DNA of 58,381 nucleotides from a bacterium (lineage in GTDB: Bacteria > Zhuqueibacterota > QNDG01 > DSAB01), in the NCBI GenBank assembly GCA_011388275.1, contig DSAB01000003.1, positions 1-58,381 on the forward strand, read 5' to 3'. The position numbers were made by a program, and so were the translations under genes. Positions within the stretch are counted from its first letter, which is position 1. Every line of letters begins with the position of its first letter. Below, piece after piece: positions 1-58,381 of this stretch. Under the pieces are notes generated by a model. It did not search any database and was not told the origin of the DNA. It saw only the letters and a program-made list of their open reading frames with translations.

Positions 1-1053
1 ATCGTGGAAAAATCCGGTCTGGGAGTGACCACGGCCAATATGTTCCGCTGGGCTGGTTACCGGCATCTGCGGCGCCGGTACGGAGTCGGACTGCGGGCTA
101 TGGAGGAAGGTCCGAAAGTCCGTGTCCTGCTGGAAAAAGGAAAGCTACACCGCAGCATCACCGTGGCCCGGGAGATGGCCGAACGGGATTTTTTGGTCTT
201 CATGCCCAAACTGAAAACCAATGTGTTGTCCCACGCCTACACCGGAGCCCTGAAGCTCAATATCGGCACTGTCGACAGCAAAGAACGCATGTACCATCAT
301 GACCGGGATCTGCCGGTAAAGATTTCCGATATCCTGGAGGCAGCCAATCCCGATCTGATCATCACCGACGGCATCAAGTTTTCCTTCGGCGGGAATCAGA
401 TGACGCAGCACTGCACCGATCTGGGGGTCCTGGCCGTGTCCGCCAACGCCGTGGCCCATGACATGGTGTGCGCATGGCTGATCGGACTCGATCCTTTGAG
501 AATCGATCATATTCGTGAAGCCGTTGACCGGGGTTATGGTCCTCAATCTTTTAAAGAGATTGAGATCATCGGGGATTATCCCCTGGAAAAAGCGCAGTCC
601 ACGGTGAAAGACCTGGATTTCGGTTTTCATCCAGTGGAAAAGTTCCCCTGCAACTTCCGTATCCTGTCAGGCGAGCCCCTCTGTATCGGAGGCTGTCAGG
701 GTATTTTTCTGGACTGGCTTCATATGATTAAAGACCGAAAACCGAGGCTGCTGAGGCGTTTTCCGCACATCACGGCTGTTGTGGGAAGAATCAAAGCGCC
801 TGTGGAGGATAAAACCGTGCTGCTGCTGGGCGACTGCGCTCAGGCGACACAAACCGTAAAAGCCCGACGCATTGTAAGAATTAAAGGGTGTCCTCCGACT
901 CATAAACGCATCATCTGGGACATGATGACTCGTCTCTTTCTGCTGGCTCCCCTGGTCCGGCCGTCTCTGATTGTCGACGGGTTTGTTCTTTACCCCCTCA
1001 AACGGCTGAAGGGATGGCTCATGAACCTGCGTTTCCGTCCGGTCCGTTCCTGA
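1..1053 (+). CDS. DUF362 domain protein, 5'-truncated
   Basis: The reading frame is open from base 1, so the gene begins upstream of the window; 350 codons are visible before the TGA. The visible part matches the DUF362 family: a stretch reading FMPKLKTNVLSHAYTGALKL, then PDLIITDGIKFSFGGN, then a segment about VAHDMVCAWLIGLDP typical of the family C-terminal half. Members are often iron-sulfur proteins of unknown reaction. Here the visible part has scattered cysteines (FPCNF, LCIGGCQG, GDCAQ, KGCPP) but no clear CxxCxxCxxxC ferredoxin motif; one could lie upstream. No signal peptide can be judged because the N-terminus is missing. The aldehyde dehydrogenase starts 65 bases downstream on the same strand, so they may be co-transcribed. 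The family call is fairly safe; function is unknown. Confidence 0.75.
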   Translation: MVEKSGLGVTTANMFRWAGYRHLRRRYGVGLRAMEEGPKVRVLLEKGKLHRSITVAREMAERDFLVFMPKLKTNVLSHAYTGALKLNIGTVDSKERMYHHDRDLPVKISDILEAANPDLIITDGIKFSFGGNQMTQHCTDLGVLAVSANAVAHDMVCAWLIGLDPLRIDHIREAVDRGYGPQSFKEIEIIGDYPLEKAQSTVKDLDFGFHPVEKFPCNFRILSGEPLCIGGCQGIFLDWLHMIKDRKPRLLRRFPHITAVVGRIKAPVEDKTVLLLGDCAQATQTVKARRIVRIKGCPPTHKRIIWDMMTRLFLLAPLVRPSLIVDGFVLYPLKRLKGWLMNLRFRPVRS

Positions 1054-1118
1054 ATCCGGAGTATGGAAGGGCAGAAAATCCTGTCAGGGATGAGCGATAT
1101 CAGGTCATTGGAGAAGCT

Positions 1119-2699
1119 ATGAACCGATTTCAAAAGGGAATGCTGATTTCCATCAATCCGTCCACAGGGGAGAGTCTGGGTGAGGTGGCGGTAACCTCCC
1201 CGGATCAGGTTCGAAAGGCCGTCTCTTCGGCCGCTGCGGCCTTTCCCGCGTGGAAGGGCTCGGCTCTGACAGAGAGGGCCCGTATTCTGGGAAGGGCCCG
1301 GCAGATTCTGCTGGACCGGCGTGAAGAGATAGCCCGAATCATTACCCTTGAGATGGGCCGGCCCATGGCGGAGTCGCTGGGACTCGAAGTGCACGCCGCG
1401 GTTGATCTGATGGGATACTATCAGGCGAGGGCTCAACGGTTTTTGAAAGACCGGCCCGTTTCTCTCCATCATCTGCTTTTCAAGAGGCGTCAATCCTGGC
1501 TTCATTTTGAGCCCCTGGGCGTTCTGGGAATCATCGCTCCCTGGAACTGGCCTCTGCTCATTCCCATGGGTGGAATCGTGCCGGCTCTGCTGGCGGGCAA
1601 TGCCGTTGTTTTCAAACATTCCGAATATACGCCTCTGATATCGGAACGGATCCGAACTCTTTTTATGGAGGCCGGCGTGCCGGAATCCATATTTCAAATC
1701 GTTCAGGGTGGGGCGGATACCGGCCGGGCGCTGGTGGATGCCGATGTCCAGAAGATCTTTTTTACCGGCAGCACGGAGACAGGCCATCAGATTTTAAAAC
1801 AGGCCGCCGATGGGCTGAAAAAATGTGTTCTGGAAATGGGCGGATCGGACCCGGCCATTGTCTGCGAGGACGCGGATCTGGATTACGCATCCAGCGGTCT
1901 GGTATGGGGAGGATTCAGCAACTGCGGACAGAACTGCAACGGCGTGGAACGGATACTGGTTCATCGGAATGTGTCAAGCCGTTTTATGGATCTGTTTCTG
2001 GAGAAGATGAAGGTCCTGCGGGTGGGAAACGGGTTGGAGGATATCGATATCGGCCCCCTGGCGACGGAAAGCCAGCTTGAAAAAATGGACCGTCTCATGA
2101 GGGTTTGTAAGCAAAGGGGTGGTGAAGTCCTGGCCGGAGGCGGATCCATCGGCGGAGCCGGTTTTTATTTTAAACCCACTGTGGTCCGCTGGGAATCCCA
2201 TGATCAGATACCCCGGGAGGAGGTGTTCGGCCCTCTGGTCCATGTTGTTGCATTTGAGGATGACCGGCAGGCTTCGGCCTGGGCCAATGATTCACCGTTC
2301 GGGCTGGCCTCATCGGTTTGGTCGAAAAGCCGGGTTCATGCCCGTCGTCTGGCAGAACAAATCCAGGCAGGGACCGTCATGATCAACGATGTCATCGTTT
2401 CTTTCGGCATGCCTGAAGCCGGCTGGACAGGGATAAAACAGAGCGGTATAGGGTGGGTGCACGGAGAAAAAGGTCTGGATGAGATGGTCAATATCAAGTT
2501 TATTAGTCGGGACTGTCAGGATCACCTCCAGAAGTACTGGTGGTTCCCCTATGCGCCGAGCCGTGTAAAGACCTTCACAGTTGCTCTTGAATTTCTTTTC
2601 AGCCGAAGAATCATGAAACGGGCGGCCGCCATGATCCCTGTGGCCTTTCAGTTTGCGCCCTATCTATTGCGCAACCGGCGGCGGAAAGACCGGCTCTGA
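1119..2699 (+). CDS. aldehyde dehydrogenase with C-terminal tail
   Basis: NAD(P)+-dependent oxidation of an aldehyde to a carboxylate; the substrate cannot be read from sequence. The family landmarks are all present in order: APWNWP near residue 140 (cofactor pocket), the general-base glutamate in VLEMGGSDP near 238, and the catalytic cysteine in SNCGQNCNGVER near 272. The frame is open from an ATG at 1014, but that start overlaps the upstream gene; the ATG at 1119 has a GGAG five to six bases before it and gives 526 residues, slightly longer than the usual 480-500. The excess is a C-terminal tail of about 55 residues that is hydrophobic and basic (WWFPYAPSR, then AAAMIPVAFQFAPYLLRNRR) and may sit on the membrane, as in membrane-bound fatty aldehyde dehydrogenases. 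That last point is inference. Confidence 0.9.
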   Translation: MNRFQKGMLISINPSTGESLGEVAVTSPDQVRKAVSSAAAAFPAWKGSALTERARILGRARQILLDRREEIARIITLEMGRPMAESLGLEVHAAVDLMGYYQARAQRFLKDRPVSLHHLLFKRRQSWLHFEPLGVLGIIAPWNWPLLIPMGGIVPALLAGNAVVFKHSEYTPLISERIRTLFMEAGVPESIFQIVQGGADTGRALVDADVQKIFFTGSTETGHQILKQAADGLKKCVLEMGGSDPAIVCEDADLDYASSGLVWGGFSNCGQNCNGVERILVHRNVSSRFMDLFLEKMKVLRVGNGLEDIDIGPLATESQLEKMDRLMRVCKQRGGEVLAGGGSIGGAGFYFKPTVVRWESHDQIPREEVFGPLVHVVAFEDDRQASAWANDSPFGLASSVWSKSRVHARRLAEQIQAGTVMINDVIVSFGMPEAGWTGIKQSGIGWVHGEKGLDEMVNIKFISRDCQDHLQKYWWFPYAPSRVKTFTVALEFLFSRRIMKRAAAMIPVAFQFAPYLLRNRRRKDRL

Positions 2700-2734
2700 G
2701 ACAGATGAACGGAACCCAAATCCGGGAGAATATA

Positions 2735-4462
2735 ATGCGTGGACGAAAGAAATGGATTCTTTTGGGATCACTAATAATTATCATTCTGATCCCGGTCTTT
2801 TTTCTGGACGGATGGATAGAGGCGGGTCTGGAAAAGGGGATGCAGGCGGTTACAGGCGCCCGCGTCGAGATCGACGGATTCAGATTCCGTCCGCTGACCC
2901 TTTCTTTTTCCTGGAAGCGCTTTCAGGCGGCTGATCCCGGCCATGCTTTTCGGAACATGGCAGAGACAGACCGTGTCAAATACCAGATGCAATGGAAATC
3001 TCTTTTCCAGGGACGGGTTGCCATTGACACGGTGTGGGTGGATAATCTGCGTTTCGGCACAGACCGGGCTGCAGACGGAAGGCTGCCCCATGTTTCTTCG
3101 CCACCCCGTTCCGAACGTTCCGGTCCTCTGGAACGGTTTGAAGCGGAGCTCGAACGGGCCATCCTCAAATCCCGCGCGCGCCTTGAAACGCTCTCCCATA
3201 GCGTGCATGTGGACAGCCTGTTGAATCGTGAACTGACCTTTCCCGGCCGCATCGATTCGGCCCGGATTGAATGCGGCCGTACAGCCTCACGCTGGGATTC
3301 GATTTTGGAGTTCTACCGGCCTTTGGACAGAGTCGGGAAACTGAGAAAACGGGCCGCTTCTCTGGATCCGCAAAAGATCAAATCCGTTCCGGAGGGCTTG
3401 CGGGCGTTGAAAACCCTCGACGAAATACGAAGAGAATGGTCTCCCCTGAAAGACTCTATTCAGGTTTGGTCGGTATCTTTGGAGTCGGATGTTCGCCGGC
3501 TCGGAAACCTGCCCGGTCAGGTCCGGGGATGGGCGGAAGCCGATTATTCGCGTTTAAGGGATCGCCTCGTTCCCGATCTGAATCCGGAGTCGGTCGGGGA
3601 AATGGTGTTCGGTCCCATGATGCTGAAACAGCTTCAGAACTATGTCCGTTACTGGAGAATTGTCCACAGGGTATTGGATAAAAACGGAGATGAGAAAACA
3701 AAAAAATCCAAAATCCGCGAGCCTGGCCGACCCGCCTTTCACCTTGGGATAATCTCGGCCGGAGTCCATACGAAGGATCAACGGGGGAACGCTGGAACCT
3801 GGCACGGATCGGCAACGCATATCACCACCGAACCGCGCGTTCTGGGACAACCGACCGGCGTCCGTCTGGAATACGCGCGGGATGATACAAGGAGTTTGAT
3901 ATCCGGGTTTTTCGACCATACCGCAGAGCCTGTCCATGACCGGATCGAGTGGTCATTTCGCGGTCTGCCCATCAAAGGATGGGATTCGGGTGAGGACTAT
4001 CTTCCGAAACTGAAGAGCGGTCAGGGTGATTTGCAGGGGAATTTCAGTCTGAAAAACCGGCAGTGGGACGGCATTCTGGAGATTCGCCTTCATGATTCGG
4101 CCTGGAATTTTCAGGGCGAATCGGTGCTGAGTCGTATCTGGAAAGGAATTTCAGGACAAACCGTGAAAGTCACGGCACGTGCGGGGGGTGGTGAGGGTTC
4201 TTTCCGATTGAGCGTTCAAAGCAATCTGGATAATCTGCTCTCCGAAGAACTGAAGAAGGAAGCCCTGGCGCGGGTGCATGAATCGGCGGCGGAACTCGAC
4301 AGGAAATTATGGTCCGAATACGACAAGGCGGTTTCCGGGCTGAATGAAGAACGGCTGCCCCTGCAGTTGAAACTCGAATCGATTCTGTCCTCACTGAAGT
4401 CTTCCGGCGAACTGGATATTCTGCTGAAAAATCTTTCTGAGACGCTGAAAAATCGGCTGTAA
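2735..4462 (+). CDS. TIGR03545-like membrane-anchored protein
   Basis: A 575-residue protein with one N-terminal membrane segment (residues about 7-24) and a long soluble part that should lie in the periplasm. The region after the anchor (GARVEIDGFRFRPL, then IDTVWVDNLRFGTDRAADG around residues 100-115) resembles the AsmA-like start of the TIGR03545 family, a rare family confined to bacteria with an outer membrane and of unknown role. The C-terminal third is rich in charged helices (SELKKEALARVHE-like), likely coiled coil. An ATG at 2705 is possible, but the ATG at 2735 has a well-placed GGGAGA and leaves a short basic n-region. TIGR03545 genes often occur with a TIGR03546 partner; none is seen here. 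It lies 35 bases after the aldehyde dehydrogenase. The family call comes from remembered motifs, not a search. Confidence 0.6.
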   Translation: MRGRKKWILLGSLIIIILIPVFFLDGWIEAGLEKGMQAVTGARVEIDGFRFRPLTLSFSWKRFQAADPGHAFRNMAETDRVKYQMQWKSLFQGRVAIDTVWVDNLRFGTDRAADGRLPHVSSPPRSERSGPLERFEAELERAILKSRARLETLSHSVHVDSLLNRELTFPGRIDSARIECGRTASRWDSILEFYRPLDRVGKLRKRAASLDPQKIKSVPEGLRALKTLDEIRREWSPLKDSIQVWSVSLESDVRRLGNLPGQVRGWAEADYSRLRDRLVPDLNPESVGEMVFGPMMLKQLQNYVRYWRIVHRVLDKNGDEKTKKSKIREPGRPAFHLGIISAGVHTKDQRGNAGTWHGSATHITTEPRVLGQPTGVRLEYARDDTRSLISGFFDHTAEPVHDRIEWSFRGLPIKGWDSGEDYLPKLKSGQGDLQGNFSLKNRQWDGILEIRLHDSAWNFQGESVLSRIWKGISGQTVKVTARAGGGEGSFRLSVQSNLDNLLSEELKKEALARVHESAAELDRKLWSEYDKAVSGLNEERLPLQLKLESILSSLKSSGELDILLKNLSETLKNRL

Positions 4463-4488
4463 GATGGACGGATACATTGATATCCGTT

Positions 4489-4517
4489 TTGCAGATTTCA
4501 GGTAAATTTTGTATATT
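4489..4517 (+). promoter_or_regulatory. sigma70-like promoter for the S9 peptidase
   Basis: TTGCAG at 4489-4494, exactly 17 bases, then TATATT at 4512-4517. A start site near 4524 would give a leader of about 30 bases before the ATG at 4556. The same arrangement recurs upstream of several other genes here. Confidence 0.5.
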
Positions 4518-4555
4518 CCAAATAAATCCTCATTGAACCAGCACAGGAGAGACCG

Positions 4556-7354
4556 ATGATGCGAGAGAAACAGCTGCGTGCGGCCGTCATTTTTCTGATT
4601 TTTATTGTTGCGGCATCAGGGTTTGCCATCGAAAAACGGCCCCTGAAGTTTACGGATGTCATGAAATTCAGAGAGATTCAGCATGTCCGGTTTTCGAATG
4701 ATGGACGGATCATCGCGTATACGGCACAGCCCGACAGGGGTGACGGCGAAGTGATTGTGCATGCGGGTGGAAAAACTTTTTCCATTCCTCTGGGAAGCCG
4801 GCCCGTGATTTCCGCGGACTCACGCTGGGTGGCGGCCGCGGTTGTTCCTTCGCTGGCCGAGAAGGAGAGAAGTGATCGCGATAAAAATGCCGGAAAACCG
4901 GAAAACGGCCTTGCGCTTCTGGAAACGGCGACGGGCAGGATCCATTCTTTTCAGCGTTCCGAAGATTATGTTTTCTCCGATGACAGCCAGTGGCTGGCTT
5001 TTCTGAGGAGTGGGGATACTCCCGAATCGGGAAAAAAGAAGCCGGGAACCGGCAAATACGTCGGAAAGGAATTGACTGTTTATCATCTGACCGCGGGACA
5101 GGCGGTTCACACCATTCCCTTTGTCCGGTTTTTTGCCTTTGATTCCACTTCCCGCTATCTGGCCTATGCCGTGGCGGATACCTCGGCCAGACACAACAGC
5201 CTCAATGTCCTTCGGCTCGACCATCCGGATCGGCCGGAAACGGTAATCGATTTTCAGGAAAAGGGAATCTATGAAAAGCTGACGTGGAACAATCGAACCG
5301 GCGTGCTGGCCTATCTGGCCGCGACGCTGAATCAGAAAGGCGAACCCGATTCTCCTTCGCTCTGGATATGGGATCCGGAGCAGGAACAGTTTACCGGTGT
5401 GGTGGGCATCGAAGGAATTCCGCAGGGATGGGAAGTGCCCATGAACACGCGGCTTTCCTGGTCGGAGGACGGAGAGAGGCTCTTTTTCGGCCTGAAACCC
5501 GCAGGGAAAAAGGATGACGGCGAATCCCCGGATGGGCAGGAAGGCTCAGGACTGTCCGATGAGACAGAGGAAAAGGAACCGCCTTTTGACCCTTATGATA
5601 CGGAAGCGATTCTCAAAGGACGCGGCGTGGATGTGTGGCATTGGAACGATCCCCTGATCAACTCTCAGCAAAAAGTCATGTGGCCGCGGGAAAAAAACCG
5701 GACCTTTCTGGCCGTGTATCATGTGAGTGACGCCTGTCTGGTTCAGCTGGCCGATGAGCACATGCCCGACATCAGACCCGGGCGTCATCCCCGGTGGGCC
5801 CTGGGCATGTCGGATCTGCCCTATCGCCGGCTCATGACCTGGCTCGGCCGTTTTGCCGATATTTACCTGGTGGACATGAGAACGGGGGAGAGGGAGAAGA
5901 TTCTGGAGAAATATGACGGGTTTCCCAGGCTTTCTCCGGGAGGCCGGTATGTCGTCTATTATGACGATGCGCACTGGCATGTTTATAACCGGGATTCGGG
6001 AAAACACCGGAATATGACCCGGGATATGAATGTTCCCTTTTATAACGAAGATCATGATTATCCGTCTCCTGTGCCCGGATACGGCGTTGCCGGCTGGCTC
6101 AAAGAAGATGCCGCGGTTCTCATCTATGACAAGTATGATATCTGGATGATCCCTCTGGATGACGGCGAGGCTGTCAATGTCACCGGCGGATACGGCCGGA
6201 AGACCCTGAGGACTTTTCGTCTCATCGATCTGGAACCCGACCGGGAAACCCATGAAAAGGGAGAAAGGCTGCTGCTTTCCTCCTATCATCATATGGACAA
6301 GAATGACGGATTCTATGAAACGGATCTTTCCGGGACCGGAGTGAAAGTTCTGCTGGAAGAGAAAAAGAAGTTCCGCTTCATCACCAAGGCCAAAGATGCG
6401 GAAAAAATTCTCTATACTCGCGAAAGTTTCGAGGAGTTCCCCGATCTCTGGACCGCCAATCTCGATTTTCGGTCCCGGAAAAAGATATCGGAGGCCAATC
6501 CCCAGATGGATGAGTTCGCATGGGGAAAAGCGGAGCTGGTCGAGTGGAACAGCCTGGACGGCATCCCTCTGCAGGGAGTTCTGATCAAACCCGCTGATTA
6601 CAAGAAGGGAGAGCGATATCCCGTTCTGGTCTATTATTACCGGTTTTTCTCCCAGAGGCTGTACGAGTTTAATCAGATGGTGGTGAATCATCGTCCCAAT
6701 TTCCCCTTCTACTCGAGCAACGGATACTGTGTCTTCCTGCCTGATGTCCGTTTTGAAGTGGGAAGGCCGGGATTCTCTGCCACCAAATGCGTGGTGCCCG
6801 GCGTGCAGAAGCTGATCGACATGGGGGTGGCCGATCCACGGGGAGTGGCGCTTCACGGGCACTCCTGGAGCGGGTATCAGACGGCTTTCGTGGTCACACA
6901 GACCCATCTGTTCGCCTGCGCGATCGCGGGTGCGCCTGTTTCCAACATGACCAGCGCCTACAGCGGGATCCGCTGGGGATCGGGCATGGCCCGCCAGTTT
7001 CAGTACGAACAGAGCCAGAGCCGGATCGGTCCCAGCCTGTTCGATGCGCCGCATAAATATATCGAGAACTCTCCGGTTTTCTTCGCCAAAGAAATCCAAA
7101 CTCCGATGCTGATCATGTCGGGCGATGAAGACGAAGCCGTGCCCTGGTACCAGAGCATCGAGCTCTATCTGGCCATGCGCCGTCTGGAGAAAGACTGTAT
7201 CTTCCTTCAGTACAGGAAAGAACCCCATCATCCCCAAAAATATGCCAACAAGCTGGATTATTCCATTCGCATGAAAGAATATCTGGATCATTACTGCAAG
7301 GGGGCTCCGGCTCCGGATTGGATTCGGGACGGCATACCGTACCAAGGGAAATAG
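4556..7354 (+). CDS. exported S9 family (prolyl oligopeptidase-like) peptidase
   Basis: A 932-residue serine peptidase with an N-terminal beta-propeller and a C-terminal alpha/beta hydrolase. Residues 1-25 form a Sec signal peptide (basic start, hydrophobic core, cleavage near AASGFA), so it acts in the periplasm or outside. The catalytic triad is readable: Ser in LHGHSWSGYQ (about residue 770; the usual GxSxGG is modified to GHSWSG), Asp in MSGDEDEAVPW (about 857) and His in KEPHHPQK (about 889). A charged, probably disordered insertion lies near residues 318-345 (KKDDGESPDGQEG). The ATG at 4556 is preceded by AGGAGAG. It has its own promoter and a strong terminator, so it is monocistronic. 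The family is certain; the peptide substrate is not. The long open frame on the opposite strand (5546-7345) is a shadow of this gene. Confidence 0.93.
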   Translation: MMREKQLRAAVIFLIFIVAASGFAIEKRPLKFTDVMKFREIQHVRFSNDGRIIAYTAQPDRGDGEVIVHAGGKTFSIPLGSRPVISADSRWVAAAVVPSLAEKERSDRDKNAGKPENGLALLETATGRIHSFQRSEDYVFSDDSQWLAFLRSGDTPESGKKKPGTGKYVGKELTVYHLTAGQAVHTIPFVRFFAFDSTSRYLAYAVADTSARHNSLNVLRLDHPDRPETVIDFQEKGIYEKLTWNNRTGVLAYLAATLNQKGEPDSPSLWIWDPEQEQFTGVVGIEGIPQGWEVPMNTRLSWSEDGERLFFGLKPAGKKDDGESPDGQEGSGLSDETEEKEPPFDPYDTEAILKGRGVDVWHWNDPLINSQQKVMWPREKNRTFLAVYHVSDACLVQLADEHMPDIRPGRHPRWALGMSDLPYRRLMTWLGRFADIYLVDMRTGEREKILEKYDGFPRLSPGGRYVVYYDDAHWHVYNRDSGKHRNMTRDMNVPFYNEDHDYPSPVPGYGVAGWLKEDAAVLIYDKYDIWMIPLDDGEAVNVTGGYGRKTLRTFRLIDLEPDRETHEKGERLLLSSYHHMDKNDGFYETDLSGTGVKVLLEEKKKFRFITKAKDAEKILYTRESFEEFPDLWTANLDFRSRKKISEANPQMDEFAWGKAELVEWNSLDGIPLQGVLIKPADYKKGERYPVLVYYYRFFSQRLYEFNQMVVNHRPNFPFYSSNGYCVFLPDVRFEVGRPGFSATKCVVPGVQKLIDMGVADPRGVALHGHSWSGYQTAFVVTQTHLFACAIAGAPVSNMTSAYSGIRWGSGMARQFQYEQSQSRIGPSLFDAPHKYIENSPVFFAKEIQTPMLIMSGDEDEAVPWYQSIELYLAMRRLEKDCIFLQYRKEPHHPQKYANKLDYSIRMKEYLDHYCKGAPAPDWIRDGIPYQGK

Positions 7355-7366
7355 ATTCTTCCTTCA

Positions 7367-7405
7367 GCGAAAAGGGGATCCAGTCCGGATCCCCTTTTCG
7401 CTTTT
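7367..7405 (+). terminator. Rho-independent terminator after S9 peptidase
   Basis: A perfect 15-bp stem (7367-7381 with 7387-7401), a 5-base loop and a run of T. It starts 12 bases after the peptidase stop codon. Confidence 0.9.
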
Positions 7406-7837
7406 CACCCTTTCCTATTGGGTTATTCGAGAAAAGTCATCCTCCTGCTGATTCTGAACAGATCGCTGTGATCCAGAAAAAAATAAATGCAGCCGGATAC
7501 GTACTTATCGCTTTCATGATGACTTTCGATTGCCATTGGCTCCGGTGTGCCGCTCAACAGAATGATTCCTCGATTGCGCCTTCTCATTGGACCCGTTTGA
7601 TTTGTCCGGTTTGTCTTCATCGTGTCTTTCAATTGTGGGATCTGCCATGCAGTATTAAGGCAAAGTGCATACCGCAATATTCGAAACAGAATAAAACTCA
7701 TATAAACAGCAGGATAAATGGTTATGGAAAAAGCATTTCCAATGAGAAAAAGGGAAAAAAATTCCCGGCTTGAGGGTTATTTTTTCTTGATTGTTCTATG
7801 AAATCTCATTGCATTTTTTAGTTTGATAAAAAGAAGG
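7406..7837. other. non-coding gap, nothing recognised
   Basis: Between the terminator of the peptidase and the next promoter lie about 430 bases that are clearly richer in A and T than the flanking genes. A 92-codon frame on the minus strand (7423-7701) and a plus-strand frame running to 7773 were read; neither has a convincing ribosome site or a recognisable protein. No hairpin, repeat or RNA motif stood out. It may be decayed sequence. Confidence 0.5.
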
Positions 7838-7866
7838 TTGAAATTGTGGTTTTCATAGTTTATTTT
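7838..7866 (+). promoter_or_regulatory. sigma70-like promoter for symporter-glycosidase operon
   Basis: TTGAAA at 7838-7843, a 17-base spacer and TATTTT at 7861-7866, about 108 bases before the ATG at 7975. The leader of roughly 100 bases shows no clear structure. Confidence 0.45.
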
Positions 7867-7974
7867 AGGAAAGATTCGGCGTAACCTTATCGGAGACCGC
7901 CGATGGATCTTCAGCATCGCCAATCCGCGTTTGCTTCGTTTTCCTTATCCGACTGACTGATCACGGGAGCTGAG

Positions 7975-9873
7975 ATGCATCAACTTCACTGGATCGATGT
8001 TTCTGTTATCATCCTTTTCTTTCTGGCCATCTTTATCATGGCGGCCAATTACATGCGGCGTGCTGGAAAAGACACGGGACAATTTTTTCTTTCGGGACGC
8101 AATCTGCCCTGGTATATCGCCGGAACGGCCATGGTGGCAACCACCTTCGCGGCGGACACGCCTCTGGCCGTCACCGAACTCGTGGCCCGGAACGGTATCG
8201 CCGGAAACTGGCTCTGGTGGAATCTGGCTATCGGGGGCATGCTGACGGTTTTTTTCTTTTCCCGTCTCTGGCGGCGGTCGGGAATCATGACCGATGTGGA
8301 GTTTATTGAGTTCAGGTATTCGGGCAAGCCGGCTGCCGTGCTCAGGGGATTCAGAGCCCTGTATCTGGGAATTTTCATGAATGCGATTGTCATGGGCTGG
8401 GTTCACAAGGCCATGGAGAAAATTTTCCGGGTGACCTTTCCCGGAATGGACGCTTTTGTTCTGGTTGCCGGTCTGGCCTTGATCATCGGCCTGTACGCTT
8501 CCGCGGCGGGCTTGCTGGGAACTTCCCGCACCGACAGTTTTCAGTTCGTCTTCGCCATGACGGGTTGCGTAATCCTGGCGATTATCGTCATGAACCTGCC
8601 TCAGGTCGGAGGAGCGGCTGCGTTGAAAACAAGGCTGGCTCCTCAGGTTCTGAGTTTTTTACCCCGGGTGGGGAGCCTGGGCGCCGAGGGTGTCACCGGA
8701 GGCGCGTTGGCCCTGACCGCCGGCTCTTTTTTCGCCTACATCGGTCTTCAATGGTGGTCCAGCTGGTATCCCGGGGCCGACCCGGGCGGGGGCGGGTATG
8801 TGGCTCAGCGCATGATGTCGGCCAAAGATGAGAAACACAGTCTCTTTGCCACACTCTGGTTCAACATCGCGCATTACACGCTTCGTCCATGGCCATGGAT
8901 TCTCGTGGCCCTGGCCGCTCTGATTGTTCTGCCCCGGGGTGAAAGTCCGGAGGCTTTGGAACTGGAGAATCCGGCGCTTTACCGGCAAGTTGTAGAAGCC
9001 TATCCGCACGGCCGGATGAGCGAAGAAACCCTGGACGATCCCGAGGCTTTTCTGGCTTTTTATGAGAAGTATGAAAACACGGTGGACCCGGGTATCATGT
9101 ATCCCAAGCTGATGATCCGCTATCTTCCGCGAGGACTGCTCGGCCTTCTGGTGGCGGTTTTCCTGGCCGCCTATATGTCGACCATTTCCTCACAGCTCAA
9201 TTGGGGCACGTCTTATGTGATCAACGATTTTTACAGGCGTTTTCTCAGGCGAAAGGCTCCTGAAAAGCATTATGTGCGTGTCTCGCGGCTGGCCATGATC
9301 GGGATGATTCTATTTTCACTTTTTATTACGAAGTTTTTTCTCGGTACTATCTCGGGAGCCTGGGTTTTTATCATCAATGCAAGCGCGGGTATCGGAGCGG
9401 TGCTCATACTGCGATGGTTCTGGTGGCGGATCAACGCCTGGTCGGAAATCAGCGCCATGATCGTTCCGCTCGTGATTTACCCCTGGGCGGTGTATGGGTT
9501 GGGGCTTGAGCCTCCTCTGACACTCTACCCCACGGTTTTGGGCACCACGCTGATCTGGCTGACTGTGACTCTTGTCACTCCTCCGGTGAAGAGTGCGCGG
9601 CTTCATGAATTCTACAGGTGCGTCCACCCCGGGGGATGGGGATGGAGGCGGGTGGAGCGGGAAACCGGTGTGGCGGGAGACCGCGGGTTCGGCCGTTTGT
9701 TTGTGGACTGGATCTGTGGTGTTGTGTTGATCTACGCGGCTCTTTTCTCAATCGGTTCATTGCTGTTCGGAGAAGTTCTGCAGGCTCTGATCTATTCGGC
9801 AGTGGCGGTTCTGGCCGCGCTGATCATCTATCTGGATCTTCGCAAAACAGGTTTTTCGAGGGTAATGCGGTAA
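7975..9873 (+). CDS. sodium:solute symporter (SSS family)
   Basis: A 632-residue inner-membrane transporter that should couple uptake of a small solute to sodium entry. It has about 13-15 hydrophobic segments starting at residue 7, and the SSS core motif FFLSGRNLPWYIAGTAMVA at residues about 36-54. The segment GTSRTDSFQFVFAM (about residues 183-196) fits the family sodium-site helix. A soluble insertion of about 60 residues (near 325-375, acidic, with ESPEALELENP) interrupts the second half. The ATG at 7975 follows GGGAG. The next two genes encode exported glycosidases in the same direction, so a sugar or amino sugar substrate such as GlcNAc or mannose is the best guess; this rests only on context. 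Confidence 0.88.
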   Translation: MHQLHWIDVSVIILFFLAIFIMAANYMRRAGKDTGQFFLSGRNLPWYIAGTAMVATTFAADTPLAVTELVARNGIAGNWLWWNLAIGGMLTVFFFSRLWRRSGIMTDVEFIEFRYSGKPAAVLRGFRALYLGIFMNAIVMGWVHKAMEKIFRVTFPGMDAFVLVAGLALIIGLYASAAGLLGTSRTDSFQFVFAMTGCVILAIIVMNLPQVGGAAALKTRLAPQVLSFLPRVGSLGAEGVTGGALALTAGSFFAYIGLQWWSSWYPGADPGGGGYVAQRMMSAKDEKHSLFATLWFNIAHYTLRPWPWILVALAALIVLPRGESPEALELENPALYRQVVEAYPHGRMSEETLDDPEAFLAFYEKYENTVDPGIMYPKLMIRYLPRGLLGLLVAVFLAAYMSTISSQLNWGTSYVINDFYRRFLRRKAPEKHYVRVSRLAMIGMILFSLFITKFFLGTISGAWVFIINASAGIGAVLILRWFWWRINAWSEISAMIVPLVIYPWAVYGLGLEPPLTLYPTVLGTTLIWLTVTLVTPPVKSARLHEFYRCVHPGGWGWRRVERETGVAGDRGFGRLFVDWICGVVLIYAALFSIGSLLFGEVLQALIYSAVAVLAALIIYLDLRKTGFSRVMR

Positions 9874-9939
9874 CGCAATATATAAGGCCGTATTATTGTA
9901 TCTATTCGCTGTCTGGAAAAAGCATGGAAGGAGGCCGAC

Positions 9940-11985
9940 ATGAGACATTGGAACCTTTTATCCGGACTGCTGCTGATTATTTCAGCGGTTTCGGCGGGAC
10001 CGGCTTCGTGCAAAGATCTCGATTTAATGCCATGGCCCGAGCGAATCGAAATGAAAGACGGACGTTTTTATCTGGATGAGCATTTTCAGATTTCATTGGA
10101 TGGTTTCCCCTCAGAAAGACTGGCCCGGGCCGCCACACGAATTCTTCGGCGTCTTGGAGGCCGAACAGGCCTGTTTTTTCCGCAGGACCTTGTCCGGGTT
10201 GAATCCGAAGAAACCGGATCGTGTGTCGTCGCGTGCGTGCGGGCCGGAGAACTGAAACTTCATGAAGATGAATCCTATACACTACGGATTGATGAACGAT
10301 CCATCTCGATCACAGCTGAAACGGATATTGGCTGCATCAGGGCCATGGAAACCCTGCTGCAGCTGCTCGGAGCGGACACGTCGGGATATTTTTTTCCGGT
10401 GATTGTGATCGAAGACAGGCCACGTTTTCCCTGGCGGGGCCTGCTCATCGATGTGTGCCGGCATTTCATGCCTCTTGAAGTCCTGTACCGAAATATCGAT
10501 GCCATGGCGGCCGTCAAGATGAATGTGCTTCATCTTCACCTGACGGAGGATCAGGGTTTCCGGGTGGAATATAAGGGGGATCCCCGGCTCCACGAGCAGG
10601 GATCGGACGGATTTTACTATACGCATGAACAGATTCGGCATATTGTGGAATACGCCGCGGACCGGGGCATTCGTGTGCTGCCCGAATTCGACATGCCCGG
10701 TCACGTCACCAGCTGGCTCGTGGGTGTCCCGGAACTGGGCAGCCAGCCGGGCCCCTATTCGATCAGCCGCGTTTGGGGCGTTCAGGACCCCTGTCTGGAT
10801 CCGACACAGGAATTTACCTATGAATTTCTGGAAAAGTTTCTCGCGGAAATGGCCGGTCTTTTTCCCGATGAGTATGTTCATATCGGAGGCGATGAAATAA
10901 ACGGCAATCACTGGAACGCCAATCCACAGATCGTGGAATTCATGAAAAACCGGGGAATGAAAGACCACCATGAGCTTCAGCACCATTTCAACGAACGGGT
11001 TCTGGAAATACTCACACGTCTGGGAAAGAAAATGGTTGGATGGGATGAAATTTTTCATCCTGAACTTTCACCCACAATTGTTATTCAGTCCTGGCGCGGA
11101 AGAGAAGCGATGATCGAAGCGGTCCGATTGGGTTATCAGACTTTTCTTTCCAACGGATATTACATCGATCTGATTCAGTCTGTGGATTTTCACTATCAAA
11201 ATGATCCAATTCCCCCGGATTCTCCCCTTACCGATGAGGAGAAGCGTTTTATTCTGGGGGGCGAAGCCACCATGTGGGCGGAGTTCGTGTCTCCTGAAAC
11301 CATCGATTCGCGCATCTGGCCCAGGACTGCGGCTATCGCGGAACGATTTTGGTCTTCGGGAACGGTCCGGGATCTGGAAAAGATGCACCGGCGTCTGAAA
11401 ACCGTCAGTTTTCGCCTCGAAGAGCTGGGCCTTCTGCACATCAGGAACCGGCCCATGATGCTCAGGCGGCTGACCCATAATCAGGATATAGAAGCGTTGA
11501 ATGTCCTGGTGGAAGCTGTGGAGCCTCTGAAAGGGTACCAGCGGGGCACGCAGCGGCAGTATACGTCCCATTCGCCTCTGACCCGGCTTGTGGACGCGGC
11601 AGGGCCCGACGCTCCGGCCGCTCGCGAGTTCAGGAAGCTGACAGACGCTTATTTATCAAAAGCTTCCCATGATGCGGTGTTGGCCGGGCGCCTCACGGAA
11701 TGGCTGACGCTTTGGAAGGGCAATCACGGGCGGCTGAAACCTGTCATTCGGCAGGCGCCTGTATTGAAAGAGGTAGAAAGCCTGTCCCGGGATCTGTCCG
11801 TTTTGGCCGAAATCGGTCTGGAAGCATTGAAACGCATGCGTTCTGACGAAGATGATCGGTGGATTGCCAGGCAGGAAACGGTCTTACAAGCGGCCAAAGC
11901 ACCCAGGGGAGGGCTGGAATTGATGGTTGTGGATTCCGTCGAGAAGCTGGTTCGGGCGTCCGGACGCAAAGAACGCAGGAAATAA
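9940..11985 (+). CDS. beta-N-acetylhexosaminidase (GH20)
   Basis: Removes terminal beta-linked GlcNAc or GalNAc by substrate-assisted catalysis. A signal sequence (MRHWNLLSGLLLIISAVSAG) directs it out of the cytoplasm; the following Cys is in PASC, which is a poor lipobox. The order is GH20 N-terminal domain (about residues 25-160), then the catalytic barrel starting RPRFPWRGLLIDVCRHF. The catalytic pair is Asp318-Glu319 in HIGGDEINGNHW, and other barrel motifs are visible: LHLHLTEDQGFRVE, LPEFDMPGH and VIQSWRG. The C-terminal 200 residues are helical and unassigned. It lies 66 bases after the symporter and 11 bases before the beta-mannosidase, an operon that suggests breakdown of glycan cores followed by uptake. 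Confidence 0.93.
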   Translation: MRHWNLLSGLLLIISAVSAGPASCKDLDLMPWPERIEMKDGRFYLDEHFQISLDGFPSERLARAATRILRRLGGRTGLFFPQDLVRVESEETGSCVVACVRAGELKLHEDESYTLRIDERSISITAETDIGCIRAMETLLQLLGADTSGYFFPVIVIEDRPRFPWRGLLIDVCRHFMPLEVLYRNIDAMAAVKMNVLHLHLTEDQGFRVEYKGDPRLHEQGSDGFYYTHEQIRHIVEYAADRGIRVLPEFDMPGHVTSWLVGVPELGSQPGPYSISRVWGVQDPCLDPTQEFTYEFLEKFLAEMAGLFPDEYVHIGGDEINGNHWNANPQIVEFMKNRGMKDHHELQHHFNERVLEILTRLGKKMVGWDEIFHPELSPTIVIQSWRGREAMIEAVRLGYQTFLSNGYYIDLIQSVDFHYQNDPIPPDSPLTDEEKRFILGGEATMWAEFVSPETIDSRIWPRTAAIAERFWSSGTVRDLEKMHRRLKTVSFRLEELGLLHIRNRPMMLRRLTHNQDIEALNVLVEAVEPLKGYQRGTQRQYTSHSPLTRLVDAAGPDAPAAREFRKLTDAYLSKASHDAVLAGRLTEWLTLWKGNHGRLKPVIRQAPVLKEVESLSRDLSVLAEIGLEALKRMRSDEDDRWIARQETVLQAAKAPRGGLELMVVDSVEKLVRASGRKERRK

Positions 11986-11996
11986 GGGAGAGTTTC

Positions 11997-14537
11997 ATGA
12001 GAAATGCGGCGGGTCTGCTGACAGTTGTCCTCTTGTTTTCAGGCTGCGGCTTGTTTCAGGGTAAATCCGGTTCCGGGAATGCAATCTCTTTTCTTCATGA
12101 AGGATGGGAATTCAGACAGGCGGGGGGAGACCTCTGGAGACCGGCCGAAGTTCCGGGAAGCGTGCACACGGATTTAATGAACAGTGTGATCGAGGATCCG
12201 TTCTTCAGGGACAACGAAGCTTCGGTCCAATGGGTCGGAAAAACCGGCTGGGAGTACCGGCTCGAATTTGACGGACGGCCGTATGTGGACACGTATAATC
12301 ATATAGAGCTGGTATTCGAAGGACTGGATACCTATGCCCGTGTTTTTTTAAACGGCGAATCGATTCTCGATGCGGATAACATGTTCCGCGCATGGAGCAT
12401 CCGTGTCGATTCTCTGCTGCACCCGGAAGCCAATGTATTGACAGTCTCTTTCCGCTCTCCCATTATGGAAGTTCTGCCACGCATGGAATCCATGGAGTAT
12501 CAGCTGCCCGCGTCCAACGACCAGGGGGAAAAGACCAGTCCTTATACTCGAAAAGCTCCCTACCATTTCGGCTGGGACTGGGGACCCCGCCTGGTCACCA
12601 GCGGCATATGGCGGCCGGTATTTCTGCGCGGCTGGAACGATCTCATCCTGCGTGACACCCGGTTCACTCAAACCGCGCTGAATGAAAAGCAGGCCGATCT
12701 TATGGTTGGTCTCGAGGCCGAAGTCGCTGCATCGATCGAGGCTGAGTTTCGGGTGCTTGTCAACGGAAAAACCCTGACAAAGCGGGTTTTCATGCTCCAG
12801 CCGGGTATCAATGATCTTGAGTTTCCGCTTGTCATACACACACCGCGCCTCTGGTGGCCCAACGGTCTGGGAGAACCGTATCTGTATGATGTGAGAGTCG
12901 AAGTTCTGCTGTCAGGCCGAATCGCGGATGTCAGTCAACAGCGGATCGGTATCCGAACCCTGGAATTGCGCCGTGAACCGGATGAATGGGGAGAAAGTTT
13001 CGCCTTTGTGGTTAATGGAGTCCCTGTTTTCGCAAAGGGCGGGAACTGGATTCCCGCCGATAACTTTGTCAGCCGTGTGACGCGTGAACGGTATGAACAT
13101 CTGCTGAAGTCCTGCCGCGATGCTCATATGAACATGCTCAGAGTCTGGGGTGGAGGCATCTATGAGCATGATGACTTTTATGATCTGTGCGATGAGATGG
13201 GCATTCTTATCTGGCAGGACTTCATGTTCGCCTGCAGCATGGTTCCGGGAGACGAGTCCTTTCTGTCAAATGTCGAACAGGAGGCCGTTTATCAGGTCAA
13301 AAGGCTGAGAAATCATCCGTGCCTGGCCCTGTGGTGCGGCAACAACGAGGGAGAAACCGCCTGGTTTAACTGGGGCTGGAAAGAAGAGCTTCCGGCATCG
13401 GTCTGGGACGATTATCTGGCCCTTTTCCATGACCTGCTGCCGGGTGTGATCCGTGAGCACGATTTCTCGCGTGCCTACTGGCCCAGTTCACCCAGTTCCA
13501 ACTTGCTGGATGATGCCAACTCTCCGCGCATGGGAAACGCCCATTACTGGGGCGTGTGGCACGGGGCTCTTCCCTTCAGCGAGTATGAGAAACAGTTTCA
13601 CCGGTTTCAGAGCGAATACGGTTTTCAGTCTTTTCCCCTGATGCCCACAGTCGAAAAGTATACCTGGCCCGGTGATCGCGATATCGAGTCTCCGGTTATG
13701 CTGGCGCATCAGAAACATCCGCGCGGAAACGAGCTGATCCGGGAATACATGCTGCGGGATTTCCCGAAGCCCCGGGATTTCGAATCGTTTCTTTACGTCA
13801 GTCAGATTCTTCAGGCCGAGGGAATCCGTATGGGGGCGGAGCATTTCCGCCGGATCATGCCCGGCTGTATGGGCTCTCTGTACTGGCAGATCAACGATTG
13901 CTGGCCCGTAGCTTCCTGGTCATCGATCGATTATTACGGCCGATGGAAAGCACTTCATTACTACGCCCGGCGGTTTTACGCCCCCCTGCTTTTGAGCATC
14001 GAAAAAAGAAGCGACTCTCTGATTGTTCACGGAGTTTCCGACCGGCTCGAACCGGTAAAAGGTTTATTAACCGTATACAGCCTGACATTCGACGGAACTG
14101 TCGGCAGGTCCGCGGAGATCGATGTTGATCTGATGCCCGGCCAAAGTCAGGTCTGTCTGCGGCTGGATGAAGAGGAGTGGTTTACGGGGCTCGAGCGCAC
14201 GGAATCCTTTTTACGGTTTGAATTGAACAGTCCCGGGCGGGAGGCGGTATCGGCGATGTGGTACCCGCTGCCGTACAGGGAGATGAAAAGGATCGATCCG
14301 GAATTGACTGTTGAAGTGCTCAAAGCGGGAAGCACTCCGAGGCTGCGCGTCAGGACCCGATACCTGGCCAGAGGCGTGTACGTGCAGGCATCCGGTGTGA
14401 ACGGGCGTTTTTCCGATAATTTTTTTGATATGCCGCCCGGCTCGGAGAAGGTCATTCATTTTTTTCCCGCCCGTACGACGAGCAGGAAGGAGTTGTCGAA
14501 AATGCTGAGAGTCAGAAGTCTTGCGGATGCATTTTAA
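11997..14537 (+). CDS. beta-mannosidase lipoprotein (GH2)
   Basis: Hydrolyses terminal beta-1,4-mannose. The chosen ATG at 11997 has GGGAG six bases upstream and gives 846 residues; the frame is open upstream into the hexosaminidase gene but without a better start. The N-terminus is a lipoprotein signal with lipobox FSGC (Cys at about residue 18), so the enzyme is probably membrane anchored. GH2 sugar-binding, immunoglobulin-like and barrel domains follow in order. GWDWGPRLVTSGIWRPV (about 193-209) is a hallmark of the mannosidase branch. Acid/base Glu451 lies in LWCGNNEGE and the nucleophile Glu540 in FQSEYGFQSF. Together with the upstream hexosaminidase it could take apart Man-beta-1,4-GlcNAc-beta-1,4-GlcNAc. 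Confidence 0.92.
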   Translation: MRNAAGLLTVVLLFSGCGLFQGKSGSGNAISFLHEGWEFRQAGGDLWRPAEVPGSVHTDLMNSVIEDPFFRDNEASVQWVGKTGWEYRLEFDGRPYVDTYNHIELVFEGLDTYARVFLNGESILDADNMFRAWSIRVDSLLHPEANVLTVSFRSPIMEVLPRMESMEYQLPASNDQGEKTSPYTRKAPYHFGWDWGPRLVTSGIWRPVFLRGWNDLILRDTRFTQTALNEKQADLMVGLEAEVAASIEAEFRVLVNGKTLTKRVFMLQPGINDLEFPLVIHTPRLWWPNGLGEPYLYDVRVEVLLSGRIADVSQQRIGIRTLELRREPDEWGESFAFVVNGVPVFAKGGNWIPADNFVSRVTRERYEHLLKSCRDAHMNMLRVWGGGIYEHDDFYDLCDEMGILIWQDFMFACSMVPGDESFLSNVEQEAVYQVKRLRNHPCLALWCGNNEGETAWFNWGWKEELPASVWDDYLALFHDLLPGVIREHDFSRAYWPSSPSSNLLDDANSPRMGNAHYWGVWHGALPFSEYEKQFHRFQSEYGFQSFPLMPTVEKYTWPGDRDIESPVMLAHQKHPRGNELIREYMLRDFPKPRDFESFLYVSQILQAEGIRMGAEHFRRIMPGCMGSLYWQINDCWPVASWSSIDYYGRWKALHYYARRFYAPLLLSIEKRSDSLIVHGVSDRLEPVKGLLTVYSLTFDGTVGRSAEIDVDLMPGQSQVCLRLDEEEWFTGLERTESFLRFELNSPGREAVSAMWYPLPYREMKRIDPELTVEVLKAGSTPRLRVRTRYLARGVYVQASGVNGRFSDNFFDMPPGSEKVIHFFPARTTSRKELSKMLRVRSLADAF

Positions 14538-14541
14538 AAGG

Positions 14542-14569
14542 CTGTTCCGAGACCGGAATTTCGGAACAG
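14542..14569. terminator. hairpin after the glycosidase operon
   Basis: Perfect 9-bp stem (14542-14550 with 14561-14569) around a 10-base loop, starting 4 bases after the beta-mannosidase stop. There is no T-run on the plus strand, so it may only protect the mRNA end or act weakly. Confidence 0.4.
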
Positions 14570-14646
14570 AATCCGATGTCCCGAGTCCGGTCAATGGATG
14601 ATTCTTCAGGTCGGACCCTTGTATTCCGTTCTACCGCAGAACAGAC

Positions 14647-14675
14647 TTGAAATTGTGCGGCGAATTGGTTAAAAT
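14647..14675 (+). promoter_or_regulatory. sigma70-like promoter for comM
   Basis: TTGAAA at 14647-14652, 17-base spacer, TAAAAT at 14670-14675, predicting a start near 14682 and a leader of about 25 bases. The match decides against an in-frame TTG start at 14647, which would lie inside the -35 box. Confidence 0.6.
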
Positions 14676-14706
14676 CAATCATCAAACATTCGGAGATCAT
14701 CGGCCA

Positions 14707-16242
14707 ATGTTCTCAAAAATTATCAGTGCCGCTGTTCTCGGGATCGAAGGGTATGTTGTCGAAGTGGAAATTCATATGGACCAGGGGCTCCCTTCTTTTC
14801 ACACCGTCGGTCTGCCCGATGGAGCCGTGAAGGAGTCCAAGGAGCGGGTCACGGCGGCGCTGAAGAATGCCGGATTCAGCCTGCCGCGGAAGCGGATAAC
14901 AGTCAACCTGGCACCGGCGGATATCAGAAAGGAGGGTTCCGCGTTCGATCTGCCCATGGCGGTGGGCATACTGGCTGCCAGCGGGCAGATCAAGAGTCAA
15001 TATCTGGATGAAACCGTCATTTTGGGAGAGCTTTCTCTGGATGGACAGGTCAGGGCGGTTCGCGGAGGTCTGTCCATCTCTATGGCTTTGCGCCGGGAAC
15101 AATACAAACGCATGATCATTCCCGTTGAGAACGCCAAAGAAACGGCCATGGCCCAGGGCCTGGAGATCCACCCGGTCGAAACGCTTCAGGAAGCCATTGA
15201 TCTTCTGGAATCGGGAGAGGGAACTCCTTTCCATGTGGATCCGAAAGCGGTATTCAACCAGGACGGCAGGTATGGAGTGGATTTTCAGGAGGTCAAGGGC
15301 CAGGAGCATGTAAAGCGGGCGCTCGAAGTGGCGGCAGCAGGCGGGCACAATGTGTTGATGATCGGTCCTCCCGGTTCCGGGAAAACCATGCTGGCCAAGC
15401 GGATTCCAACCATACTTCCCGAGATGACGCTCGAAGAGGCCCTGGAGACCACGCAGATCCATTCGGTCAGCGGATTATTGCCGCCCGATACGGCTCTGGT
15501 CGTGACTCGGCCTTTCCGCTCGCCGCACCACACCATTTCCGACGCGGGGCTGATCGGCGGGGGTCAGGTGCCCAAACCCGGAGAGGTCAGCCTGGCTCAT
15601 TACGGGGTTTTGTTTCTCGACGAATTGCCGGAGTTCAGAAAAAACGTTCTGGAAGTTCTCAGGCAGCCCATGGAGGACGGCCGGGTGACGATTTCCAGGG
15701 CCGCTCTGGCCATCACTTTTCCGGCGGCCTTTATGCTGGTATCGGCCATGAACCCGTGTCCCTGCGGTTATTTTTCCAGCCCAACGCATGAATGTGCCTG
15801 CACGCTGCAACAGGTGCAAAGGTACCGGGCACGTATTTCGGGCCCCCTGATGGACCGGATCGATCTTCATGTCGACGTGCCGGCTGTAAAGTTTCGTGAA
15901 CTCAGCGAGGAACGCTGGGGGGATACTTCAGAAACGATTCGTTCCAGGGTCAGGGTTTCGCGTGACAGGCAGCTGCACCGTTTCAGGGGGACGGGCCTGT
16001 ATTGCAATGCCCATATGGGGTCACGGGAGATTCGGCGGTTTTGCCGGATCGATGAGTCCTGTGATGCGCTTCTGGGCAAAGCAATCGGAAGGCTGGGACT
16101 TTCAGCCAGGGCTTATGACCGTATTCTGAAGGTCGGCCGGACCATCGCCGATCTGGAAAATGCGGACACCATTCAGTCTCATCATATCAGTGAGGCGATT
16201 CAATATCGAAGCATGGACCGGGATTTTTCCCGGCAGATGTGA
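14707..16242 (+). CDS. comM: ComM/YifB family AAA+ helicase (Mg-chelatase-like)
   Basis: A 511-residue cytoplasmic ATPase of the ComM/YifB family, which promotes branch migration during natural transformation in characterised bacteria. The N-terminal domain (residues 1-165) carries [17 protein letters not shown] and [15 protein letters not shown]. Walker A is GPPGSGKT (220-227, Lys226) and Walker B is [12 protein letters not shown] cysteine-containing loop, [19 protein letters not shown], matches the family zinc-finger-like insertion, and a C-terminal lid ends the protein. The ATG at 14707 has GGAG eleven bases ahead; length matches the family. No other competence gene is nearby apart from a lone prepilin at 54239. 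The gene has its own promoter and is followed by the structured RNA candidate. Confidence 0.93.
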
Positions 16243-16288
16243 GACAGGAACCGGTTAATGCGGGAGGGAAGAGTCAGGCAATAAAAAA

Positions 16289-16456
16289 CCCTGCAATGCA
16301 ACCCCGTCTATAAAGAACCGTGTATGGACACGGTGGGTACCCTCCTGAACGTTTTTTACGTCCACTCAAAGGAGGCATGTAATACGCGCTCAGAGTCGGG
16401 TTCCCTATGATAATATTGATGGCTCTTTATAGTCACGCAAGGCTACCATTGCAGGG
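16289..16456 (+). ncRNA. rod-shaped structured RNA candidate (6S-like or leader RNA)
   Basis: The 258-base gap between comM and the P1 peptidase folds by eye into a long rod. A perfect 10-bp closing helix joins CCCTGCAATG (16289-16298) with CATTGCAGGG (16447-16456). After an internal loop, a perfect 9-bp helix joins 16308-16316 with 16424-16432. Inside it lie a 7-bp hairpin with loop ATGG (16317-16334), then a helix with one mismatch (16335-16342 with 16398-16405) that continues, with bulges, as 16343-16351 with 16387-16394. The near 170-base rod with a closing helix and central bubble resembles 6S RNA, the RNA polymerase decoy. No primary-sequence hallmark confirms this, and no clear promoter or terminator is seen. 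A leader RNA controlling the peptidase is the alternative: the closing helix lies just before an in-frame ATG at 16460. Confidence 0.45.
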
Positions 16457-16501
16457 ACTATGATTTCATTTTCACATCTAATTTGGAGATTTTGCCGTTC
16501 A

Positions 16502-17707
16502 ATGTCAAGAGAAAAAAACACAGTAAAAAGTTGGAGCCTTTTCGGGCTTCTTGTTATGTGCATGCTTGCCTCTTTTCTTCAGGCCGAAGAGAGAGGCAGG
16601 GCGCGTGACCGGGGAATCGTGACCGGCATTCTGGACACGGGACCGCTCAACGCGATCACCGACGTCGAGGGTGTCCGGGTCGGACATCGAACGCTGATCA
16701 GAGGCGATTCGGTTCGCACCGGAGTGACGGTAATTCTTCCCCATGAGGGAAACCTGTTCCGTGACAAAGTTCCGGCCGCGGTGTATGTGGCCAATGGTTT
16801 CGGAAAACTGGCTGGGTCCACTCAGATTCAGGAACTGGGGGAGATCGAAACTCCCATCGCGCTGACCAATACTCTGAGTGTCAGCACCGGAGTTCGGGCT
16901 CTGGTGGAGTATACCCTTCGCATGAAGGGAAATGAGGGTGTCCGGTCAGTGAACGCCGTTGTGGGTGAGACCAACGATGGATGGCTGAATGACATTCGGG
17001 GCATGCATGTCAGGCCGTCTGATTTTTTGGAAGCGATAAGATCGGCGGGTTCAGGGCCGGTTGAAGAGGGCAGTGTGGGTGCCGGAACCGGAACCCGGTG
17101 TCTTGGGTTTAAAGGGGGCATCGGAACCGCGTCGCGCCGGCTTCCCGAAGAACTGGGAGGATGGACGGTAGGGGTGCTGGTGCAGACCAATTTTGGCGGT
17201 ATACTGACCATCAATGGAGCACCGGTAGGTCGGGAACTAAACAACCATTATCTCAGCGCATTCAGATCCGGGAATGGTTCCTGCATGATTGTCGTGGCTA
17301 CAGATGCTCCGCTTTTAAGCCGCCAGCTCACGCGGCTGGCTTCACGGGCCGTTTTGGGAATGGTCCGGTGCGGCGGTTTCTGCAGCAACGGCAGCGGTGA
17401 CTATGTGATCGCCTTTTCCACTAACAAGGCGTGCCGTATCGGTCCGGCAAGCGGCATCCGACACTATCGGGAATTGACCAATGATGCCATGACTCCTCTT
17501 TTTCTGGCCGTGGTCGAAGCCACGGAAGAAGCGATACTCAATTCTCTTTTTCAGGCGACCGACGTAACCGGAGTCGATGGACATGTGTCCAGGGCGCTTC
17601 CTGTTGAAGAAACTCTCGAGATTTGCCGGCGTTACGGAGTTTTGAACTGGGATAAGGTGCTTCCCGGTCTGCGGAGAGGCAAACTTTCAAAAGAATCGCG
17701 GCAATAA
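16502..17707 (+). CDS. exported P1 family (DmpA-like) aminopeptidase
   Basis: A self-processing N-terminal-nucleophile peptidase; known relatives release N-terminal residues or cleave beta-alanyl peptides. With the ATG at 16502 the protein has 401 residues and a Sec signal peptide ending near LASFLQA. An in-frame ATG at 16460 would add 14 residues; its AGGGA is only two bases away, so 16502 is preferred although its GGAG is 13 bases off. Family motifs: GPLNAITDVEGVRVGHRT near the mature N-terminus, then VVGETNDGWLNDI and GSVGAGTGTRCLGFKGGIG. Autocleavage is predicted between Gly259 and Ser260 in GNGSCMIVVATDAPL, which frees Ser260 as nucleophile. It is followed after 33 bases by nfeD; a separate unit is possible. 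Confidence 0.88.
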   Translation: MSREKNTVKSWSLFGLLVMCMLASFLQAEERGRARDRGIVTGILDTGPLNAITDVEGVRVGHRTLIRGDSVRTGVTVILPHEGNLFRDKVPAAVYVANGFGKLAGSTQIQELGEIETPIALTNTLSVSTGVRALVEYTLRMKGNEGVRSVNAVVGETNDGWLNDIRGMHVRPSDFLEAIRSAGSGPVEEGSVGAGTGTRCLGFKGGIGTASRRLPEELGGWTVGVLVQTNFGGILTINGAPVGRELNNHYLSAFRSGNGSCMIVVATDAPLLSRQLTRLASRAVLGMVRCGGFCSNGSGDYVIAFSTNKACRIGPASGIRHYRELTNDAMTPLFLAVVEATEEAILNSLFQATDVTGVDGHVSRALPVEETLEICRRYGVLNWDKVLPGLRRGKLSKESRQ

Positions 17708-17740
17708 ACAAGAACTCTTATAAAAATAAAGGATGCCGTC

Positions 17741-19057
17741 ATGGCAAAAAAAACTGTTGTTCAATTGAACGAACGGTCCGGAAAAAACCGTTTTCATCCT
17801 CTGTGGATTCTGATGGGTTTGACCGTTCTTTTCGCGGAAGTACGTGCGGGTGATATTCACTGGATCCAGGTGGATGGGCCCATCACACCGGTTACGGCAA
17901 AGTATATCATCGATGCGGTCGACCGGGCCGCCAAAGAAGACGCCGAACTTCTGATTATCCAAATGGACACGCCCGGCGGTCTGATGCAGTCGACCTGGTC
18001 TATCAACAAAGCCTTGCTGGCCGATGAGGTTCCGGTGGCGGTTTATATCGCCCCAAGCGGAGGGAGGGCCGCCTCAGCCGGAGTCTTTATCTCATATGCC
18101 GCCCATATCGTGGCCATGGCTCCGAGCACCAACATCGGTTCAGCCCATCCGGTGAGCATGGGCGGCCAGGATACATCCAAAGTGATGACCGAGAAAGTCG
18201 TCAATGACGCGGTGGCGCATATTCGCGGGGCGGCTGCGAAACGAGGCCGAAACGCCGACTGGGCCGAAAAAGCCGTACAGCAGAGTGTGTCCATTACGGA
18301 AACCGAGGCACTCAAGCTGGGAGTGGCCGATTTAATCGCCGCGAATACGGATGATTTGCTGAAACAGCTGAACGGCAGAACCGTTGAATTGAAGGAAGGG
18401 AAGAAATCTCTCGACACACGAGGCAAGCCGATCATGCGTTTTCCCATGAGCTGGCGATACAGAATTCTCGATAAAATATCCGATCCAAACATCGCCTATT
18501 TGCTCATGCTGGCCGGCATTATGGGGATATTTTTTGAGCTTCAAAACCCGGGGGCCATTTTTCCGGGCGCTCTGGGCGGCATCTCCCTCGTGCTGGCATT
18601 TTTCGCCCTTCAGGTGCTGCCCATCAATGCATCCGGTATTTTGCTGATTTTACTTGCCATTGTCTTTTTTATTCTCGAAATTAATATTGCCAGTTACGGG
18701 CTTTTGACCATAGGAGGTATTGTGTCCATGACTCTGGGATCGCTCATGCTGTTCAGAACGCCGGCTCTTCGTGTGTCTCTCGCGATCATCATTCCTGCGG
18801 TTCTCGTGACCGCTGCGTTCTTTATATTCGCCATAGGCATGGCGCTTAGAGCCCGAATGAGCAAGGCCACGACCGGCACCCAGGGCATTATCGGTGAAAA
18901 GGGAGAAATTATTCGTGCCTGCCGTCCGGAAGGCCAGGTCGCTGTTCACGGAGAGATCTGGAAGGCCGTCTCCGAAAAACCCTTAAAAAAGGGGGAGAAA
19001 GTGGAGGTCGTGGCAGTGGAAGGCATGGTGCTGAAGGTGAAACGGCTGAAAGAATGA
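17741..19057 (+). CDS. NfeD-family membrane serine protease (ClpP class)
   Basis: A 438-residue long-form NfeD. After a signal sequence (to about residue 36) comes a ClpP/SppA-like protease domain with a Ser-Lys dyad: Ser112 in GGRAASAGVFIS and Lys152 in MTEKVVNDA, matching the dyad known from archaeal 1510-N. MDTPGGLMQST and PSTNIGSAHPV are further family motifs. Four or five membrane helices follow (about 240-375), and a C-terminal OB-fold NfeD domain begins near GTQGIIGEKGEI. Long NfeD proteins are encoded next to slipins and are thought to cleave them or act in membrane-domain quality control; here the slipin gene starts 64 bases downstream. The ATG at 17741 follows AAAGGA. Confidence 0.92.
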   Translation: MAKKTVVQLNERSGKNRFHPLWILMGLTVLFAEVRAGDIHWIQVDGPITPVTAKYIIDAVDRAAKEDAELLIIQMDTPGGLMQSTWSINKALLADEVPVAVYIAPSGGRAASAGVFISYAAHIVAMAPSTNIGSAHPVSMGGQDTSKVMTEKVVNDAVAHIRGAAAKRGRNADWAEKAVQQSVSITETEALKLGVADLIAANTDDLLKQLNGRTVELKEGKKSLDTRGKPIMRFPMSWRYRILDKISDPNIAYLLMLAGIMGIFFELQNPGAIFPGALGGISLVLAFFALQVLPINASGILLILLAIVFFILEINIASYGLLTIGGIVSMTLGSLMLFRTPALRVSLAIIIPAVLVTAAFFIFAIGMALRARMSKATTGTQGIIGEKGEIIRACRPEGQVAVHGEIWKAVSEKPLKKGEKVEVVAVEGMVLKVKRLKE

Positions 19058-19120
19058 TTTTCTGGTGATTCCGAAAGAATGTTTCCGAGTTGTATTTAAC
19101 CCAAAACAAAGGAGGTTGTT

Positions 19121-19870
19121 ATGCCGGGCCTGATCACAGTCATTGTCATTCTTGTGATGATTTTAGTCAGTGCGGTACGTATTTTAAAAGAGTATGAAAG
19201 GGGCGCCATTTTTCGTCTGGGGCGTCTGATCGGATCACGGGGTCCTGGCTTGATCGTCATCATTCCCATCGTCGATCGTATGATCAAGGTGAGTCTGCGT
19301 ACCATTGCCATGGACGTTCCTCCCCAGGACGTCATCACCAAGGACAATGTCTCTGTCAAAGTCAATGCCGTTGTGTACTTCCGGGTTATCGATGCCGGCA
19401 AGGCCATTGTCGAGGTGCAGGATTATCTCTATGCCACTTCCCAGCTCGCTCAGACAACGCTTCGTTCCATATTAGGGCAGTTTGAACTGGACACGCTTCT
19501 TTCTGAGAGAGAAAAGGTCAATGAAAATCTGCAGACGATTCTCGACAAGCACACGGATCCATGGGGAATCAAAGTGTCTCTGGTTGAAGTGAAGCATATC
19601 GACCTGCCCGAAGAAATGAAGAGGGTCATCGGGCGGCAGGCGGAAGCCGAGCGCGCGCGGCGTGCCAAGATTATTCATGCCGAGGGAGAGTTTCAGGCTT
19701 CCAAACAGCTGGCCGAAGCGGCAGCCAGACTGGGCACCGAGCCCACCGCAATACAGCTGCGTTTTCTGCAGACCCTGGTGGAGGTGGCCGCTGAAAACAA
19801 CTCAACCCTGCTGTTCCCGGTTCCCATCGATTTGTTCGAACCTTTCCTGAGGAAGACCAAAGGGAAGTAG
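19121..19870 (+). CDS. slipin (stomatin/SPFH band-7 protein)
   Basis: A 249-residue protein with an N-terminal membrane hairpin or anchor (residues 2-20), an SPFH domain opening [14 protein letters not shown], and an oligomerising helical region ([20 protein letters not shown]). Slipins form large membrane-associated rings and organise membrane domains; bacterial ones pair with NfeD, as here. A very strong ribosome site, AAAGGAGG, precedes the ATG at 19121, stronger than that of NfeD, which fits a high slipin to protease ratio. The C-terminus ([17 protein letters not shown]) is the conserved hydrophobic end that in archaeal slipins contains the protease target; by analogy it may be the NfeD substrate. 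Confidence 0.93.
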
Positions 19871-19905
19871 GGGGCCGAACCCAAACGATTCAGGAGTGAG
19901 AAAAC

Positions 19906-20283
19906 ATGAACTGGAAACGCGTCAAATCGGCTTCGGGTTGGGGTTTCTTCTACGGAATCGTATCTTGGGTTATTTTCACCGGGATTACCAATCAGACTCC
20001 GGCCATCGGCGTGTGGGTCATCATTTTGTCCCGCACGCTGGTCGGTTTTCTTCAGGGATTCTGGGAATGGAAGTCTCCATGGATACGCGGAGCGGCTCTC
20101 GGTCTTGCGCTTAATCTGCTGCTCGGAGGGCTGGCTTTGGCTCCTCTTGGATCGTTTTTTCATCAACTGCTCTTTGCCTGGTGGCGCGGTTTCTGGCTGA
20201 TGCTGATTACGGGTGTTTTGTCGGGTCTTTTGACCGAATGGCCTATGAAGCAGACTCAGGAAGGGACAACCGAAGCGGAGTGA
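19906..20283 (+). CDS. small four-helix membrane protein, unknown
   Basis: A 125-residue protein not recognised as a named family. It has four predicted membrane helices (about 10-30, 33-52, 62-80 and 85-110), tryptophan-rich interfaces (WVIFTG, FWEWKSPWIRG, WWRGFWLM) and a hydrophilic tail (TEWPMKQTQEGTTEAE). AGGAG lies nine bases before the ATG at 19906. It sits 35 bases after the slipin gene on the same strand, so a role in the slipin-NfeD membrane domain is possible but unproven. Confidence 0.7.
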   Translation: MNWKRVKSASGWGFFYGIVSWVIFTGITNQTPAIGVWVIILSRTLVGFLQGFWEWKSPWIRGAALGLALNLLLGGLALAPLGSFFHQLLFAWWRGFWLMLITGVLSGLLTEWPMKQTQEGTTEAE

Positions 20284-20365
20284 TCCCGGCGGCGCAAGAG
20301 GAACCGTCCATGGCTGCCGCTGAAGCCGGGGACGTGTGTCAATAACGAAATGGGGGAGCTTTTTT

Positions 20366-21484
20366 GTGGCCTGTCAGGTGAAACCTGTGCAGACAGGGAA
20401 AGATCTGCGGCGGTTTATTCAATTCCCCTATCAATTGTACAGAAACGATCCGGTGTGGATTCCTCCTTTAAGGTCCGAATCCAGAAAGATGCTGAATACG
20501 AGGACCAATCCGATGCTGGCGCATTGCGAGGTTCAGCATTTTCTGGCTGTAAAAAACAACCGGCTGCTCGGGCGTGTCAGTGCGTTTATCGACAGGCTGG
20601 CCCTGGATGCCTGGAAAGAACCGGTAGGCCTTTTCGGTTCCTATGAGTGCGTGGACGACGACGAGGCTTCCGGAATGCTACTGGATCAGGCGCGCATCTG
20701 GCTCAAAACCCGCTCCATGAAAAAAATGCGGGGCCCATGGAGTTTCGCATCTCAGGAATGGGGGGCCCAGGTCAGCGGGAACGGATTGCCCCCCATGATC
20801 ATGGCGCCCTATAATCCGCCTTACTATATACATCAGATGGAGCGCTTCGGCCTGAAGAAAGCGAAGGATCTGCTCGTCTACGATATCGACTATCCCCAAA
20901 ACTACACCTTGCCGGAACGTTTCATCCGGCTGACGGAAAAAATCACGGAGAAATACCGGATCAACATACGCTCCGTGGACATGCGACAACTGAAAAGGGA
21001 TGTGAGGATCATTGTTGATGTGGCCAATGAATCCACGCGGAATAACTGGGGCTATATTCCGGTTACTTCCGAAGAAGCGGATAATCTGGCGGCCTCTCTC
21101 AAGCCTGTCGTGGATCCTGATCTGGTCATGATCGCCGAGGCCGGAACGATTCCCGTCGGTTATTTGATCGCCTTGCCGGATATCAATGTGCTTCTGAAAG
21201 ATTTGAACGGCCGTTTGTTTCCACGCGGTCTCGCAAGAATGGTATTCAGCCGAAACCGGATCCGGCAATACCGGATCTGGGCACTTGGAATCGTCCCCGA
21301 GTACCTGCGTCGTGCCATTGATACGTTGTTTTACCGGCGTCTTTCGGAGGTGCTCATTCGAAAAGGCGTGGAACGGGTCGAGGCCAATTATGTTCTCGAA
21401 GACAACATGGCCATGAACAATCCTTTGAAGAAGATGGGTTTTAAAGAGGCCAAGCGTTATCGGGTCTTTGAAATGAAGCTGTAA
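20366..21484 (+). CDS. GNAT-like acyltransferase, uncharacterised family
   Basis: A protein of 372 residues if it starts at the GTG at 20366, which has GGGGAG seven bases upstream; a GTG at 20336 would add ten residues but lacks a ribosome site. The N-terminal part (DLRRFIQFPYQLYRNDPVWIPPL, then NPMLAHCEVQHFLA in shorter pieces) and the C-terminal part (AEAGTIPVGYLIALPDIN, then GIVPEYLRRA and LEDNMAMNNPLKKMGFK) match a widespread two-domain family usually annotated N-acetyltransferase. The last third looks like a GNAT fold, with a conserved Asn-rich end. Donor and acceptor are unknown. Only three bases separate its stop from the next start, so it is probably translated with the AmmeMemoRadiSam genes. 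Confidence 0.72.
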   Translation: MACQVKPVQTGKDLRRFIQFPYQLYRNDPVWIPPLRSESRKMLNTRTNPMLAHCEVQHFLAVKNNRLLGRVSAFIDRLALDAWKEPVGLFGSYECVDDDEASGMLLDQARIWLKTRSMKKMRGPWSFASQEWGAQVSGNGLPPMIMAPYNPPYYIHQMERFGLKKAKDLLVYDIDYPQNYTLPERFIRLTEKITEKYRINIRSVDMRQLKRDVRIIVDVANESTRNNWGYIPVTSEEADNLAASLKPVVDPDLVMIAEAGTIPVGYLIALPDINVLLKDLNGRLFPRGLARMVFSRNRIRQYRIWALGIVPEYLRRAIDTLFYRRLSEVLIRKGVERVEANYVLEDNMAMNNPLKKMGFKEAKRYRVFEMKL

Positions 21485-21487
21485 CGA

Positions 21488-22675
21488 ATGGAGTCAGGAT
21501 CTTTAAAAATATCTTTTCAAAATCCGGCCGTTCGATCTGCCAATGAAAAGCGAAAATTTTCTTTCGCAATTACCCGCCGAGATTTTATCAGAAAAACCGG
21601 TATGCTGGGAGGCTCGCTGCTTTCCGGAGAAGTCTGGAGAACCCGGGATTTCGCTTATGAGCCGGTTGAAGCCCGCTACTATAGAAAGCTGGATGGCGAG
21701 CGCGTTCAATGCCTCCTGTGTCCGCACGAATGTGTCGTGGCATCCGGAAGGAGGGGGCATTGTCAGGTTCGGGAGAATCGCGACGGAACGTATTTCAGCC
21801 TGATTTACGGTCGTATCGCGGCTTTTCACAATGATCCCATCGAGAAAAAACCCCTGTACCATTTTATGCCGGGCAGTTTGGCTTTCTCCCTGGCCACGGC
21901 CGGCTGCAATGTGAACTGCAAGTTCTGTCAAAACTGGGAACTGGCTCAGAGACGTCCGGAAGATCTGCCGTTTGTTCTATACAGGCCGGAGGAGGTATCC
22001 ATACGGGCACTGGAATGGCGATCTTCCTCCATTGCGTTCACCTATAACGAGCCCACGGTGTACACGGAATTTATCGTGGAAGCGGCCGCAGAGGCCCGGT
22101 CAAGGGGAGTTAAAACCGTTCTCATTTCAAACGGCTACATTAACGAGAAACCGCTTGGGGATCTGTGCGAAGTGGTGGATGCGTACAAGATCGATCTGAA
22201 AGCCTTTACAGAGAGTTACTACCGCGAGGTGGTCAACGGCAGATTGTCCAGTGTCCTGGATACTCTGATTCGTCTCAGGGAGAGGAAGATATGGACGGAG
22301 ATCGTCTATCTCATCGTGCCAACGCTGAACGACGATCCGAAGTCCCTGGAACAGATGGCAACCTGGATCCGAAACAATCTGGGTGATGATGTCCCCCTTC
22401 ATTTTTCCCGGTTTTATCCCAAATATAAACTCAAGAATCTGCCTCCAACACCCATAACCGCTCTTGAAAAGGCGAGAAACCTGTGTCTGGATGCGGGATT
22501 GCACTATGTCTATATCGGAAATGTGCCCGGACACGAGGGAGAAAACACGTATTGCCCGCAATGTCACAAGATGCTGATACAGCGCCTGGGCTATCGCATC
22601 ATAAAGAATCACATTCAGAATGGACGATGCCTTCATTGCGGAAACGAGATCGCCGGAGTCTGGCAGTCTTTCTGA
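21488..22675 (+). CDS. AmmeMemoRadiSam system radical SAM enzyme with Tat-like leader
   Basis: A 395-residue radical SAM enzyme of the set named for its constant association with AMMECR1 and Memo proteins. The 4Fe-4S/SAM motif is Cys140-x3-Cys144-x2-Cys147 (CNVNCKFCQNW). An N-terminal cysteine group (Cys75, Cys78, Cys82: CLLCPHEC) and a C-terminal zinc-ribbon-like pair of knuckles (Cys356/359 and Cys381/384) are also visible. Residues 29-50 read TRRDFIRKTGMLGG, a twin-arginine motif with a short hydrophobic stretch, suggesting export of a folded cofactor-bearing protein; the leader is weak because the core is short and no AxA site follows. The start at 21488 has a poor ribosome site, so coupling to the upstream gene is likely. 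The fused Memo-AMMECR1 gene starts 15 bases downstream. Confidence 0.88.
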   Translation: MESGSLKISFQNPAVRSANEKRKFSFAITRRDFIRKTGMLGGSLLSGEVWRTRDFAYEPVEARYYRKLDGERVQCLLCPHECVVASGRRGHCQVRENRDGTYFSLIYGRIAAFHNDPIEKKPLYHFMPGSLAFSLATAGCNVNCKFCQNWELAQRRPEDLPFVLYRPEEVSIRALEWRSSSIAFTYNEPTVYTEFIVEAAAEARSRGVKTVLISNGYINEKPLGDLCEVVDAYKIDLKAFTESYYREVVNGRLSSVLDTLIRLRERKIWTEIVYLIVPTLNDDPKSLEQMATWIRNNLGDDVPLHFSRFYPKYKLKNLPPTPITALEKARNLCLDAGLHYVYIGNVPGHEGENTYCPQCHKMLIQRLGYRIIKNHIQNGRCLHCGNEIAGVWQSF

Positions 22676-22690
22676 TCAGGGGGTATATGG

Positions 22691-24199
22691 ATGATACGGC
22701 GCATCACTTTTTTTTGTATCCTGTTGAATTTCATCGGTACAGCAAACGGATTTTCTGCGGATATAAGATATTCCGTTCATGCGGGACATTTTTATCCTTC
22801 GAATGCCGGTGAACTGGAACGACAAATCGAAGAAAAACTGAAGGAGGCTCAAAAACGGCATATACCGGGCCCGATACGGGCGATTTGGGTTCCTCACGCC
22901 GGATATGTTTTCAGCGGTTGGGTGGCGGCCAATGCTTATGAGCTGGTTCGCGGCGCAGATGTCGATGTTGTTATCGTTCTTGGAGTCAGCCACTATTTTC
23001 CCCTGAGAGGCGTTTCCGTGGGAGACTGGTCTCATTATCAAACTCCTTTGGGGTTGGCAAAGACGGATACAGTTCTAATCCGTGAACTCTGCAGGCACGA
23101 AACGATTCATACAGAAAGGCGGGCCCATATCCATGAACATTCGATCGAAGTTCAAATCCCTTTTATTCAAACGGTTTTACCCGGGCGGACCATTGTACCG
23201 ATTTTGATAGGCCGGATTTCCTATGAAGAGGCAAGAAACACCGCCCGAATATTGGCTGAAGTGACCCGGGACCGGAAAGTCCTTTTTATCGCGAGTTCGG
23301 ACATGTCCCATTTCCCCGGATATGAGGAAGCTTATCGGGCGGACGGTGAAATACTTCAGGCTGTCCAGGCCTTTGACGCGAGAAAAGTTTTTCGCCTCAA
23401 TGAAACTCTGCCGCTGCAGAAAATCCCGGGTCTTGAAGCCGCCCTGTGCGGCGGGCCGGCTCTTGTTGTCACCATGCTGACGGCTCGGTTGTCGGGTGCG
23501 GATCGTGTTCAGGTGCTTCTCTATCGCAATTCGGGTGATGTAACCGGTGAAAGAAACCGGGTCGTTGGATACGGAGCCGCGGTTTTTTATCATCCGCCAT
23601 CAATCAACAGGTCGGAAGGAGTGCATATGACAGCGGATATTCATTTCACGCGTGAGGAGAAGCAAACCCTTTTTTCTATTGCCCGAAAAAGCATCGATGA
23701 CGCTCTTAAGGGTCGGATATGGAACATCGATCCGTCGGAATCTCCCAATCTGAACCTTGAGAGAGGTATTTTCGTGACATTGACCAACCGAGGGCGGCTG
23801 CGCGGATGCATCGGACATTTTGAAGCGGATCGCCCCCTCTATGAGATGGTTGCCAGGATGGCCGCAGCGGCCGCAGCGGAGGATTATCGGTTTTCTCATC
23901 AACCGGTGACTCCCGAAGAGATGGATGAAATTGATATCAAAATATCCATTCTCTCTGAGATGAAGAAAATCGACTCGATTGATGAGATACAAATCGGCAG
24001 GCACGGTATCTGGGTACGTCAGGGTTTGCGCGGCGGAACGTATCTGCCCGAAGTCGCCATGGAGATGGGATGGAATCAAATCGAATTTCTCGAGCATTGC
24101 TGTGTGGAAAAAGCGGGGCTGCCAAGAGACGCGTGGAAAAAGGGGGCCGATGTCTATATTTACAGCTCTCAGATATTGGATGAGAGGTGGGATCAGTAA
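22691..24199 (+). CDS. fused Memo-AMMECR1 protein with signal peptide
   Basis: A 502-residue two-domain protein. Residues 1-23 form a signal peptide (MIRRITFFCILLNFIGTANG). Residues about 25-300 are a Memo domain, a relative of extradiol dioxygenases; the metal ligands known from human MEMO1 have counterparts here: His69 (VPHAGYVFSGW), His150 (EHSIEVQIP), Cys253 (LCGGPA), plus His207 (SSDMSHFPG). Residues about 315-500 are an AMMECR1 domain with the signature LRGCIG (370-375), RFSHQPVTPEEM and RDAWKKGADVYIYSS. In most genomes these are separate genes. Both partners and the radical SAM enzyme carry export signals, pointing to an extracytoplasmic version of the system. The reaction is unknown. 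A run of G precedes the ATG at 22691. Confidence 0.9.
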   Translation: MIRRITFFCILLNFIGTANGFSADIRYSVHAGHFYPSNAGELERQIEEKLKEAQKRHIPGPIRAIWVPHAGYVFSGWVAANAYELVRGADVDVVIVLGVSHYFPLRGVSVGDWSHYQTPLGLAKTDTVLIRELCRHETIHTERRAHIHEHSIEVQIPFIQTVLPGRTIVPILIGRISYEEARNTARILAEVTRDRKVLFIASSDMSHFPGYEEAYRADGEILQAVQAFDARKVFRLNETLPLQKIPGLEAALCGGPALVVTMLTARLSGADRVQVLLYRNSGDVTGERNRVVGYGAAVFYHPPSINRSEGVHMTADIHFTREEKQTLFSIARKSIDDALKGRIWNIDPSESPNLNLERGIFVTLTNRGRLRGCIGHFEADRPLYEMVARMAAAAAAEDYRFSHQPVTPEEMDEIDIKISILSEMKKIDSIDEIQIGRHGIWVRQGLRGGTYLPEVAMEMGWNQIEFLEHCCVEKAGLPRDAWKKGADVYIYSSQILDERWDQ

Positions 24200-24323
24200 A
24201 CCGTTGATCGAACGAATGCGAGTCCGGATCCGTCGCCAAAATCTGACTTGCCTCGTATCTGCGACGTGGTTTGTATTAATAAAAGAGTTCTGCGAGGAAT
24301 AGGTCGGTTCAATTAAAATATGC

Positions 24324-24352
24324 TTGTATCTAATGGAATTATCTATTATATT
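24324..24352 (+). promoter_or_regulatory. sigma70-like promoter for orphan STAS gene
   Basis: TTGTAT at 24324-24329, 17 bases, TATATT at 24347-24352; predicted start near 24359 and a leader of about 34 bases. It makes the STAS gene a separate unit from the AmmeMemoRadiSam operon. Confidence 0.5.
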
Positions 24353-24392
24353 TCTTGATCGGTACCTCGGAATCTAAAATACGGAGGAGAGG

Positions 24393-24731
24393 ATGAACAT
24401 TGATTTGAAAGAAATTGGTGATGTAACGGTCATGGCGATCAAGGGAAACATGATGGGAGGACCGGAGACCATTTCCGTTCATGATAATATCAAGGGATTA
24501 ATCAATCAGGGAAAATCAAAGGTCGTAATCGATCTTTCGCAGGTAAAATGGATGAACAGTTCAGGGCTGGGTACGATGATGGGATGCCTGACATCCTTAA
24601 AGAATGCGCAGGGCGACCTGAAATTGAGCGGAGTGACGGAGAAGGTAAAAAGCCTGTTCATGATTACCAAGCTGATTACTCTTTTTGAAACATACGACTC
24701 CTATGAAGACGCGGCAAAGGCGTTTGAGTAA
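24393..24731 (+). CDS. STAS anti-sigma factor antagonist (orphan)
   Basis: A 112-residue SpoIIAA/RsbV-like protein. The site that an RsbW-type kinase phosphorylates is VKWMNSSGLG, with Ser56 and Ser57 as candidates. Unphosphorylated antagonist binds the anti-sigma kinase and frees its sigma factor. GGAGGAGAGG precedes the ATG closely, an excellent ribosome site. It is alone between its own promoter and a hairpin terminator. The kinase and phosphatases that could act on it are 22-29 kb away (46072-53232), next to a second STAS protein with which it shares the fold but only modest sequence identity. It may be a second output or a competitor in that switch. Confidence 0.92.
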   Translation: MNIDLKEIGDVTVMAIKGNMMGGPETISVHDNIKGLINQGKSKVVIDLSQVKWMNSSGLGTMMGCLTSLKNAQGDLKLSGVTEKVKSLFMITKLITLFETYDSYEDAAKAFE

Positions 24732-24796
24732 TGTTTAAGAGTTTCGGCGTTTATCACCCGGTCTGCAATTCATATAATCATGGTTTGGCTGCTGCT

Positions 24797-24823
24797 GAAG
24801 GGCGGGATTGAAACCCGCCCTTC
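24797..24823 (+). terminator. hairpin terminator after STAS gene
   Basis: Perfect 10-bp GC-rich stem (24797-24806 with 24814-24823) around a 7-base loop, 66 bases after the stop codon. The downstream T-run is weak (TCCATTCC). Confidence 0.6.
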
Positions 24824-24901
24824 TCCATTCCAATTCAGTCATTGTTGCAAAGCCGGGCATTAAATGGTTTCCCGGGGATCATTCACTCATCATTCATTTT
24901 A

Positions 24902-25012
24902 TCATTCCCGCGAAAGCGGGTTCACTCCGCGTAACTGGGCAGCCTTGAATCCAGATTTTCTGTTGCGCAGAGCGGCTCTGCCGTAGTCTAATAACCCGAT
25001 GATGCGAAATGA
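24902..25012. repeat. dispersed palindromic repeat, copy 1
   Basis: Starts TCATTCCCGC with a perfect CCCGC-GAAA-GCGGG hairpin (24907-24920), runs to CTTGAATCCAG (24944-24954), then a 6-bp hairpin GCAGAG-CGG-CTCTGC (24967-24981). It may end at an inverted partial copy of its left end (GCGAAATGA, 25004-25012). The same landmarks recur at 39712-39830. The remainder of the 376-base gap 24732-25107 holds only the terminator hairpin; no promoter for the following operon was found. Confidence 0.6.
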
Positions 25013-25107
25013 CAATGACACCCAGTCTGCGGTAACGCATAAAATTAGCAGGAGAAAAAAGGCTCCGAAATACCGTTTTCATAAGATATTTCGGTACCAG
25101 GTAAAGG

Positions 25108-26088
25108 ATGGTTGTGGAAGAAGCCCTGAAACAGATAGAGACGTTGCTGGCACAAGAACTTACCCGGTTCGATGCCGTTTATCGAGCCCAGCTGCAATCC
25201 GGATATTCTTCCATTCAATCCGTTCTCGATCATCTAACCATTGAAAGGGGCAAGCGGATCCGTCCGATCCTTTTTTTCCTTTGTCAGGGTCTGGTCGGCC
25301 GGCCGTCGGCGGAGACAGCCCATGTGGCGGTCATGATCGAGATGCTCCATATGGCCAGTCTGATTCATGACGATGTTGTGGACGGTTCGATGCAGCGGCG
25401 GGGAAGGGATACGGTGAACGCCAGATGGGACAATCGTATCTCGATTTTACTGGGCGATTGGTTGATGTCACGCGTATTAAGATTGATTCCATGCGGGCCT
25501 GAAGGAACACTGAATATCTTTTCCGACGTGGTGGATCAGATGGCTGTGTGTGAACTGGAACAGGCCCTGAGCAATCCCGAAACCGAATCGCCGGACGAGG
25601 AAACCTATCAGCGTATCATTTTCGGGAAAACAGCCGCCTTGTTTTCCGCGGTCTGCCGCCTGGCGGGTTTGGCGGCCTCAAGCAAAGAAAAAACACATTC
25701 GAGATTGTCCCGGTTCGGAGAGCTGTTCGGCATGGCATTTCAGATTCGGGATGATGTTCTCGACATCATCGGTGACCGTCATTTGCTGGGCAAACCCGTC
25801 GGTCAGGATTCATTCAACAGCCGGATGAATCTTCCGCTGATATTGTCCTGGATACGGTGTAGTGAAGAGGAAAAAGACTGGCTGCGCCAATGTCTGGAGA
25901 AGGCTTCCGAGAAAAACAGGGAGAGAATATCATCTTTCGTTCATGACAAGAAAGGCCACCTCATGGCTCAGAAACAAGCCGGCCGCTACAGCGATGAGGC
26001 CAGTGTTATTCTTTCAGGATTTGCCCGATCGAAATACCGGGAAGCGATTGAAAACCTTCTTGATTGGAACCTGTCGAGAAAACAGTGA
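25108..26088 (+). CDS. all-trans polyprenyl diphosphate synthase
   Basis: A 326-residue class I prenyltransferase that lengthens an allylic diphosphate with isopentenyl diphosphate. Both metal-binding motifs are intact: Asp88-Asp89-x2-Asp92 in LIHDDVVDGSMQRRG and Asp215-Asp216-x2-Asp219 in FQIRDDVLDI. GKRIRP near residue 49 is the diphosphate-binding motif. Small residues before the first Asp-rich motif (HMASLIHDD) fit a long-chain (C35-C45) product for a quinone side chain rather than farnesyl or geranylgeranyl; this is inference. It is the first gene of a seven-gene run with gaps of at most 14 bases. The ATG at 25108 follows a modest AAAGG. Confidence 0.9.
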   Translation: MVVEEALKQIETLLAQELTRFDAVYRAQLQSGYSSIQSVLDHLTIERGKRIRPILFFLCQGLVGRPSAETAHVAVMIEMLHMASLIHDDVVDGSMQRRGRDTVNARWDNRISILLGDWLMSRVLRLIPCGPEGTLNIFSDVVDQMAVCELEQALSNPETESPDEETYQRIIFGKTAALFSAVCRLAGLAASSKEKTHSRLSRFGELFGMAFQIRDDVLDIIGDRHLLGKPVGQDSFNSRMNLPLILSWIRCSEEEKDWLRQCLEKASEKNRERISSFVHDKKGHLMAQKQAGRYSDEASVILSGFARSKYREAIENLLDWNLSRKQ

Positions 26089-27089
26089 GAAGCAAAACCC
26101 ACATTATTTGGCTGATTGGAGTATTATTATCCTGCAGAAGAGTGGATGTTCAACCGGTTGAGGAGATCCGTTTTCTAATGGATACCTTCGTGCGTATTTG
26201 CGTGTATGAAAGGTTTCAGCCGGAGGAAGAGATCAGGCGCATTGTGGATGAGGCTTTTCATGCCATGGAATACTGGGAGATCCGTACATCCTGTTATGCG
26301 GATACGGGGCTTGTTTCGAGAATCAATCAGCAAGCCGGAGGGTCTGTTTTACCCGCTGATTCGATGTTTCGATACTTGTTGACCCGGAGTCTGGAAATCG
26401 GCCGGGACACAAAAGGCGCTTTCGACGTGACTGTGGGCAGAATCAAACAGCTATGGGATTTTAATGCCGAAAAGCCCCGGGTTCCCGATGAACTGGAATT
26501 GAAGGAGGCTCTTCGGCATGTGGACTGGCAGGGGGTTGATCTCACGAAACAGGGTGTCCGCCTGGCACGGGAAGGAATGTCCATTGATCTGGGCGGCATT
26601 GCCAAGGGATTTATTATCGATCGAGCTGTCGAAGTGCTTCAAAATGCAGGCCTTTCCGCGGGCATTGTGGATGCGGGAGGAGATCTTCGTGTTTTCGGCC
26701 GCATTCCGGGGCGTAACCGCTGGCGTATCGGGATTCGGCATCCGCGAAAGGACGGTGCCATTCTGGGTGTGATTCAATGCCTCGAGTCGAGCATCGCCAC
26801 ATCGGGTGATTATGAACGCTTTTTCCTGATAGACGGGATTCGGTACCATCACCTGCTCGATCCGAAAACCGGTTATCCTGCCTGGAGATGCGTCAGCGCA
26901 ACCGTTGTTGCGGCGACTGCTCTGGAGGCGGATGCTTATGCAACGGCGGCCTTTATCATGGGCTATCATGAAGGAAAAACCTGGTTTGAGAGCCGGTCGG
27001 GCCTGGAAGCACTTTGGATCGTTGAGAAAAATGGAGAATTGAGCTGGGAAATGACTTCCGGCATGGAAACAATACTGAAAATTGAATGA
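26085..27089 (+). CDS. apbE: FAD:protein FMN transferase lipoprotein (ApbE)
   Basis: Attaches FMN covalently to Thr/Ser of exported or membrane flavoproteins such as Nqr/Rnf subunits. The preferred start is the GTG at 26085, which overlaps the TGA of the upstream gene and gives 334 residues; a TTG at 26064 is the alternative. The GTG start leaves a lipoprotein signal ending IGVLLSC, as is usual for ApbE. Family motifs: [22 protein letters not shown], the central [31 protein letters not shown], and the metal-binding [12 protein letters not shown]. No target flavoprotein is encoded in the window. Its place inside a lipopolysaccharide operon is unusual. Confidence 0.93.
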
Positions 27090-27102
27090 TAAGGAGGCTT
27101 TT

Positions 27103-28047
27103 ATGCCGAGAACGCTGGTCACTGGAGGTGCCGGTTTTCTGGGATCCCACTTATGTGAATATTTATTGAATCAGGGGCATGAAGTCATCGCCATGGACAA
27201 TCTGATTACGGGATCGATGGACAACATCGCCCATCTTCACAGTGAATCCTTTTCTTTCATCAAATATGACGTCACACATTATGTTTATGTTGAAGGTCCT
27301 CTGGATTATATCATGCATTTCGCCTCACCAGCGAGTCCCCGCGATTATCTCGAATTTCCCATTCAGACACTCAAGGTTGGGTCGCTGGGTACTCACAAGA
27401 CTCTGGGACTGGCAAAGGAAAAGAAGGCGGTTTTCCTTCTCGCATCCACATCCGAGGTGTACGGCGATCCGCTTCTGCACCCTCAGCCGGAAAGCTATTG
27501 GGGAAACGTCAATCCGGTCGGTCCCAGGGGTGTTTATGACGAAGCCAAACGATTTGCGGAGGCATTGACCATGGCCTATCACCGGTATCATCAGGTTGAA
27601 ACGCGAATTGTTCGCATTTTCAATACATACGGACCCCGTATGCGCCCTGAAGACGGCAGAGCGATTCCGACATTTATTCCCCAGGCCATTCGCAACGAAC
27701 CCATAACGGTTTTCGGAGATGGCGGGCAGACACGCAGTTTTTGTTATGTCAACGATCTGATCGAGGGGATCTATCGGCTGTTGATCTCGAATATACACGA
27801 GCCGGTGAATATAGGAAATCCGCAGGAGATGTCGATTATCGAGTTGACGAAAAAAATTCTCAAGCTGATGGGCAGCCACAGCGAAATTGTTTTTAAGCCA
27901 TTGCCTGTGGATGATCCGAAAATCCGCCAGCCCGACATCACCCGAGCTCGTGAAATGCTCGATTGGGAACCACGGGTTGATCTGGAAGAAGGGCTGAGAA
28001 ATACGATTGAGTGGTTTCAACGGAAAATCGTCCGGAATGAGGCGTAA
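27103..28047 (+). CDS. UDP-glucuronate decarboxylase-like (UXS) SDR enzyme
   Basis: A 314-residue extended short-chain dehydrogenase acting on a sugar nucleotide. NAD-binding [11 protein letters not shown] is at residues 8-18, the catalytic Tyr145-x3-Lys149 is in YDEAKR, and Ser residues in [10 protein letters not shown] precede it. The segments [27 protein letters not shown] and [13 protein letters not shown] are typical of UDP-xylose synthases, which oxidise and decarboxylate UDP-glucuronate; dTDP-glucose dehydratase or a 4-epimerase is less likely. AAGGAGG five bases before the ATG at 27103 sets the start. In this operon it would supply a pentose for the outer-core or surface polysaccharide. 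Confidence 0.88.
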
Positions 28048-29071
28048 CCGGAAATCTCATCCCGGGCGGATCCTGATCATCCGTCTGGGCGCACTGGGTG
28101 ATGTTCTTTTAACCACACCCCTTGTCCGGTCGCTCCGAAGCCGATTTCCCCATGCGGAAATTGACTTTTTATGCAAGACGGCTGCGGCTCCCCTTGTGGC
28201 GGACAATCCATATATCACCCGCGTACTTTCGTTTCAAACCGGTCGGTCCGGTTCGCTCGGTAAAACCATACGGAGGGTTCGAAAGAAACGTTATGATGTC
28301 ATTGTCGATTTGCAGGGAAATATTCGCAGCATTGTCATCAGTCTGTTGTCCCGGTGCTTGCGGTGCATTCGATCCAAACATTTTCGAATGCGCCGGTGGT
28401 TTCTCGTAAAATGGCATCTCGATCTTTATTCGGAAATCATTCCGGTGCCTTGCAGGCACCTGAAAGCAGCGGCGCCTCTGGGAGTCAGGGATGATCGTGA
28501 AGGGCTGGACTTGTTTGTAGAAAAGGAAGCCGCAAAGGCTGTTCAAAAAATGAAAGAGAGGTACTCGCACCATCATCCCGAAGGTTTGATCGCTCTGGCT
28601 CCGGGAGCCGGAAGAGCTACCAAGAGATGGCCTGCCGATCGGTATGGAGCCGCGGCACGCTGTTTTGAAGAGAAAGGATGGGGCATTGTCATGCTGGGCG
28701 GTGAAGACGATCGTGAAACCTGTCAAATTGCGGCAGGGTTTCTGAAGGATCCTCTGATCCCGGCCGGAAATGCGTCTCTGTCTGAAACTGCTGCCTGGAT
28801 AGCAGCGGTCCGGCTGCTGATTACCAATGATACAGGAGTGATGCACATGGCGGCGGCACTGCGTACACCGATTGTGGCTCTGTTCGGGCCGACCACGCGG
28901 CATTTCGGATTTATGCCGTTCCGCAGCAAGGCCCGCGTTGTGGAGACCGATTTGCCATGCCGTCCATGCTCCTGTCACGGTACAGATACTTGCCCAAGGG
29001 GTCATTTCAACTGCATGATGACAATTTCCGTTGAGAATGTTGTCCGGGAAGCCGACATGTTACTGACATAG
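28037..29071 (+). CDS. glycosyltransferase family 9 (heptosyltransferase-like)
   Basis: A 344-residue GT-B enzyme of the ADP-heptose:LPS heptosyltransferase family. The N-terminal [19 protein letters not shown], the central [18 protein letters not shown] and the C-terminal [15 protein letters not shown] are diagnostic. It adds a heptose (or related sugar) to the inner core of lipopolysaccharide at the cytoplasmic face. The ATG at 28037 overlaps the end of the UXS gene by 11 bases; an upstream in-frame TTG at 28007 is less likely. The C-terminal [16 protein letters not shown] contains a cysteine cluster seen in many GT9 proteins. No second heptosyltransferase gene is in view. Confidence 0.9.
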
Positions 29072-29081
29072 GGAAAGAGCA

Positions 29082-30380
29082 ATGCACTCTGTTTTATATT
29101 TTGTGTACAACTGTTTCATCATCGGCCCGCTTTTTCTGATCTTTCATTTGACTGCCTTGATCAATCCGAAGATTCGAAGCGGCATTCGGGGCCGAAAGCA
29201 TCTGTTTCGGGATTTGGAGAGAAAGTGCGCCCGTCTTGAGAGCAAAGGTCCCAGAATCTGGATTCACAGCTGTTCCATGGGCGAATATGAACAGGCCAGG
29301 CCTCTCATTCGCGTTCTGAAGGAGCAGATTCCGGATTCGGTCGTTATTGTCAGTTTTTTTTCGCCTTCGGTTTTTAATCATGTATCGGACGACGGGTTCG
29401 CCGACCTGTATTGTTATATACCTTTTGACTCCAGGAGAAATGCCGCCCGCTTTCTGTCAATAATCAAACCCCGTGTCGCGGTTATGGTTCGCCATGATCT
29501 GTGGCCGAATCATCTGGCAGAGTGCCGAAGCCGTTCAATACCCTTGATCCTGGTGAACTGCTCGATACGGCCTCATCATTTGATCACCCGTTTCTGTGCA
29601 TGTCTTGTTCATCGATTTCTATATGGATATTTCAACCGAATTCTGACGGTTTCCCGGGAATCGGAACAGTATTGCCGTAAACTGTTCCCTTCCGTACCGA
29701 TTCAGATGGTGGGCGACACCCGGTATGATCAGGTCGTTTGGCGCGCCCTCAGAGCCGAAGATGAAGTGGCTCCTCTTCGAACCATGAAAGGAGACCGCGT
29801 GGGATTTGTGGCCGGAAGCACATGGCCTTCTGACGAGGAGGTACTTCTGCCGGCTATACACAAAATTTTCAGTAAGGGCCTGCCTGTCTGGTTCATTCTG
29901 GTTCCACATGAACCGACTAGCGAGCATCTGAGAGCCATCGAGAAACAGCTGAACGGGATGAATCTGACGCATTTGCGGTTTTCACAGGCAATCGGCTCGC
30001 AAAACGGTTTCTGCAATGTTTTGCTGGTAGACCGCGTCGGGATTCTGTCCAGTTTGTATGCTCTGGGTGAGCTGACCTTCGTCGGAGGAGGCTTCGGCCC
30101 CGGAATTCATAATGTCCTTGAACCTGCTGCCCTGGGTAAAGTGGTCGTTTTTGGCCCGCGCCATAAGAATTCGCATGAAGCGGGACGATTGAAGGAGAGG
30201 GGAGTGGGATTTGTGGTTGATGATAAGAAAGGAACCTTTCTTCTTCTAGACAAGCTCTTTCAGGAAGAAGGCCGACTCAGAGAGTTGGGCGAACGGGCTG
30301 AATCGCTGATACAGGACAATATCGGCGCAAGCCGGCGGATTGTTGACCGGATTCAATCATTATTGACTCAAACCACATGA
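29082..30380 (+). CDS. waaA: 3-deoxy-D-manno-octulosonic acid transferase
   Basis: Transfers Kdo from CMP-Kdo onto lipid A precursor, the first inner-core step. 432 residues, with an N-terminal membrane anchor (about 4-28). Family motifs in order: HSCSMGEYEQARPLI (the catalytic Glu region), VMVRHDLWPN, ILTVSRESEQY, MVGDTRYDQV, VAGSTWPSDEE, VPHEPTSEHL, and the CMP-binding FVGGGFGPGIHNVLEPA. Two small deviations are seen: the common ETExWPN is replaced by RHDLWPN. The gene follows the GT9 gene by 10 bases and overlaps the first ATPase gene by four (ATGA). Confidence 0.92.
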   Translation: MHSVLYFVYNCFIIGPLFLIFHLTALINPKIRSGIRGRKHLFRDLERKCARLESKGPRIWIHSCSMGEYEQARPLIRVLKEQIPDSVVIVSFFSPSVFNHVSDDGFADLYCYIPFDSRRNAARFLSIIKPRVAVMVRHDLWPNHLAECRSRSIPLILVNCSIRPHHLITRFCACLVHRFLYGYFNRILTVSRESEQYCRKLFPSVPIQMVGDTRYDQVVWRALRAEDEVAPLRTMKGDRVGFVAGSTWPSDEEVLLPAIHKIFSKGLPVWFILVPHEPTSEHLRAIEKQLNGMNLTHLRFSQAIGSQNGFCNVLLVDRVGILSSLYALGELTFVGGGFGPGIHNVLEPAALGKVVVFGPRHKNSHEAGRLKERGVGFVVDDKKGTFLLLDKLFQEEGRLRELGERAESLIQDNIGASRRIVDRIQSLLTQTT

Positions 30381-31132
30381 TCGATCTTCAAAATATATCG
30401 TATTCCTACCCCGGGAGTCGAACAGCCGCTCTGCGGGGTGTTTCTTTTCAGCTGGCGCCCGGTGAAAAAATCGCTTTAATGGGAGCCAATGGTTCCGGCA
30501 AGACCACGCTTGTCCGCTGCATCAACAGGCTGTTGAAACCGTCCGGCACCGGTTCGGTCGACGGCTATGCCTTGGATCGGGAAGAGGATCTTTGGGAGAT
30601 ACGCCGGCGTGTGGGCATGGTCTTTCAGAATCCCGACAATCAAATCGTCGCCACGACTGTGGTTCGAGAGATTGCTTTCGGTCTGGAAAATTTGGGCTTG
30701 GGTCAAGCGGTCATGAAGGAGCGTGTCGAATCGGCTTTGGAGAAATTTCATCTTCAGTCACTCAGGGAGACTTCTCCTCATCTGCTGTCAGGCGGAGAAC
30801 GCCAGCGTCTGGCTTGTGCTTCCGTGTGGGTGATGGATCCGCGTTATTTGATTCTTGATGAACCCACTTCTCTTCTGGACCCGCAGGGACGTGAAGAGAT
30901 CATGGTATTCATCGACCAAGCCAGGCATGAATCGAATGCCGGCGTACTGATCGTAACACAATATCCGGAAGAAGCCCTGGATGCGGACAGGCTTTTAATC
31001 ATGCATGCAGGGCGGCTGATTATGGATGATTTGCCTGCCCATGTTTTTTCTCATGAAAGAAAGCTGAAGTCAATGGGTCTGGGTCTTCCGGTCGAAGTTG
31101 AGTTGGACCGCCTGCTCGGGAGTACGATGTGA
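30377..31132 (+). CDS. ecfA1: ECF-type ABC transporter ATPase 1
   Basis: A 251-residue ATP-binding subunit of the energy-coupling-factor/CbiO type. Walker A is GANGSGKTT (about 35-43), the Q-loop is MVFQNPDNQIVA (characteristic of ECF/CbiO ATPases), the signature is LSGGERQRLA and Walker B YLILDEPTS. It forms a pair with the next gene, as in EcfA-EcfA' heterodimers that power vitamin or metal uptake through an EcfT and an S component. Neither of those membrane subunits is encoded in the window. Its start (ATGA) overlaps waaA. Confidence 0.9.
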   Translation: MIDLQNISYSYPGSRTAALRGVSFQLAPGEKIALMGANGSGKTTLVRCINRLLKPSGTGSVDGYALDREEDLWEIRRRVGMVFQNPDNQIVATTVVREIAFGLENLGLGQAVMKERVESALEKFHLQSLRETSPHLLSGGERQRLACASVWVMDPRYLILDEPTSLLDPQGREEIMVFIDQARHESNAGVLIVTQYPEEALDADRLLIMHAGRLIMDDLPAHVFSHERKLKSMGLGLPVEVELDRLLGSTM

Positions 31133-31986
31133 AGATTGTCGGAGAAAATCTGTCCTATACATACCGGTCTCCCTACGCGCCGGATCACCGCGCGCTGGAC
31201 CGGCTGTCATTTGTTGTTCGGCCCGGAAGAATTCTGGGCATCGTCGGACCGTCCGGTTCGGGTAAAACCACCTTGATTCAGCATTTCAACGGATTGCTCA
31301 GGCCCGGCAGCGGTCGATTACGGGTTGGGCCTGTGGATCTGACCGATCCGCGGGCGGACATCAACTGGCTGCGCCGACGGGTTGGATTGGTTTTTCAGTT
31401 TCCCGAATTTCAACTTTTTGAAGAGACTGTGTATAAGGATGTAATCTTCGGTCCGCGGAATCTGGGTGTCTCCGGAGAGGATCTGGAAGCGCGTGCGGCA
31501 TCGGCCCTCGAATGGGTGGGTCTCGACTTACAAAAGATTGGAAACCATTCTCCATTTCATCTCAGCGGAGGAGAAAAGCGGCGCGTCGCTTTGGCTTGCA
31601 TTCTTGCCATGCAGCCTCAATGTTTGATTTTGGATGAACCCACCGTGGGATTGGATCGCTATGCAGCACAACGGGTGGAGAAGCTGGTCTTTCAGTATCA
31701 TCGAAACGGCAAAACAGTAATCTTTATTTCTCACGACATGGATCTGGTGGCCAGGCTTGCCCAGGATATTATGGTGCTTCACAAGGGGAGGCTGCTTCAA
31801 TACGGTTCCAGAACCGACATCTTCCTGGATGAGACTGTAATGAAGAAGGCTTCTCTTCGGCTGCCCCGGACGGTTCAGTATATGCGAAAATTGAGAGCGC
31901 GTGGATACGCCGTTCCTCTGAACATCTTTACCCTGGAGAAGGCCCGTCGGATTGTCAGGGGTCTCAATCCCGTATCCCGCGGATGA
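31129..31986 (+). CDS. ecfA2: ECF-type ABC transporter ATPase 2
   Basis: A 285-residue partner ATPase. It begins at a GTG that overlaps the stop of the first ATPase (GTGA). Walker A GPSGSGKTTLIQHFNG, Q-loop LVFQFPEFQLFEETV (the ECF hallmark FPExQLF), signature LSGGEKRRVAL and Walker B CLILDEPTVGLD are all intact. Residues after 220 form the C-terminal dimerisation region usual for EcfA proteins. It is the last gene of the operon; the next 52 bases hold the promoter of the dipeptidase. The missing EcfT and S genes must be elsewhere. Confidence 0.9.
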   Translation: MKIVGENLSYTYRSPYAPDHRALDRLSFVVRPGRILGIVGPSGSGKTTLIQHFNGLLRPGSGRLRVGPVDLTDPRADINWLRRRVGLVFQFPEFQLFEETVYKDVIFGPRNLGVSGEDLEARAASALEWVGLDLQKIGNHSPFHLSGGEKRRVALACILAMQPQCLILDEPTVGLDRYAAQRVEKLVFQYHRNGKTVIFISHDMDLVARLAQDIMVLHKGRLLQYGSRTDIFLDETVMKKASLRLPRTVQYMRKLRARGYAVPLNIFTLEKARRIVRGLNPVSRG

Positions 31987-32010
31987 AATCAGACCTGCTG
32001 AAAATAATTC

Positions 32011-32039
32011 TTGAAAATTCGTGCTGAATTCCGTAAACT
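32011..32039 (+). promoter_or_regulatory. sigma70-like promoter for C69 dipeptidase
   Basis: TTGAAA at 32011-32016, 17-base spacer, TAAACT at 32034-32039; predicted leader about 40 bases to the ATG at 32085. Confidence 0.5.
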
Positions 32040-32084
32040 AACAGTGCACCAACAAACATTCATCACAGCACGAGAGGTGATTCA

Positions 32085-33704
32085 ATGCGCGTGAATCGAC
32101 AGAAGCTTCTGCTGTTTCAGATGACGGGTTTGATCTTGCTCTTTGCGTCTGGAGAAATAAGATCTTTTCAGGGGTCTCCGGATGATTGGGTGGATGGGAC
32201 GCCCGACGGCTGCACAACCATTACCGTGGGAAAGAAGGCTTCGGCCGATGGTTCGGTCATTACTTCTCATACCTGTGACAGCCATCGTACACAGGCCTAT
32301 CTGACCATCATGCCGCCGAAAGATTTTAAACCGAATGAACAGGTTATGATGGTAAAACGGGTCAATGAGGATTCTTTAGCCATGCCGGCCTATAAGTATG
32401 TTCCGACCGGAACCATTCCGCAGGTGCGGCATACATACGGCTACATCAATACCGCGTATCCGGCCATGAATACGTTTCAGTTGGCTGTTGGCGAATCGAC
32501 TTTCGGCGGACGAAAGGAACTTCGTTCGGATAAGGGATTGATCGATTGTCAGCAGCTGGTTCATCTGATGCTGGCACGCTGTAAAACCGCCCGGGAGGCC
32601 ATCACACTGGCTGATGAATTGACACGGAAATACGGATACAATGATGCCGGTGAATGTCTGACCATAGCGGATGTCAAAGAGGTCTGGCATTTTGAAATCG
32701 TCGGACCGGGACAGGGAAAAACAGGGGCTGTCTGGGCCGCTCAACGGGTGCCGGATGATCATGTGTCGGTCAATGCCAATGCAAGCCGAATCCGCGAGAT
32801 CGACCTCAGTCGTCCCGATTTCTTCCGCGCGTCGGAAAACATATTTCAGGTGGCACGAAAGAACGGATGGTGGGATCCGAAAGACGGCCCGTTTGAATTC
32901 TGCTACGCTTTTGCTCCGGATAACCGGGTTTCCATGGCGAGTCGACGCAGAGAGTGGAGGGTCTTGAGTTTGCTGGCCCCCTCGCTGAATCTGCATCCGG
33001 AATCGGAAAATTATCCTTTCTCAGTCAAGCCGGACGAGCCGGTGACTCTGGATCAACTGGTGACCGTTTTTCAGGATTATTATGAAGACACGGAATACAA
33101 CTTCGTCAAGAATATTACCACGACGGATGAAGAGGGGAAAACCGTGATTTCTCCGCTGGCCAATCCATTTATGCCTTATGATATGAATAAAATATTCAAT
33201 ATCAACGGGGGCTGGGGCTGGCGGGGTGAACGGACGATCGCACGGTGGTATACGATGTACGCCACCATCACCCAGTCAAGAGGCTGGCTGCCTGATGAAA
33301 TCGGCGGCGTCGTCTGGCTGGCATGGGACAATGTAGCTACTTCCATCTATATTCCCCTTTACTGCAGTATTACGGACCTGCCTCATTCATACCAAACACC
33401 GGGGCGTGTTCACGGCTACTCACGTGACAATGCGTGGTGGGCGTTCAACCGGCTGGGCACCCTGGCGGCTCAGCGATGGGGTGACATGCGTTTCGATGTG
33501 GAATCCGTATGGAAGCCCATGCAGCAGTCTCTCTTCGATGAGCCGGCCCGAATCGATGAGCAGGCCAAGGTCTTGTATCGGGAAGATCCCGCCAGAGCCG
33601 TCGAGTTTCTTACGGCTTACAGTATTGAATGGGGAAATCGTGTCGTTGAAAGCGCATGGAAACTGGGCGATAATTTGTGGACAAAATATGACGGTAAATT
33701 TTAA
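32085..33704 (+). CDS. exported C69 family dipeptidase (PepD-like)
   Basis: A 539-residue N-terminal-nucleophile peptidase. A signal peptide (residues 1-28) precedes the nucleophile Cys43 in PDGCTTITVGKKASADGS, the C69/acylaminoacid-releasing superfamily start. Maturation should expose Cys43. Other family features: HTCDSHRTQ near 63-71, FQLAVGESTFGGR, the DAGECLTIADVKEVW block and WAAQRVPDDHVSVNAN. The length fits exported dipeptidases rather than the 470-residue cytoplasmic ones. It has its own promoter, separate from the envelope operon. With the S9 and P1 peptidases it suggests peptide feeding. Confidence 0.9.
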   Translation: MRVNRQKLLLFQMTGLILLFASGEIRSFQGSPDDWVDGTPDGCTTITVGKKASADGSVITSHTCDSHRTQAYLTIMPPKDFKPNEQVMMVKRVNEDSLAMPAYKYVPTGTIPQVRHTYGYINTAYPAMNTFQLAVGESTFGGRKELRSDKGLIDCQQLVHLMLARCKTAREAITLADELTRKYGYNDAGECLTIADVKEVWHFEIVGPGQGKTGAVWAAQRVPDDHVSVNANASRIREIDLSRPDFFRASENIFQVARKNGWWDPKDGPFEFCYAFAPDNRVSMASRRREWRVLSLLAPSLNLHPESENYPFSVKPDEPVTLDQLVTVFQDYYEDTEYNFVKNITTTDEEGKTVISPLANPFMPYDMNKIFNINGGWGWRGERTIARWYTMYATITQSRGWLPDEIGGVVWLAWDNVATSIYIPLYCSITDLPHSYQTPGRVHGYSRDNAWWAFNRLGTLAAQRWGDMRFDVESVWKPMQQSLFDEPARIDEQAKVLYREDPARAVEFLTAYSIEWGNRVVESAWKLGDNLWTKYDGKF

Positions 33705-33786
33705 TTCCACCGGACTTTCGGGCTTATGGTGTTTCCATTCTCCGTTGTCCGGTCAATCAACCCCGTAAAAAATGCGGAGGTTATTG

Positions 33787-33969
33787 ATGGATGTTCAATA
33801 CCAGGAGCTGGTTATTACCTGTGAAGCCTGTAAGACGGTAAAGAAATTTGCCATTTCAGGGTATGAGGAGTGTCTCGAGATATTCAAACAATATCATTGT
33901 CCCAACGGCTGCGGCAGAAATTTATACAGTTTTTTTACTGTCGGTAAGATTCGCAATAAAAAAGGCTGA
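33787..33969 (+). CDS. zinc-ribbon miniprotein, unknown
   Basis: A 60-residue basic protein with two cysteine pairs, CEAC at residues 11-14 and CPNGC at about 37-41, that could hold one zinc ion. GGAGG six bases before the ATG at 33787 decides this start over an ATG at 33772. It is not a family I can name. It sits 82 bases after the dipeptidase and only 16 bases before the tRNA promoter. A protein of this size with a zinc ribbon often binds nucleic acid, but nothing here proves that. Confidence 0.6.
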   Translation: MDVQYQELVITCEACKTVKKFAISGYEECLEIFKQYHCPNGCGRNLYSFFTVGKIRNKKG

Positions 33970-33985
33970 AATGCTGAGTTTCTTC

Positions 33986-34013
33986 TTGACAAAAATCAGA
34001 ATATTATTAAATT
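33986..34013 (+). promoter_or_regulatory. promoter of the tRNA operon
   Basis: A consensus -35 TTGACA (33986-33991), 16 bases, TAAATT (34008-34013). The start would be near 34020, about 50 bases before the first tRNA. Confidence 0.65.
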
Positions 34014-34070
34014 AGTGCATTGAAGTACCTGGTTCTTTTCCAAAACGGTGAAGTCGATCTGTTGAATACT

Positions 34071-34143
34071 GCGGGAATAGCTCAGTTGGTAGAGCATCAC
34101 GTTGCCAACGTGAATGTCGCGGGTTCGAATCCCGTTTCCCGCT
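34071..34143 (+). tRNA. tRNA-Gly (GCC)
   Basis: Acceptor GCGGGAA pairs with TTCCCGC; anticodon stem TCACG/CGTGA encloses the loop TTGCCAA with anticodon GCC; T-loop TTCGAAT. CCA is not encoded. First of three tandem tRNAs. Confidence 0.95.
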
Positions 34144-34154
34144 CATTTTTTTTC

Positions 34155-34227
34155 GGCGGCGTAGCCAAGTGGCCAAGGCAGAGGTCTGCAAAACCTTTAT
34201 TCAGCGGTTCGAATCCGCTCGCCGCCT
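34155..34227 (+). tRNA. tRNA-Cys (GCA)
   Basis: Acceptor GGCGGCG pairs with CGCCGCC, discriminator T as expected for Cys; anticodon loop CTGCAAA with anticodon GCA; T-loop TTCGAAT. CCA is not encoded. It begins 11 bases after tRNA-Gly. Confidence 0.95.
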
Positions 34228-34240
34228 CTCGAGTTATCAT

Positions 34241-34326
34241 GCCGGGATGGCGGAATAGGTAGACGCAAGGGACTTAAAATCCCCCGTCCATTTATGGACG
34301 TGCCGGTTCGATTCCGGCTCCCGGTA
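34241..34326 (+). tRNA. tRNA-Leu (TAA)
   Basis: An 86-base class II tRNA: acceptor GCCGGGA pairs with TCCCGGT (one G-T), anticodon loop CTTAAAA with anticodon TAA, and a long variable arm (CGTCCATTTATGGACG). Discriminator A; CCA is not encoded. Confidence 0.95.
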
Positions 34327-34349
34327 CATTCTATACAACGATCTGCAGG

Positions 34350-34370
34350 CCCGCTTCAGGCGGGTTTTTC
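34350..34370 (+). terminator. terminator of the tRNA operon
   Basis: CCCGC-TTCAG-GCGGG stem-loop (34350-34364) followed by TTTTTC, 23 bases after tRNA-Leu. Confidence 0.8.
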
Positions 34371-34404
34371 TTATTGCATACCACCCATTCCGCGGAGTTT
34401 TTAC

Positions 34405-35073
34405 ATGGGCCGGAAATTGTATCAAACCGTTATTTTCGACATGGACGGCGTACTCACCGACAGCGAACCGCTGCATGTGCAGGCCGAAAAGGAGACATTT
34501 GCGTCCTTTGGAGTTACTCTGAAGCCATCCGATCTTTATCGATATATGGGCAGAACGCCCAGAATTCTGATTCAGGGTATTATCGAACAGTACGGACTGA
34601 ATATCCATGCCGATGCATTGTACCCGCGGCACAGCGAACGACTCAGGAACCTGTACCGCAGCCGGGCGGAACCGATTCCCGGAGCCCTGGAATTTTTACG
34701 GCGATGTCTCCGGCAGGGTTTGAAACTGGGCCTTGCTTCGAGTTCCGAAATGAATTTGATTCGTATTGTGCTTCAAAAGTTTCAATTGAAGGACAGCTTT
34801 CATGCGGTAACGAGCGGTGATGAAGTCGGCAGAGTCAAACCCGATCCGGACATCTTCCTGTTGACCGCCAAAAAATTAAATTGTCCGCCGAAACGATGTG
34901 CGGTGATTGAGGATTCCGGTGCGGGAGTTCGCGCCGCAAAGGCCGCCGGCATGTTTTGCGTGGGATTCAAAGGAATAAACAGTCCGGAGCAGGATTTAAG
35001 TCCGGCCGATATTCAGGTGGATGATTTCCGGAGCTGGGATGGATATCCCCTCCTGTCTGAAGGCGTCCGGTAA
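34405..35073 (+). CDS. HAD-superfamily phosphatase (beta-phosphoglucomutase-like)
   Basis: A 222-residue cytoplasmic HAD subfamily IA enzyme. Nucleophile Asp12 and acid/base Asp14 are in IFDMDGVLTDSEPLH; motif II is LGLASSSEM; motif III Lys is in VKPDPDIFL; motif IV is VIEDSGAGVRAAKAAGM. The DSEPLH sequence and four-helix cap fit phosphatases or phosphoglucomutases acting on small sugar phosphates; the substrate cannot be told. The ATG at 34405 has GGAG seven bases upstream. It follows the tRNA terminator, so some promoter must lie in the 35 bases between or read-through occurs. Confidence 0.9.
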   Translation: MGRKLYQTVIFDMDGVLTDSEPLHVQAEKETFASFGVTLKPSDLYRYMGRTPRILIQGIIEQYGLNIHADALYPRHSERLRNLYRSRAEPIPGALEFLRRCLRQGLKLGLASSSEMNLIRIVLQKFQLKDSFHAVTSGDEVGRVKPDPDIFLLTAKKLNCPPKRCAVIEDSGAGVRAAKAAGMFCVGFKGINSPEQDLSPADIQVDDFRSWDGYPLLSEGVR

Positions 35074-35119
35074 AACCGATTGACACTTCTGCTGATCAAC
35101 GGCATGAGGAATTTTTTCG

Positions 35120-36073
35120 ATGAACATACGAACCGTCAGATATGAAGAAATCCTTCAGGATTTCTTTTTTCGTTTCAGTTCTCCGTCCGACTTGACGGAT
35201 CTCAAGGCGTCTATTGCGGCCGGCGGGTTCGAGACACCCCTTCAGGTCATAGCATCCGGCAAGCGCTATCGAATTATTGCCGGATTCAGGCGCTATGAGG
35301 CCGCAAGATCTCTGAGTTTGAGTAATATTCCGGTCAGAGTCTGGGAGCCCGATTCACCGGTTGAACTTTTTTACAGAGTGCTGCTCGCGCAGCGGGCACA
35401 GCGTTCCTTTACACTCATTGAAAAGGCGCGTGTGCTGTTGATTTTAGACCGTCTTGGAGAGGCTCGGGGAAAGGCACGAAAACGGTTTCTTTCCATTCTC
35501 GACCTTCCGTTTCAGGAAGAGATTCTGGAATCGATCAGAGCCGCCGCCGGCCTGGAACAGCCGGTTCAGGAATATATCGAAAGGCTGAATCTGTCGCTGA
35601 AAATGGCGCAGCCCTTGCTGGGTTTGGATTCAAGGGATCAAATAACACTCATTCAACTTGCCGATCTTTTGAGAATCCGGGGAGTTGAACTGGCAGAAAT
35701 GGTGGAATCCATTCGGGATATTCTGGGGCGTAAATGCCTCTCCCTGTCACGGCTGCTTGGGACTGAGCCTTTTAAACAGATTATTCATCACCGCGACTGG
35801 ACACCGTCACAGAAACGCCGAAGGATCCATCTCGCTCTGGAAGAGAGACGGAATCCCGGTCTCAGGCAAGTCAATGAAGAGATCAGGCGGCATTGTGATC
35901 AACTCGGCATTCCCTTGTTCGGAAATATAACCTGGGATCAGACTCTCGAAAGACCGGGAGTTGAGCTTCGTATGCGAATCCATTCTTCAGAGGAGGTCGA
36001 TCGCGCCGCCGGATGGCTGTCCGATGAGTCGCTCAGATCGATCTGGAAGCACTTGCTGGATTCGATGTCATGA
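35120..36073 (+). CDS. ParB/Srx-fold protein paired with SPL-like enzyme
   Basis: A 317-residue protein with an N-terminal ParB/sulfiredoxin-like domain (residues 1-110): SIAAGGFETPLQVIASGKRY, then GFRRYEAARSL, the counterpart of the ParB GERRYRAA motif. The middle region (110-210) is helical, with a possible helix-turn-helix near LIQLADLLRIRGVELAEM. No ParA gene is nearby, so a chromosome partition role is unlikely. Its stop overlaps the start of the SPL-like gene (ATGA), which argues for a joint function, perhaps DNA binding or a CTPase/nuclease partner. A consensus TTGACA lies at 35080, but its -10 is poor. Confidence 0.78.
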   Translation: MNIRTVRYEEILQDFFFRFSSPSDLTDLKASIAAGGFETPLQVIASGKRYRIIAGFRRYEAARSLSLSNIPVRVWEPDSPVELFYRVLLAQRAQRSFTLIEKARVLLILDRLGEARGKARKRFLSILDLPFQEEILESIRAAAGLEQPVQEYIERLNLSLKMAQPLLGLDSRDQITLIQLADLLRIRGVELAEMVESIRDILGRKCLSLSRLLGTEPFKQIIHHRDWTPSQKRRRIHLALEERRNPGLRQVNEEIRRHCDQLGIPLFGNITWDQTLERPGVELRMRIHSSEEVDRAAGWLSDESLRSIWKHLLDSMS

Positions 36074-37203
36074 AGCCGCCGTTCAGAACCATTTTGGTCG
36101 ATGAAACGATTCGGCATCATTTTCTGACAAACCGGCTCCTTTCGCATGCCGGCGGCGTTCGTGTGGTATACGCGGATTCTGAATGCCTCGATGAGATCAT
36201 TCAAGAGCAGACATTGTCTTATGGCAAACGAATGCTGCATCTGTCTTCGCCCAGAGGGGAGCTGGTCAAACCCTGCCCGGGAACGCGCAAGCCCTATTTG
36301 TGCTGCCGGTATACGGTCATCAATCAGGTGCGTCAATGTCCCATGGACTGTTCCTATTGCATTCTTCAGGATTATCTGAGCAGTCCCGTGACAACTCTTC
36401 TCATACCCCTGGATCCTGTTTGGGAGGAGGTCGACAGAATGCAGAAACAGGAACCGGAGCGTTTTTTCCGTTTTGGAACCGGAGAGCTGGGCGACAGTCT
36501 GGCTTTGGATCCCTGGACAAGCCTGTCATCGGAATTCATGCAATATTTTGCCGGCCGCCGTAATTGCCTTATTGAATTCAAGACCAAATCGGATCGCATC
36601 GAGAATGCAATCAAGAATCCGGCATCCAATGCGGTGATGTCCTGGTCGTTGAATCCGCCGGGAATCATTCTGGATGAAGAGAAAGGATCCGCGTCACTTG
36701 AGAGGCGGCTGCAGGCCGCAAAGAGGTGTCAGGATGCGGGCCTGCTTCTGGGCTTCCACTTCGATCCCTTGTGCTTTTTTACGGGCTGGGAATCCAAATA
36801 TAAAAAACTGGTTCGTACACTTTTCGATTATGTCCGTCCGGATCGAATCGCGTGGATCAGCCTGGGTTCTTTGAGATATCCTCCGTCTCTTAAAAACGTG
36901 TCTCTCAAACGTTTTCCGCGTACCTCGTTATTTTATCATGAGATGATCCGGGGTCTGGATGGAAAGATGCGGTACCCCAGGCCCATGAGAATTCGACTCT
37001 ACCGAAGTCTGGAACGAATCATCCGCCATCATGCAAAAGATATATTTCTCTATTTTTGTATGGAGCCGCCCTGGGTGTGGAAAGCTGTTCTCGGGGCGGC
37101 ACCGGATGGCAATGCTCATCTGGATTATCTATTCGCGGAAAACCTGTACCGGCGGTTTCCCGAAATCGAAATGGATGAGCCGAAGAGAGAGCGGTATGGT
37201 TGA
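36070..37203 (+). CDS. spore photoproduct lyase-like radical SAM protein
   Basis: A 377-residue radical SAM enzyme of the SPL family. The cluster motif Cys90-x3-Cys94-x2-Cys97 (QCPMDCSYCILQDYL) falls at the same place as in Bacillus SPL (Cys91/95/98), and FKTKSDRIENAI matches the next family block. The residue block around 133-145 (RFGTGELGDSLALD) aligns with the SPL stretch that holds the hydrogen-donor Cys141 of Bacillus SPL, but no cysteine is present here. So this is probably not a classical thymine-dimer (spore photoproduct) lyase. No sporulation gene is in the window. It is translationally coupled to the ParB-like gene. Confidence 0.85.
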   Translation: MKPPFRTILVDETIRHHFLTNRLLSHAGGVRVVYADSECLDEIIQEQTLSYGKRMLHLSSPRGELVKPCPGTRKPYLCCRYTVINQVRQCPMDCSYCILQDYLSSPVTTLLIPLDPVWEEVDRMQKQEPERFFRFGTGELGDSLALDPWTSLSSEFMQYFAGRRNCLIEFKTKSDRIENAIKNPASNAVMSWSLNPPGIILDEEKGSASLERRLQAAKRCQDAGLLLGFHFDPLCFFTGWESKYKKLVRTLFDYVRPDRIAWISLGSLRYPPSLKNVSLKRFPRTSLFYHEMIRGLDGKMRYPRPMRIRLYRSLERIIRHHAKDIFLYFCMEPPWVWKAVLGAAPDGNAHLDYLFAENLYRRFPEIEMDEPKRERYG

Positions 37204-37239
37204 TTGCGTCAACGCTTTCGGTCCGTGTCAACACAATCT

Positions 37240-38322
37240 TTAGATTTCAAATGAGTTCAGTGTGAAACCCTTCGGTACCGGATGTTTTTCCCGGTAAATA
37301 TTCCAGTATCGGGCTCTGGCCTGCTCCATTTTGTCGTACAGAGGATGGTTTCTGTCTTCATGCTGTTCTCCGATAACCCGGCCGTCCTCGCCCACTAGAA
37401 CCAGCCTTTGAGCCCGATTGAGAATTCCCGCGGATCCCACACTGCAGATGGCGACGATCTCTTTCTTTGCGGAACGTTCCACCAGTTCGCCATAGGTCAT
37501 GGCTCTTTCTTCTACGTTGATGTCCATGTCGCGTAGAAGCGCGCAGATGCCCTGAATCGTCACAGATGGAAGGATCAGATTGCTTTCGGGAATCTTGACT
37601 ACCGTGTTGTCCCTCAGGACAAAAAGGCAGCAGGATGTGTCCCATTCACTGATCTGTCTGCTCATGATCGGATCGTATGGCCGGTCGTCCAGAAAAAGGG
37701 CGGAACCCGCTTCCGGGTCGATTGCGCGGGCGGCGTCAACGGCCTTGATGCTGATCAGGTAATTCACGCTGAGTTTCAGGCATCCTGTTCCGTTTACTCC
37801 GACAGCCCGGACCAGGTTGGGCACAGCCACACCGGTGAAGGGTTCACCCAGATACCGGTCATAACGGCATACCACGGCCCGAATCACGGGATTCTGCGGA
37901 AAACTCACACCGATGGAAATATCCTCGTCATACGTAAATGGGCGCAGATAACCCTGGGCTTCCGCACCGGCGGTTTCCGTCAGGAATGATTTGATTTTTT
38001 CGTCCCGAAAGAAATCCATGAAAAGCGTTTCCAGTTTATCAACCGACGGAATCAGGGATTGCTGTTCGCGGCTGAGATTGAATGACATGCTTCGCTGAAA
38101 ACGTTCCAGATTTTTATGCAGATTGAAGAAATTAACTTTGATTCCTTTTTCTGTTTTCATACAGAAAAACCGGATTCCTTCAAAGGCCAGGAACATGCCG
38201 TAATGGGTGGATCGGGACACGGCCGGTACCGAAGATTCCATGTCGAGAATGTCGATTTTTTTATCCTTCAGACAAAACCGCATTTGCCTGGATGCCCATT
38301 TGATTCCTTCGAATCCCGCCAT
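37240..38322 (-). CDS. divergent class IV (branched-chain) aminotransferase-like protein
   Basis: A 360-residue fold-type IV PLP protein. Family landmarks are readable: STHYGMFLAFEGIRFF (residues 38-53), FNLHKNLERFQRSM, YLRPFTYDEDISIGV, and the probable PLP lysine Lys183 in GTGCLKLSVNYLIS, where BCATs have K(A/C)GGNY. The block that reads EGxxxNLFxV in BCATs is here SEWDTSCCLFVLRDN, and ILPSVTIQGI replaces LPGITR. The active site is therefore altered and a different substrate or D-amino-acid or lyase activity is possible. The ATG at 38322 has AGGAGG eight bases upstream. It is transcribed divergently from the glycosylasparaginase, and convergently with the SPL-like gene. Confidence 0.8.
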   Translation of the reverse strand: MAGFEGIKWASRQMRFCLKDKKIDILDMESSVPAVSRSTHYGMFLAFEGIRFFCMKTEKGIKVNFFNLHKNLERFQRSMSFNLSREQQSLIPSVDKLETLFMDFFRDEKIKSFLTETAGAEAQGYLRPFTYDEDISIGVSFPQNPVIRAVVCRYDRYLGEPFTGVAVPNLVRAVGVNGTGCLKLSVNYLISIKAVDAARAIDPEAGSALFLDDRPYDPIMSRQISEWDTSCCLFVLRDNTVVKIPESNLILPSVTIQGICALLRDMDINVEERAMTYGELVERSAKKEIVAICSVGSAGILNRAQRLVLVGEDGRVIGEQHEDRNHPLYDKMEQARARYWNIYREKHPVPKGFTLNSFEI

Positions 38323-38383
38323 TGATTCATCCTCCTGATATTGTGTGGTACTGGCTGAGCGAATTACCGGGTTCATTCAGTGA

Positions 38384-38412
38384 AATATAAGAAAATGTAA
38401 TAATCCCTTCAA
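38384..38412 (-). promoter_or_regulatory. promoter of the aminotransferase-like gene (minus strand)
   Basis: On the minus strand TTGAAG, 17 bases, TATATT. It forms a divergent pair with the promoter at 38444. Confidence 0.6.
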
Positions 38413-38443
38413 GAAAAAAGAGCCTGCTTACACATAATTTATC

Positions 38444-38472
38444 TTGATTTCCAGCCGTGCAACGTTTATATT
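38444..38472 (+). promoter_or_regulatory. promoter of the glycosylasparaginase gene
   Basis: TTGATT at 38444-38449, 17 bases, TATATT at 38467-38472, with a predicted leader of about 50 bases. The two divergent -35 boxes are 31 bases apart, room for a shared regulator. Confidence 0.6.
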
Positions 38473-38527
38473 ATTCAAAAATGTGTTCTCACATAGTCTT
38501 CGCTTCTCCGAATCAGGAGGGACTGTC

Positions 38528-39595
38528 ATGTCGAAATCAATCACACGCAGAGGGTTTCTCGGCCATAGTCTCGGATTGGGGGCAGGAGCCTTCCTGGCCA
38601 ATCCTCTTTTGGCTTTTCAGCCTTCTGCCGGGGAAAAGACACCTCTTATCATCACAAGCCACACCAATGAGACGGGCAAAAGAGCCATGGAAGCAGGATG
38701 GGAAATTCTCACCGCAGGCGGATCCGCGGTGGATGCTGTGGAAAAGGCGGCGAACATCATCGAAGTGGATCCCGAAGACACCAGTGTGGGTTACGGGGGC
38801 CTTCCCAATGAGCACGGTATTGTTCAGCTGGACGCGTCCATCATGGATGGAAAAACGTACAACGCCGGAGCCGTCGCCTGCCTGGAAAAAATCAAAACTC
38901 CCTGTTCCGTGGCCCGTATTGTTATGGAACGGACTGACCATATCTTGCTGGTCGGGGAAGGGGCTTTGACATTCGCCCGGCAATGGGGTTTTAAGGAAGA
39001 GGATCTGATGACGGACAAAGCGAGAAAGAGCTGGCTCAAATGGAAAGAATCTCTTTCCGATATCGATGACTGGGGACCGCCGGATCATTTGAAGGACAAT
39101 CAGAAGATCGCCGCTTTGTTCTCAGACCGCGAAGAAGTAGAACATCATTACGGCACCACCAATGTTCTGGCCGTGGATACAAAGGGCGATGTCGCGGGCA
39201 TCACGACCACCAGCGGGTTGAGTTATAAAATTCCGGGCCGCGTCGGTGATTCACCCATCATCGGGGCCGGACTCTACGTGGACAACGAGGTTGGTGCCGC
39301 CGGGGCGACCGGGCGGGGAGAGGATGTTATGAAATGCTGCGCCAGTTTTTACATGGTGATGAGGATGAAAGAGGGCAGGACGCCGCAGCAGGCCTGTGAA
39401 GACGCTTTAAAATTGATTGTCGAGAAATATAAAAAGGTGAATCCGGAATTTTTCCCCAGCGAGAAGTTCGTCGCGATCAGCGCCAACGGTCAGTACGGAT
39501 GCGCCTCCATGAAAGGAAGGGACCTGCCCGGCATGTCGGTTCGAAATCAATCGGGATACAACATCGCCCGTGGGTCGGTTTTGATGAAAATGTGA
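38528..39595 (+). CDS. Tat-exported N4-(beta-N-acetylglucosaminyl)-L-asparaginase
   Basis: Cleaves the GlcNAc-Asn bond that joins N-glycans to protein, after the peptide has been trimmed. 355 residues; a twin-arginine signal (SITRRGFLGHSLGLGAG, cleavage before about residue 35) exports the folded precursor. It is an N-terminal nucleophile enzyme: autocleavage is predicted before Thr210 in HHYGTTNVLAVD, followed by the conserved GITTTSGLSYKIPGRVGDSP and IIGAGLYVDNEVGAAGATG. The start at 38528 has AGGAGG seven bases upstream; the frame is open back to 38444 but that part overlaps the promoter. A plain isoaspartyl dipeptidase is less likely given VGYGGLPNEHG. It complements the GH20 and GH2 enzymes at 9940-14537. 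Confidence 0.9.
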   Translation: MSKSITRRGFLGHSLGLGAGAFLANPLLAFQPSAGEKTPLIITSHTNETGKRAMEAGWEILTAGGSAVDAVEKAANIIEVDPEDTSVGYGGLPNEHGIVQLDASIMDGKTYNAGAVACLEKIKTPCSVARIVMERTDHILLVGEGALTFARQWGFKEEDLMTDKARKSWLKWKESLSDIDDWGPPDHLKDNQKIAALFSDREEVEHHYGTTNVLAVDTKGDVAGITTTSGLSYKIPGRVGDSPIIGAGLYVDNEVGAAGATGRGEDVMKCCASFYMVMRMKEGRTPQQACEDALKLIVEKYKKVNPEFFPSEKFVAISANGQYGCASMKGRDLPGMSVRNQSGYNIARGSVLMKM

Positions 39596-39711
39596 AAAAT
39601 GACGGCTCAAGTCCGCTTCTTAAATCATCCTTCGTTTTATAGCATGAATAACTCACGAATCTTTGAGTGAAATAGCACCACTTCTTTTTCATGCGGTCTT
39701 TATCCCCGTTT

Positions 39712-39741
39712 GGATTCCCGATAAAAGATTTCGGGAATGAC
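39712..39741. repeat. dispersed palindromic repeat, inverted short copy
   Basis: An 8-bp perfect palindrome ATTCCCGA (39714-39721) and TCGGGAAT (39731-39738), 9-base loop. Read on the minus strand it starts GTCATTCCCG and ends CGGGAATCC, like the neighbouring copy in the opposite direction. Confidence 0.55.
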
Positions 39742-39756
39742 AGCCCCCCCAACTCG

Positions 39757-39830
39757 TCATTCCCGTCCCGCTTACGCGTGGATAAACTCAGGCGAAACCG
39801 CTCTGCGTAGCAGAGCGGTCTTGAATCCAG
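39757..39830. repeat. dispersed palindromic repeat, copy 2
   Basis: Begins TCATTCCCG and ends CTTGAATCCAG, the same two ends as the copy at 24902-24954. It contains a perfect hairpin (39798-39806 with 39810-39818, loop GTA) whose arm GCAGAG also occurs in the first copy. The rest of the 389-base gap 39596-39984 shows nothing else: no promoter of the usual type was found for the next gene. Confidence 0.6.
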
Positions 39831-39984
39831 GTTAAACCGGCCTCCCTGTCGGATTCATGAATAATCCAGAATAAATGAAACACACGCAACCTTTTCCTGT
39901 TTACTCTCGTCTAAACCATTGAACCGATGAATGAGGCCGTGACTTTTCGGCTGTCCATGACCATTCCAAGCGAGGTGCGGTTTT

Positions 39985-42606
39985 ATGAAAGCGAATACAA
40001 TTGCTCTTCAGATTATGCTGATCATTTTGCCGTTGCTGGTCGCTTCGGCGGAAACCCGCGTCTATCATACGCGTAAAGTAAATCCCAAACCGCCGGTCAT
40101 CGACGGCTGTCTTGACGATCCTGCCTGGGATCGGGTGTCCTGGCAAGGCGATTTTATTCAGCGCGAACCGCATGAGAACCAGCCTCCGTCACAGGAGACG
40201 GCGTTTAAAATTCTTTATGACGACAACAATCTCTATGTGGCTGTCAGGGCTTTCGATTCCTGTCCCGACAGCATCGAATGCCGCCTGACCCGGCGCGACA
40301 ACATAGACGGTGATCTGGTGGCCGTGCAGATTGACAGCTACAAGGATCTCCAGACCGCTTTTTCATTCATGGTCAGCGCGGGGGGTGTGAAGATAGACGG
40401 GATTTTTACCAACAACGGCCAGAACGAAGATTACTCATGGGATCCGGTCTGGTATGTCAAGACAACAGTGGATGAGGGGGGATGGAATGCGGAGATGCAG
40501 ATTCCTCTGAGCCAGCTTCGGTTCGCGGCCAGAGACGCTCATGTCTGGGGTCTTCAGGTGGCCCGCTTCCTGTATCGCAAGGAGGAACTTTCCCTCTGGC
40601 AGTTTATTCCCAAAAACGCTTCAGGCTGGGTGCATCATTTCGGAGAGCTGAATGGCATAATGGGTGTTCAGCCTTCCCGTCGTATCGAGCTGCTTCCCTA
40701 TATGGTCGGGCAGCTGGAAACCATGGAGAAGGAGCCCTGGAACCCCTTCGCTCCGGGCCATCTGCAGAAGGGCAGCATGGGACTGGATGGGAAAATCGGC
40801 GTGACCAGTGATCTTACCTTGGATTTTACCATCAATCCCGATTTCGGCCAGGTGGAAGCCGATCCTTCCGTAGTCAATCTCACGGCTTTTGAGACGTTTT
40901 ATCAGGAGAAACGACCGTTTTTTATTGAGGGAGCCAATATTCTGAACTACCGTCTGATGATGGGTGACGGCGACTTCTCTTATGACAATCTGTTCTATTC
41001 AAGGCGTATCGGCCGTGCTCCGCGCTACCGGCCGGACATGGAGGATGGCGAATATCTCAGCATGCCCATGAACACTTCCATTCTGGGAGCCATGAAGCTG
41101 ACCGGCAAGACCCGGGGCGGGTGGTCTGTGGGAATCATGGATGCCGTCACGTCGAGCGAAACGGCTCAACTCGATTATCATGGCAGCCGAAGGGAGCAAA
41201 TCGTGGAGCCGTCAGCCAATTACCTTCTGGGCCGTCTGCAGAAAGACCTTAGGGACGGCGCTACGAAGATCGGAGGTATTTTAACGCATACATACCGTGA
41301 TATCCGATATGACGAGCTTCTTTTCATGAACCGCGATGCGTTGACCGGCGGCATCGATTTTCGGCATGAGTGGAAAGACCGCAACTATTTTCTGTCTTTC
41401 AATTCAGTATTCAGCCATATCCGGGGCGATGAATCGGCCATGCTGCGCGCGCAGCGGTCATCGGCCAGATATTTTCAGCGTCCCGATGCCGACCATGTCT
41501 ACCTTGATTCCTCATTGACATCTTTGACGGGTTTTGGCGGCAGCCTCACGATGGGGAAGAACAGCGGTCATTTGCAGTTCACTGTAGGCAGCACGTGGCG
41601 TTCTCCCGGATTGGAGCTGAACGATATGGGGTATTTGCGACAGGCCGATGTGATCATGCAATTTGCCTGGATCGGATACCGGGAATGGAACCCCTTTTAC
41701 ATATTCCGTTCCATGAATATCAACATCAATCAATGGAGCGGATGGAATTTCGGAAGCGAGAACACATTCAACGGCGGCAATATCAATATCAATTTTCAGT
41801 TCCGTAATTACTGGGGGGCCGGAGCCGGCATTGGAATCAACGGCCGTTCTCTTTCCCCCTCGGCGCTGAGAGGCGGCCCCTCCCTACTGCTGGAGCCTCG
41901 ATGGAACAACTGGGTACATTTTTACAGTGACAGCCGGCGTACGTTCACTTTTCGCCTTGGCGGAAGCAACACCTGGAGCCTGGACGGTTTTTCCCGCTCT
42001 CATTCGGTGCAGCCCTCAATCACGTGGAAACCCAATTCGACTCTTTCACTGAGCGCCAACCCGTTCTTTTCGGTTAACAAGCAGGATTTGCAGTATATCA
42101 AGACGTTGAAAGATCCAGACCGGTATCTGTTCGGCCGAATCGATCAGAAAACGCTCGGCCTTACCCTGAGGCTGAACTGTTTCATCACTCCCGAATTATC
42201 AGTACAGTATTACGGGCAGCCGTTCGTGTCTGCCGGGCATTACGCGAAACTCAGGAAGATCGTAAATCCGCGTGCCGATGTGTATCATGATCGTTACCAT
42301 GTGTATACGCAAGATGAAATCACTTATGATACACAGACCGGAAGTTATCTCATCGATGATAACGGGGACGGAGCGGTCGATTTTTCAGTGAATAATCCGG
42401 ATTTCAACTTCAGGGAATTTCGTTCCAATCTGGTGATTCGGTTGGAATACAGCCCCGGATCCACACTGTTTTTGGTCTGGTCACAGGGGCGTTCCGGGGT
42501 CATCGGAGATGGAAGCTTTTTATGGTATCAGGATATGCGAGACCTTTTTGAGATTCCACCCTACAATGTTTTTCTAATAAAGTTCAACCGGTGGTTCTCA
42601 TTGTGA
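39985..42606 (+). CDS. DUF5916 outer-membrane protein with CBM9-like domain
   Basis: An 873-residue exported protein. A signal peptide (residues 1-22) leads to a CBM9-like beta-sandwich (about 30-220; PPVIDGCLDDPAWDRV, FKILYDDNNLYVAVRAFD) and then the DUF5916 region, opening LLPYMVGQLE and DLTLDFTINPDFGQVEADPS. FYQEKRPFFIEGANIL is a hallmark of this family. The remaining 500 residues are alternating beta strands ending RWFSL with a terminal aromatic, as expected for an outer-membrane barrel. Members are common in peptide- and polymer-feeding Gram-negatives, but the function is unknown. The ATG at 39985 follows GAGGTG. An 8-bp hairpin overlaps the stop codon (42593-42615). Confidence 0.88.
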   Translation: MKANTIALQIMLIILPLLVASAETRVYHTRKVNPKPPVIDGCLDDPAWDRVSWQGDFIQREPHENQPPSQETAFKILYDDNNLYVAVRAFDSCPDSIECRLTRRDNIDGDLVAVQIDSYKDLQTAFSFMVSAGGVKIDGIFTNNGQNEDYSWDPVWYVKTTVDEGGWNAEMQIPLSQLRFAARDAHVWGLQVARFLYRKEELSLWQFIPKNASGWVHHFGELNGIMGVQPSRRIELLPYMVGQLETMEKEPWNPFAPGHLQKGSMGLDGKIGVTSDLTLDFTINPDFGQVEADPSVVNLTAFETFYQEKRPFFIEGANILNYRLMMGDGDFSYDNLFYSRRIGRAPRYRPDMEDGEYLSMPMNTSILGAMKLTGKTRGGWSVGIMDAVTSSETAQLDYHGSRREQIVEPSANYLLGRLQKDLRDGATKIGGILTHTYRDIRYDELLFMNRDALTGGIDFRHEWKDRNYFLSFNSVFSHIRGDESAMLRAQRSSARYFQRPDADHVYLDSSLTSLTGFGGSLTMGKNSGHLQFTVGSTWRSPGLELNDMGYLRQADVIMQFAWIGYREWNPFYIFRSMNININQWSGWNFGSENTFNGGNININFQFRNYWGAGAGIGINGRSLSPSALRGGPSLLLEPRWNNWVHFYSDSRRTFTFRLGGSNTWSLDGFSRSHSVQPSITWKPNSTLSLSANPFFSVNKQDLQYIKTLKDPDRYLFGRIDQKTLGLTLRLNCFITPELSVQYYGQPFVSAGHYAKLRKIVNPRADVYHDRYHVYTQDEITYDTQTGSYLIDDNGDGAVDFSVNNPDFNFREFRSNLVIRLEYSPGSTLFLVWSQGRSGVIGDGSFLWYQDMRDLFEIPPYNVFLIKFNRWFSL

Positions 42607-42660
42607 TTGAGAACCTGAAAAGGAAGGATGGCATTTTTAAACGTTTCCTGCTTATTCACT

Positions 42661-44133
42661 CTACGGGCGGTCAAGATATTCGCTCATCGCTTTTCCCAGA
42701 CGCCGGATTCCTGTCTCAATCTCTTCTTCATTGAGAGAGGAGATGGAAAGACGAAAACCATTGCGTTTTTCTTCCTGCTGAGGAAAGAATTTTTCCCCCA
42801 TGGCGATCCGTATTCCGCGGCGCAGCAGAAAACCTTCCAGTCCGCAGTCACTTTTCATACAACCGTTCCACTGGACCCAGATCAGATAACCTCCTGATGG
42901 CCGGGTCCAGCGTACACCCTTGGGCATGCAGGTTTCGAGAGCCCGCAAAGCACATTGCATGCGCTTGCGGTAGGTTCTGTGAATCCGATGAACATGCTGC
43001 TCGAAGTGCCCGAACCGGCAGAAGTCGTGCAGCGCGGCCTGAGTGATGGTGTTGGTCGAAAGATCGGAAAACCGTTTGATTGCGAGAAGCCGCCTGATGC
43101 ATTCCTGGTCCGCCGCGATCCAGCCGAGCCGCAGACCCGGAAACAGGACTTTGGAAAATGTACCGACGTAGAGGACCACATGGTTTTTATCCATGGATTT
43201 GATAGGCAGTGGAACCCGACCGAAATATTTCATCTCTTCTTCAAATGCATCTTCGATCAGCGGAACGCCGTGCGATTCACAGAGAGACAGAAGATTTTCA
43301 CGGTGATTCTGGTCTGTGGTGATGCCTGTAGGATTCTGAAAGTTGGGCATGGTGTAGACAAAAGAGATCTTTTGGGTTTTCAATGCCGAAGCCAATTGAT
43401 CGAGGTCCATGCCCTGCCGGGTCATGGCAACAGGAACCACCTGAATATCATAAGCGTCCAGAACAGGCAGAATCAGAGAGTAGGTGGGTGATTCCACAAT
43501 AACCGGTTTTTGCGGCATGGCCAGCATGCGCACGATCAGCTCGAAAGCATTCTGGGAACCGTTGGTGATGAGTATTTCATCCCTGGAGATCAGAATTCCA
43601 TGGATTCGCAGGCGCTGGGCAATATCGTCTCTCAGGGGCAGAAATCCCTGCGGGTCTCCGTAGTTCAGCAGGAAGGGACCTTGACTCATGGCCCGGTTCA
43701 GGCATCTTCGAAACAATTCATGGGGGAACAACCGGCAGTCCAGATCGAAACGGGCCATGTCAATCAGGTTCCCGCCAGGCGTGCCGGGTGCCGTCTCCTC
43801 CCGAATGGATTCGTAGGCGCGCCGGGCCGCGGGTGTTGATGCGGAACTCCACGGGATGCGCCCCTTGTGGGGTCCTGGAGGGGCGATCTGCTTTCGTCTG
43901 CGAACCGTGGAATAGGATCCCGGCCGACTCTGAATATAACCCATGGCCCATAATTCTTCATACGCTCTGGTAACGGTTGAACGATGAACAGAGAGCGTGT
44001 CGGCCAGAACACGGGTCGGAGGAAGACGGTCACCGGGGCGAAGCGTTCCTTCGTCAACAAGAGTCTGTATTTGATTGGAGATTTGCCGATAGAGAGGGAT
44101 TTTCGAACGAGTGTCCAGATGGAGCAGCAGCAT
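42661..44133 (-). CDS. MocR/PdxR-type regulator (GntR-wHTH + aminotransferase domain)
   Basis: A 490-residue transcription factor. Residues 1-75 are a GntR winged helix (IPLYRQISNQIQTLVDEGTL, LPPTRVLADTLSVHRSTVTRAY); residues about 110-490 are a fold-type I aminotransferase domain with PLP lysine Lys328 in VGTFSKVLFPGLRLGW and LYTMPNFQNPTG-like substrate loops. Such proteins sense PLP or amino-acid adducts and usually act on neighbouring genes. The start at 44133 has GGAGG eight bases upstream, better than an ATG at 44262 that lies beyond the promoter. It faces away from the phosphatase operon across 217 bases, which is the natural target to test. Confidence 0.9.
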   Translation of the reverse strand: MLLLHLDTRSKIPLYRQISNQIQTLVDEGTLRPGDRLPPTRVLADTLSVHRSTVTRAYEELWAMGYIQSRPGSYSTVRRRKQIAPPGPHKGRIPWSSASTPAARRAYESIREETAPGTPGGNLIDMARFDLDCRLFPHELFRRCLNRAMSQGPFLLNYGDPQGFLPLRDDIAQRLRIHGILISRDEILITNGSQNAFELIVRMLAMPQKPVIVESPTYSLILPVLDAYDIQVVPVAMTRQGMDLDQLASALKTQKISFVYTMPNFQNPTGITTDQNHRENLLSLCESHGVPLIEDAFEEEMKYFGRVPLPIKSMDKNHVVLYVGTFSKVLFPGLRLGWIAADQECIRRLLAIKRFSDLSTNTITQAALHDFCRFGHFEQHVHRIHRTYRKRMQCALRALETCMPKGVRWTRPSGGYLIWVQWNGCMKSDCGLEGFLLRRGIRIAMGEKFFPQQEEKRNGFRLSISSLNEEEIETGIRRLGKAMSEYLDRP

Positions 44134-44170
44134 GTCGATTGCCTCCGCTTTGCGGTTTGAATGATCAGTA

Positions 44171-44199
44171 AAAATAGCAATAAAACGGTAGATTTGCAA
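44171..44199 (-). promoter_or_regulatory. promoter of the MocR gene (minus strand)
   Basis: On the minus strand TTGCAA, 17 bases, TATTTT, ending 38 bases before the start codon. It supports the start at 44133. Confidence 0.5.
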
Positions 44200-44288
44200 G
44201 ATCCAATATCCCCAATTTTTAAACGATCCAATCTGTTCTCTTCCGATTCGATCACTGGTCACGGTTTATTGAATCCGGGAAAAAGCTT

Positions 44289-44317
44289 TTGCATTTTGTC
44301 GCTTTTCATTGTACCTT
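44289..44317 (+). promoter_or_regulatory. possible promoter of the phosphatase operon
   Basis: TTGCAT at 44289-44294, 17 bases, TACCTT at 44312-44317. The -10 is weak, which would fit a regulated promoter. It lies 90 bases from the MocR promoter. Confidence 0.35.
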
Positions 44318-44350
44318 AACTCAATATATTTTCTATGGGAGTCGGATATC

Positions 44351-46075
44351 ATGAAATGGGCCTTCTTCCTGATCATTCTTGTTCTGTTTTTATGGGCATG
44401 CGCAAAGGAGGGATTCCCTCCCGGGGGTCCAGAAGACATTATTCCGCCTGAAATTATCGATACAGAACCTCAGAACCGGGCTGTTCGGGTCAAACCCGAT
44501 CAGAAAATCGTTTTTATTTTCTCGGAACCTGTTGAACCCAGATCGGCAGAGGGTGCGGTATTCATCACGCCTCTCCCGGGTGATGACGTGCGTATCCGCG
44601 TCCGGGGCCGGCGTCTTTCAGTCGATTTTCCGCAGCCGCTTCGTCCAAATACCACCTACGTGATTACCCTGGGAACGGAGATAAAGGATTATCGGAACAA
44701 TTCCATGTCGGAATCCTATACTTTAGCCTTTTCCACGGGATTAAGCATCGACCAGGGAAAGATTTCCGGACGGGTTTATGGGTTGGAAGATGCCCGGGGT
44801 GTCAGCGTGTGGGCCTATACCCTTGAAGAGGCATCACCTGACCCGGCGCAAGTGATGCCTGAATACATAGTACAGTGCAGCCATGAGGGCTGGTACACAT
44901 TCAGTCATTTGGCTCTCGCAACCTATCGTTTGTTTTGTGTGCGCGATCGGGCGGCCGACCGGCTGTATCAGCCCGGGGAAGACGAGATCGGTCTGACTTT
45001 CGGCGATATGCGCCTTGATTCGTCCGCATTTGAGTTTCAGGATATCGATTTCCGTATCAGCCGCCGGGACACAACGAAGCCTTCTCTGGTCAGGGCTGTT
45101 GCCGAGAATCGCAATCATCTGCTTCTTCATTTCAGTGAGGAGATAGAGACCATTCATTTTCGGTCTTCGGATTCGGTATGGATTCTGAATGATCGTGAAG
45201 AACGGCTGGCAGTGGACTTTCACTACAGGGAACCCCGGAACCGGCAGATCCTTCATTTGATGACCGAATCACTGGATGAACAATACAGGTATACGGTTAC
45301 TGTCGCGGGTATTGTCGACCGGTCCGGGAACGCTTTGGAGCAAGAAACGCCGCTCGCATTCGCCGGAACATCCGTTTCCGATACTGTTCCGCCGATTTTG
45401 ACGACTGTTTTTCCGGAACCCGGAGACCGTCATGTGATGCTCAATGATACGCTGCGCCTGATTTTTAACGAACCGGTGGATTCCCTGGCGTTTCAACGTC
45501 GATTTCAGGTGGCCGATACGCTCAACCAGGTGGTGGACGGACATATGATTTGGCCCTGTCCGGCGGAGGTCGTGTTTATTCCCCGTTCGGGTTGGGCCGG
45601 GAAGACGGTTTACCGGGTGGAATTGGTTGACAGCTGTGTGCAGGACCGATGGGCCAATGTGATGGAGGATACGGTCTTTACATTCACCACACTCAACAGG
45701 GACACCCTGTCTGAGCTATCCGGGCGGGTGGACGATCCGGAATCGGCTCAGGGGCCGGTCATGCTGCGTATCACGCAAGTTGAGAATACAAATGTTTCAT
45801 TCATACGGTGGATCGAAACTCCCGGCATCTACACCTTTGAAGGCATCCTGCCGGGCCGGTATCTTCTGGATGCTTTTCGGGATGAGGATGAGGACGGCCG
45901 GTATTCGTATGGATCGCCGTATCCCTTTCAGGCGGCGGAACGGTTTGTCGTCTACGCGGATACCGTCAACATCCGGTCACGGTGGCCCAATCATGGAAAT
46001 GATATTGCATTGCCCCCCAGACCATTCAGCAAAAATGACAGGGGGGAGTCAGCCAACCTCAGGAAATATGAATGA
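44351..46075 (+). CDS. SbsA Ig-like domain lipoprotein
   Basis: A 574-residue surface or periplasmic lipoprotein. The signal ends FLWACAKEG, with the lipid-bearing Cys at about residue 17. Residues about 30-135 form a bacterial Ig-like (SbsA/Big_5) domain: PPEIIDTEPQNRAVRVKPDQ, TTYVITLGTEIKDYRNN. Two more Big_5-like units follow (about 240-345 and 350-455; PPILTTVFPEPGDRH), then a carboxypeptidase-like beta domain with GIYTFEGILPGRYLLDAF. Such N-terminal PPGGPEDIIPP lipoproteins are common in the FCB group and of unknown role. The last codons overlap the first phosphatase gene (ATGA), so the two are co-translated; a sensory or anchoring link is possible. A GGAG lies nine bases ahead of the ATG. 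Confidence 0.85.
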   Translation: MKWAFFLIILVLFLWACAKEGFPPGGPEDIIPPEIIDTEPQNRAVRVKPDQKIVFIFSEPVEPRSAEGAVFITPLPGDDVRIRVRGRRLSVDFPQPLRPNTTYVITLGTEIKDYRNNSMSESYTLAFSTGLSIDQGKISGRVYGLEDARGVSVWAYTLEEASPDPAQVMPEYIVQCSHEGWYTFSHLALATYRLFCVRDRAADRLYQPGEDEIGLTFGDMRLDSSAFEFQDIDFRISRRDTTKPSLVRAVAENRNHLLLHFSEEIETIHFRSSDSVWILNDREERLAVDFHYREPRNRQILHLMTESLDEQYRYTVTVAGIVDRSGNALEQETPLAFAGTSVSDTVPPILTTVFPEPGDRHVMLNDTLRLIFNEPVDSLAFQRRFQVADTLNQVVDGHMIWPCPAEVVFIPRSGWAGKTVYRVELVDSCVQDRWANVMEDTVFTFTTLNRDTLSELSGRVDDPESAQGPVMLRITQVENTNVSFIRWIETPGIYTFEGILPGRYLLDAFRDEDEDGRYSYGSPYPFQAAERFVVYADTVNIRSRWPNHGNDIALPPRPFSKNDRGESANLRKYE

Positions 46076-48534
46076 GCCCACGGATTTTTAATTCCCGTCA
46101 GCAGTACGGCACTCTTGAACGTCCAAAGCTTCAGAGAGTGGATTGGGTTGTTTTCTTTTACGCGCTGATCTTTACCCTGATCCTGTGTTATGTGTTTCCC
46201 CGTGTGTATCCGGTCACCTCTTTCAAGGATCTTCCCGATCGTCAGCGGATAGAGAAAAAGGGTGAAGCATTTGTCCGGAGTCTGGGATTTGATACGGATG
46301 GATATTCCCTGAAAGCCCGTATCGGCATTCAGCAGGATCAGCTTCGTTTCCTGCAGAAAGTCTATGGATCCGATTATACGAATCAATGTCTTGCAGATTC
46401 TGGTCTGGTTTATTATTGGTCCCTCCTGTGGACCCGGTCATATGACTCACAGGAAGCCGGCCCGGAGGGCCTTTCGGCCAATGACGGGATCGAGCGGGCG
46501 GGTTCCGATTCCGTCAGGCTGCATCTGGATCTGGCAGGAAAACCGATCGAATTCTCCTCATGGCTGAGACCTTCTCCCGGTTCCAGAACCACTTTTAACG
46601 AAACCGTCAAACCAGGAATCAGCAACTCCCGCCAATTGGGAGACAGCCTGATTCAGATTTACGGAGGGAAGTGGAATTATGAACAGTCCCGCCAGGGTCC
46701 CGGAGTCTATCTTCACCAGTGGACTCGGGAGACGCTTTTGGCGGGTGCAAGGGTCTCTTTGATAGTCACGCAAAGGGGCGGCCGGATCGTTCAGTTCAAG
46801 CGGGTTGCGGCGTTCCCGACCGAAAAGAACACAGGGCGGCGCTCTGAATGGGAAGGCTTGACCATGGTTTTTGTGATTCTCCTGTTCATGGTGCTGGCTG
46901 TTGTTTATTTTATCCTGCGGCTTCGCCACGATCTGATGGACTTGAAAAACGGTATGAGCGCGGCCATCATTATGGCGGTGATCTGGGCGGTTATTTCCTG
47001 GATGCAGACCCATGACAGCCCGAATATCAGTATTTGGCAGCGTCTGATCATGATTTTAATAACCGGGCCCTTTATCGGAGGCGGAATCTGGATTCTGTTT
47101 TCACTGGGTGAATCGCTGACCCGGGAGGTGTGGCCTCAGAGGCTGCATACCTTTGACGCATTCAAACGTTCCCTGTTCAATCCGTATTCCGGCTTGACCT
47201 TGCTGCGCGGATTCGCACTCGCTCTCTGGGGAAGCGGCTGGCTGGCCCTGCTCCATTTCGGAATTCTGCGGTTCGCGGGAGGCTATTTGGCTCCGGGTCC
47301 AAACTGGCTGCATCTGCTAAACGCCTCCTCACCTCTGATCTATCTGCCGGCCAATACCGCGATATCTTCAATCTATTTGATGGCCGCATTCTTCTTTTTC
47401 CTGTTCCCTGTTTTATACCGGCGTCTCAAGAAGTTTATTTTCGTAATACCGGTTTTCCTCTTGATCTGGTCGCTGACGAATTTACCGCTTCCCATGGTGA
47501 TGCCGATGGGTTTCCGCATGCTGACAAGCGGACTTCTGGGTCTTTTGTTTGTCGTTCTGTTTCTTCATTATGACATATTGACGGTTTTCGCGGGAGGGCT
47601 TCTGATGCCATGGCTGTTTTATGCCCTGACAGCGCTGCACCTGACCGGACCCTACCAGACGACCGGCCTGTCCATGCTGGTTCTCCTGCTGCTGCTTTTC
47701 ATCGCCGGAATCGCCCTGTTCCTTCGGCGGACACGCATGGATTCGGTGGAAATATTTGTACCGGATTATTTGAACCGTATTTCCGAGCGGGAACGGATGC
47801 AGAGGGAACTGGAGATCGCCCGGCATATCCAATTGACATTTCTGCCCAGGACATGGCCGCGCGTGGATGGTCTGGATGTCGCCGGAAGATGCGTGCCCGC
47901 CCGTGAAGTGGGAGGCGATTATTTTGATTTCCTGCCCATGGGAGAACGGAAACTTGGAATAGTGATCGGCGATGTTTCGGGAAAAGGGATTTCCGCCGCT
48001 TTTTACATGACTCTCACAAAAGGGTTCTTTAAATCTCTGGCCAGGCAGAATCGGTCGCCCCGCCGGCTGCTGATCGATCTGAATGAATTGTTTTATGAGA
48101 ACGCGGAGCGGGGGTTCTTTATCAGCATGATCTACGCCGTTTTTGATCTCGAGAAACGCACACTGACCTTCGCCCGGGCCGGACACAATCCGATGCTGGT
48201 ACTGAGGTCGGATCATGAAGCGGCCGAAGAATGGCGACCTCCGGGCATCGCTTTGGGTCTGGAGCCGGGAAAACTGTTCACCAGAACCATTCAGCAGAAA
48301 ACACTGACATTCCAAAGAGGAGATATTTTTATCTTTTATACGGATGGAATCAGTGAGGCCCAGAATGCATTGCAGGAAGAATTCGGTGAGGAACGCCTGA
48401 TGGAACTGGTGGAGACTTCAAAAAGGGGAAGAGCGGACGATCTTTTAAAAAATATCCATCAGGGAGTTCAACGGTTCATTTCCGAAGCGCAGCAGCATGA
48501 CGACATGACCGCCGTGGTCATACGTATTGAATAA
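46072..48534 (+). CDS. membrane-bound RsbU/SpoIIE-type phosphatase 1
   Basis: An 820-residue protein. One helix (about 25-45), a periplasmic domain of about 215 residues with no recognised fold, then about eight helices (263-560) and a cytoplasmic PP2C/SpoIIE domain (about 577-820). The phosphatase domain has the expected order: ARHIQLTFLPRTWP linker, GGDYFDF, IGDVSGKGISAAF (metal Asp), ARAGHNPML, IFYTDGISEAQN and QHDDMTAVV, so it should be active. Such enzymes dephosphorylate STAS antagonists. The large external domain could sense an envelope signal. It overlaps the lipoprotein gene and is followed after 19 bases by a second phosphatase. Confidence 0.9.
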   Translation: MSPRIFNSRQQYGTLERPKLQRVDWVVFFYALIFTLILCYVFPRVYPVTSFKDLPDRQRIEKKGEAFVRSLGFDTDGYSLKARIGIQQDQLRFLQKVYGSDYTNQCLADSGLVYYWSLLWTRSYDSQEAGPEGLSANDGIERAGSDSVRLHLDLAGKPIEFSSWLRPSPGSRTTFNETVKPGISNSRQLGDSLIQIYGGKWNYEQSRQGPGVYLHQWTRETLLAGARVSLIVTQRGGRIVQFKRVAAFPTEKNTGRRSEWEGLTMVFVILLFMVLAVVYFILRLRHDLMDLKNGMSAAIIMAVIWAVISWMQTHDSPNISIWQRLIMILITGPFIGGGIWILFSLGESLTREVWPQRLHTFDAFKRSLFNPYSGLTLLRGFALALWGSGWLALLHFGILRFAGGYLAPGPNWLHLLNASSPLIYLPANTAISSIYLMAAFFFFLFPVLYRRLKKFIFVIPVFLLIWSLTNLPLPMVMPMGFRMLTSGLLGLLFVVLFLHYDILTVFAGGLLMPWLFYALTALHLTGPYQTTGLSMLVLLLLLFIAGIALFLRRTRMDSVEIFVPDYLNRISERERMQRELEIARHIQLTFLPRTWPRVDGLDVAGRCVPAREVGGDYFDFLPMGERKLGIVIGDVSGKGISAAFYMTLTKGFFKSLARQNRSPRRLLIDLNELFYENAERGFFISMIYAVFDLEKRTLTFARAGHNPMLVLRSDHEAAEEWRPPGIALGLEPGKLFTRTIQQKTLTFQRGDIFIFYTDGISEAQNALQEEFGEERLMELVETSKRGRADDLLKNIHQGVQRFISEAQQHDDMTAVVIRIE

Positions 48535-48553
48535 TTTTCGAACAGGTCATTTT

Positions 48554-50629
48554 ATGAGACGTCGAGGGTTGATTCTATTTTCCGTTGTCTATATTGCGAT
48601 ATTGGCCATGGACTATCGCTGGCTGGTTTTCAGCACAGACCCGGTTATACAGGCCCGGTTTCGTGATCTTTTTATCGGAACCGCTCTTTTCCTGCTGTTT
48701 ACTCTTTTGGTCCGCAGCTCATTGATGAGCAAGCTGACGCTTCCGCAGAAACTCCGCCTGTCGGGTTTGGGAATCGTCATGATCTGGGCCGGGCTCACGG
48801 TTCTTGATTCTATCTCCCCGTTTCCCGGAGAGTTTTTCAATGAGATGGATGCCGGCCGTATCGGCTTCAATTTTTGGAATCACTGTCTTTGGCTGGTTCT
48901 TTTTTATGGACTTTTAACCATGGGATGCGCCTTGCTCATTGCCGTGAAAGCGCTTGTATTTGTCCAGCAAGGAAAAAAGACACAGGGAAATTTCCGGTTT
49001 CTGATGATTCTTCTGTTTATTTCTGTTTTTGTGGGATCGATTTTCGGTAAAATCGGACATGCGCAGGGTTTTGCTTTTGGAGAATGGGAAGGGCATCTCA
49101 TCGGAGTGAATACTGTTTCTTTTCTGATTATACTCATGGCCGTGATCAACGGATTTCGCTGTAAATGGATTCATTATTTGAACAAACGGCAAAAAGCGGC
49201 CTGTTTCTTTTCCCTGTTCCTGATCATTCTGTTGCTTCAATTTGCCATTCGGTCCCGGGGGCTGGAAGCCATCGGCGAATACAGCGCTGCGGGATATGTT
49301 TTTCTGATTTCTGTTCTCTATATCATCAGCATATACACAGCCATGTCATTTATCGGTCTCTTGTTTCTCCTGCCTTCAGCGGGGATTCTGGACAGCCGAA
49401 TCGAAGAGATCAAGTCACTTCAGGCACTGATCACCACTCTGAGTTCTGTGTTTCATTTTGACGAACTGGTTGAACAGGCCTGTCAATTGGCCATACGGGT
49501 GGCCAATGCGCATGTCGCCTGGATAGAGATGAAAGAAGGAGAGTCATATCGGGTTGTCGGAGCTCACGGGATTGCCTCCGGTGAGCTGAAAGAGTTTTCA
49601 AAAGGAGCCTGGCAGGGTGTCCGCGATTCGGTATTCGAGGAGGAGGCGGTGCTGATCAATGATATGCAGAAAGATCGGCGCACGCATCGTCTGAAACACT
49701 GGAAACGAAATCCCGGTTCGCTCCTGGCGGCCAAGATTCGAGTGAAGGACGAGTTCATGGGCATCCTGTATGCCATGCGGTATGAACCATTCGGATTCAT
49801 CGATGACAGCAAGCCTACATTTCAATCTCTCGCGCATCAATTGGCCCTGGCCATGGAAAACATCAATCTGCTGAAAGTCACCATCGAGCAGGAAGTATAC
49901 CGTGAAGAGCTCAGGCTGGCCCATGAAGCGCAAATGCGCCTGCTGCCCAGGACCATGCCGGAGGTTTCAGGGTTGAATCTCAAAGGGTACTGCATTACGG
50001 CCAATGAGGTCGGCGGTGATTTTTATGACATGATTCCTATGGGTGAAGACCGGCTTGACATCGCCATCGGTGATGTGTCGGGCAAGGGGGCTTCGGCGGC
50101 CTTTTATATGGCAGAGCTGAAGGGTGTGATACAGGCCCTGGCTCCTCACTTTTCTTCTCCCGGTCAGATACTGGGCCAGGTCAATCAGTTTGTGCTCAAT
50201 CATTTTGAATCAGATACTTTCGTGACTATGGTTTACGGTATCTACATTCCATCCAGACGAAAATTGCAGGTCGCCCGGGCTGGCCATCCCCCCATGGCTT
50301 TTATCCGTGATGGGAATGTCGAGTGGATCGAAACCGGCGGAGTGGGGCTGGGTCTGACCGGCACGGAAACCTTCAACGAGGCATTGAAGGAAAAGGATGT
50401 AAGATGCCGCAAGGGAGATCTGTTGTTTTTTCATACCGATGGGGTTATGGAAGCCCGCAATGAGGGAGATGAGGAATACGGGGAAGAACGGCTGAGTGAA
50501 ATACTGAAACAGGTTTCCGGTGAAGATGCGGAATACCTGATTCGAAAAGTCCGGGAGAGTGTGGAAGTTTTTATCGGAAATACTCCGAAACACGATGACA
50601 TCACCATCGTGGCGATTCAGGTTGAATAA
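48554..50629 (+). CDS. membrane-bound GAF-SpoIIE phosphatase 2
   Basis: 691 residues from the ATG at 48554 (an in-frame TTG at 48527 overlaps the previous gene and is less likely). About seven or eight helices (5-285), a GAF domain (about 290-430) and a PP2C/SpoIIE domain (about 452-691). Motifs: AHEAQMRLLPRTMPEV, GGDFYDM, IGDVSGKGASAAFYM, ARAGHPPMAF, FFHTDGVMEARNEG and KHDDITIVAIQVE; metal ligands are intact. It differs from phosphatase 1 by lacking the large external domain and having a GAF domain, so it likely reads another signal. It is followed 32 bases later by the STAS gene. Confidence 0.9.
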   Translation: MRRRGLILFSVVYIAILAMDYRWLVFSTDPVIQARFRDLFIGTALFLLFTLLVRSSLMSKLTLPQKLRLSGLGIVMIWAGLTVLDSISPFPGEFFNEMDAGRIGFNFWNHCLWLVLFYGLLTMGCALLIAVKALVFVQQGKKTQGNFRFLMILLFISVFVGSIFGKIGHAQGFAFGEWEGHLIGVNTVSFLIILMAVINGFRCKWIHYLNKRQKAACFFSLFLIILLLQFAIRSRGLEAIGEYSAAGYVFLISVLYIISIYTAMSFIGLLFLLPSAGILDSRIEEIKSLQALITTLSSVFHFDELVEQACQLAIRVANAHVAWIEMKEGESYRVVGAHGIASGELKEFSKGAWQGVRDSVFEEEAVLINDMQKDRRTHRLKHWKRNPGSLLAAKIRVKDEFMGILYAMRYEPFGFIDDSKPTFQSLAHQLALAMENINLLKVTIEQEVYREELRLAHEAQMRLLPRTMPEVSGLNLKGYCITANEVGGDFYDMIPMGEDRLDIAIGDVSGKGASAAFYMAELKGVIQALAPHFSSPGQILGQVNQFVLNHFESDTFVTMVYGIYIPSRRKLQVARAGHPPMAFIRDGNVEWIETGGVGLGLTGTETFNEALKEKDVRCRKGDLLFFHTDGVMEARNEGDEEYGEERLSEILKQVSGEDAEYLIRKVRESVEVFIGNTPKHDDITIVAIQVE

Positions 50630-50661
50630 GGATTTCAATTATTTATGGAGGAGATGGATAA

Positions 50662-51009
50662 ATGAACGGGTTTGAAGTGAAAAGAGAGGACAGGGATCAA
50701 ATATCCGTTGTCGCTGTCAAGGGATATTTGGACGCCCATACAGCTCCTGAGCTTGAACAGATGCTGCAGCAGCTGGTGGATGAAGAACGGGTTCACATTG
50801 TGGTCAACCTGGCCGGCCTGAGCTATATCAGCAGTGCGGGCCTGGGAGTTTTCATGGGATTCATTGAAGATATTCGAAAGAAGAATGGGGACATCAAACT
50901 GGCTGAACCCAACGAGAAGGTATACAGGGTGTTCGATTTGCTGGGCTTTCCGGTTCTTTATGAGATTTACCAGAAAGAAGAGGAAGCCATTGAAAAGTAC
51001 AGGAATTAA
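50662..51009 (+). CDS. STAS anti-sigma factor antagonist
   Basis: A 115-residue RsbV/SpoIIAA-like protein with the phosphoacceptor site SYISSAGLGVFMG (Ser57 or Ser58). GGAGGAGA before the ATG is a strong ribosome site, suiting a protein needed in excess. It should be phosphorylated by the kinase encoded 36 bases downstream and dephosphorylated by the three phosphatases around it. It is not a duplicate of the STAS protein at 24393; only the motif core is shared. Confidence 0.93.
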   Translation: MNGFEVKREDRDQISVVAVKGYLDAHTAPELEQMLQQLVDEERVHIVVNLAGLSYISSAGLGVFMGFIEDIRKKNGDIKLAEPNEKVYRVFDLLGFPVLYEIYQKEEEAIEKYRN

Positions 51010-51045
51010 TATCACAGCCGGTTGTATGAAAACGAGGTTGGATCA

Positions 51046-51507
51046 ATGGCAAAAGTGACCAAAAATTACCAGCTGAAGATCCCCAGCCAGACCGACAATC
51101 TCGAGCTGATCAGAAATTTTGTGTCGGGTGTGGCGAAAAAAGTGGGGTTTGACGCTGAAGAATCCAATAAGATCGAATTGGCCGTGGATGAAGCATGCAC
51201 CAATGTGATCAAGCATGCTTACCAGCACGACACGACAAAGGATATTGATGTGGCCATCAAGATCGATTACCAGAAATTGACTGTGATCGTTACGGATAGA
51301 GGAAGGAGTTTTGAATTCCATGAAGTGGATTTGCCGGATATGAAACAGTATCTGGCCGAGCTTCGCGTGGGCGGACTGGGCATCTATCTGATGAAAACAC
51401 TGATGGATGAAGTGGAATATCATTCCAAACCCGGCAACAGAAATGAAGTGCGTATGGTGAAATATCTGCTGGGAAGAAGCGGAAAAGAGGATGATAAACC
51501 GAGGTAA
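51046..51507 (+). CDS. RsbW-like anti-sigma serine kinase
   Basis: A 153-residue GHKL ATPase-fold kinase. The N box is IELAVDEACTNVIKHAY (Glu44, Asn53), G1 is VTDRGRSFEF, and G2 is GGLGIYLMKTLMDEVEY. The ATG at 51046 has GAGG eight bases upstream; an in-frame TTG at 51022 is less likely. In partner switching it binds either a sigma factor (or another target) or the unphosphorylated STAS protein, and phosphorylates the latter. No sigma factor gene is adjacent, so the target is elsewhere or is not a sigma factor. Confidence 0.92.
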   Translation: MAKVTKNYQLKIPSQTDNLELIRNFVSGVAKKVGFDAEESNKIELAVDEACTNVIKHAYQHDTTKDIDVAIKIDYQKLTVIVTDRGRSFEFHEVDLPDMKQYLAELRVGGLGIYLMKTLMDEVEYHSKPGNRNEVRMVKYLLGRSGKEDDKPR

Positions 51508-51510
51508 AAA

Positions 51511-53232
51511 ATGGTCAAGAGTCATGAAAAAAAGGGGAATGATTCCATTCGGCAGCTGGATGAGCGCCTCCTGGAGTTGTCATCCCTCTTTGAAATCAGC
51601 CGTTCATTGACCGCTTCACTCAGCATCCATTCCATTTTGGAGAATATACTGCGTATCCCCATGGGGCATATGTTGATCAGCCGGGGCGTTGTGCTCATAA
51701 AAAAGGATCCTGAAGGCGATTATGTTCTGGAGGAATTAAAGGGACTTCCCAGAAATCTCATCGGCAAAACACTGACCATGGACAATCCTCCGTCGAGAGC
51801 CCTGCTGCTGAAGGACATAAAAGACCCGGATGACTGGGCCGAATTCTTCCGTGAATTCAACATCGAATTGGTTTTGCCTCTGAACTCTTCGCAAGGAGCG
51901 ATAGGGATCATCGGTTTCGGGGAAAAAATAGGAGCCCAAAAGTTTACAGAGCGGGAGCTTGAATTTCTTGACAGCCTGTCCAATATCGCCGCCTCTGCGG
52001 TCAGCAATGGAATTATGGTCGAGGAGATCCGCAGGGTCAATCGAAATCTGGATCGAAAAGTGCAGCAGCTCAACACCATCTTTGATATCAGCCGCGAACT
52101 GAACATTACACTGGATAAAAAAAAGATCGTCAGCCTGCTCAGCTTCGCGGTAATGGGTGAGCTGATTGTTAACAAGTGCATGGTTTTAATGCGAAAAAAT
52201 CAGGAAATGGAACTTCTCGTTTCCAAGGGCCTGGATGCTGAAATCGATTCAGGGCTTTCACTGTGCGAGATAGCCGAACCGGTATTCCCCGATGAATCAC
52301 CGCGCTTCCGATCTTTTCATGATCTGGGCCTGAAAGTCCTGGTTCCCATGCGGATTCATGATGAAACCCGAGGCATACTGGCTGTAGGGCCGAAGCTTTC
52401 CGGGGTTCCGTTCGATGAAGCTGAAAAGGAATTCTTAAAGACACTGGGCAATCAGGCCATGACTTCGCTGGAAAACGCGCGGCTTTTCGAGGAGGCTCTG
52501 GAAAAACAGAGAATGGAAGAGGAACTCAACCTGGCCCGTTCCATTCAGCAGGGTTTGCTGCCGTCTGAACTGCCCCAGGTGACGGGATTCCAGATCGCTG
52601 CTCAAAATATTCCAAGCCGTGAAATTGGCGGGGATTATTTTGATGTATTCCGTATCGATGAGGATCGGCTGGTCGTTGCCATCGCCGATGTGTCCGGAAA
52701 GGGAGCCGGCGCGGCTCTTCTCATGGCCAATTTACAGGCCGGTCTTCATGCATTCGTGCTCACGGGTATCGGACTTCAGGAGATGGTGACACGAATCAAT
52801 GATTTGATATTTCAGAATACGGCGCTGGACAAGTTCATTACCTTTTTCATCGGCATTCTGGACGTGAAAGAACGAACGCTTTCTTACTGCAATGCCGGGC
52901 ATAATCCGCCTTATCAGGTTACCAAAAAGGGCGATATAAGGGAACTGATGACCGGTGGAATCATTCTGGGGATGCTTCAGAATGTCACCTATGAGACGGC
53001 GACTCTTTCTCTCGAATCGGGAGATCGATTTGTGATGTATACAGACGGCATCACGGAAGCCATGAATGAAAACGAAGAAGAGTTTGGTGAAGAAAGGCTC
53101 CAGTCGTTGATTCGCTCCGATACCAAGGATGCGGCTTCCATGCTGAAAAGGATTATTGAGGCGGTACAGTCTTTCGGCGGCGGTGCGCCTCAGTCCGATG
53201 ACATTACCCTTGTTGTATTGGACATTTTGTAA
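51511..53232 (+). CDS. cytoplasmic GAF-GAF-SpoIIE phosphatase 3
   Basis: 573 residues with no membrane helix. Two GAF-like domains (about 20-175 and 190-325) joined by a helix (NRNLDRKVQQLNTIFDISREL), then a PP2C/SpoIIE domain (338-573): ARSIQQGLLPSELP, GGDYFDV, IADVSGKGAGAALLM, CNAGHNPPYQV, VMYTDGITEAMNEN, QSDDITLVVLDIL. It begins 3 bases after the kinase stop, so it is co-translated. It would give a cytoplasmic input (small ligand or redox through the GAF domains) to the same STAS protein as the two membrane phosphatases. Confidence 0.92.
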   Translation: MVKSHEKKGNDSIRQLDERLLELSSLFEISRSLTASLSIHSILENILRIPMGHMLISRGVVLIKKDPEGDYVLEELKGLPRNLIGKTLTMDNPPSRALLLKDIKDPDDWAEFFREFNIELVLPLNSSQGAIGIIGFGEKIGAQKFTERELEFLDSLSNIAASAVSNGIMVEEIRRVNRNLDRKVQQLNTIFDISRELNITLDKKKIVSLLSFAVMGELIVNKCMVLMRKNQEMELLVSKGLDAEIDSGLSLCEIAEPVFPDESPRFRSFHDLGLKVLVPMRIHDETRGILAVGPKLSGVPFDEAEKEFLKTLGNQAMTSLENARLFEEALEKQRMEEELNLARSIQQGLLPSELPQVTGFQIAAQNIPSREIGGDYFDVFRIDEDRLVVAIADVSGKGAGAALLMANLQAGLHAFVLTGIGLQEMVTRINDLIFQNTALDKFITFFIGILDVKERTLSYCNAGHNPPYQVTKKGDIRELMTGGIILGMLQNVTYETATLSLESGDRFVMYTDGITEAMNENEEEFGEERLQSLIRSDTKDAASMLKRIIEAVQSFGGGAPQSDDITLVVLDIL

Positions 53233-53261
53233 TTTTTCAATTGAAAAACACAGGAGTGAAC

Positions 53262-54116
53262 ATGCGAAGAAGAGTGTTTCTTCAGGGAGGAATCGCTTCC
53301 GCGGCTTTAGGCTGGTTTTTCCGCAAACCGGCTTCGGCACATGAAAAAAAGAGCACGGAAACGCGGCTCAGCTCATTCTGGACAGAGGGATTTTTCCATC
53401 AAACTGCCGTGGAAGAAGCCAATCATCAGAATCATACCATCCGGGCCTCTATTCAGGGAAAATGGAACGCGTACACCATTCGGGAATTGCCGGAAGAGTA
53501 TCTTGACTGGAACTTCAAACACCGTTTGTCCAATATGGAACTCATGCGGTCGGGCAGACGGCCGGACTGGTCCGGCGCGCACAACGCGGCCGTGGCCACG
53601 GTGGGGAAAAACCGGGGTGACAGCCGTTTCACATTGAACAACGCCATCAAGGGAATGGGGGTTTGCCCCAGGCTGGACAGAATCGATGAGCTGACCGAGC
53701 GGCTGAAATCGACGAGCGATCAGCCCCATACGGATAAATTCAGCGTGCTTGAATCCATGTACAGGGACCGGAGTTTATGGGATGCGCGCAGGCTGGTTTC
53801 ACTGGAACTCTATTCCACACCGGAATTCGAAACCCATACTTTTCTGAATCAAATGACCAACCCCCTGTCTACCATTGTTTTTCTGGATATACCATCCTAT
53901 GAGATCCGTGCGGTGACCAGTCTCTATCATCCCCGGGATCCGGATTTATCGGAATACGGACAAAAAATCGTTCGCTATGTCAATACCATTCATACCTATA
54001 TGCACTCTCATTTTACACGGATCGTATCGGCTGTGGTGTATCATGTGATCGAAGTGTATAACAATTCACCCGCGAGCCGGGGCGGGGGAAGCCAGAAAGG
54101 TGTGCGCATCGTCTGA
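53262..54116 (+). CDS. Tat-signal protein of unknown function
   Basis: 284 residues from the ATG at 53262, which has AGGAG five bases upstream. The N-terminus, MRRRVFLQGGIASAALGWFF, with an AxA site at PASA|HE, is a clear Tat signal, so the mature protein is about 255 residues and probably folds before export. I do not recognise the family. The mature part is mixed, with several histidines and aromatics (FFHQTAVEEANHQNHT, then NTIHTYMHSHFTRIVSAVVYH near the end). HxH and HTYMHSH groups could bind metal. It follows phosphatase 3 by 29 bases and is the last gene of the operon, so it may be the output or a partner of that signalling set. A short hairpin without T-run follows (54122-54138). Confidence 0.7.
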   Translation: MRRRVFLQGGIASAALGWFFRKPASAHEKKSTETRLSSFWTEGFFHQTAVEEANHQNHTIRASIQGKWNAYTIRELPEEYLDWNFKHRLSNMELMRSGRRPDWSGAHNAAVATVGKNRGDSRFTLNNAIKGMGVCPRLDRIDELTERLKSTSDQPHTDKFSVLESMYRDRSLWDARRLVSLELYSTPEFETHTFLNQMTNPLSTIVFLDIPSYEIRAVTSLYHPRDPDLSEYGQKIVRYVNTIHTYMHSHFTRIVSAVVYHVIEVYNNSPASRGGGSQKGVRIV

Positions 54117-54238
54117 CGGGGATTCGCAGGCAGCGAATGGGATCTTGAGGATTTATTAAGACATGAAATATTAACGGGGACAGACATCAATATAACCCTG
54201 CTTTTTAACAAGAGGAGTTTATTGATTGAACGAAGTGT

Positions 54239-54577
54239 TCATTTTTGGTGGTTTGTGATCGTGCATACAACCCGTCCTGAATTTTGCAGAATGTACTGAC
54301 CTCCGCCGGGACATATGGGTGTTGTTCCGTCACGCAGATAGGGAGTCAGCTCTTCCATTTGCGCTGCATAACGACCCTGCCCCTTCAAACATGTTTCAGA
54401 AAAATGCATGGCCTGAGCCGTTTCCAGAGAAAACTGGTTGGTGCGGCATGCGCCGGACATGGCTACTTTTGAAAGATCCAGATATCTGTACAGCGCCGCA
54501 GTAGCCAGGATGCCCACTATCACGAGAGTTACAATCAGTTCAACAAGGGTGAATCCCTTTTCAGATGTTTTTTTCAC
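54239..54577 (-). CDS. orphan type IV prepilin-like protein
   Basis: 112 residues from a GTG at 54577 with AAGGA eight bases upstream. The N-terminus MKKTSEKG|FTLVELIVTLVIVGILA is a classic prepilin leader and cleavage site, with Glu5 of the mature protein present. After the pilin helix (about 8-30) comes a short globular part with three cysteines and CPGGGQYILQ, like minor pilins or type II pseudopilins. A longer frame from 54664 would put the leader deep inside, so it is rejected. No prepilin peptidase, ATPase or other pilin gene is in view. It could serve DNA uptake with ComM, but that is only a guess. Confidence 0.8.
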   Translation of the reverse strand: MKKTSEKGFTLVELIVTLVIVGILATAALYRYLDLSKVAMSGACRTNQFSLETAQAMHFSETCLKGQGRYAAQMEELTPYLRDGTTPICPGGGQYILQNSGRVVCTITNHQK

Positions 54578-54684
54578 TTTCCGATTCCTTTTGCTGACAG
54601 GCGAAATCCCGGGGAGAAATTCTTGTATCTCTACCAGGGATTGATCGAGGAACAGCCTTTGCAAACTTTAAGCCAACCTTATGT

Positions 54685-54712
54685 TTTTTAGTATTTATGA
54701 AGGAATTGTCAA
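54685..54712 (-). promoter_or_regulatory. possible promoter of the prepilin gene (minus strand)
   Basis: On the minus strand a consensus TTGACA, 16 bases, TAAAAA, leaving a leader of about 100 bases to the GTG start. Confidence 0.4.
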
Positions 54713-55017
54713 ATCCAGGAGCGCAATCAATGCTGCTTTTTTAACTCTGACGGGTATTGATTGCGAACAGTATCGTATGATCATTTTCATATGGAAAGCC
54801 GGTTTAATCTTGTGTTAATAATACAATAGAACGATTCTTTCGCCGAAAGTTTGAAAGCGAAATTTATCGAGATTATCAACCGCGAGACTGCAGTTCGAAA
54901 AGCATTCGGGCCGGCATGGTGAAAGCCGCTGTGCTCATGGATCCTTTGCAAAATGAAGTCCGTATTTACTTTTGCGATACAATTGAATTCGGCGAAGAGG
55001 GGAGAGGGAGATAAAAC
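54713..55017. other. non-coding gap, nothing recognised
   Basis: About 300 bases between the divergent prepilin and metV promoters. A 78-codon minus-strand frame (54787-55023) has no ribosome site or known product. No SAM or cobalamin riboswitch motif was found, despite the methionine genes that follow. Confidence 0.5.
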
Positions 55018-55046
55018 TTGCAATTACCGGCATATGTTTTTATATT
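55018..55046 (+). promoter_or_regulatory. promoter of metV-metF-metH
   Basis: TTGCAA at 55018-55023, 17 bases, TATATT at 55041-55046. A start near 55053 leaves a leader of only about 30 bases, too short for a riboswitch. Confidence 0.6.
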
Positions 55047-55082
55047 TATTCATTTCCGATGACAGTGTACAGAAAGGACGTT

Positions 55083-55508
55083 ATGAACCGAAACCGGCTC
55101 TTCACCCATGACAGAGGTCCCCGTAAATTCTGGGAGCGGGCTCTTTCCTTCGTGATGCTGACAGGCGAAAACTGTTTCAAAGTGCCGGTATTCGGATGTC
55201 AGCGCTGCGGGGAGTGCCTTCTGAGTCATACGGCGTTCATCTGCTGCCAGCGCTGTCCCAAACGGCTGAGAAACGGACCCTGCGGCGGCACTCGGGACAA
55301 CGGACATTGTGAAGTCTTTCCGGAGCGTTTCTGTGTCTGGTATCGCATACACAGGAGGGCCCGGTTTTTAGGACGAAACACTTTGCTCAATAGCACGGAA
55401 CGTATACACAACTGGAAGCTGGAAAAAACATCGGCCTGGCTGAATGTGTTCACGCGCCGAATTCCGCCTCCCACTCTATTTGTCAAAAGGCGCCGTCATG
55501 AATCTTAG
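55083..55508 (+). CDS. metV: MetV-like methylene-THF reductase partner
   Basis: A 141-residue cysteine-rich protein of the methylenetetrahydrofolate reductase C-terminal (MetV) family. The hallmark region has CQRCGECLLSHTAF, then CCQRCPKRLRNGPCGG, then GHCEVFPERFCVWYR. In acetogens MetV forms a complex with MetF and is needed for methylene-THF reductase activity, probably through iron-sulfur or zinc sites. The ATG at 55083 follows AAAGGA. The last 11 bases overlap metF, which fits a fixed complex. The family call is firm; that the complex here works in the reductive direction for methionine is inferred from metH next door. Confidence 0.88.
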   Translation: MNRNRLFTHDRGPRKFWERALSFVMLTGENCFKVPVFGCQRCGECLLSHTAFICCQRCPKRLRNGPCGGTRDNGHCEVFPERFCVWYRIHRRARFLGRNTLLNSTERIHNWKLEKTSAWLNVFTRRIPPPTLFVKRRRHES

Positions 55509-56397
55509 AGAAAGGCTCGAATCGGATGCTTTCATCGTCACCGCGGAGATGGGTCCGCCGCAGAGCGCCGGACACGGCGTCATTCGAAAAAAGGCAGCCC
55601 ATTTCACGCGGGTGGACGGGGTCAACATCACCGACAATCAGACGGGAATCGTCCGTCTCTCCAGTATCGCCGCCGCGCGTATCTGTCTGGAAGAAGGGCT
55701 TGAGCCTGTCATACAGGTGACGTGCCGGGATCGCAACCGGATTGCCATTCAAAGCGATTTGCTGGGAGCCGCGGCCATGGGCATCGAAAACATTCTGTGT
55801 CTGACCGGAGATTATCCGACTTTCGGCGATCATCCGGAGGCGCGGCCCGTTTATGATCTGGATTCCATTCAATTGATTGCCCTGGTATCGGCGATGAATG
55901 AGGGGACTCTGCTTTCCGGCCAGAAATTGAAAACCGCGACCCGCTATCTCATCGGCGGCGCGGCCAATCCGTTCGCCCGGCCTCTGGATGCCCGGATTCT
56001 CCGGCTGAAAAAAAAGATTTCGAACGGCGCCCGGTTTATTCAGACCCAGCCGGTTTTCGATCTTCCCGCTTTTCATCAATGGGTGGAAAGAGTGAGGCAG
56101 GAGGGGCTAAATGAGAAGGCGGCTCTGCTGGCCGGCGTCATGCCCGTGAAATCCGTCCGCGCGCTGACATTCATGAGGGACCAGGTTCCGGGCATGCGCG
56201 TGCATCCCGACTGCATCAGCCGCATGGCTTCCGCAAAAGATCCTGAAGAGGAGGGTGTGCGCATGGCCGTGGAGACCATAAATCGGTTGAGGGAAACGCC
56301 GGGCATTCGAGGAATTCATCTGATGCCTTTGTTATGGGAGAGCATCACGCCGGTCATTTTAGAGAAGTCGAACCTTGCGAGGCGCACGGAACCTTGA
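55498..56397 (+). CDS. metF: 5,10-methylenetetrahydrofolate reductase
   Basis: A 299-residue TIM-barrel enzyme that converts methylene-THF to methyl-THF for methionine synthesis. Motifs: VTAEMGPPQSAGH (catalytic Glu near residue 16), VNITDNQTG, ENILCLTGDYPTFGDHPEA (flavin/folate region), GARFIQTQPVFDL and LLAGVMPVKSVRAL. It is the short form that works with MetV. The start at 55498 has AAAAGG seven bases upstream and overlaps metV. Its stop overlaps the TTG start of metH (TTGA), so the three genes form one translational unit. Confidence 0.93.
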   Translation: MNLRERLESDAFIVTAEMGPPQSAGHGVIRKKAAHFTRVDGVNITDNQTGIVRLSSIAAARICLEEGLEPVIQVTCRDRNRIAIQSDLLGAAAMGIENILCLTGDYPTFGDHPEARPVYDLDSIQLIALVSAMNEGTLLSGQKLKTATRYLIGGAANPFARPLDARILRLKKKISNGARFIQTQPVFDLPAFHQWVERVRQEGLNEKAALLAGVMPVKSVRALTFMRDQVPGMRVHPDCISRMASAKDPEEEGVRMAVETINRLRETPGIRGIHLMPLLWESITPVILEKSNLARRTEP

Positions 56398-58381
56398 GAG
56401 AAGATCTGATAAAAAGTTTGGGCAAGGAGATCCTTGTTCTGGACGGGGCCATGGGCACGCAGCTTCAAAAACACGGGATAACCGGTGTGCCCGAGGCGGC
56501 GGTTCTGGAGTCACCCGATCTGGTTCGGTCCATTCATCGATCCTACGCCGATGCCGGAGCCGATATCATCTCCACGAACACGTTCGGCGCCAACCGCATC
56601 AAGCTGAAGGCCTTCGGTCTGGAGAATCGCGTTCGTGAAATCAATCACCGCGCGGCGGTACTGGCTCGTGAAGGCGGCACCGGGGCCTGGGTAGCGGGTT
56701 GTATCGGGCCTACGGGACAGCTGCTGCGTCCTTTGGGGCCTCTGGATTTCGAAGAGGTTTTTCGGGTTTTCGAGGATCAGGTTCGAAATCTGGCTGAAGC
56801 CGGTGTGGATCTTGTTCTTCTGGAGACGTTCAGTGATCTTCGGGAGATCAAGGCGGCCGTACTGGCAATCCGTGAACACACGAACCTGCCTGTTTTCGCC
56901 TCCATGACCTATGGAGACGGTTTTCTGACTCTGACGGGCACGGATCCTCAGACCGCGGTGACCGTGCTGGAGAGTCTGCGGGTCGATGCCGTGGGCGTGA
57001 ACTGTTCCACGGGTCCGGAGCCCATGCTGGAGATCGTGGGCCGGTACGCCGCCGAATCGCACCTGCCGGTTCTGGTGGAACCCAACGCCGGCATGCCGGA
57101 CCTTCATGATCGCGAAATTCGGTATCCGGTCGGACCCGGTGAGATGGCCGGCATGTCCCGGCGTTTTGTCGAACTGGGAGCGAGCCTTATCGGGACCTGT
57201 TGCGGAAGCACTCCGGAATTCACCGCCGAACTGTGCCGGGCGGTCAAGGGCATGAAACCTCTTTCACGCAAGACCTGTGATCACCTGAAACTCGCCAGCC
57301 GGACCCGCACTGTGGTCATCGGTGCCGAACAGCCGTTTTGCGTGATCGGTGAACGGATCAATCCCACCAATAAAAAGGAGTTGAGCCGGGAATTGCTGGA
57401 AGGAGGCATGGGGATTGTGAGGCGGGAGGCCCATGAGCAGGTTCGGGAAGGCGCGCTGTGTCTCGATCTCAATGTCGGCGTGCCCGGCGGCGACGAACCG
57501 GTTCTGATGGCCGCCGCGGCGGAGGCCGCGGAAGAAGCGGGTGTTCCGCTGGTTATCGATACGGTCAACCCCGAGGCCCTGGAAGCGGCCTGCCGCCATG
57601 CGGCCGGCAAAGTGCTCATCAACTCTGTAAGCGGAGAATCCCGCAGCCTGGATGCCGTTCTCCCGCTGGCCAAACGTTACGGATCGGCTCTGCTGTGTCT
57701 GGCCGTGGATGAACAGGGGATACCCGCCACGGCACGGCAGCGGCTGAAAATTCTGGAACGGATTGTGGATCGGGCATCGGCCCTGGGTATTCCCAGACGA
57801 AATCTGATCTGCGACTGTTTGACCTTGACGGTTTCAGCCCAGCAGAAAAGAGCGCAGGCCACTCTGGAGGCTGTGGCCTTGGTCAGGAAAACGCTGGATC
57901 TGCCCACGGTGCTGGGCGTTTCGAATATATCCTACGGCCTTCCGGACCGAAGCGTGCTGAATGCCACTTTTCTGAGCATGGCCATGGCCATGGGTCTGGA
58001 CGCGGCCATCATCAATCCGGACGATGCGCGGATGATGGAGACCGTGCGGGCCGCTTCGGTTCTGACGGTGCGCGACCGTGATTCCCGGTCATTTGTGTCG
58101 GCTCATGGAAAAAAGAAGAAGAGTTCGCCTTCTTCCAAACCCGCTTCGAAACCGGCTCAGCACCTGAAAGAAGCGGTGATCACCGGGAACCGGGATATTA
58201 TCGAACGCCTGGTCACCGAGAATCTGGAGTCGGGCCTTTCGGCCGCTGAAATCAATCAGAACATTCTGATTCCCGCGATTCAGGATGTGGGAATCCGGTA
58301 CGATCGCAAAGAGATTTATCTGCCCCAGATGATTCTTTCGGCTGAAACCATGCAGGCGGCGGTCGACGTTCTCAAGCCTCA
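56394..58381 (+). CDS. metH: cobalamin-dependent methionine synthase, 3'-truncated
   Basis: The frame starts at a TTG overlapping the metF stop and is open to the end of the window (662 codons). Residues 1-290 are the homocysteine-binding barrel: LVLDGAMGTQLQ, with zinc ligands Cys204 (VGVNCSTGP), Cys269 and Cys270 (GTCCGSTP). Residues about 310-565 are the pterin-binding domain (VIGERINPTNKKEL, then CLDLNVGVPGGDEP). A Lys/Ser/Pro-rich linker (about 571-590) leads to the start of the cobalamin cap domain (RLVTENLESGLSAAEINQ). The B12-binding Rossmann domain must lie beyond the edge. Bacterial short forms often end there without the activation domain. No ATG or GTG alternative fits the N-terminus. 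Confidence 0.93.
   Translation, partial: MREDLIKSLGKEILVLDGAMGTQLQKHGITGVPEAAVLESPDLVRSIHRSYADAGADIISTNTFGANRIKLKAFGLENRVREINHRAAVLAREGGTGAWVAGCIGPTGQLLRPLGPLDFEEVFRVFEDQVRNLAEAGVDLVLLETFSDLREIKAAVLAIREHTNLPVFASMTYGDGFLTLTGTDPQTAVTVLESLRVDAVGVNCSTGPEPMLEIVGRYAAESHLPVLVEPNAGMPDLHDREIRYPVGPGEMAGMSRRFVELGASLIGTCCGSTPEFTAELCRAVKGMKPLSRKTCDHLKLASRTRTVVIGAEQPFCVIGERINPTNKKELSRELLEGGMGIVRREAHEQVREGALCLDLNVGVPGGDEPVLMAAAAEAAEEAGVPLVIDTVNPEALEAACRHAAGKVLINSVSGESRSLDAVLPLAKRYGSALLCLAVDEQGIPATARQRLKILERIVDRASALGIPRRNLICDCLTLTVSAQQKRAQATLEAVALVRKTLDLPTVLGVSNISYGLPDRSVLNATFLSMAMAMGLDAAIINPDDARMMETVRAASVLTVRDRDSRSFVSAHGKKKKSSPSSKPASKPAQHLKEAVITGNRDIIERLVTENLESGLSAAEINQNILIPAIQDVGIRYDRKEIYLPQMILSAETMQAAVDVLKP

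Follow-up and report, generated by a model that had tools for sequence, protein, structure and literature searches.

A putative extracytoplasmic AmmeMemoRadiSam variant linked to a membrane spermidine-synthase-like protein

To our knowledge, radical SAM enzymes have been taken to be confined to the cytoplasm, on the grounds that this is where SAM, low-potential electrons and intact Fe-S clusters are found. PMC7159879 credits the 'Memo-Ammecr1 systems' (AmmeMemoRadiSam; NCBIfam TIGR04335/TIGR04336/TIGR04337) to Burroughs et al, 2019. The Memo domain is shared with human MEMO1 (PDB 7kq8, 3bcz), an intracellular, unfused protein without a radical SAM partner, whose proven iron ligands are H49, H81 and C244 and for which enzymatic activity has not been found (PMC11081632). 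The nearest solved relative of the radical SAM core is the pyruvate formate-lyase activating enzyme (PDB 8fo0, 3c8f; E 1.2e-8), which is cytoplasmic and lacks both a leader and the N- and C-terminal cysteine motifs of the enzyme described here. Our full-text literature searches, whose coverage lay outside Burroughs et al, 2019, returned no description of an exported AmmeMemoRadiSam system. We propose, with a probability of about 0.68, that the present locus encodes an extracytoplasmic AmmeMemoRadiSam variant that would act on an envelope or periplasmic substrate and to which a membrane spermidine-synthase-like protein (S) belongs. A more tentative part of the proposal is that S may bring or hold SAM or a SAM-derived ligand.

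The window (the whole stretch of 58,381 nucleotides analysed, contig DSAB01000003.1) belongs to a MAG of the KSB1 phylum. Its module consists of a TIGR04337 radical SAM gene followed by a Memo-AMMECR1 fusion gene, with the following features:

20336..21484, + strand: GNAT-like acyltransferase homologue, an ORF of 382 aa from GTG (start placed at 20366 in the initial annotation)
21488..22675, + strand: AmmeMemoRadiSam radical SAM enzyme with a Tat-type leader, 395 aa, TIGR04337, member of the exported clade
21488..21655, + strand: predicted N-terminal Tat-type leader region of the radical SAM enzyme, residues 1–56, with RR/F invariance in the order
21575..21580, + strand: twin-arginine codons CGC CGA (R30, R31) of the radical SAM enzyme
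21905..21928, + strand: radical SAM CxxxCxxC motif (C140, C144, C147)
22691..24199, + strand: predicted secreted Memo-AMMECR1 fusion protein, 502 aa, with TIGR04336, TIGR04335, PF01875 and PF01871 all above cut-off
22691..22759, + strand: predicted Sec signal peptide of the fusion, MIRRITFFCILLNFIGTANGFSA, with a best 11-residue hydropathy of 2.53 and RR in the n-region
22766..23587, + strand: Memo domain (TIGR04336) with metal ligands H69, H101 and C253, by correspondence with MEMO1
23666..24175, + strand: AMMECR1 domain (TIGR04335) with LRGCIG at residues 370–375

The radical SAM protein matches TIGR04337 with 384.9 bits (cut-off 220). The fusion, a single ORF that begins 15 bp downstream of the radical SAM ORF, matches TIGR04336 with 240.9 bits (cut-off 26) and TIGR04335 with 169.6 bits (cut-off 99). 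The module resembles known AmmeMemoRadiSam systems in that all three components score above cut-off, the genes are adjacent, and the metal and Fe-S residues are conserved. Unlike those systems, it carries export leaders on both proteins, has Memo fused to AMMECR1, falls in a separate clade, and co-occurs with S and, in part of the clade, with a Tat-leader DUF362 protein. These parts, leaders, metal sites, clade relationships and co-occurrences are established at the level of sequence. The CxxxCxxC motif at residues 140–147 is invariant in all 90 exported and all 54 leaderless sequences, and eleven cysteines from three motifs are conserved; exported copies keep all Fe-S cysteines.

In the Memo domain, the MEMO1 iron/copper ligands H49, H81 and C244 correspond to H69, H101 and C253, which are conserved in 80/80, 80/80 and 79/80 fusions, respectively. 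The initial annotation had named H69, H150, H207 and C253 as the metal-ligand counterparts; H69 and C253 stand, whereas H150 and H207, although conserved in the pocket, are not ligands, and H101 had been overlooked. Its placement of Memo and AMMECR1 in one protein behind a Sec signal was borne out by both profiles and by the signal itself, and the LRGCIG that it reported is present. A Sec or lipoprotein signal was identified on 72 of the 77 fusions tested; the five signal-less fusions comprise two in open-ended loci and three beside leaderless Bacteroidota radical SAM enzymes.

The leader of the window radical SAM enzyme contains FAITRRDFIRKTGMLGGSLLSG, with the arginine pair at residues 30–31, and its TRRDFIRK motif fits a (S/T)RRxFLK-like pattern. 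R30, R31 and F33 are invariant across 10 members of the window's order, in agreement with the twin-arginine-like leader noted at first; the leader is missing from the paralogue L002. TatC is encoded in the window genome (219.7 bits at G000:C18). The h-region hydropathy of 1.01 is the third lowest of 73 (median 1.82) and there is no clear AxA, whereas most relatives are clear cases, so a single-sequence predictor might miss this leader. Considered by itself the window leader appears weak, and it is the comparison with relatives that makes the predicted export convincing. The h-region is also weak in the window's sister L008, and in one Bacteroidota genome (L114) a radical SAM enzyme that lacks a leader is encoded next to a secreted fusion; both facts would suit Tat-like leaders that are non-functional, with a cytoplasmic radical SAM enzyme and export of the fusion alone. 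We regard this as highly improbable, since among the Tat calls RR is retained in 73 of 78, with F at +4 in 64, while the remainder of the leader diverges, and since the change of leader type described below follows TatC loss.

The leader-bearing radical SAM enzymes form a single clade (99 of the 147 sampled, from more than 20 phyla) apart from the leaderless cytoplasmic paralogues, and the window genome encodes both an exported-clade enzyme and a distinct leaderless paralogue. The leader pattern is beyond chance, because the same leader call was obtained for 90 of the 99 exported-clade members versus 0 of the 48 cytoplasmic-clade members; leader labels change 10 times on the tree versus 56 in shuffles. 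On the evidence against export that the initial annotation named, homologues with clearly non-exported N-termini, the export reading was not refuted within the clade. The suggestion that all parts are destined for the periplasm is in line with the export leaders on both proteins and with the homologues, and appears supported. Predicted export is not a peculiarity of the window genome but marks a wide clade, with a separate cytoplasmic paralogue beside it.

TatC was present in 19 of 20 genomes with a Tat-leader copy versus 3 of 12 with a Sec/TM-leader copy (absent from 9/12; p=7e-5, shared ancestry ignored). In genomes without TatC, a Sec leader appears to have taken the place of the Tat leader, with the destination kept. 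Many leaders, the window's included, have no clear cleavage site, and folding and cofactor loading of Tat substrates precede transport. Uncleaved leaders might therefore merely tether the radical SAM enzyme on the cytoplasmic face, or the enzyme might serve mainly as a pre-export maturase of a client that is exported later. This seems improbable to us: an N-in anchor would put the enzyme outside, the Sec leaders of L080 and L082 carry AxA-like sites, and Sec is the predicted secretion route of the partner fusion. One exported subclade also inserts the heme-c motif CxxCH (5/99 exported, 0/48 cytoplasmic), which is matured only outside the cytoplasm. Export of both the radical SAM enzyme and the fusion is, on these comparisons, well supported by inference.

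S has 14 TM helices in two 7-helix bundles, and between these lies a spermidine-synthase-like domain that is predicted to face the periplasm. In the window genome it is encoded on another contig (G000:C1:199592-201850) and not beside the window radical SAM gene. Within KSB1, 44/45 genomes that have the exported system also encode S, versus 2/24 of those that lack it (p=1e-14, shared ancestry ignored). Across phyla, a first count gave 21/25 exported-system versus 2/25 other genomes; both exceptions encode a second, Tat-leader radical SAM enzyme directly beside S, which revises the count to 23/27 versus 0/23 and leaves four of the 27 exported systems without detectable S. By neighbourhood, S was identified in 23/50 exported loci versus 1/31 labelled leaderless, the latter (L103) falling inside the exported clade; S adjoins the radical SAM gene in only about half of loci. 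In some Bacteroidota the radical SAM leader, the fusion signal (3/4) and S have been lost together, the pattern to be expected if S served on the outside alone. The assignment of S to the exported system appears well supported, and we infer that the radical SAM enzyme, the fusion and S work in the same compartment.

The AlphaFold2 model of S (pLDDT 88.9, pTM 0.89) has the 7+7 TM arrangement, and loop charges predict the domain outside in 23/23. Loop charges give the same topology for canonical membrane spermidine synthases of about 515 aa, which keep the catalytic Asp, so either those also face outward or the loop-charge rule misleads for this superfamily, and the topology is weakened as a special feature of S. 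A model of the N-terminal half (pLDDT 92) matched MFS-type transporter folds first, at an insignificant E of at least 0.12. S matches PF01564 and contains the fold of spermidine synthases and polyamine aminopropyltransferases (1uir, Foldseek TM-score 0.75; 3anx; membrane forms NF037959, PRK03612). It differs from them in its second TM bundle, its tie to the exported radical SAM system, a strictly conserved NR motif of its own (N 51/52, R 52/52) and the loss of catalytic aspartates: the GGGDG Asp is present in 0/52 S proteins versus 13/18 membrane controls, and the D170 equivalent in 7/52 versus 18/18. A role as a canonical spermidine synthase was rejected on this account. With the nucleotide-binding scaffold retained, S looks built for SAM binding. 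That S, previously unlinked to these systems, supplies or holds SAM is a candidate role that we put forward tentatively.

Export may also be real with S acting as a pathway enzyme, transferring a SAM-derived group onto an envelope substrate that the radical SAM enzyme and Memo-AMMECR1 also process; SAM would then enter the periplasm otherwise, or come pre-bound in the folded enzyme for a few turnovers. The aminopropyltransferase likeness, which extends over 284 aligned columns, and the NR motif favour such an enzyme, and the exported systems without detectable S are hard to square with an essential SAM supplier. The missing aspartates and the joint loss of S with the export leaders in Bacteroidota weigh against it, and we consider it somewhat unlikely.

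Under the extracytoplasmic reading that we prefer, the radical SAM enzyme would be exported folded, with Fe-S clusters pre-inserted, via Tat, or via a Sec/TM leader in Tat-less lineages; the Sec-routed enzyme would require metallation outside. The radical SAM enzyme would act outside the inner membrane alongside the secreted fusion, and would need both SAM and low-potential reductant to be available in the periplasm. Among the roles that S may have, the likeliest would be to move SAM, or a ligand derived from it, to the other side of the membrane or to retain either there. The 5'-deoxyadenosyl radical would then attack a substrate, from the envelope or the periplasm, that sits in the iron-binding pocket of Memo/AMMECR1. 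If this is right, more than 20 phyla run the chemistry of an oxygen-sensitive radical enzyme in a setting that had been considered to preclude it. A wide clade that appears to retain export through a Tat-to-Sec switch argues against the strictly cytoplasmic view and makes the question testable, with S as a named candidate for transmembrane SAM handling. Work on this system might in turn reveal what Memo (human MEMO1) and AMMECR1 do, a question of long standing: the needs of the chemistry and those of the compartment can be told apart by setting the cytoplasmic form against its exported counterpart, and by the reversion in Bacteroidota.

Among the neighbours, the acyltransferase ORF ends at 21484 and the radical SAM ATG lies at 21488, which leaves the three intervening bases given at first. 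As to its GNAT-like assignment, PF00583 scores 15.8 bits in the window protein, below the cut-off of 20.7, but 23.4 and 30.5 in the orthologues L008 and L009. No locus outside the window's order has the acyltransferase next to the radical SAM gene. The partners that recur elsewhere are S and the DUF362 protein; for the latter, a role as electron carrier or redox part was rejected, as a conserved cysteine is absent.

A polyprenyl synthase gene lies downstream in the window. The abstract of the 2019 description reportedly links these systems to isoprenoids; such a link was discarded for this module, as polyprenyl synthase does not recur in exported neighbourhoods.

A broader claim, which we think unlikely, would have more than 20 phyla carrying out periplasmic radical SAM chemistry, with S as a dedicated protein that exports SAM or presents it at the periplasmic side of the inner membrane, and with electrons delivered through transmembrane flavin/Fe-S or DsbD-like conduits, in a previously undescribed extracytoplasmic SAM economy. 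Just upstream of the radical SAM gene, four Sec-leader loci encode a DsbD_2 protein, which in two of them is fused to FMN_bind and Fer4_5; these loci bear on the source of reductant for the exported enzyme and count in favour of the reading that we prefer.

The window constitutes the whole of contig C6 of a 2.82-Mb genome from the phylum KSB1 and encodes, head to tail, an acyltransferase-like ORF, the TIGR04337 radical SAM enzyme (rSAM) and the Memo-AMMECR1 fusion. The relevant features of this genome are as follows.

16460-19870: S58 peptidase, NfeD1b protease and stomatin-like Band 7 protein, upstream of the system
ending at 21484: acyltransferase-like ORF
starting at 21488: TIGR04337 radical SAM ORF
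starting at 22691: Memo-AMMECR1 fusion ORF
24393-27089: STAS protein, polyprenyl synthetase and ApbE flavin transferase, downstream of the system
26064-27089: ApbE gene, 2 kb downstream of the system
C44:6209-7204: second rSAM copy, short and leaderless
C22: second, stand-alone Memo (276 aa)

The initial annotation had read both the rSAM and the fusion as leader-bearing, and our analysis confirmed this reading, with corrections of detail: ahead of the family domain the rSAM carries a 61-residue N-terminal extension, which contains TRRDFIRK (residues 29–36), and the fusion begins with a typical Sec signal. Export of the fusion is nearly certain and that of the window rSAM is probable; the Tat h-region of the latter is the third weakest among 73, a real caveat for this protein alone. 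The NfeD/stomatin pair upstream of the system appears ordinary.

The wider comparison drew on 80 loci from the named scan and 69 genomes from the phylum search. In a tree of 147 rSAM domain sequences, from which the leaders were left out, the leader-bearing enzymes fell together as a single group with 99 members and a support of 89. This group spans more than 20 phyla, including KSB1, Omnitrophota, Thermodesulfobacteriota, Acidobacteriota, Myxococcota, Planctomycetota, Chloroflexota, Bacteroidota, Ignavibacteriota, Latescibacterota and Armatimonadota. Its members comprise 78 with a Tat leader (RR in 73, KR/RK in 5; F at +4 in 64), 12 with a Sec/TM leader, two cut by contig ends and seven leaderless sequences (L091, L103, four from Bacteroidota and L139); no leader was called in the remaining 48 sequences. 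The leader labels require 10 changes on this tree versus 56 in shuffles. We estimate a probability of about 0.88 that the rSAMs of this clade are, as a whole, exported. The AmmeMemoRadiSam family itself is known, and the proposed exported form would be a variant of it; the literature searched, which did not include the review closest to this subject (by Burroughs et al, 2019, to which PMC7159879 refers), contained no description of this form or of its link to the membrane protein S discussed below.

In two of the leaderless loci, L091 (upstream of 2375) and L103 (upstream of 5379), a hydrophobic leader and the first domain residues are encoded in a different frame or by an ORF of their own, with an ATGA overlap in L103; these are either frameshifted assemblies or a split gene. 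The Tat-type rSAM ORF at L008:1504-2619 (minus strand) has no ATG, GTG or TTG before its RR motif and is preceded by AAGGAGG, reflecting either a non-canonical start or a sequence error.

At the eleven cysteines of the three rSAM motifs (75/78/82/92, 140/144/147 and 356/359/381/384) hardly any variation occurs, whether the enzyme is exported or cytoplasmic. The fusions retain the proven ligands of MEMO1, and the AMMECR1 LRGC cysteine is kept in 80/80; nothing in these sites suggests decay. TIGR04337 matches occur in all 12 genomes of the window's order, nearly all of which carry a pair: a long, leader-bearing copy next to the fusion and a short copy with neither leader nor fusion. In the region L190:6212-9868, FeoB-, FeoA- and DtxR-type-regulator-like ORFs were identified by eye upstream of the cytoplasmic paralogue of the window genome, neighbours that recall the iron link of MEMO1.

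An all-against-all comparison of 65 exported loci identified only four cross-phylum families near the exported rSAM: the rSAM itself (65), the fusion (39), S (26) and a DUF362 protein with a Tat leader (21). The remaining clusters consisted of shadow ORFs derived from these families or of genes confined to single lineages, and the STAS, polyprenyl synthetase and ApbE genes of the window did not recur. Neither the fusion, S nor the DUF362 protein recurs in 31 cytoplasmic loci. The order fusion, S, rSAM is found in L120 and L130. The DUF362 protein, in which no conserved cysteines were found, directly precedes the rSAM in many loci from KSB1, Planctomycetota, Acidobacteriota and Myxococcota (L038-L058, L060-L099) and is likely a further component.

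S is a polytopic membrane protein whose two transmembrane halves flank a spermidine-synthase-like domain, about 750 aa in all; the window genome encodes one copy, its sole PF01564 match. Within KSB1, counting edge fragments, 44/45 of the genomes that possess the exported system contain S, versus 2/24 of those that lack it; the latter two probably reflect assembly gaps, because their congeners possess the system. Genomes G015, G037 and G039, from the same KSB1 families, have neither, and simple ancestry is therefore a poor explanation of the co-occurrence. Across phyla the counts were 21/25 versus 2/25. A search made after this count, testing a prediction that could have failed, showed that both exceptions hold a second TIGR04337 copy with a Tat leader immediately beside S. 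S very likely belongs to the system.

The AlphaFold2 model of S (pLDDT 88.9, pTM 0.89) places seven helices before the domain and seven after. Predicted-inside loops contain 14–26 K+R versus 2–6 outside (23/23 sequences), and the domain should therefore face the periplasm. The same pattern occurs in 18 canonical membrane spermidine synthases (L244-L261; ~515 aa, catalytic Asp present), which either share this outward orientation or mark a limit of the loop-charge rule; for this widespread family, ideas on orientation or substrates may have to be revised. The GGGDG Asp is present in 0/52 S sequences and the D170 equivalent in 7/52, whereas controls keep both; S has its own NR motif (51/52 and 52/52).

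The Bacteroidota branch, which holds what looks like a natural reversion, bears on the role of S. Loci L107, L130 and L134 have Tat-type leaders, with S in the locus or genome. In L111, L115 and L122 the rSAM lacks a leader, the adjacent fusion lacks a signal and the genome lacks S; L114 has lost the rSAM leader and S and retains the fusion signal. S therefore tracks location and not the chemistry itself, which is the best reason to suppose that it meets a need arising only outside the cytoplasm. SAM supply would be the obvious candidate, and we suggest only tentatively that S supplies or holds SAM. By default, the putative substrate would be a molecule of the envelope or periplasm, bound in the pocket of Memo/AMMECR1.

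TatC was identified in 3/12 genomes with a Sec/TM-leader rSAM of the exported clade versus 19/20 with a Tat-leader copy (Fisher p=7e-5), some being incomplete MAGs; the direction matches that expected under selection for an outside location.

Heme c attachment takes place outside the cytoplasm, during cytochrome c maturation. Five members of one subclade (L083, L086, L088, L096 and L116) have a heme-c motif, CxxCH followed by a histidine, inserted after the start of the domain and just ahead of the first cysteine motif; in these radical SAM enzymes it is a candidate site for heme c. At four Sec-leader loci the gene directly upstream of the rSAM encodes a DsbD_2 transmembrane domain, fused in two cases to FMN_bind and Fer4_5.

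L094:1735-3435: DsbD_2 gene
L104:5066-6742: DsbD_2 gene
L084:6155-6820: DsbD_2 gene
L075:5723-6544: DsbD_2 gene

These proteins could plausibly carry electrons across the membrane, perhaps to the rSAM. In the window genome, an RnfB-like ORF, identified by eye, adjoins the S gene; together with the downstream ApbE it is only suggestive of an electron source.
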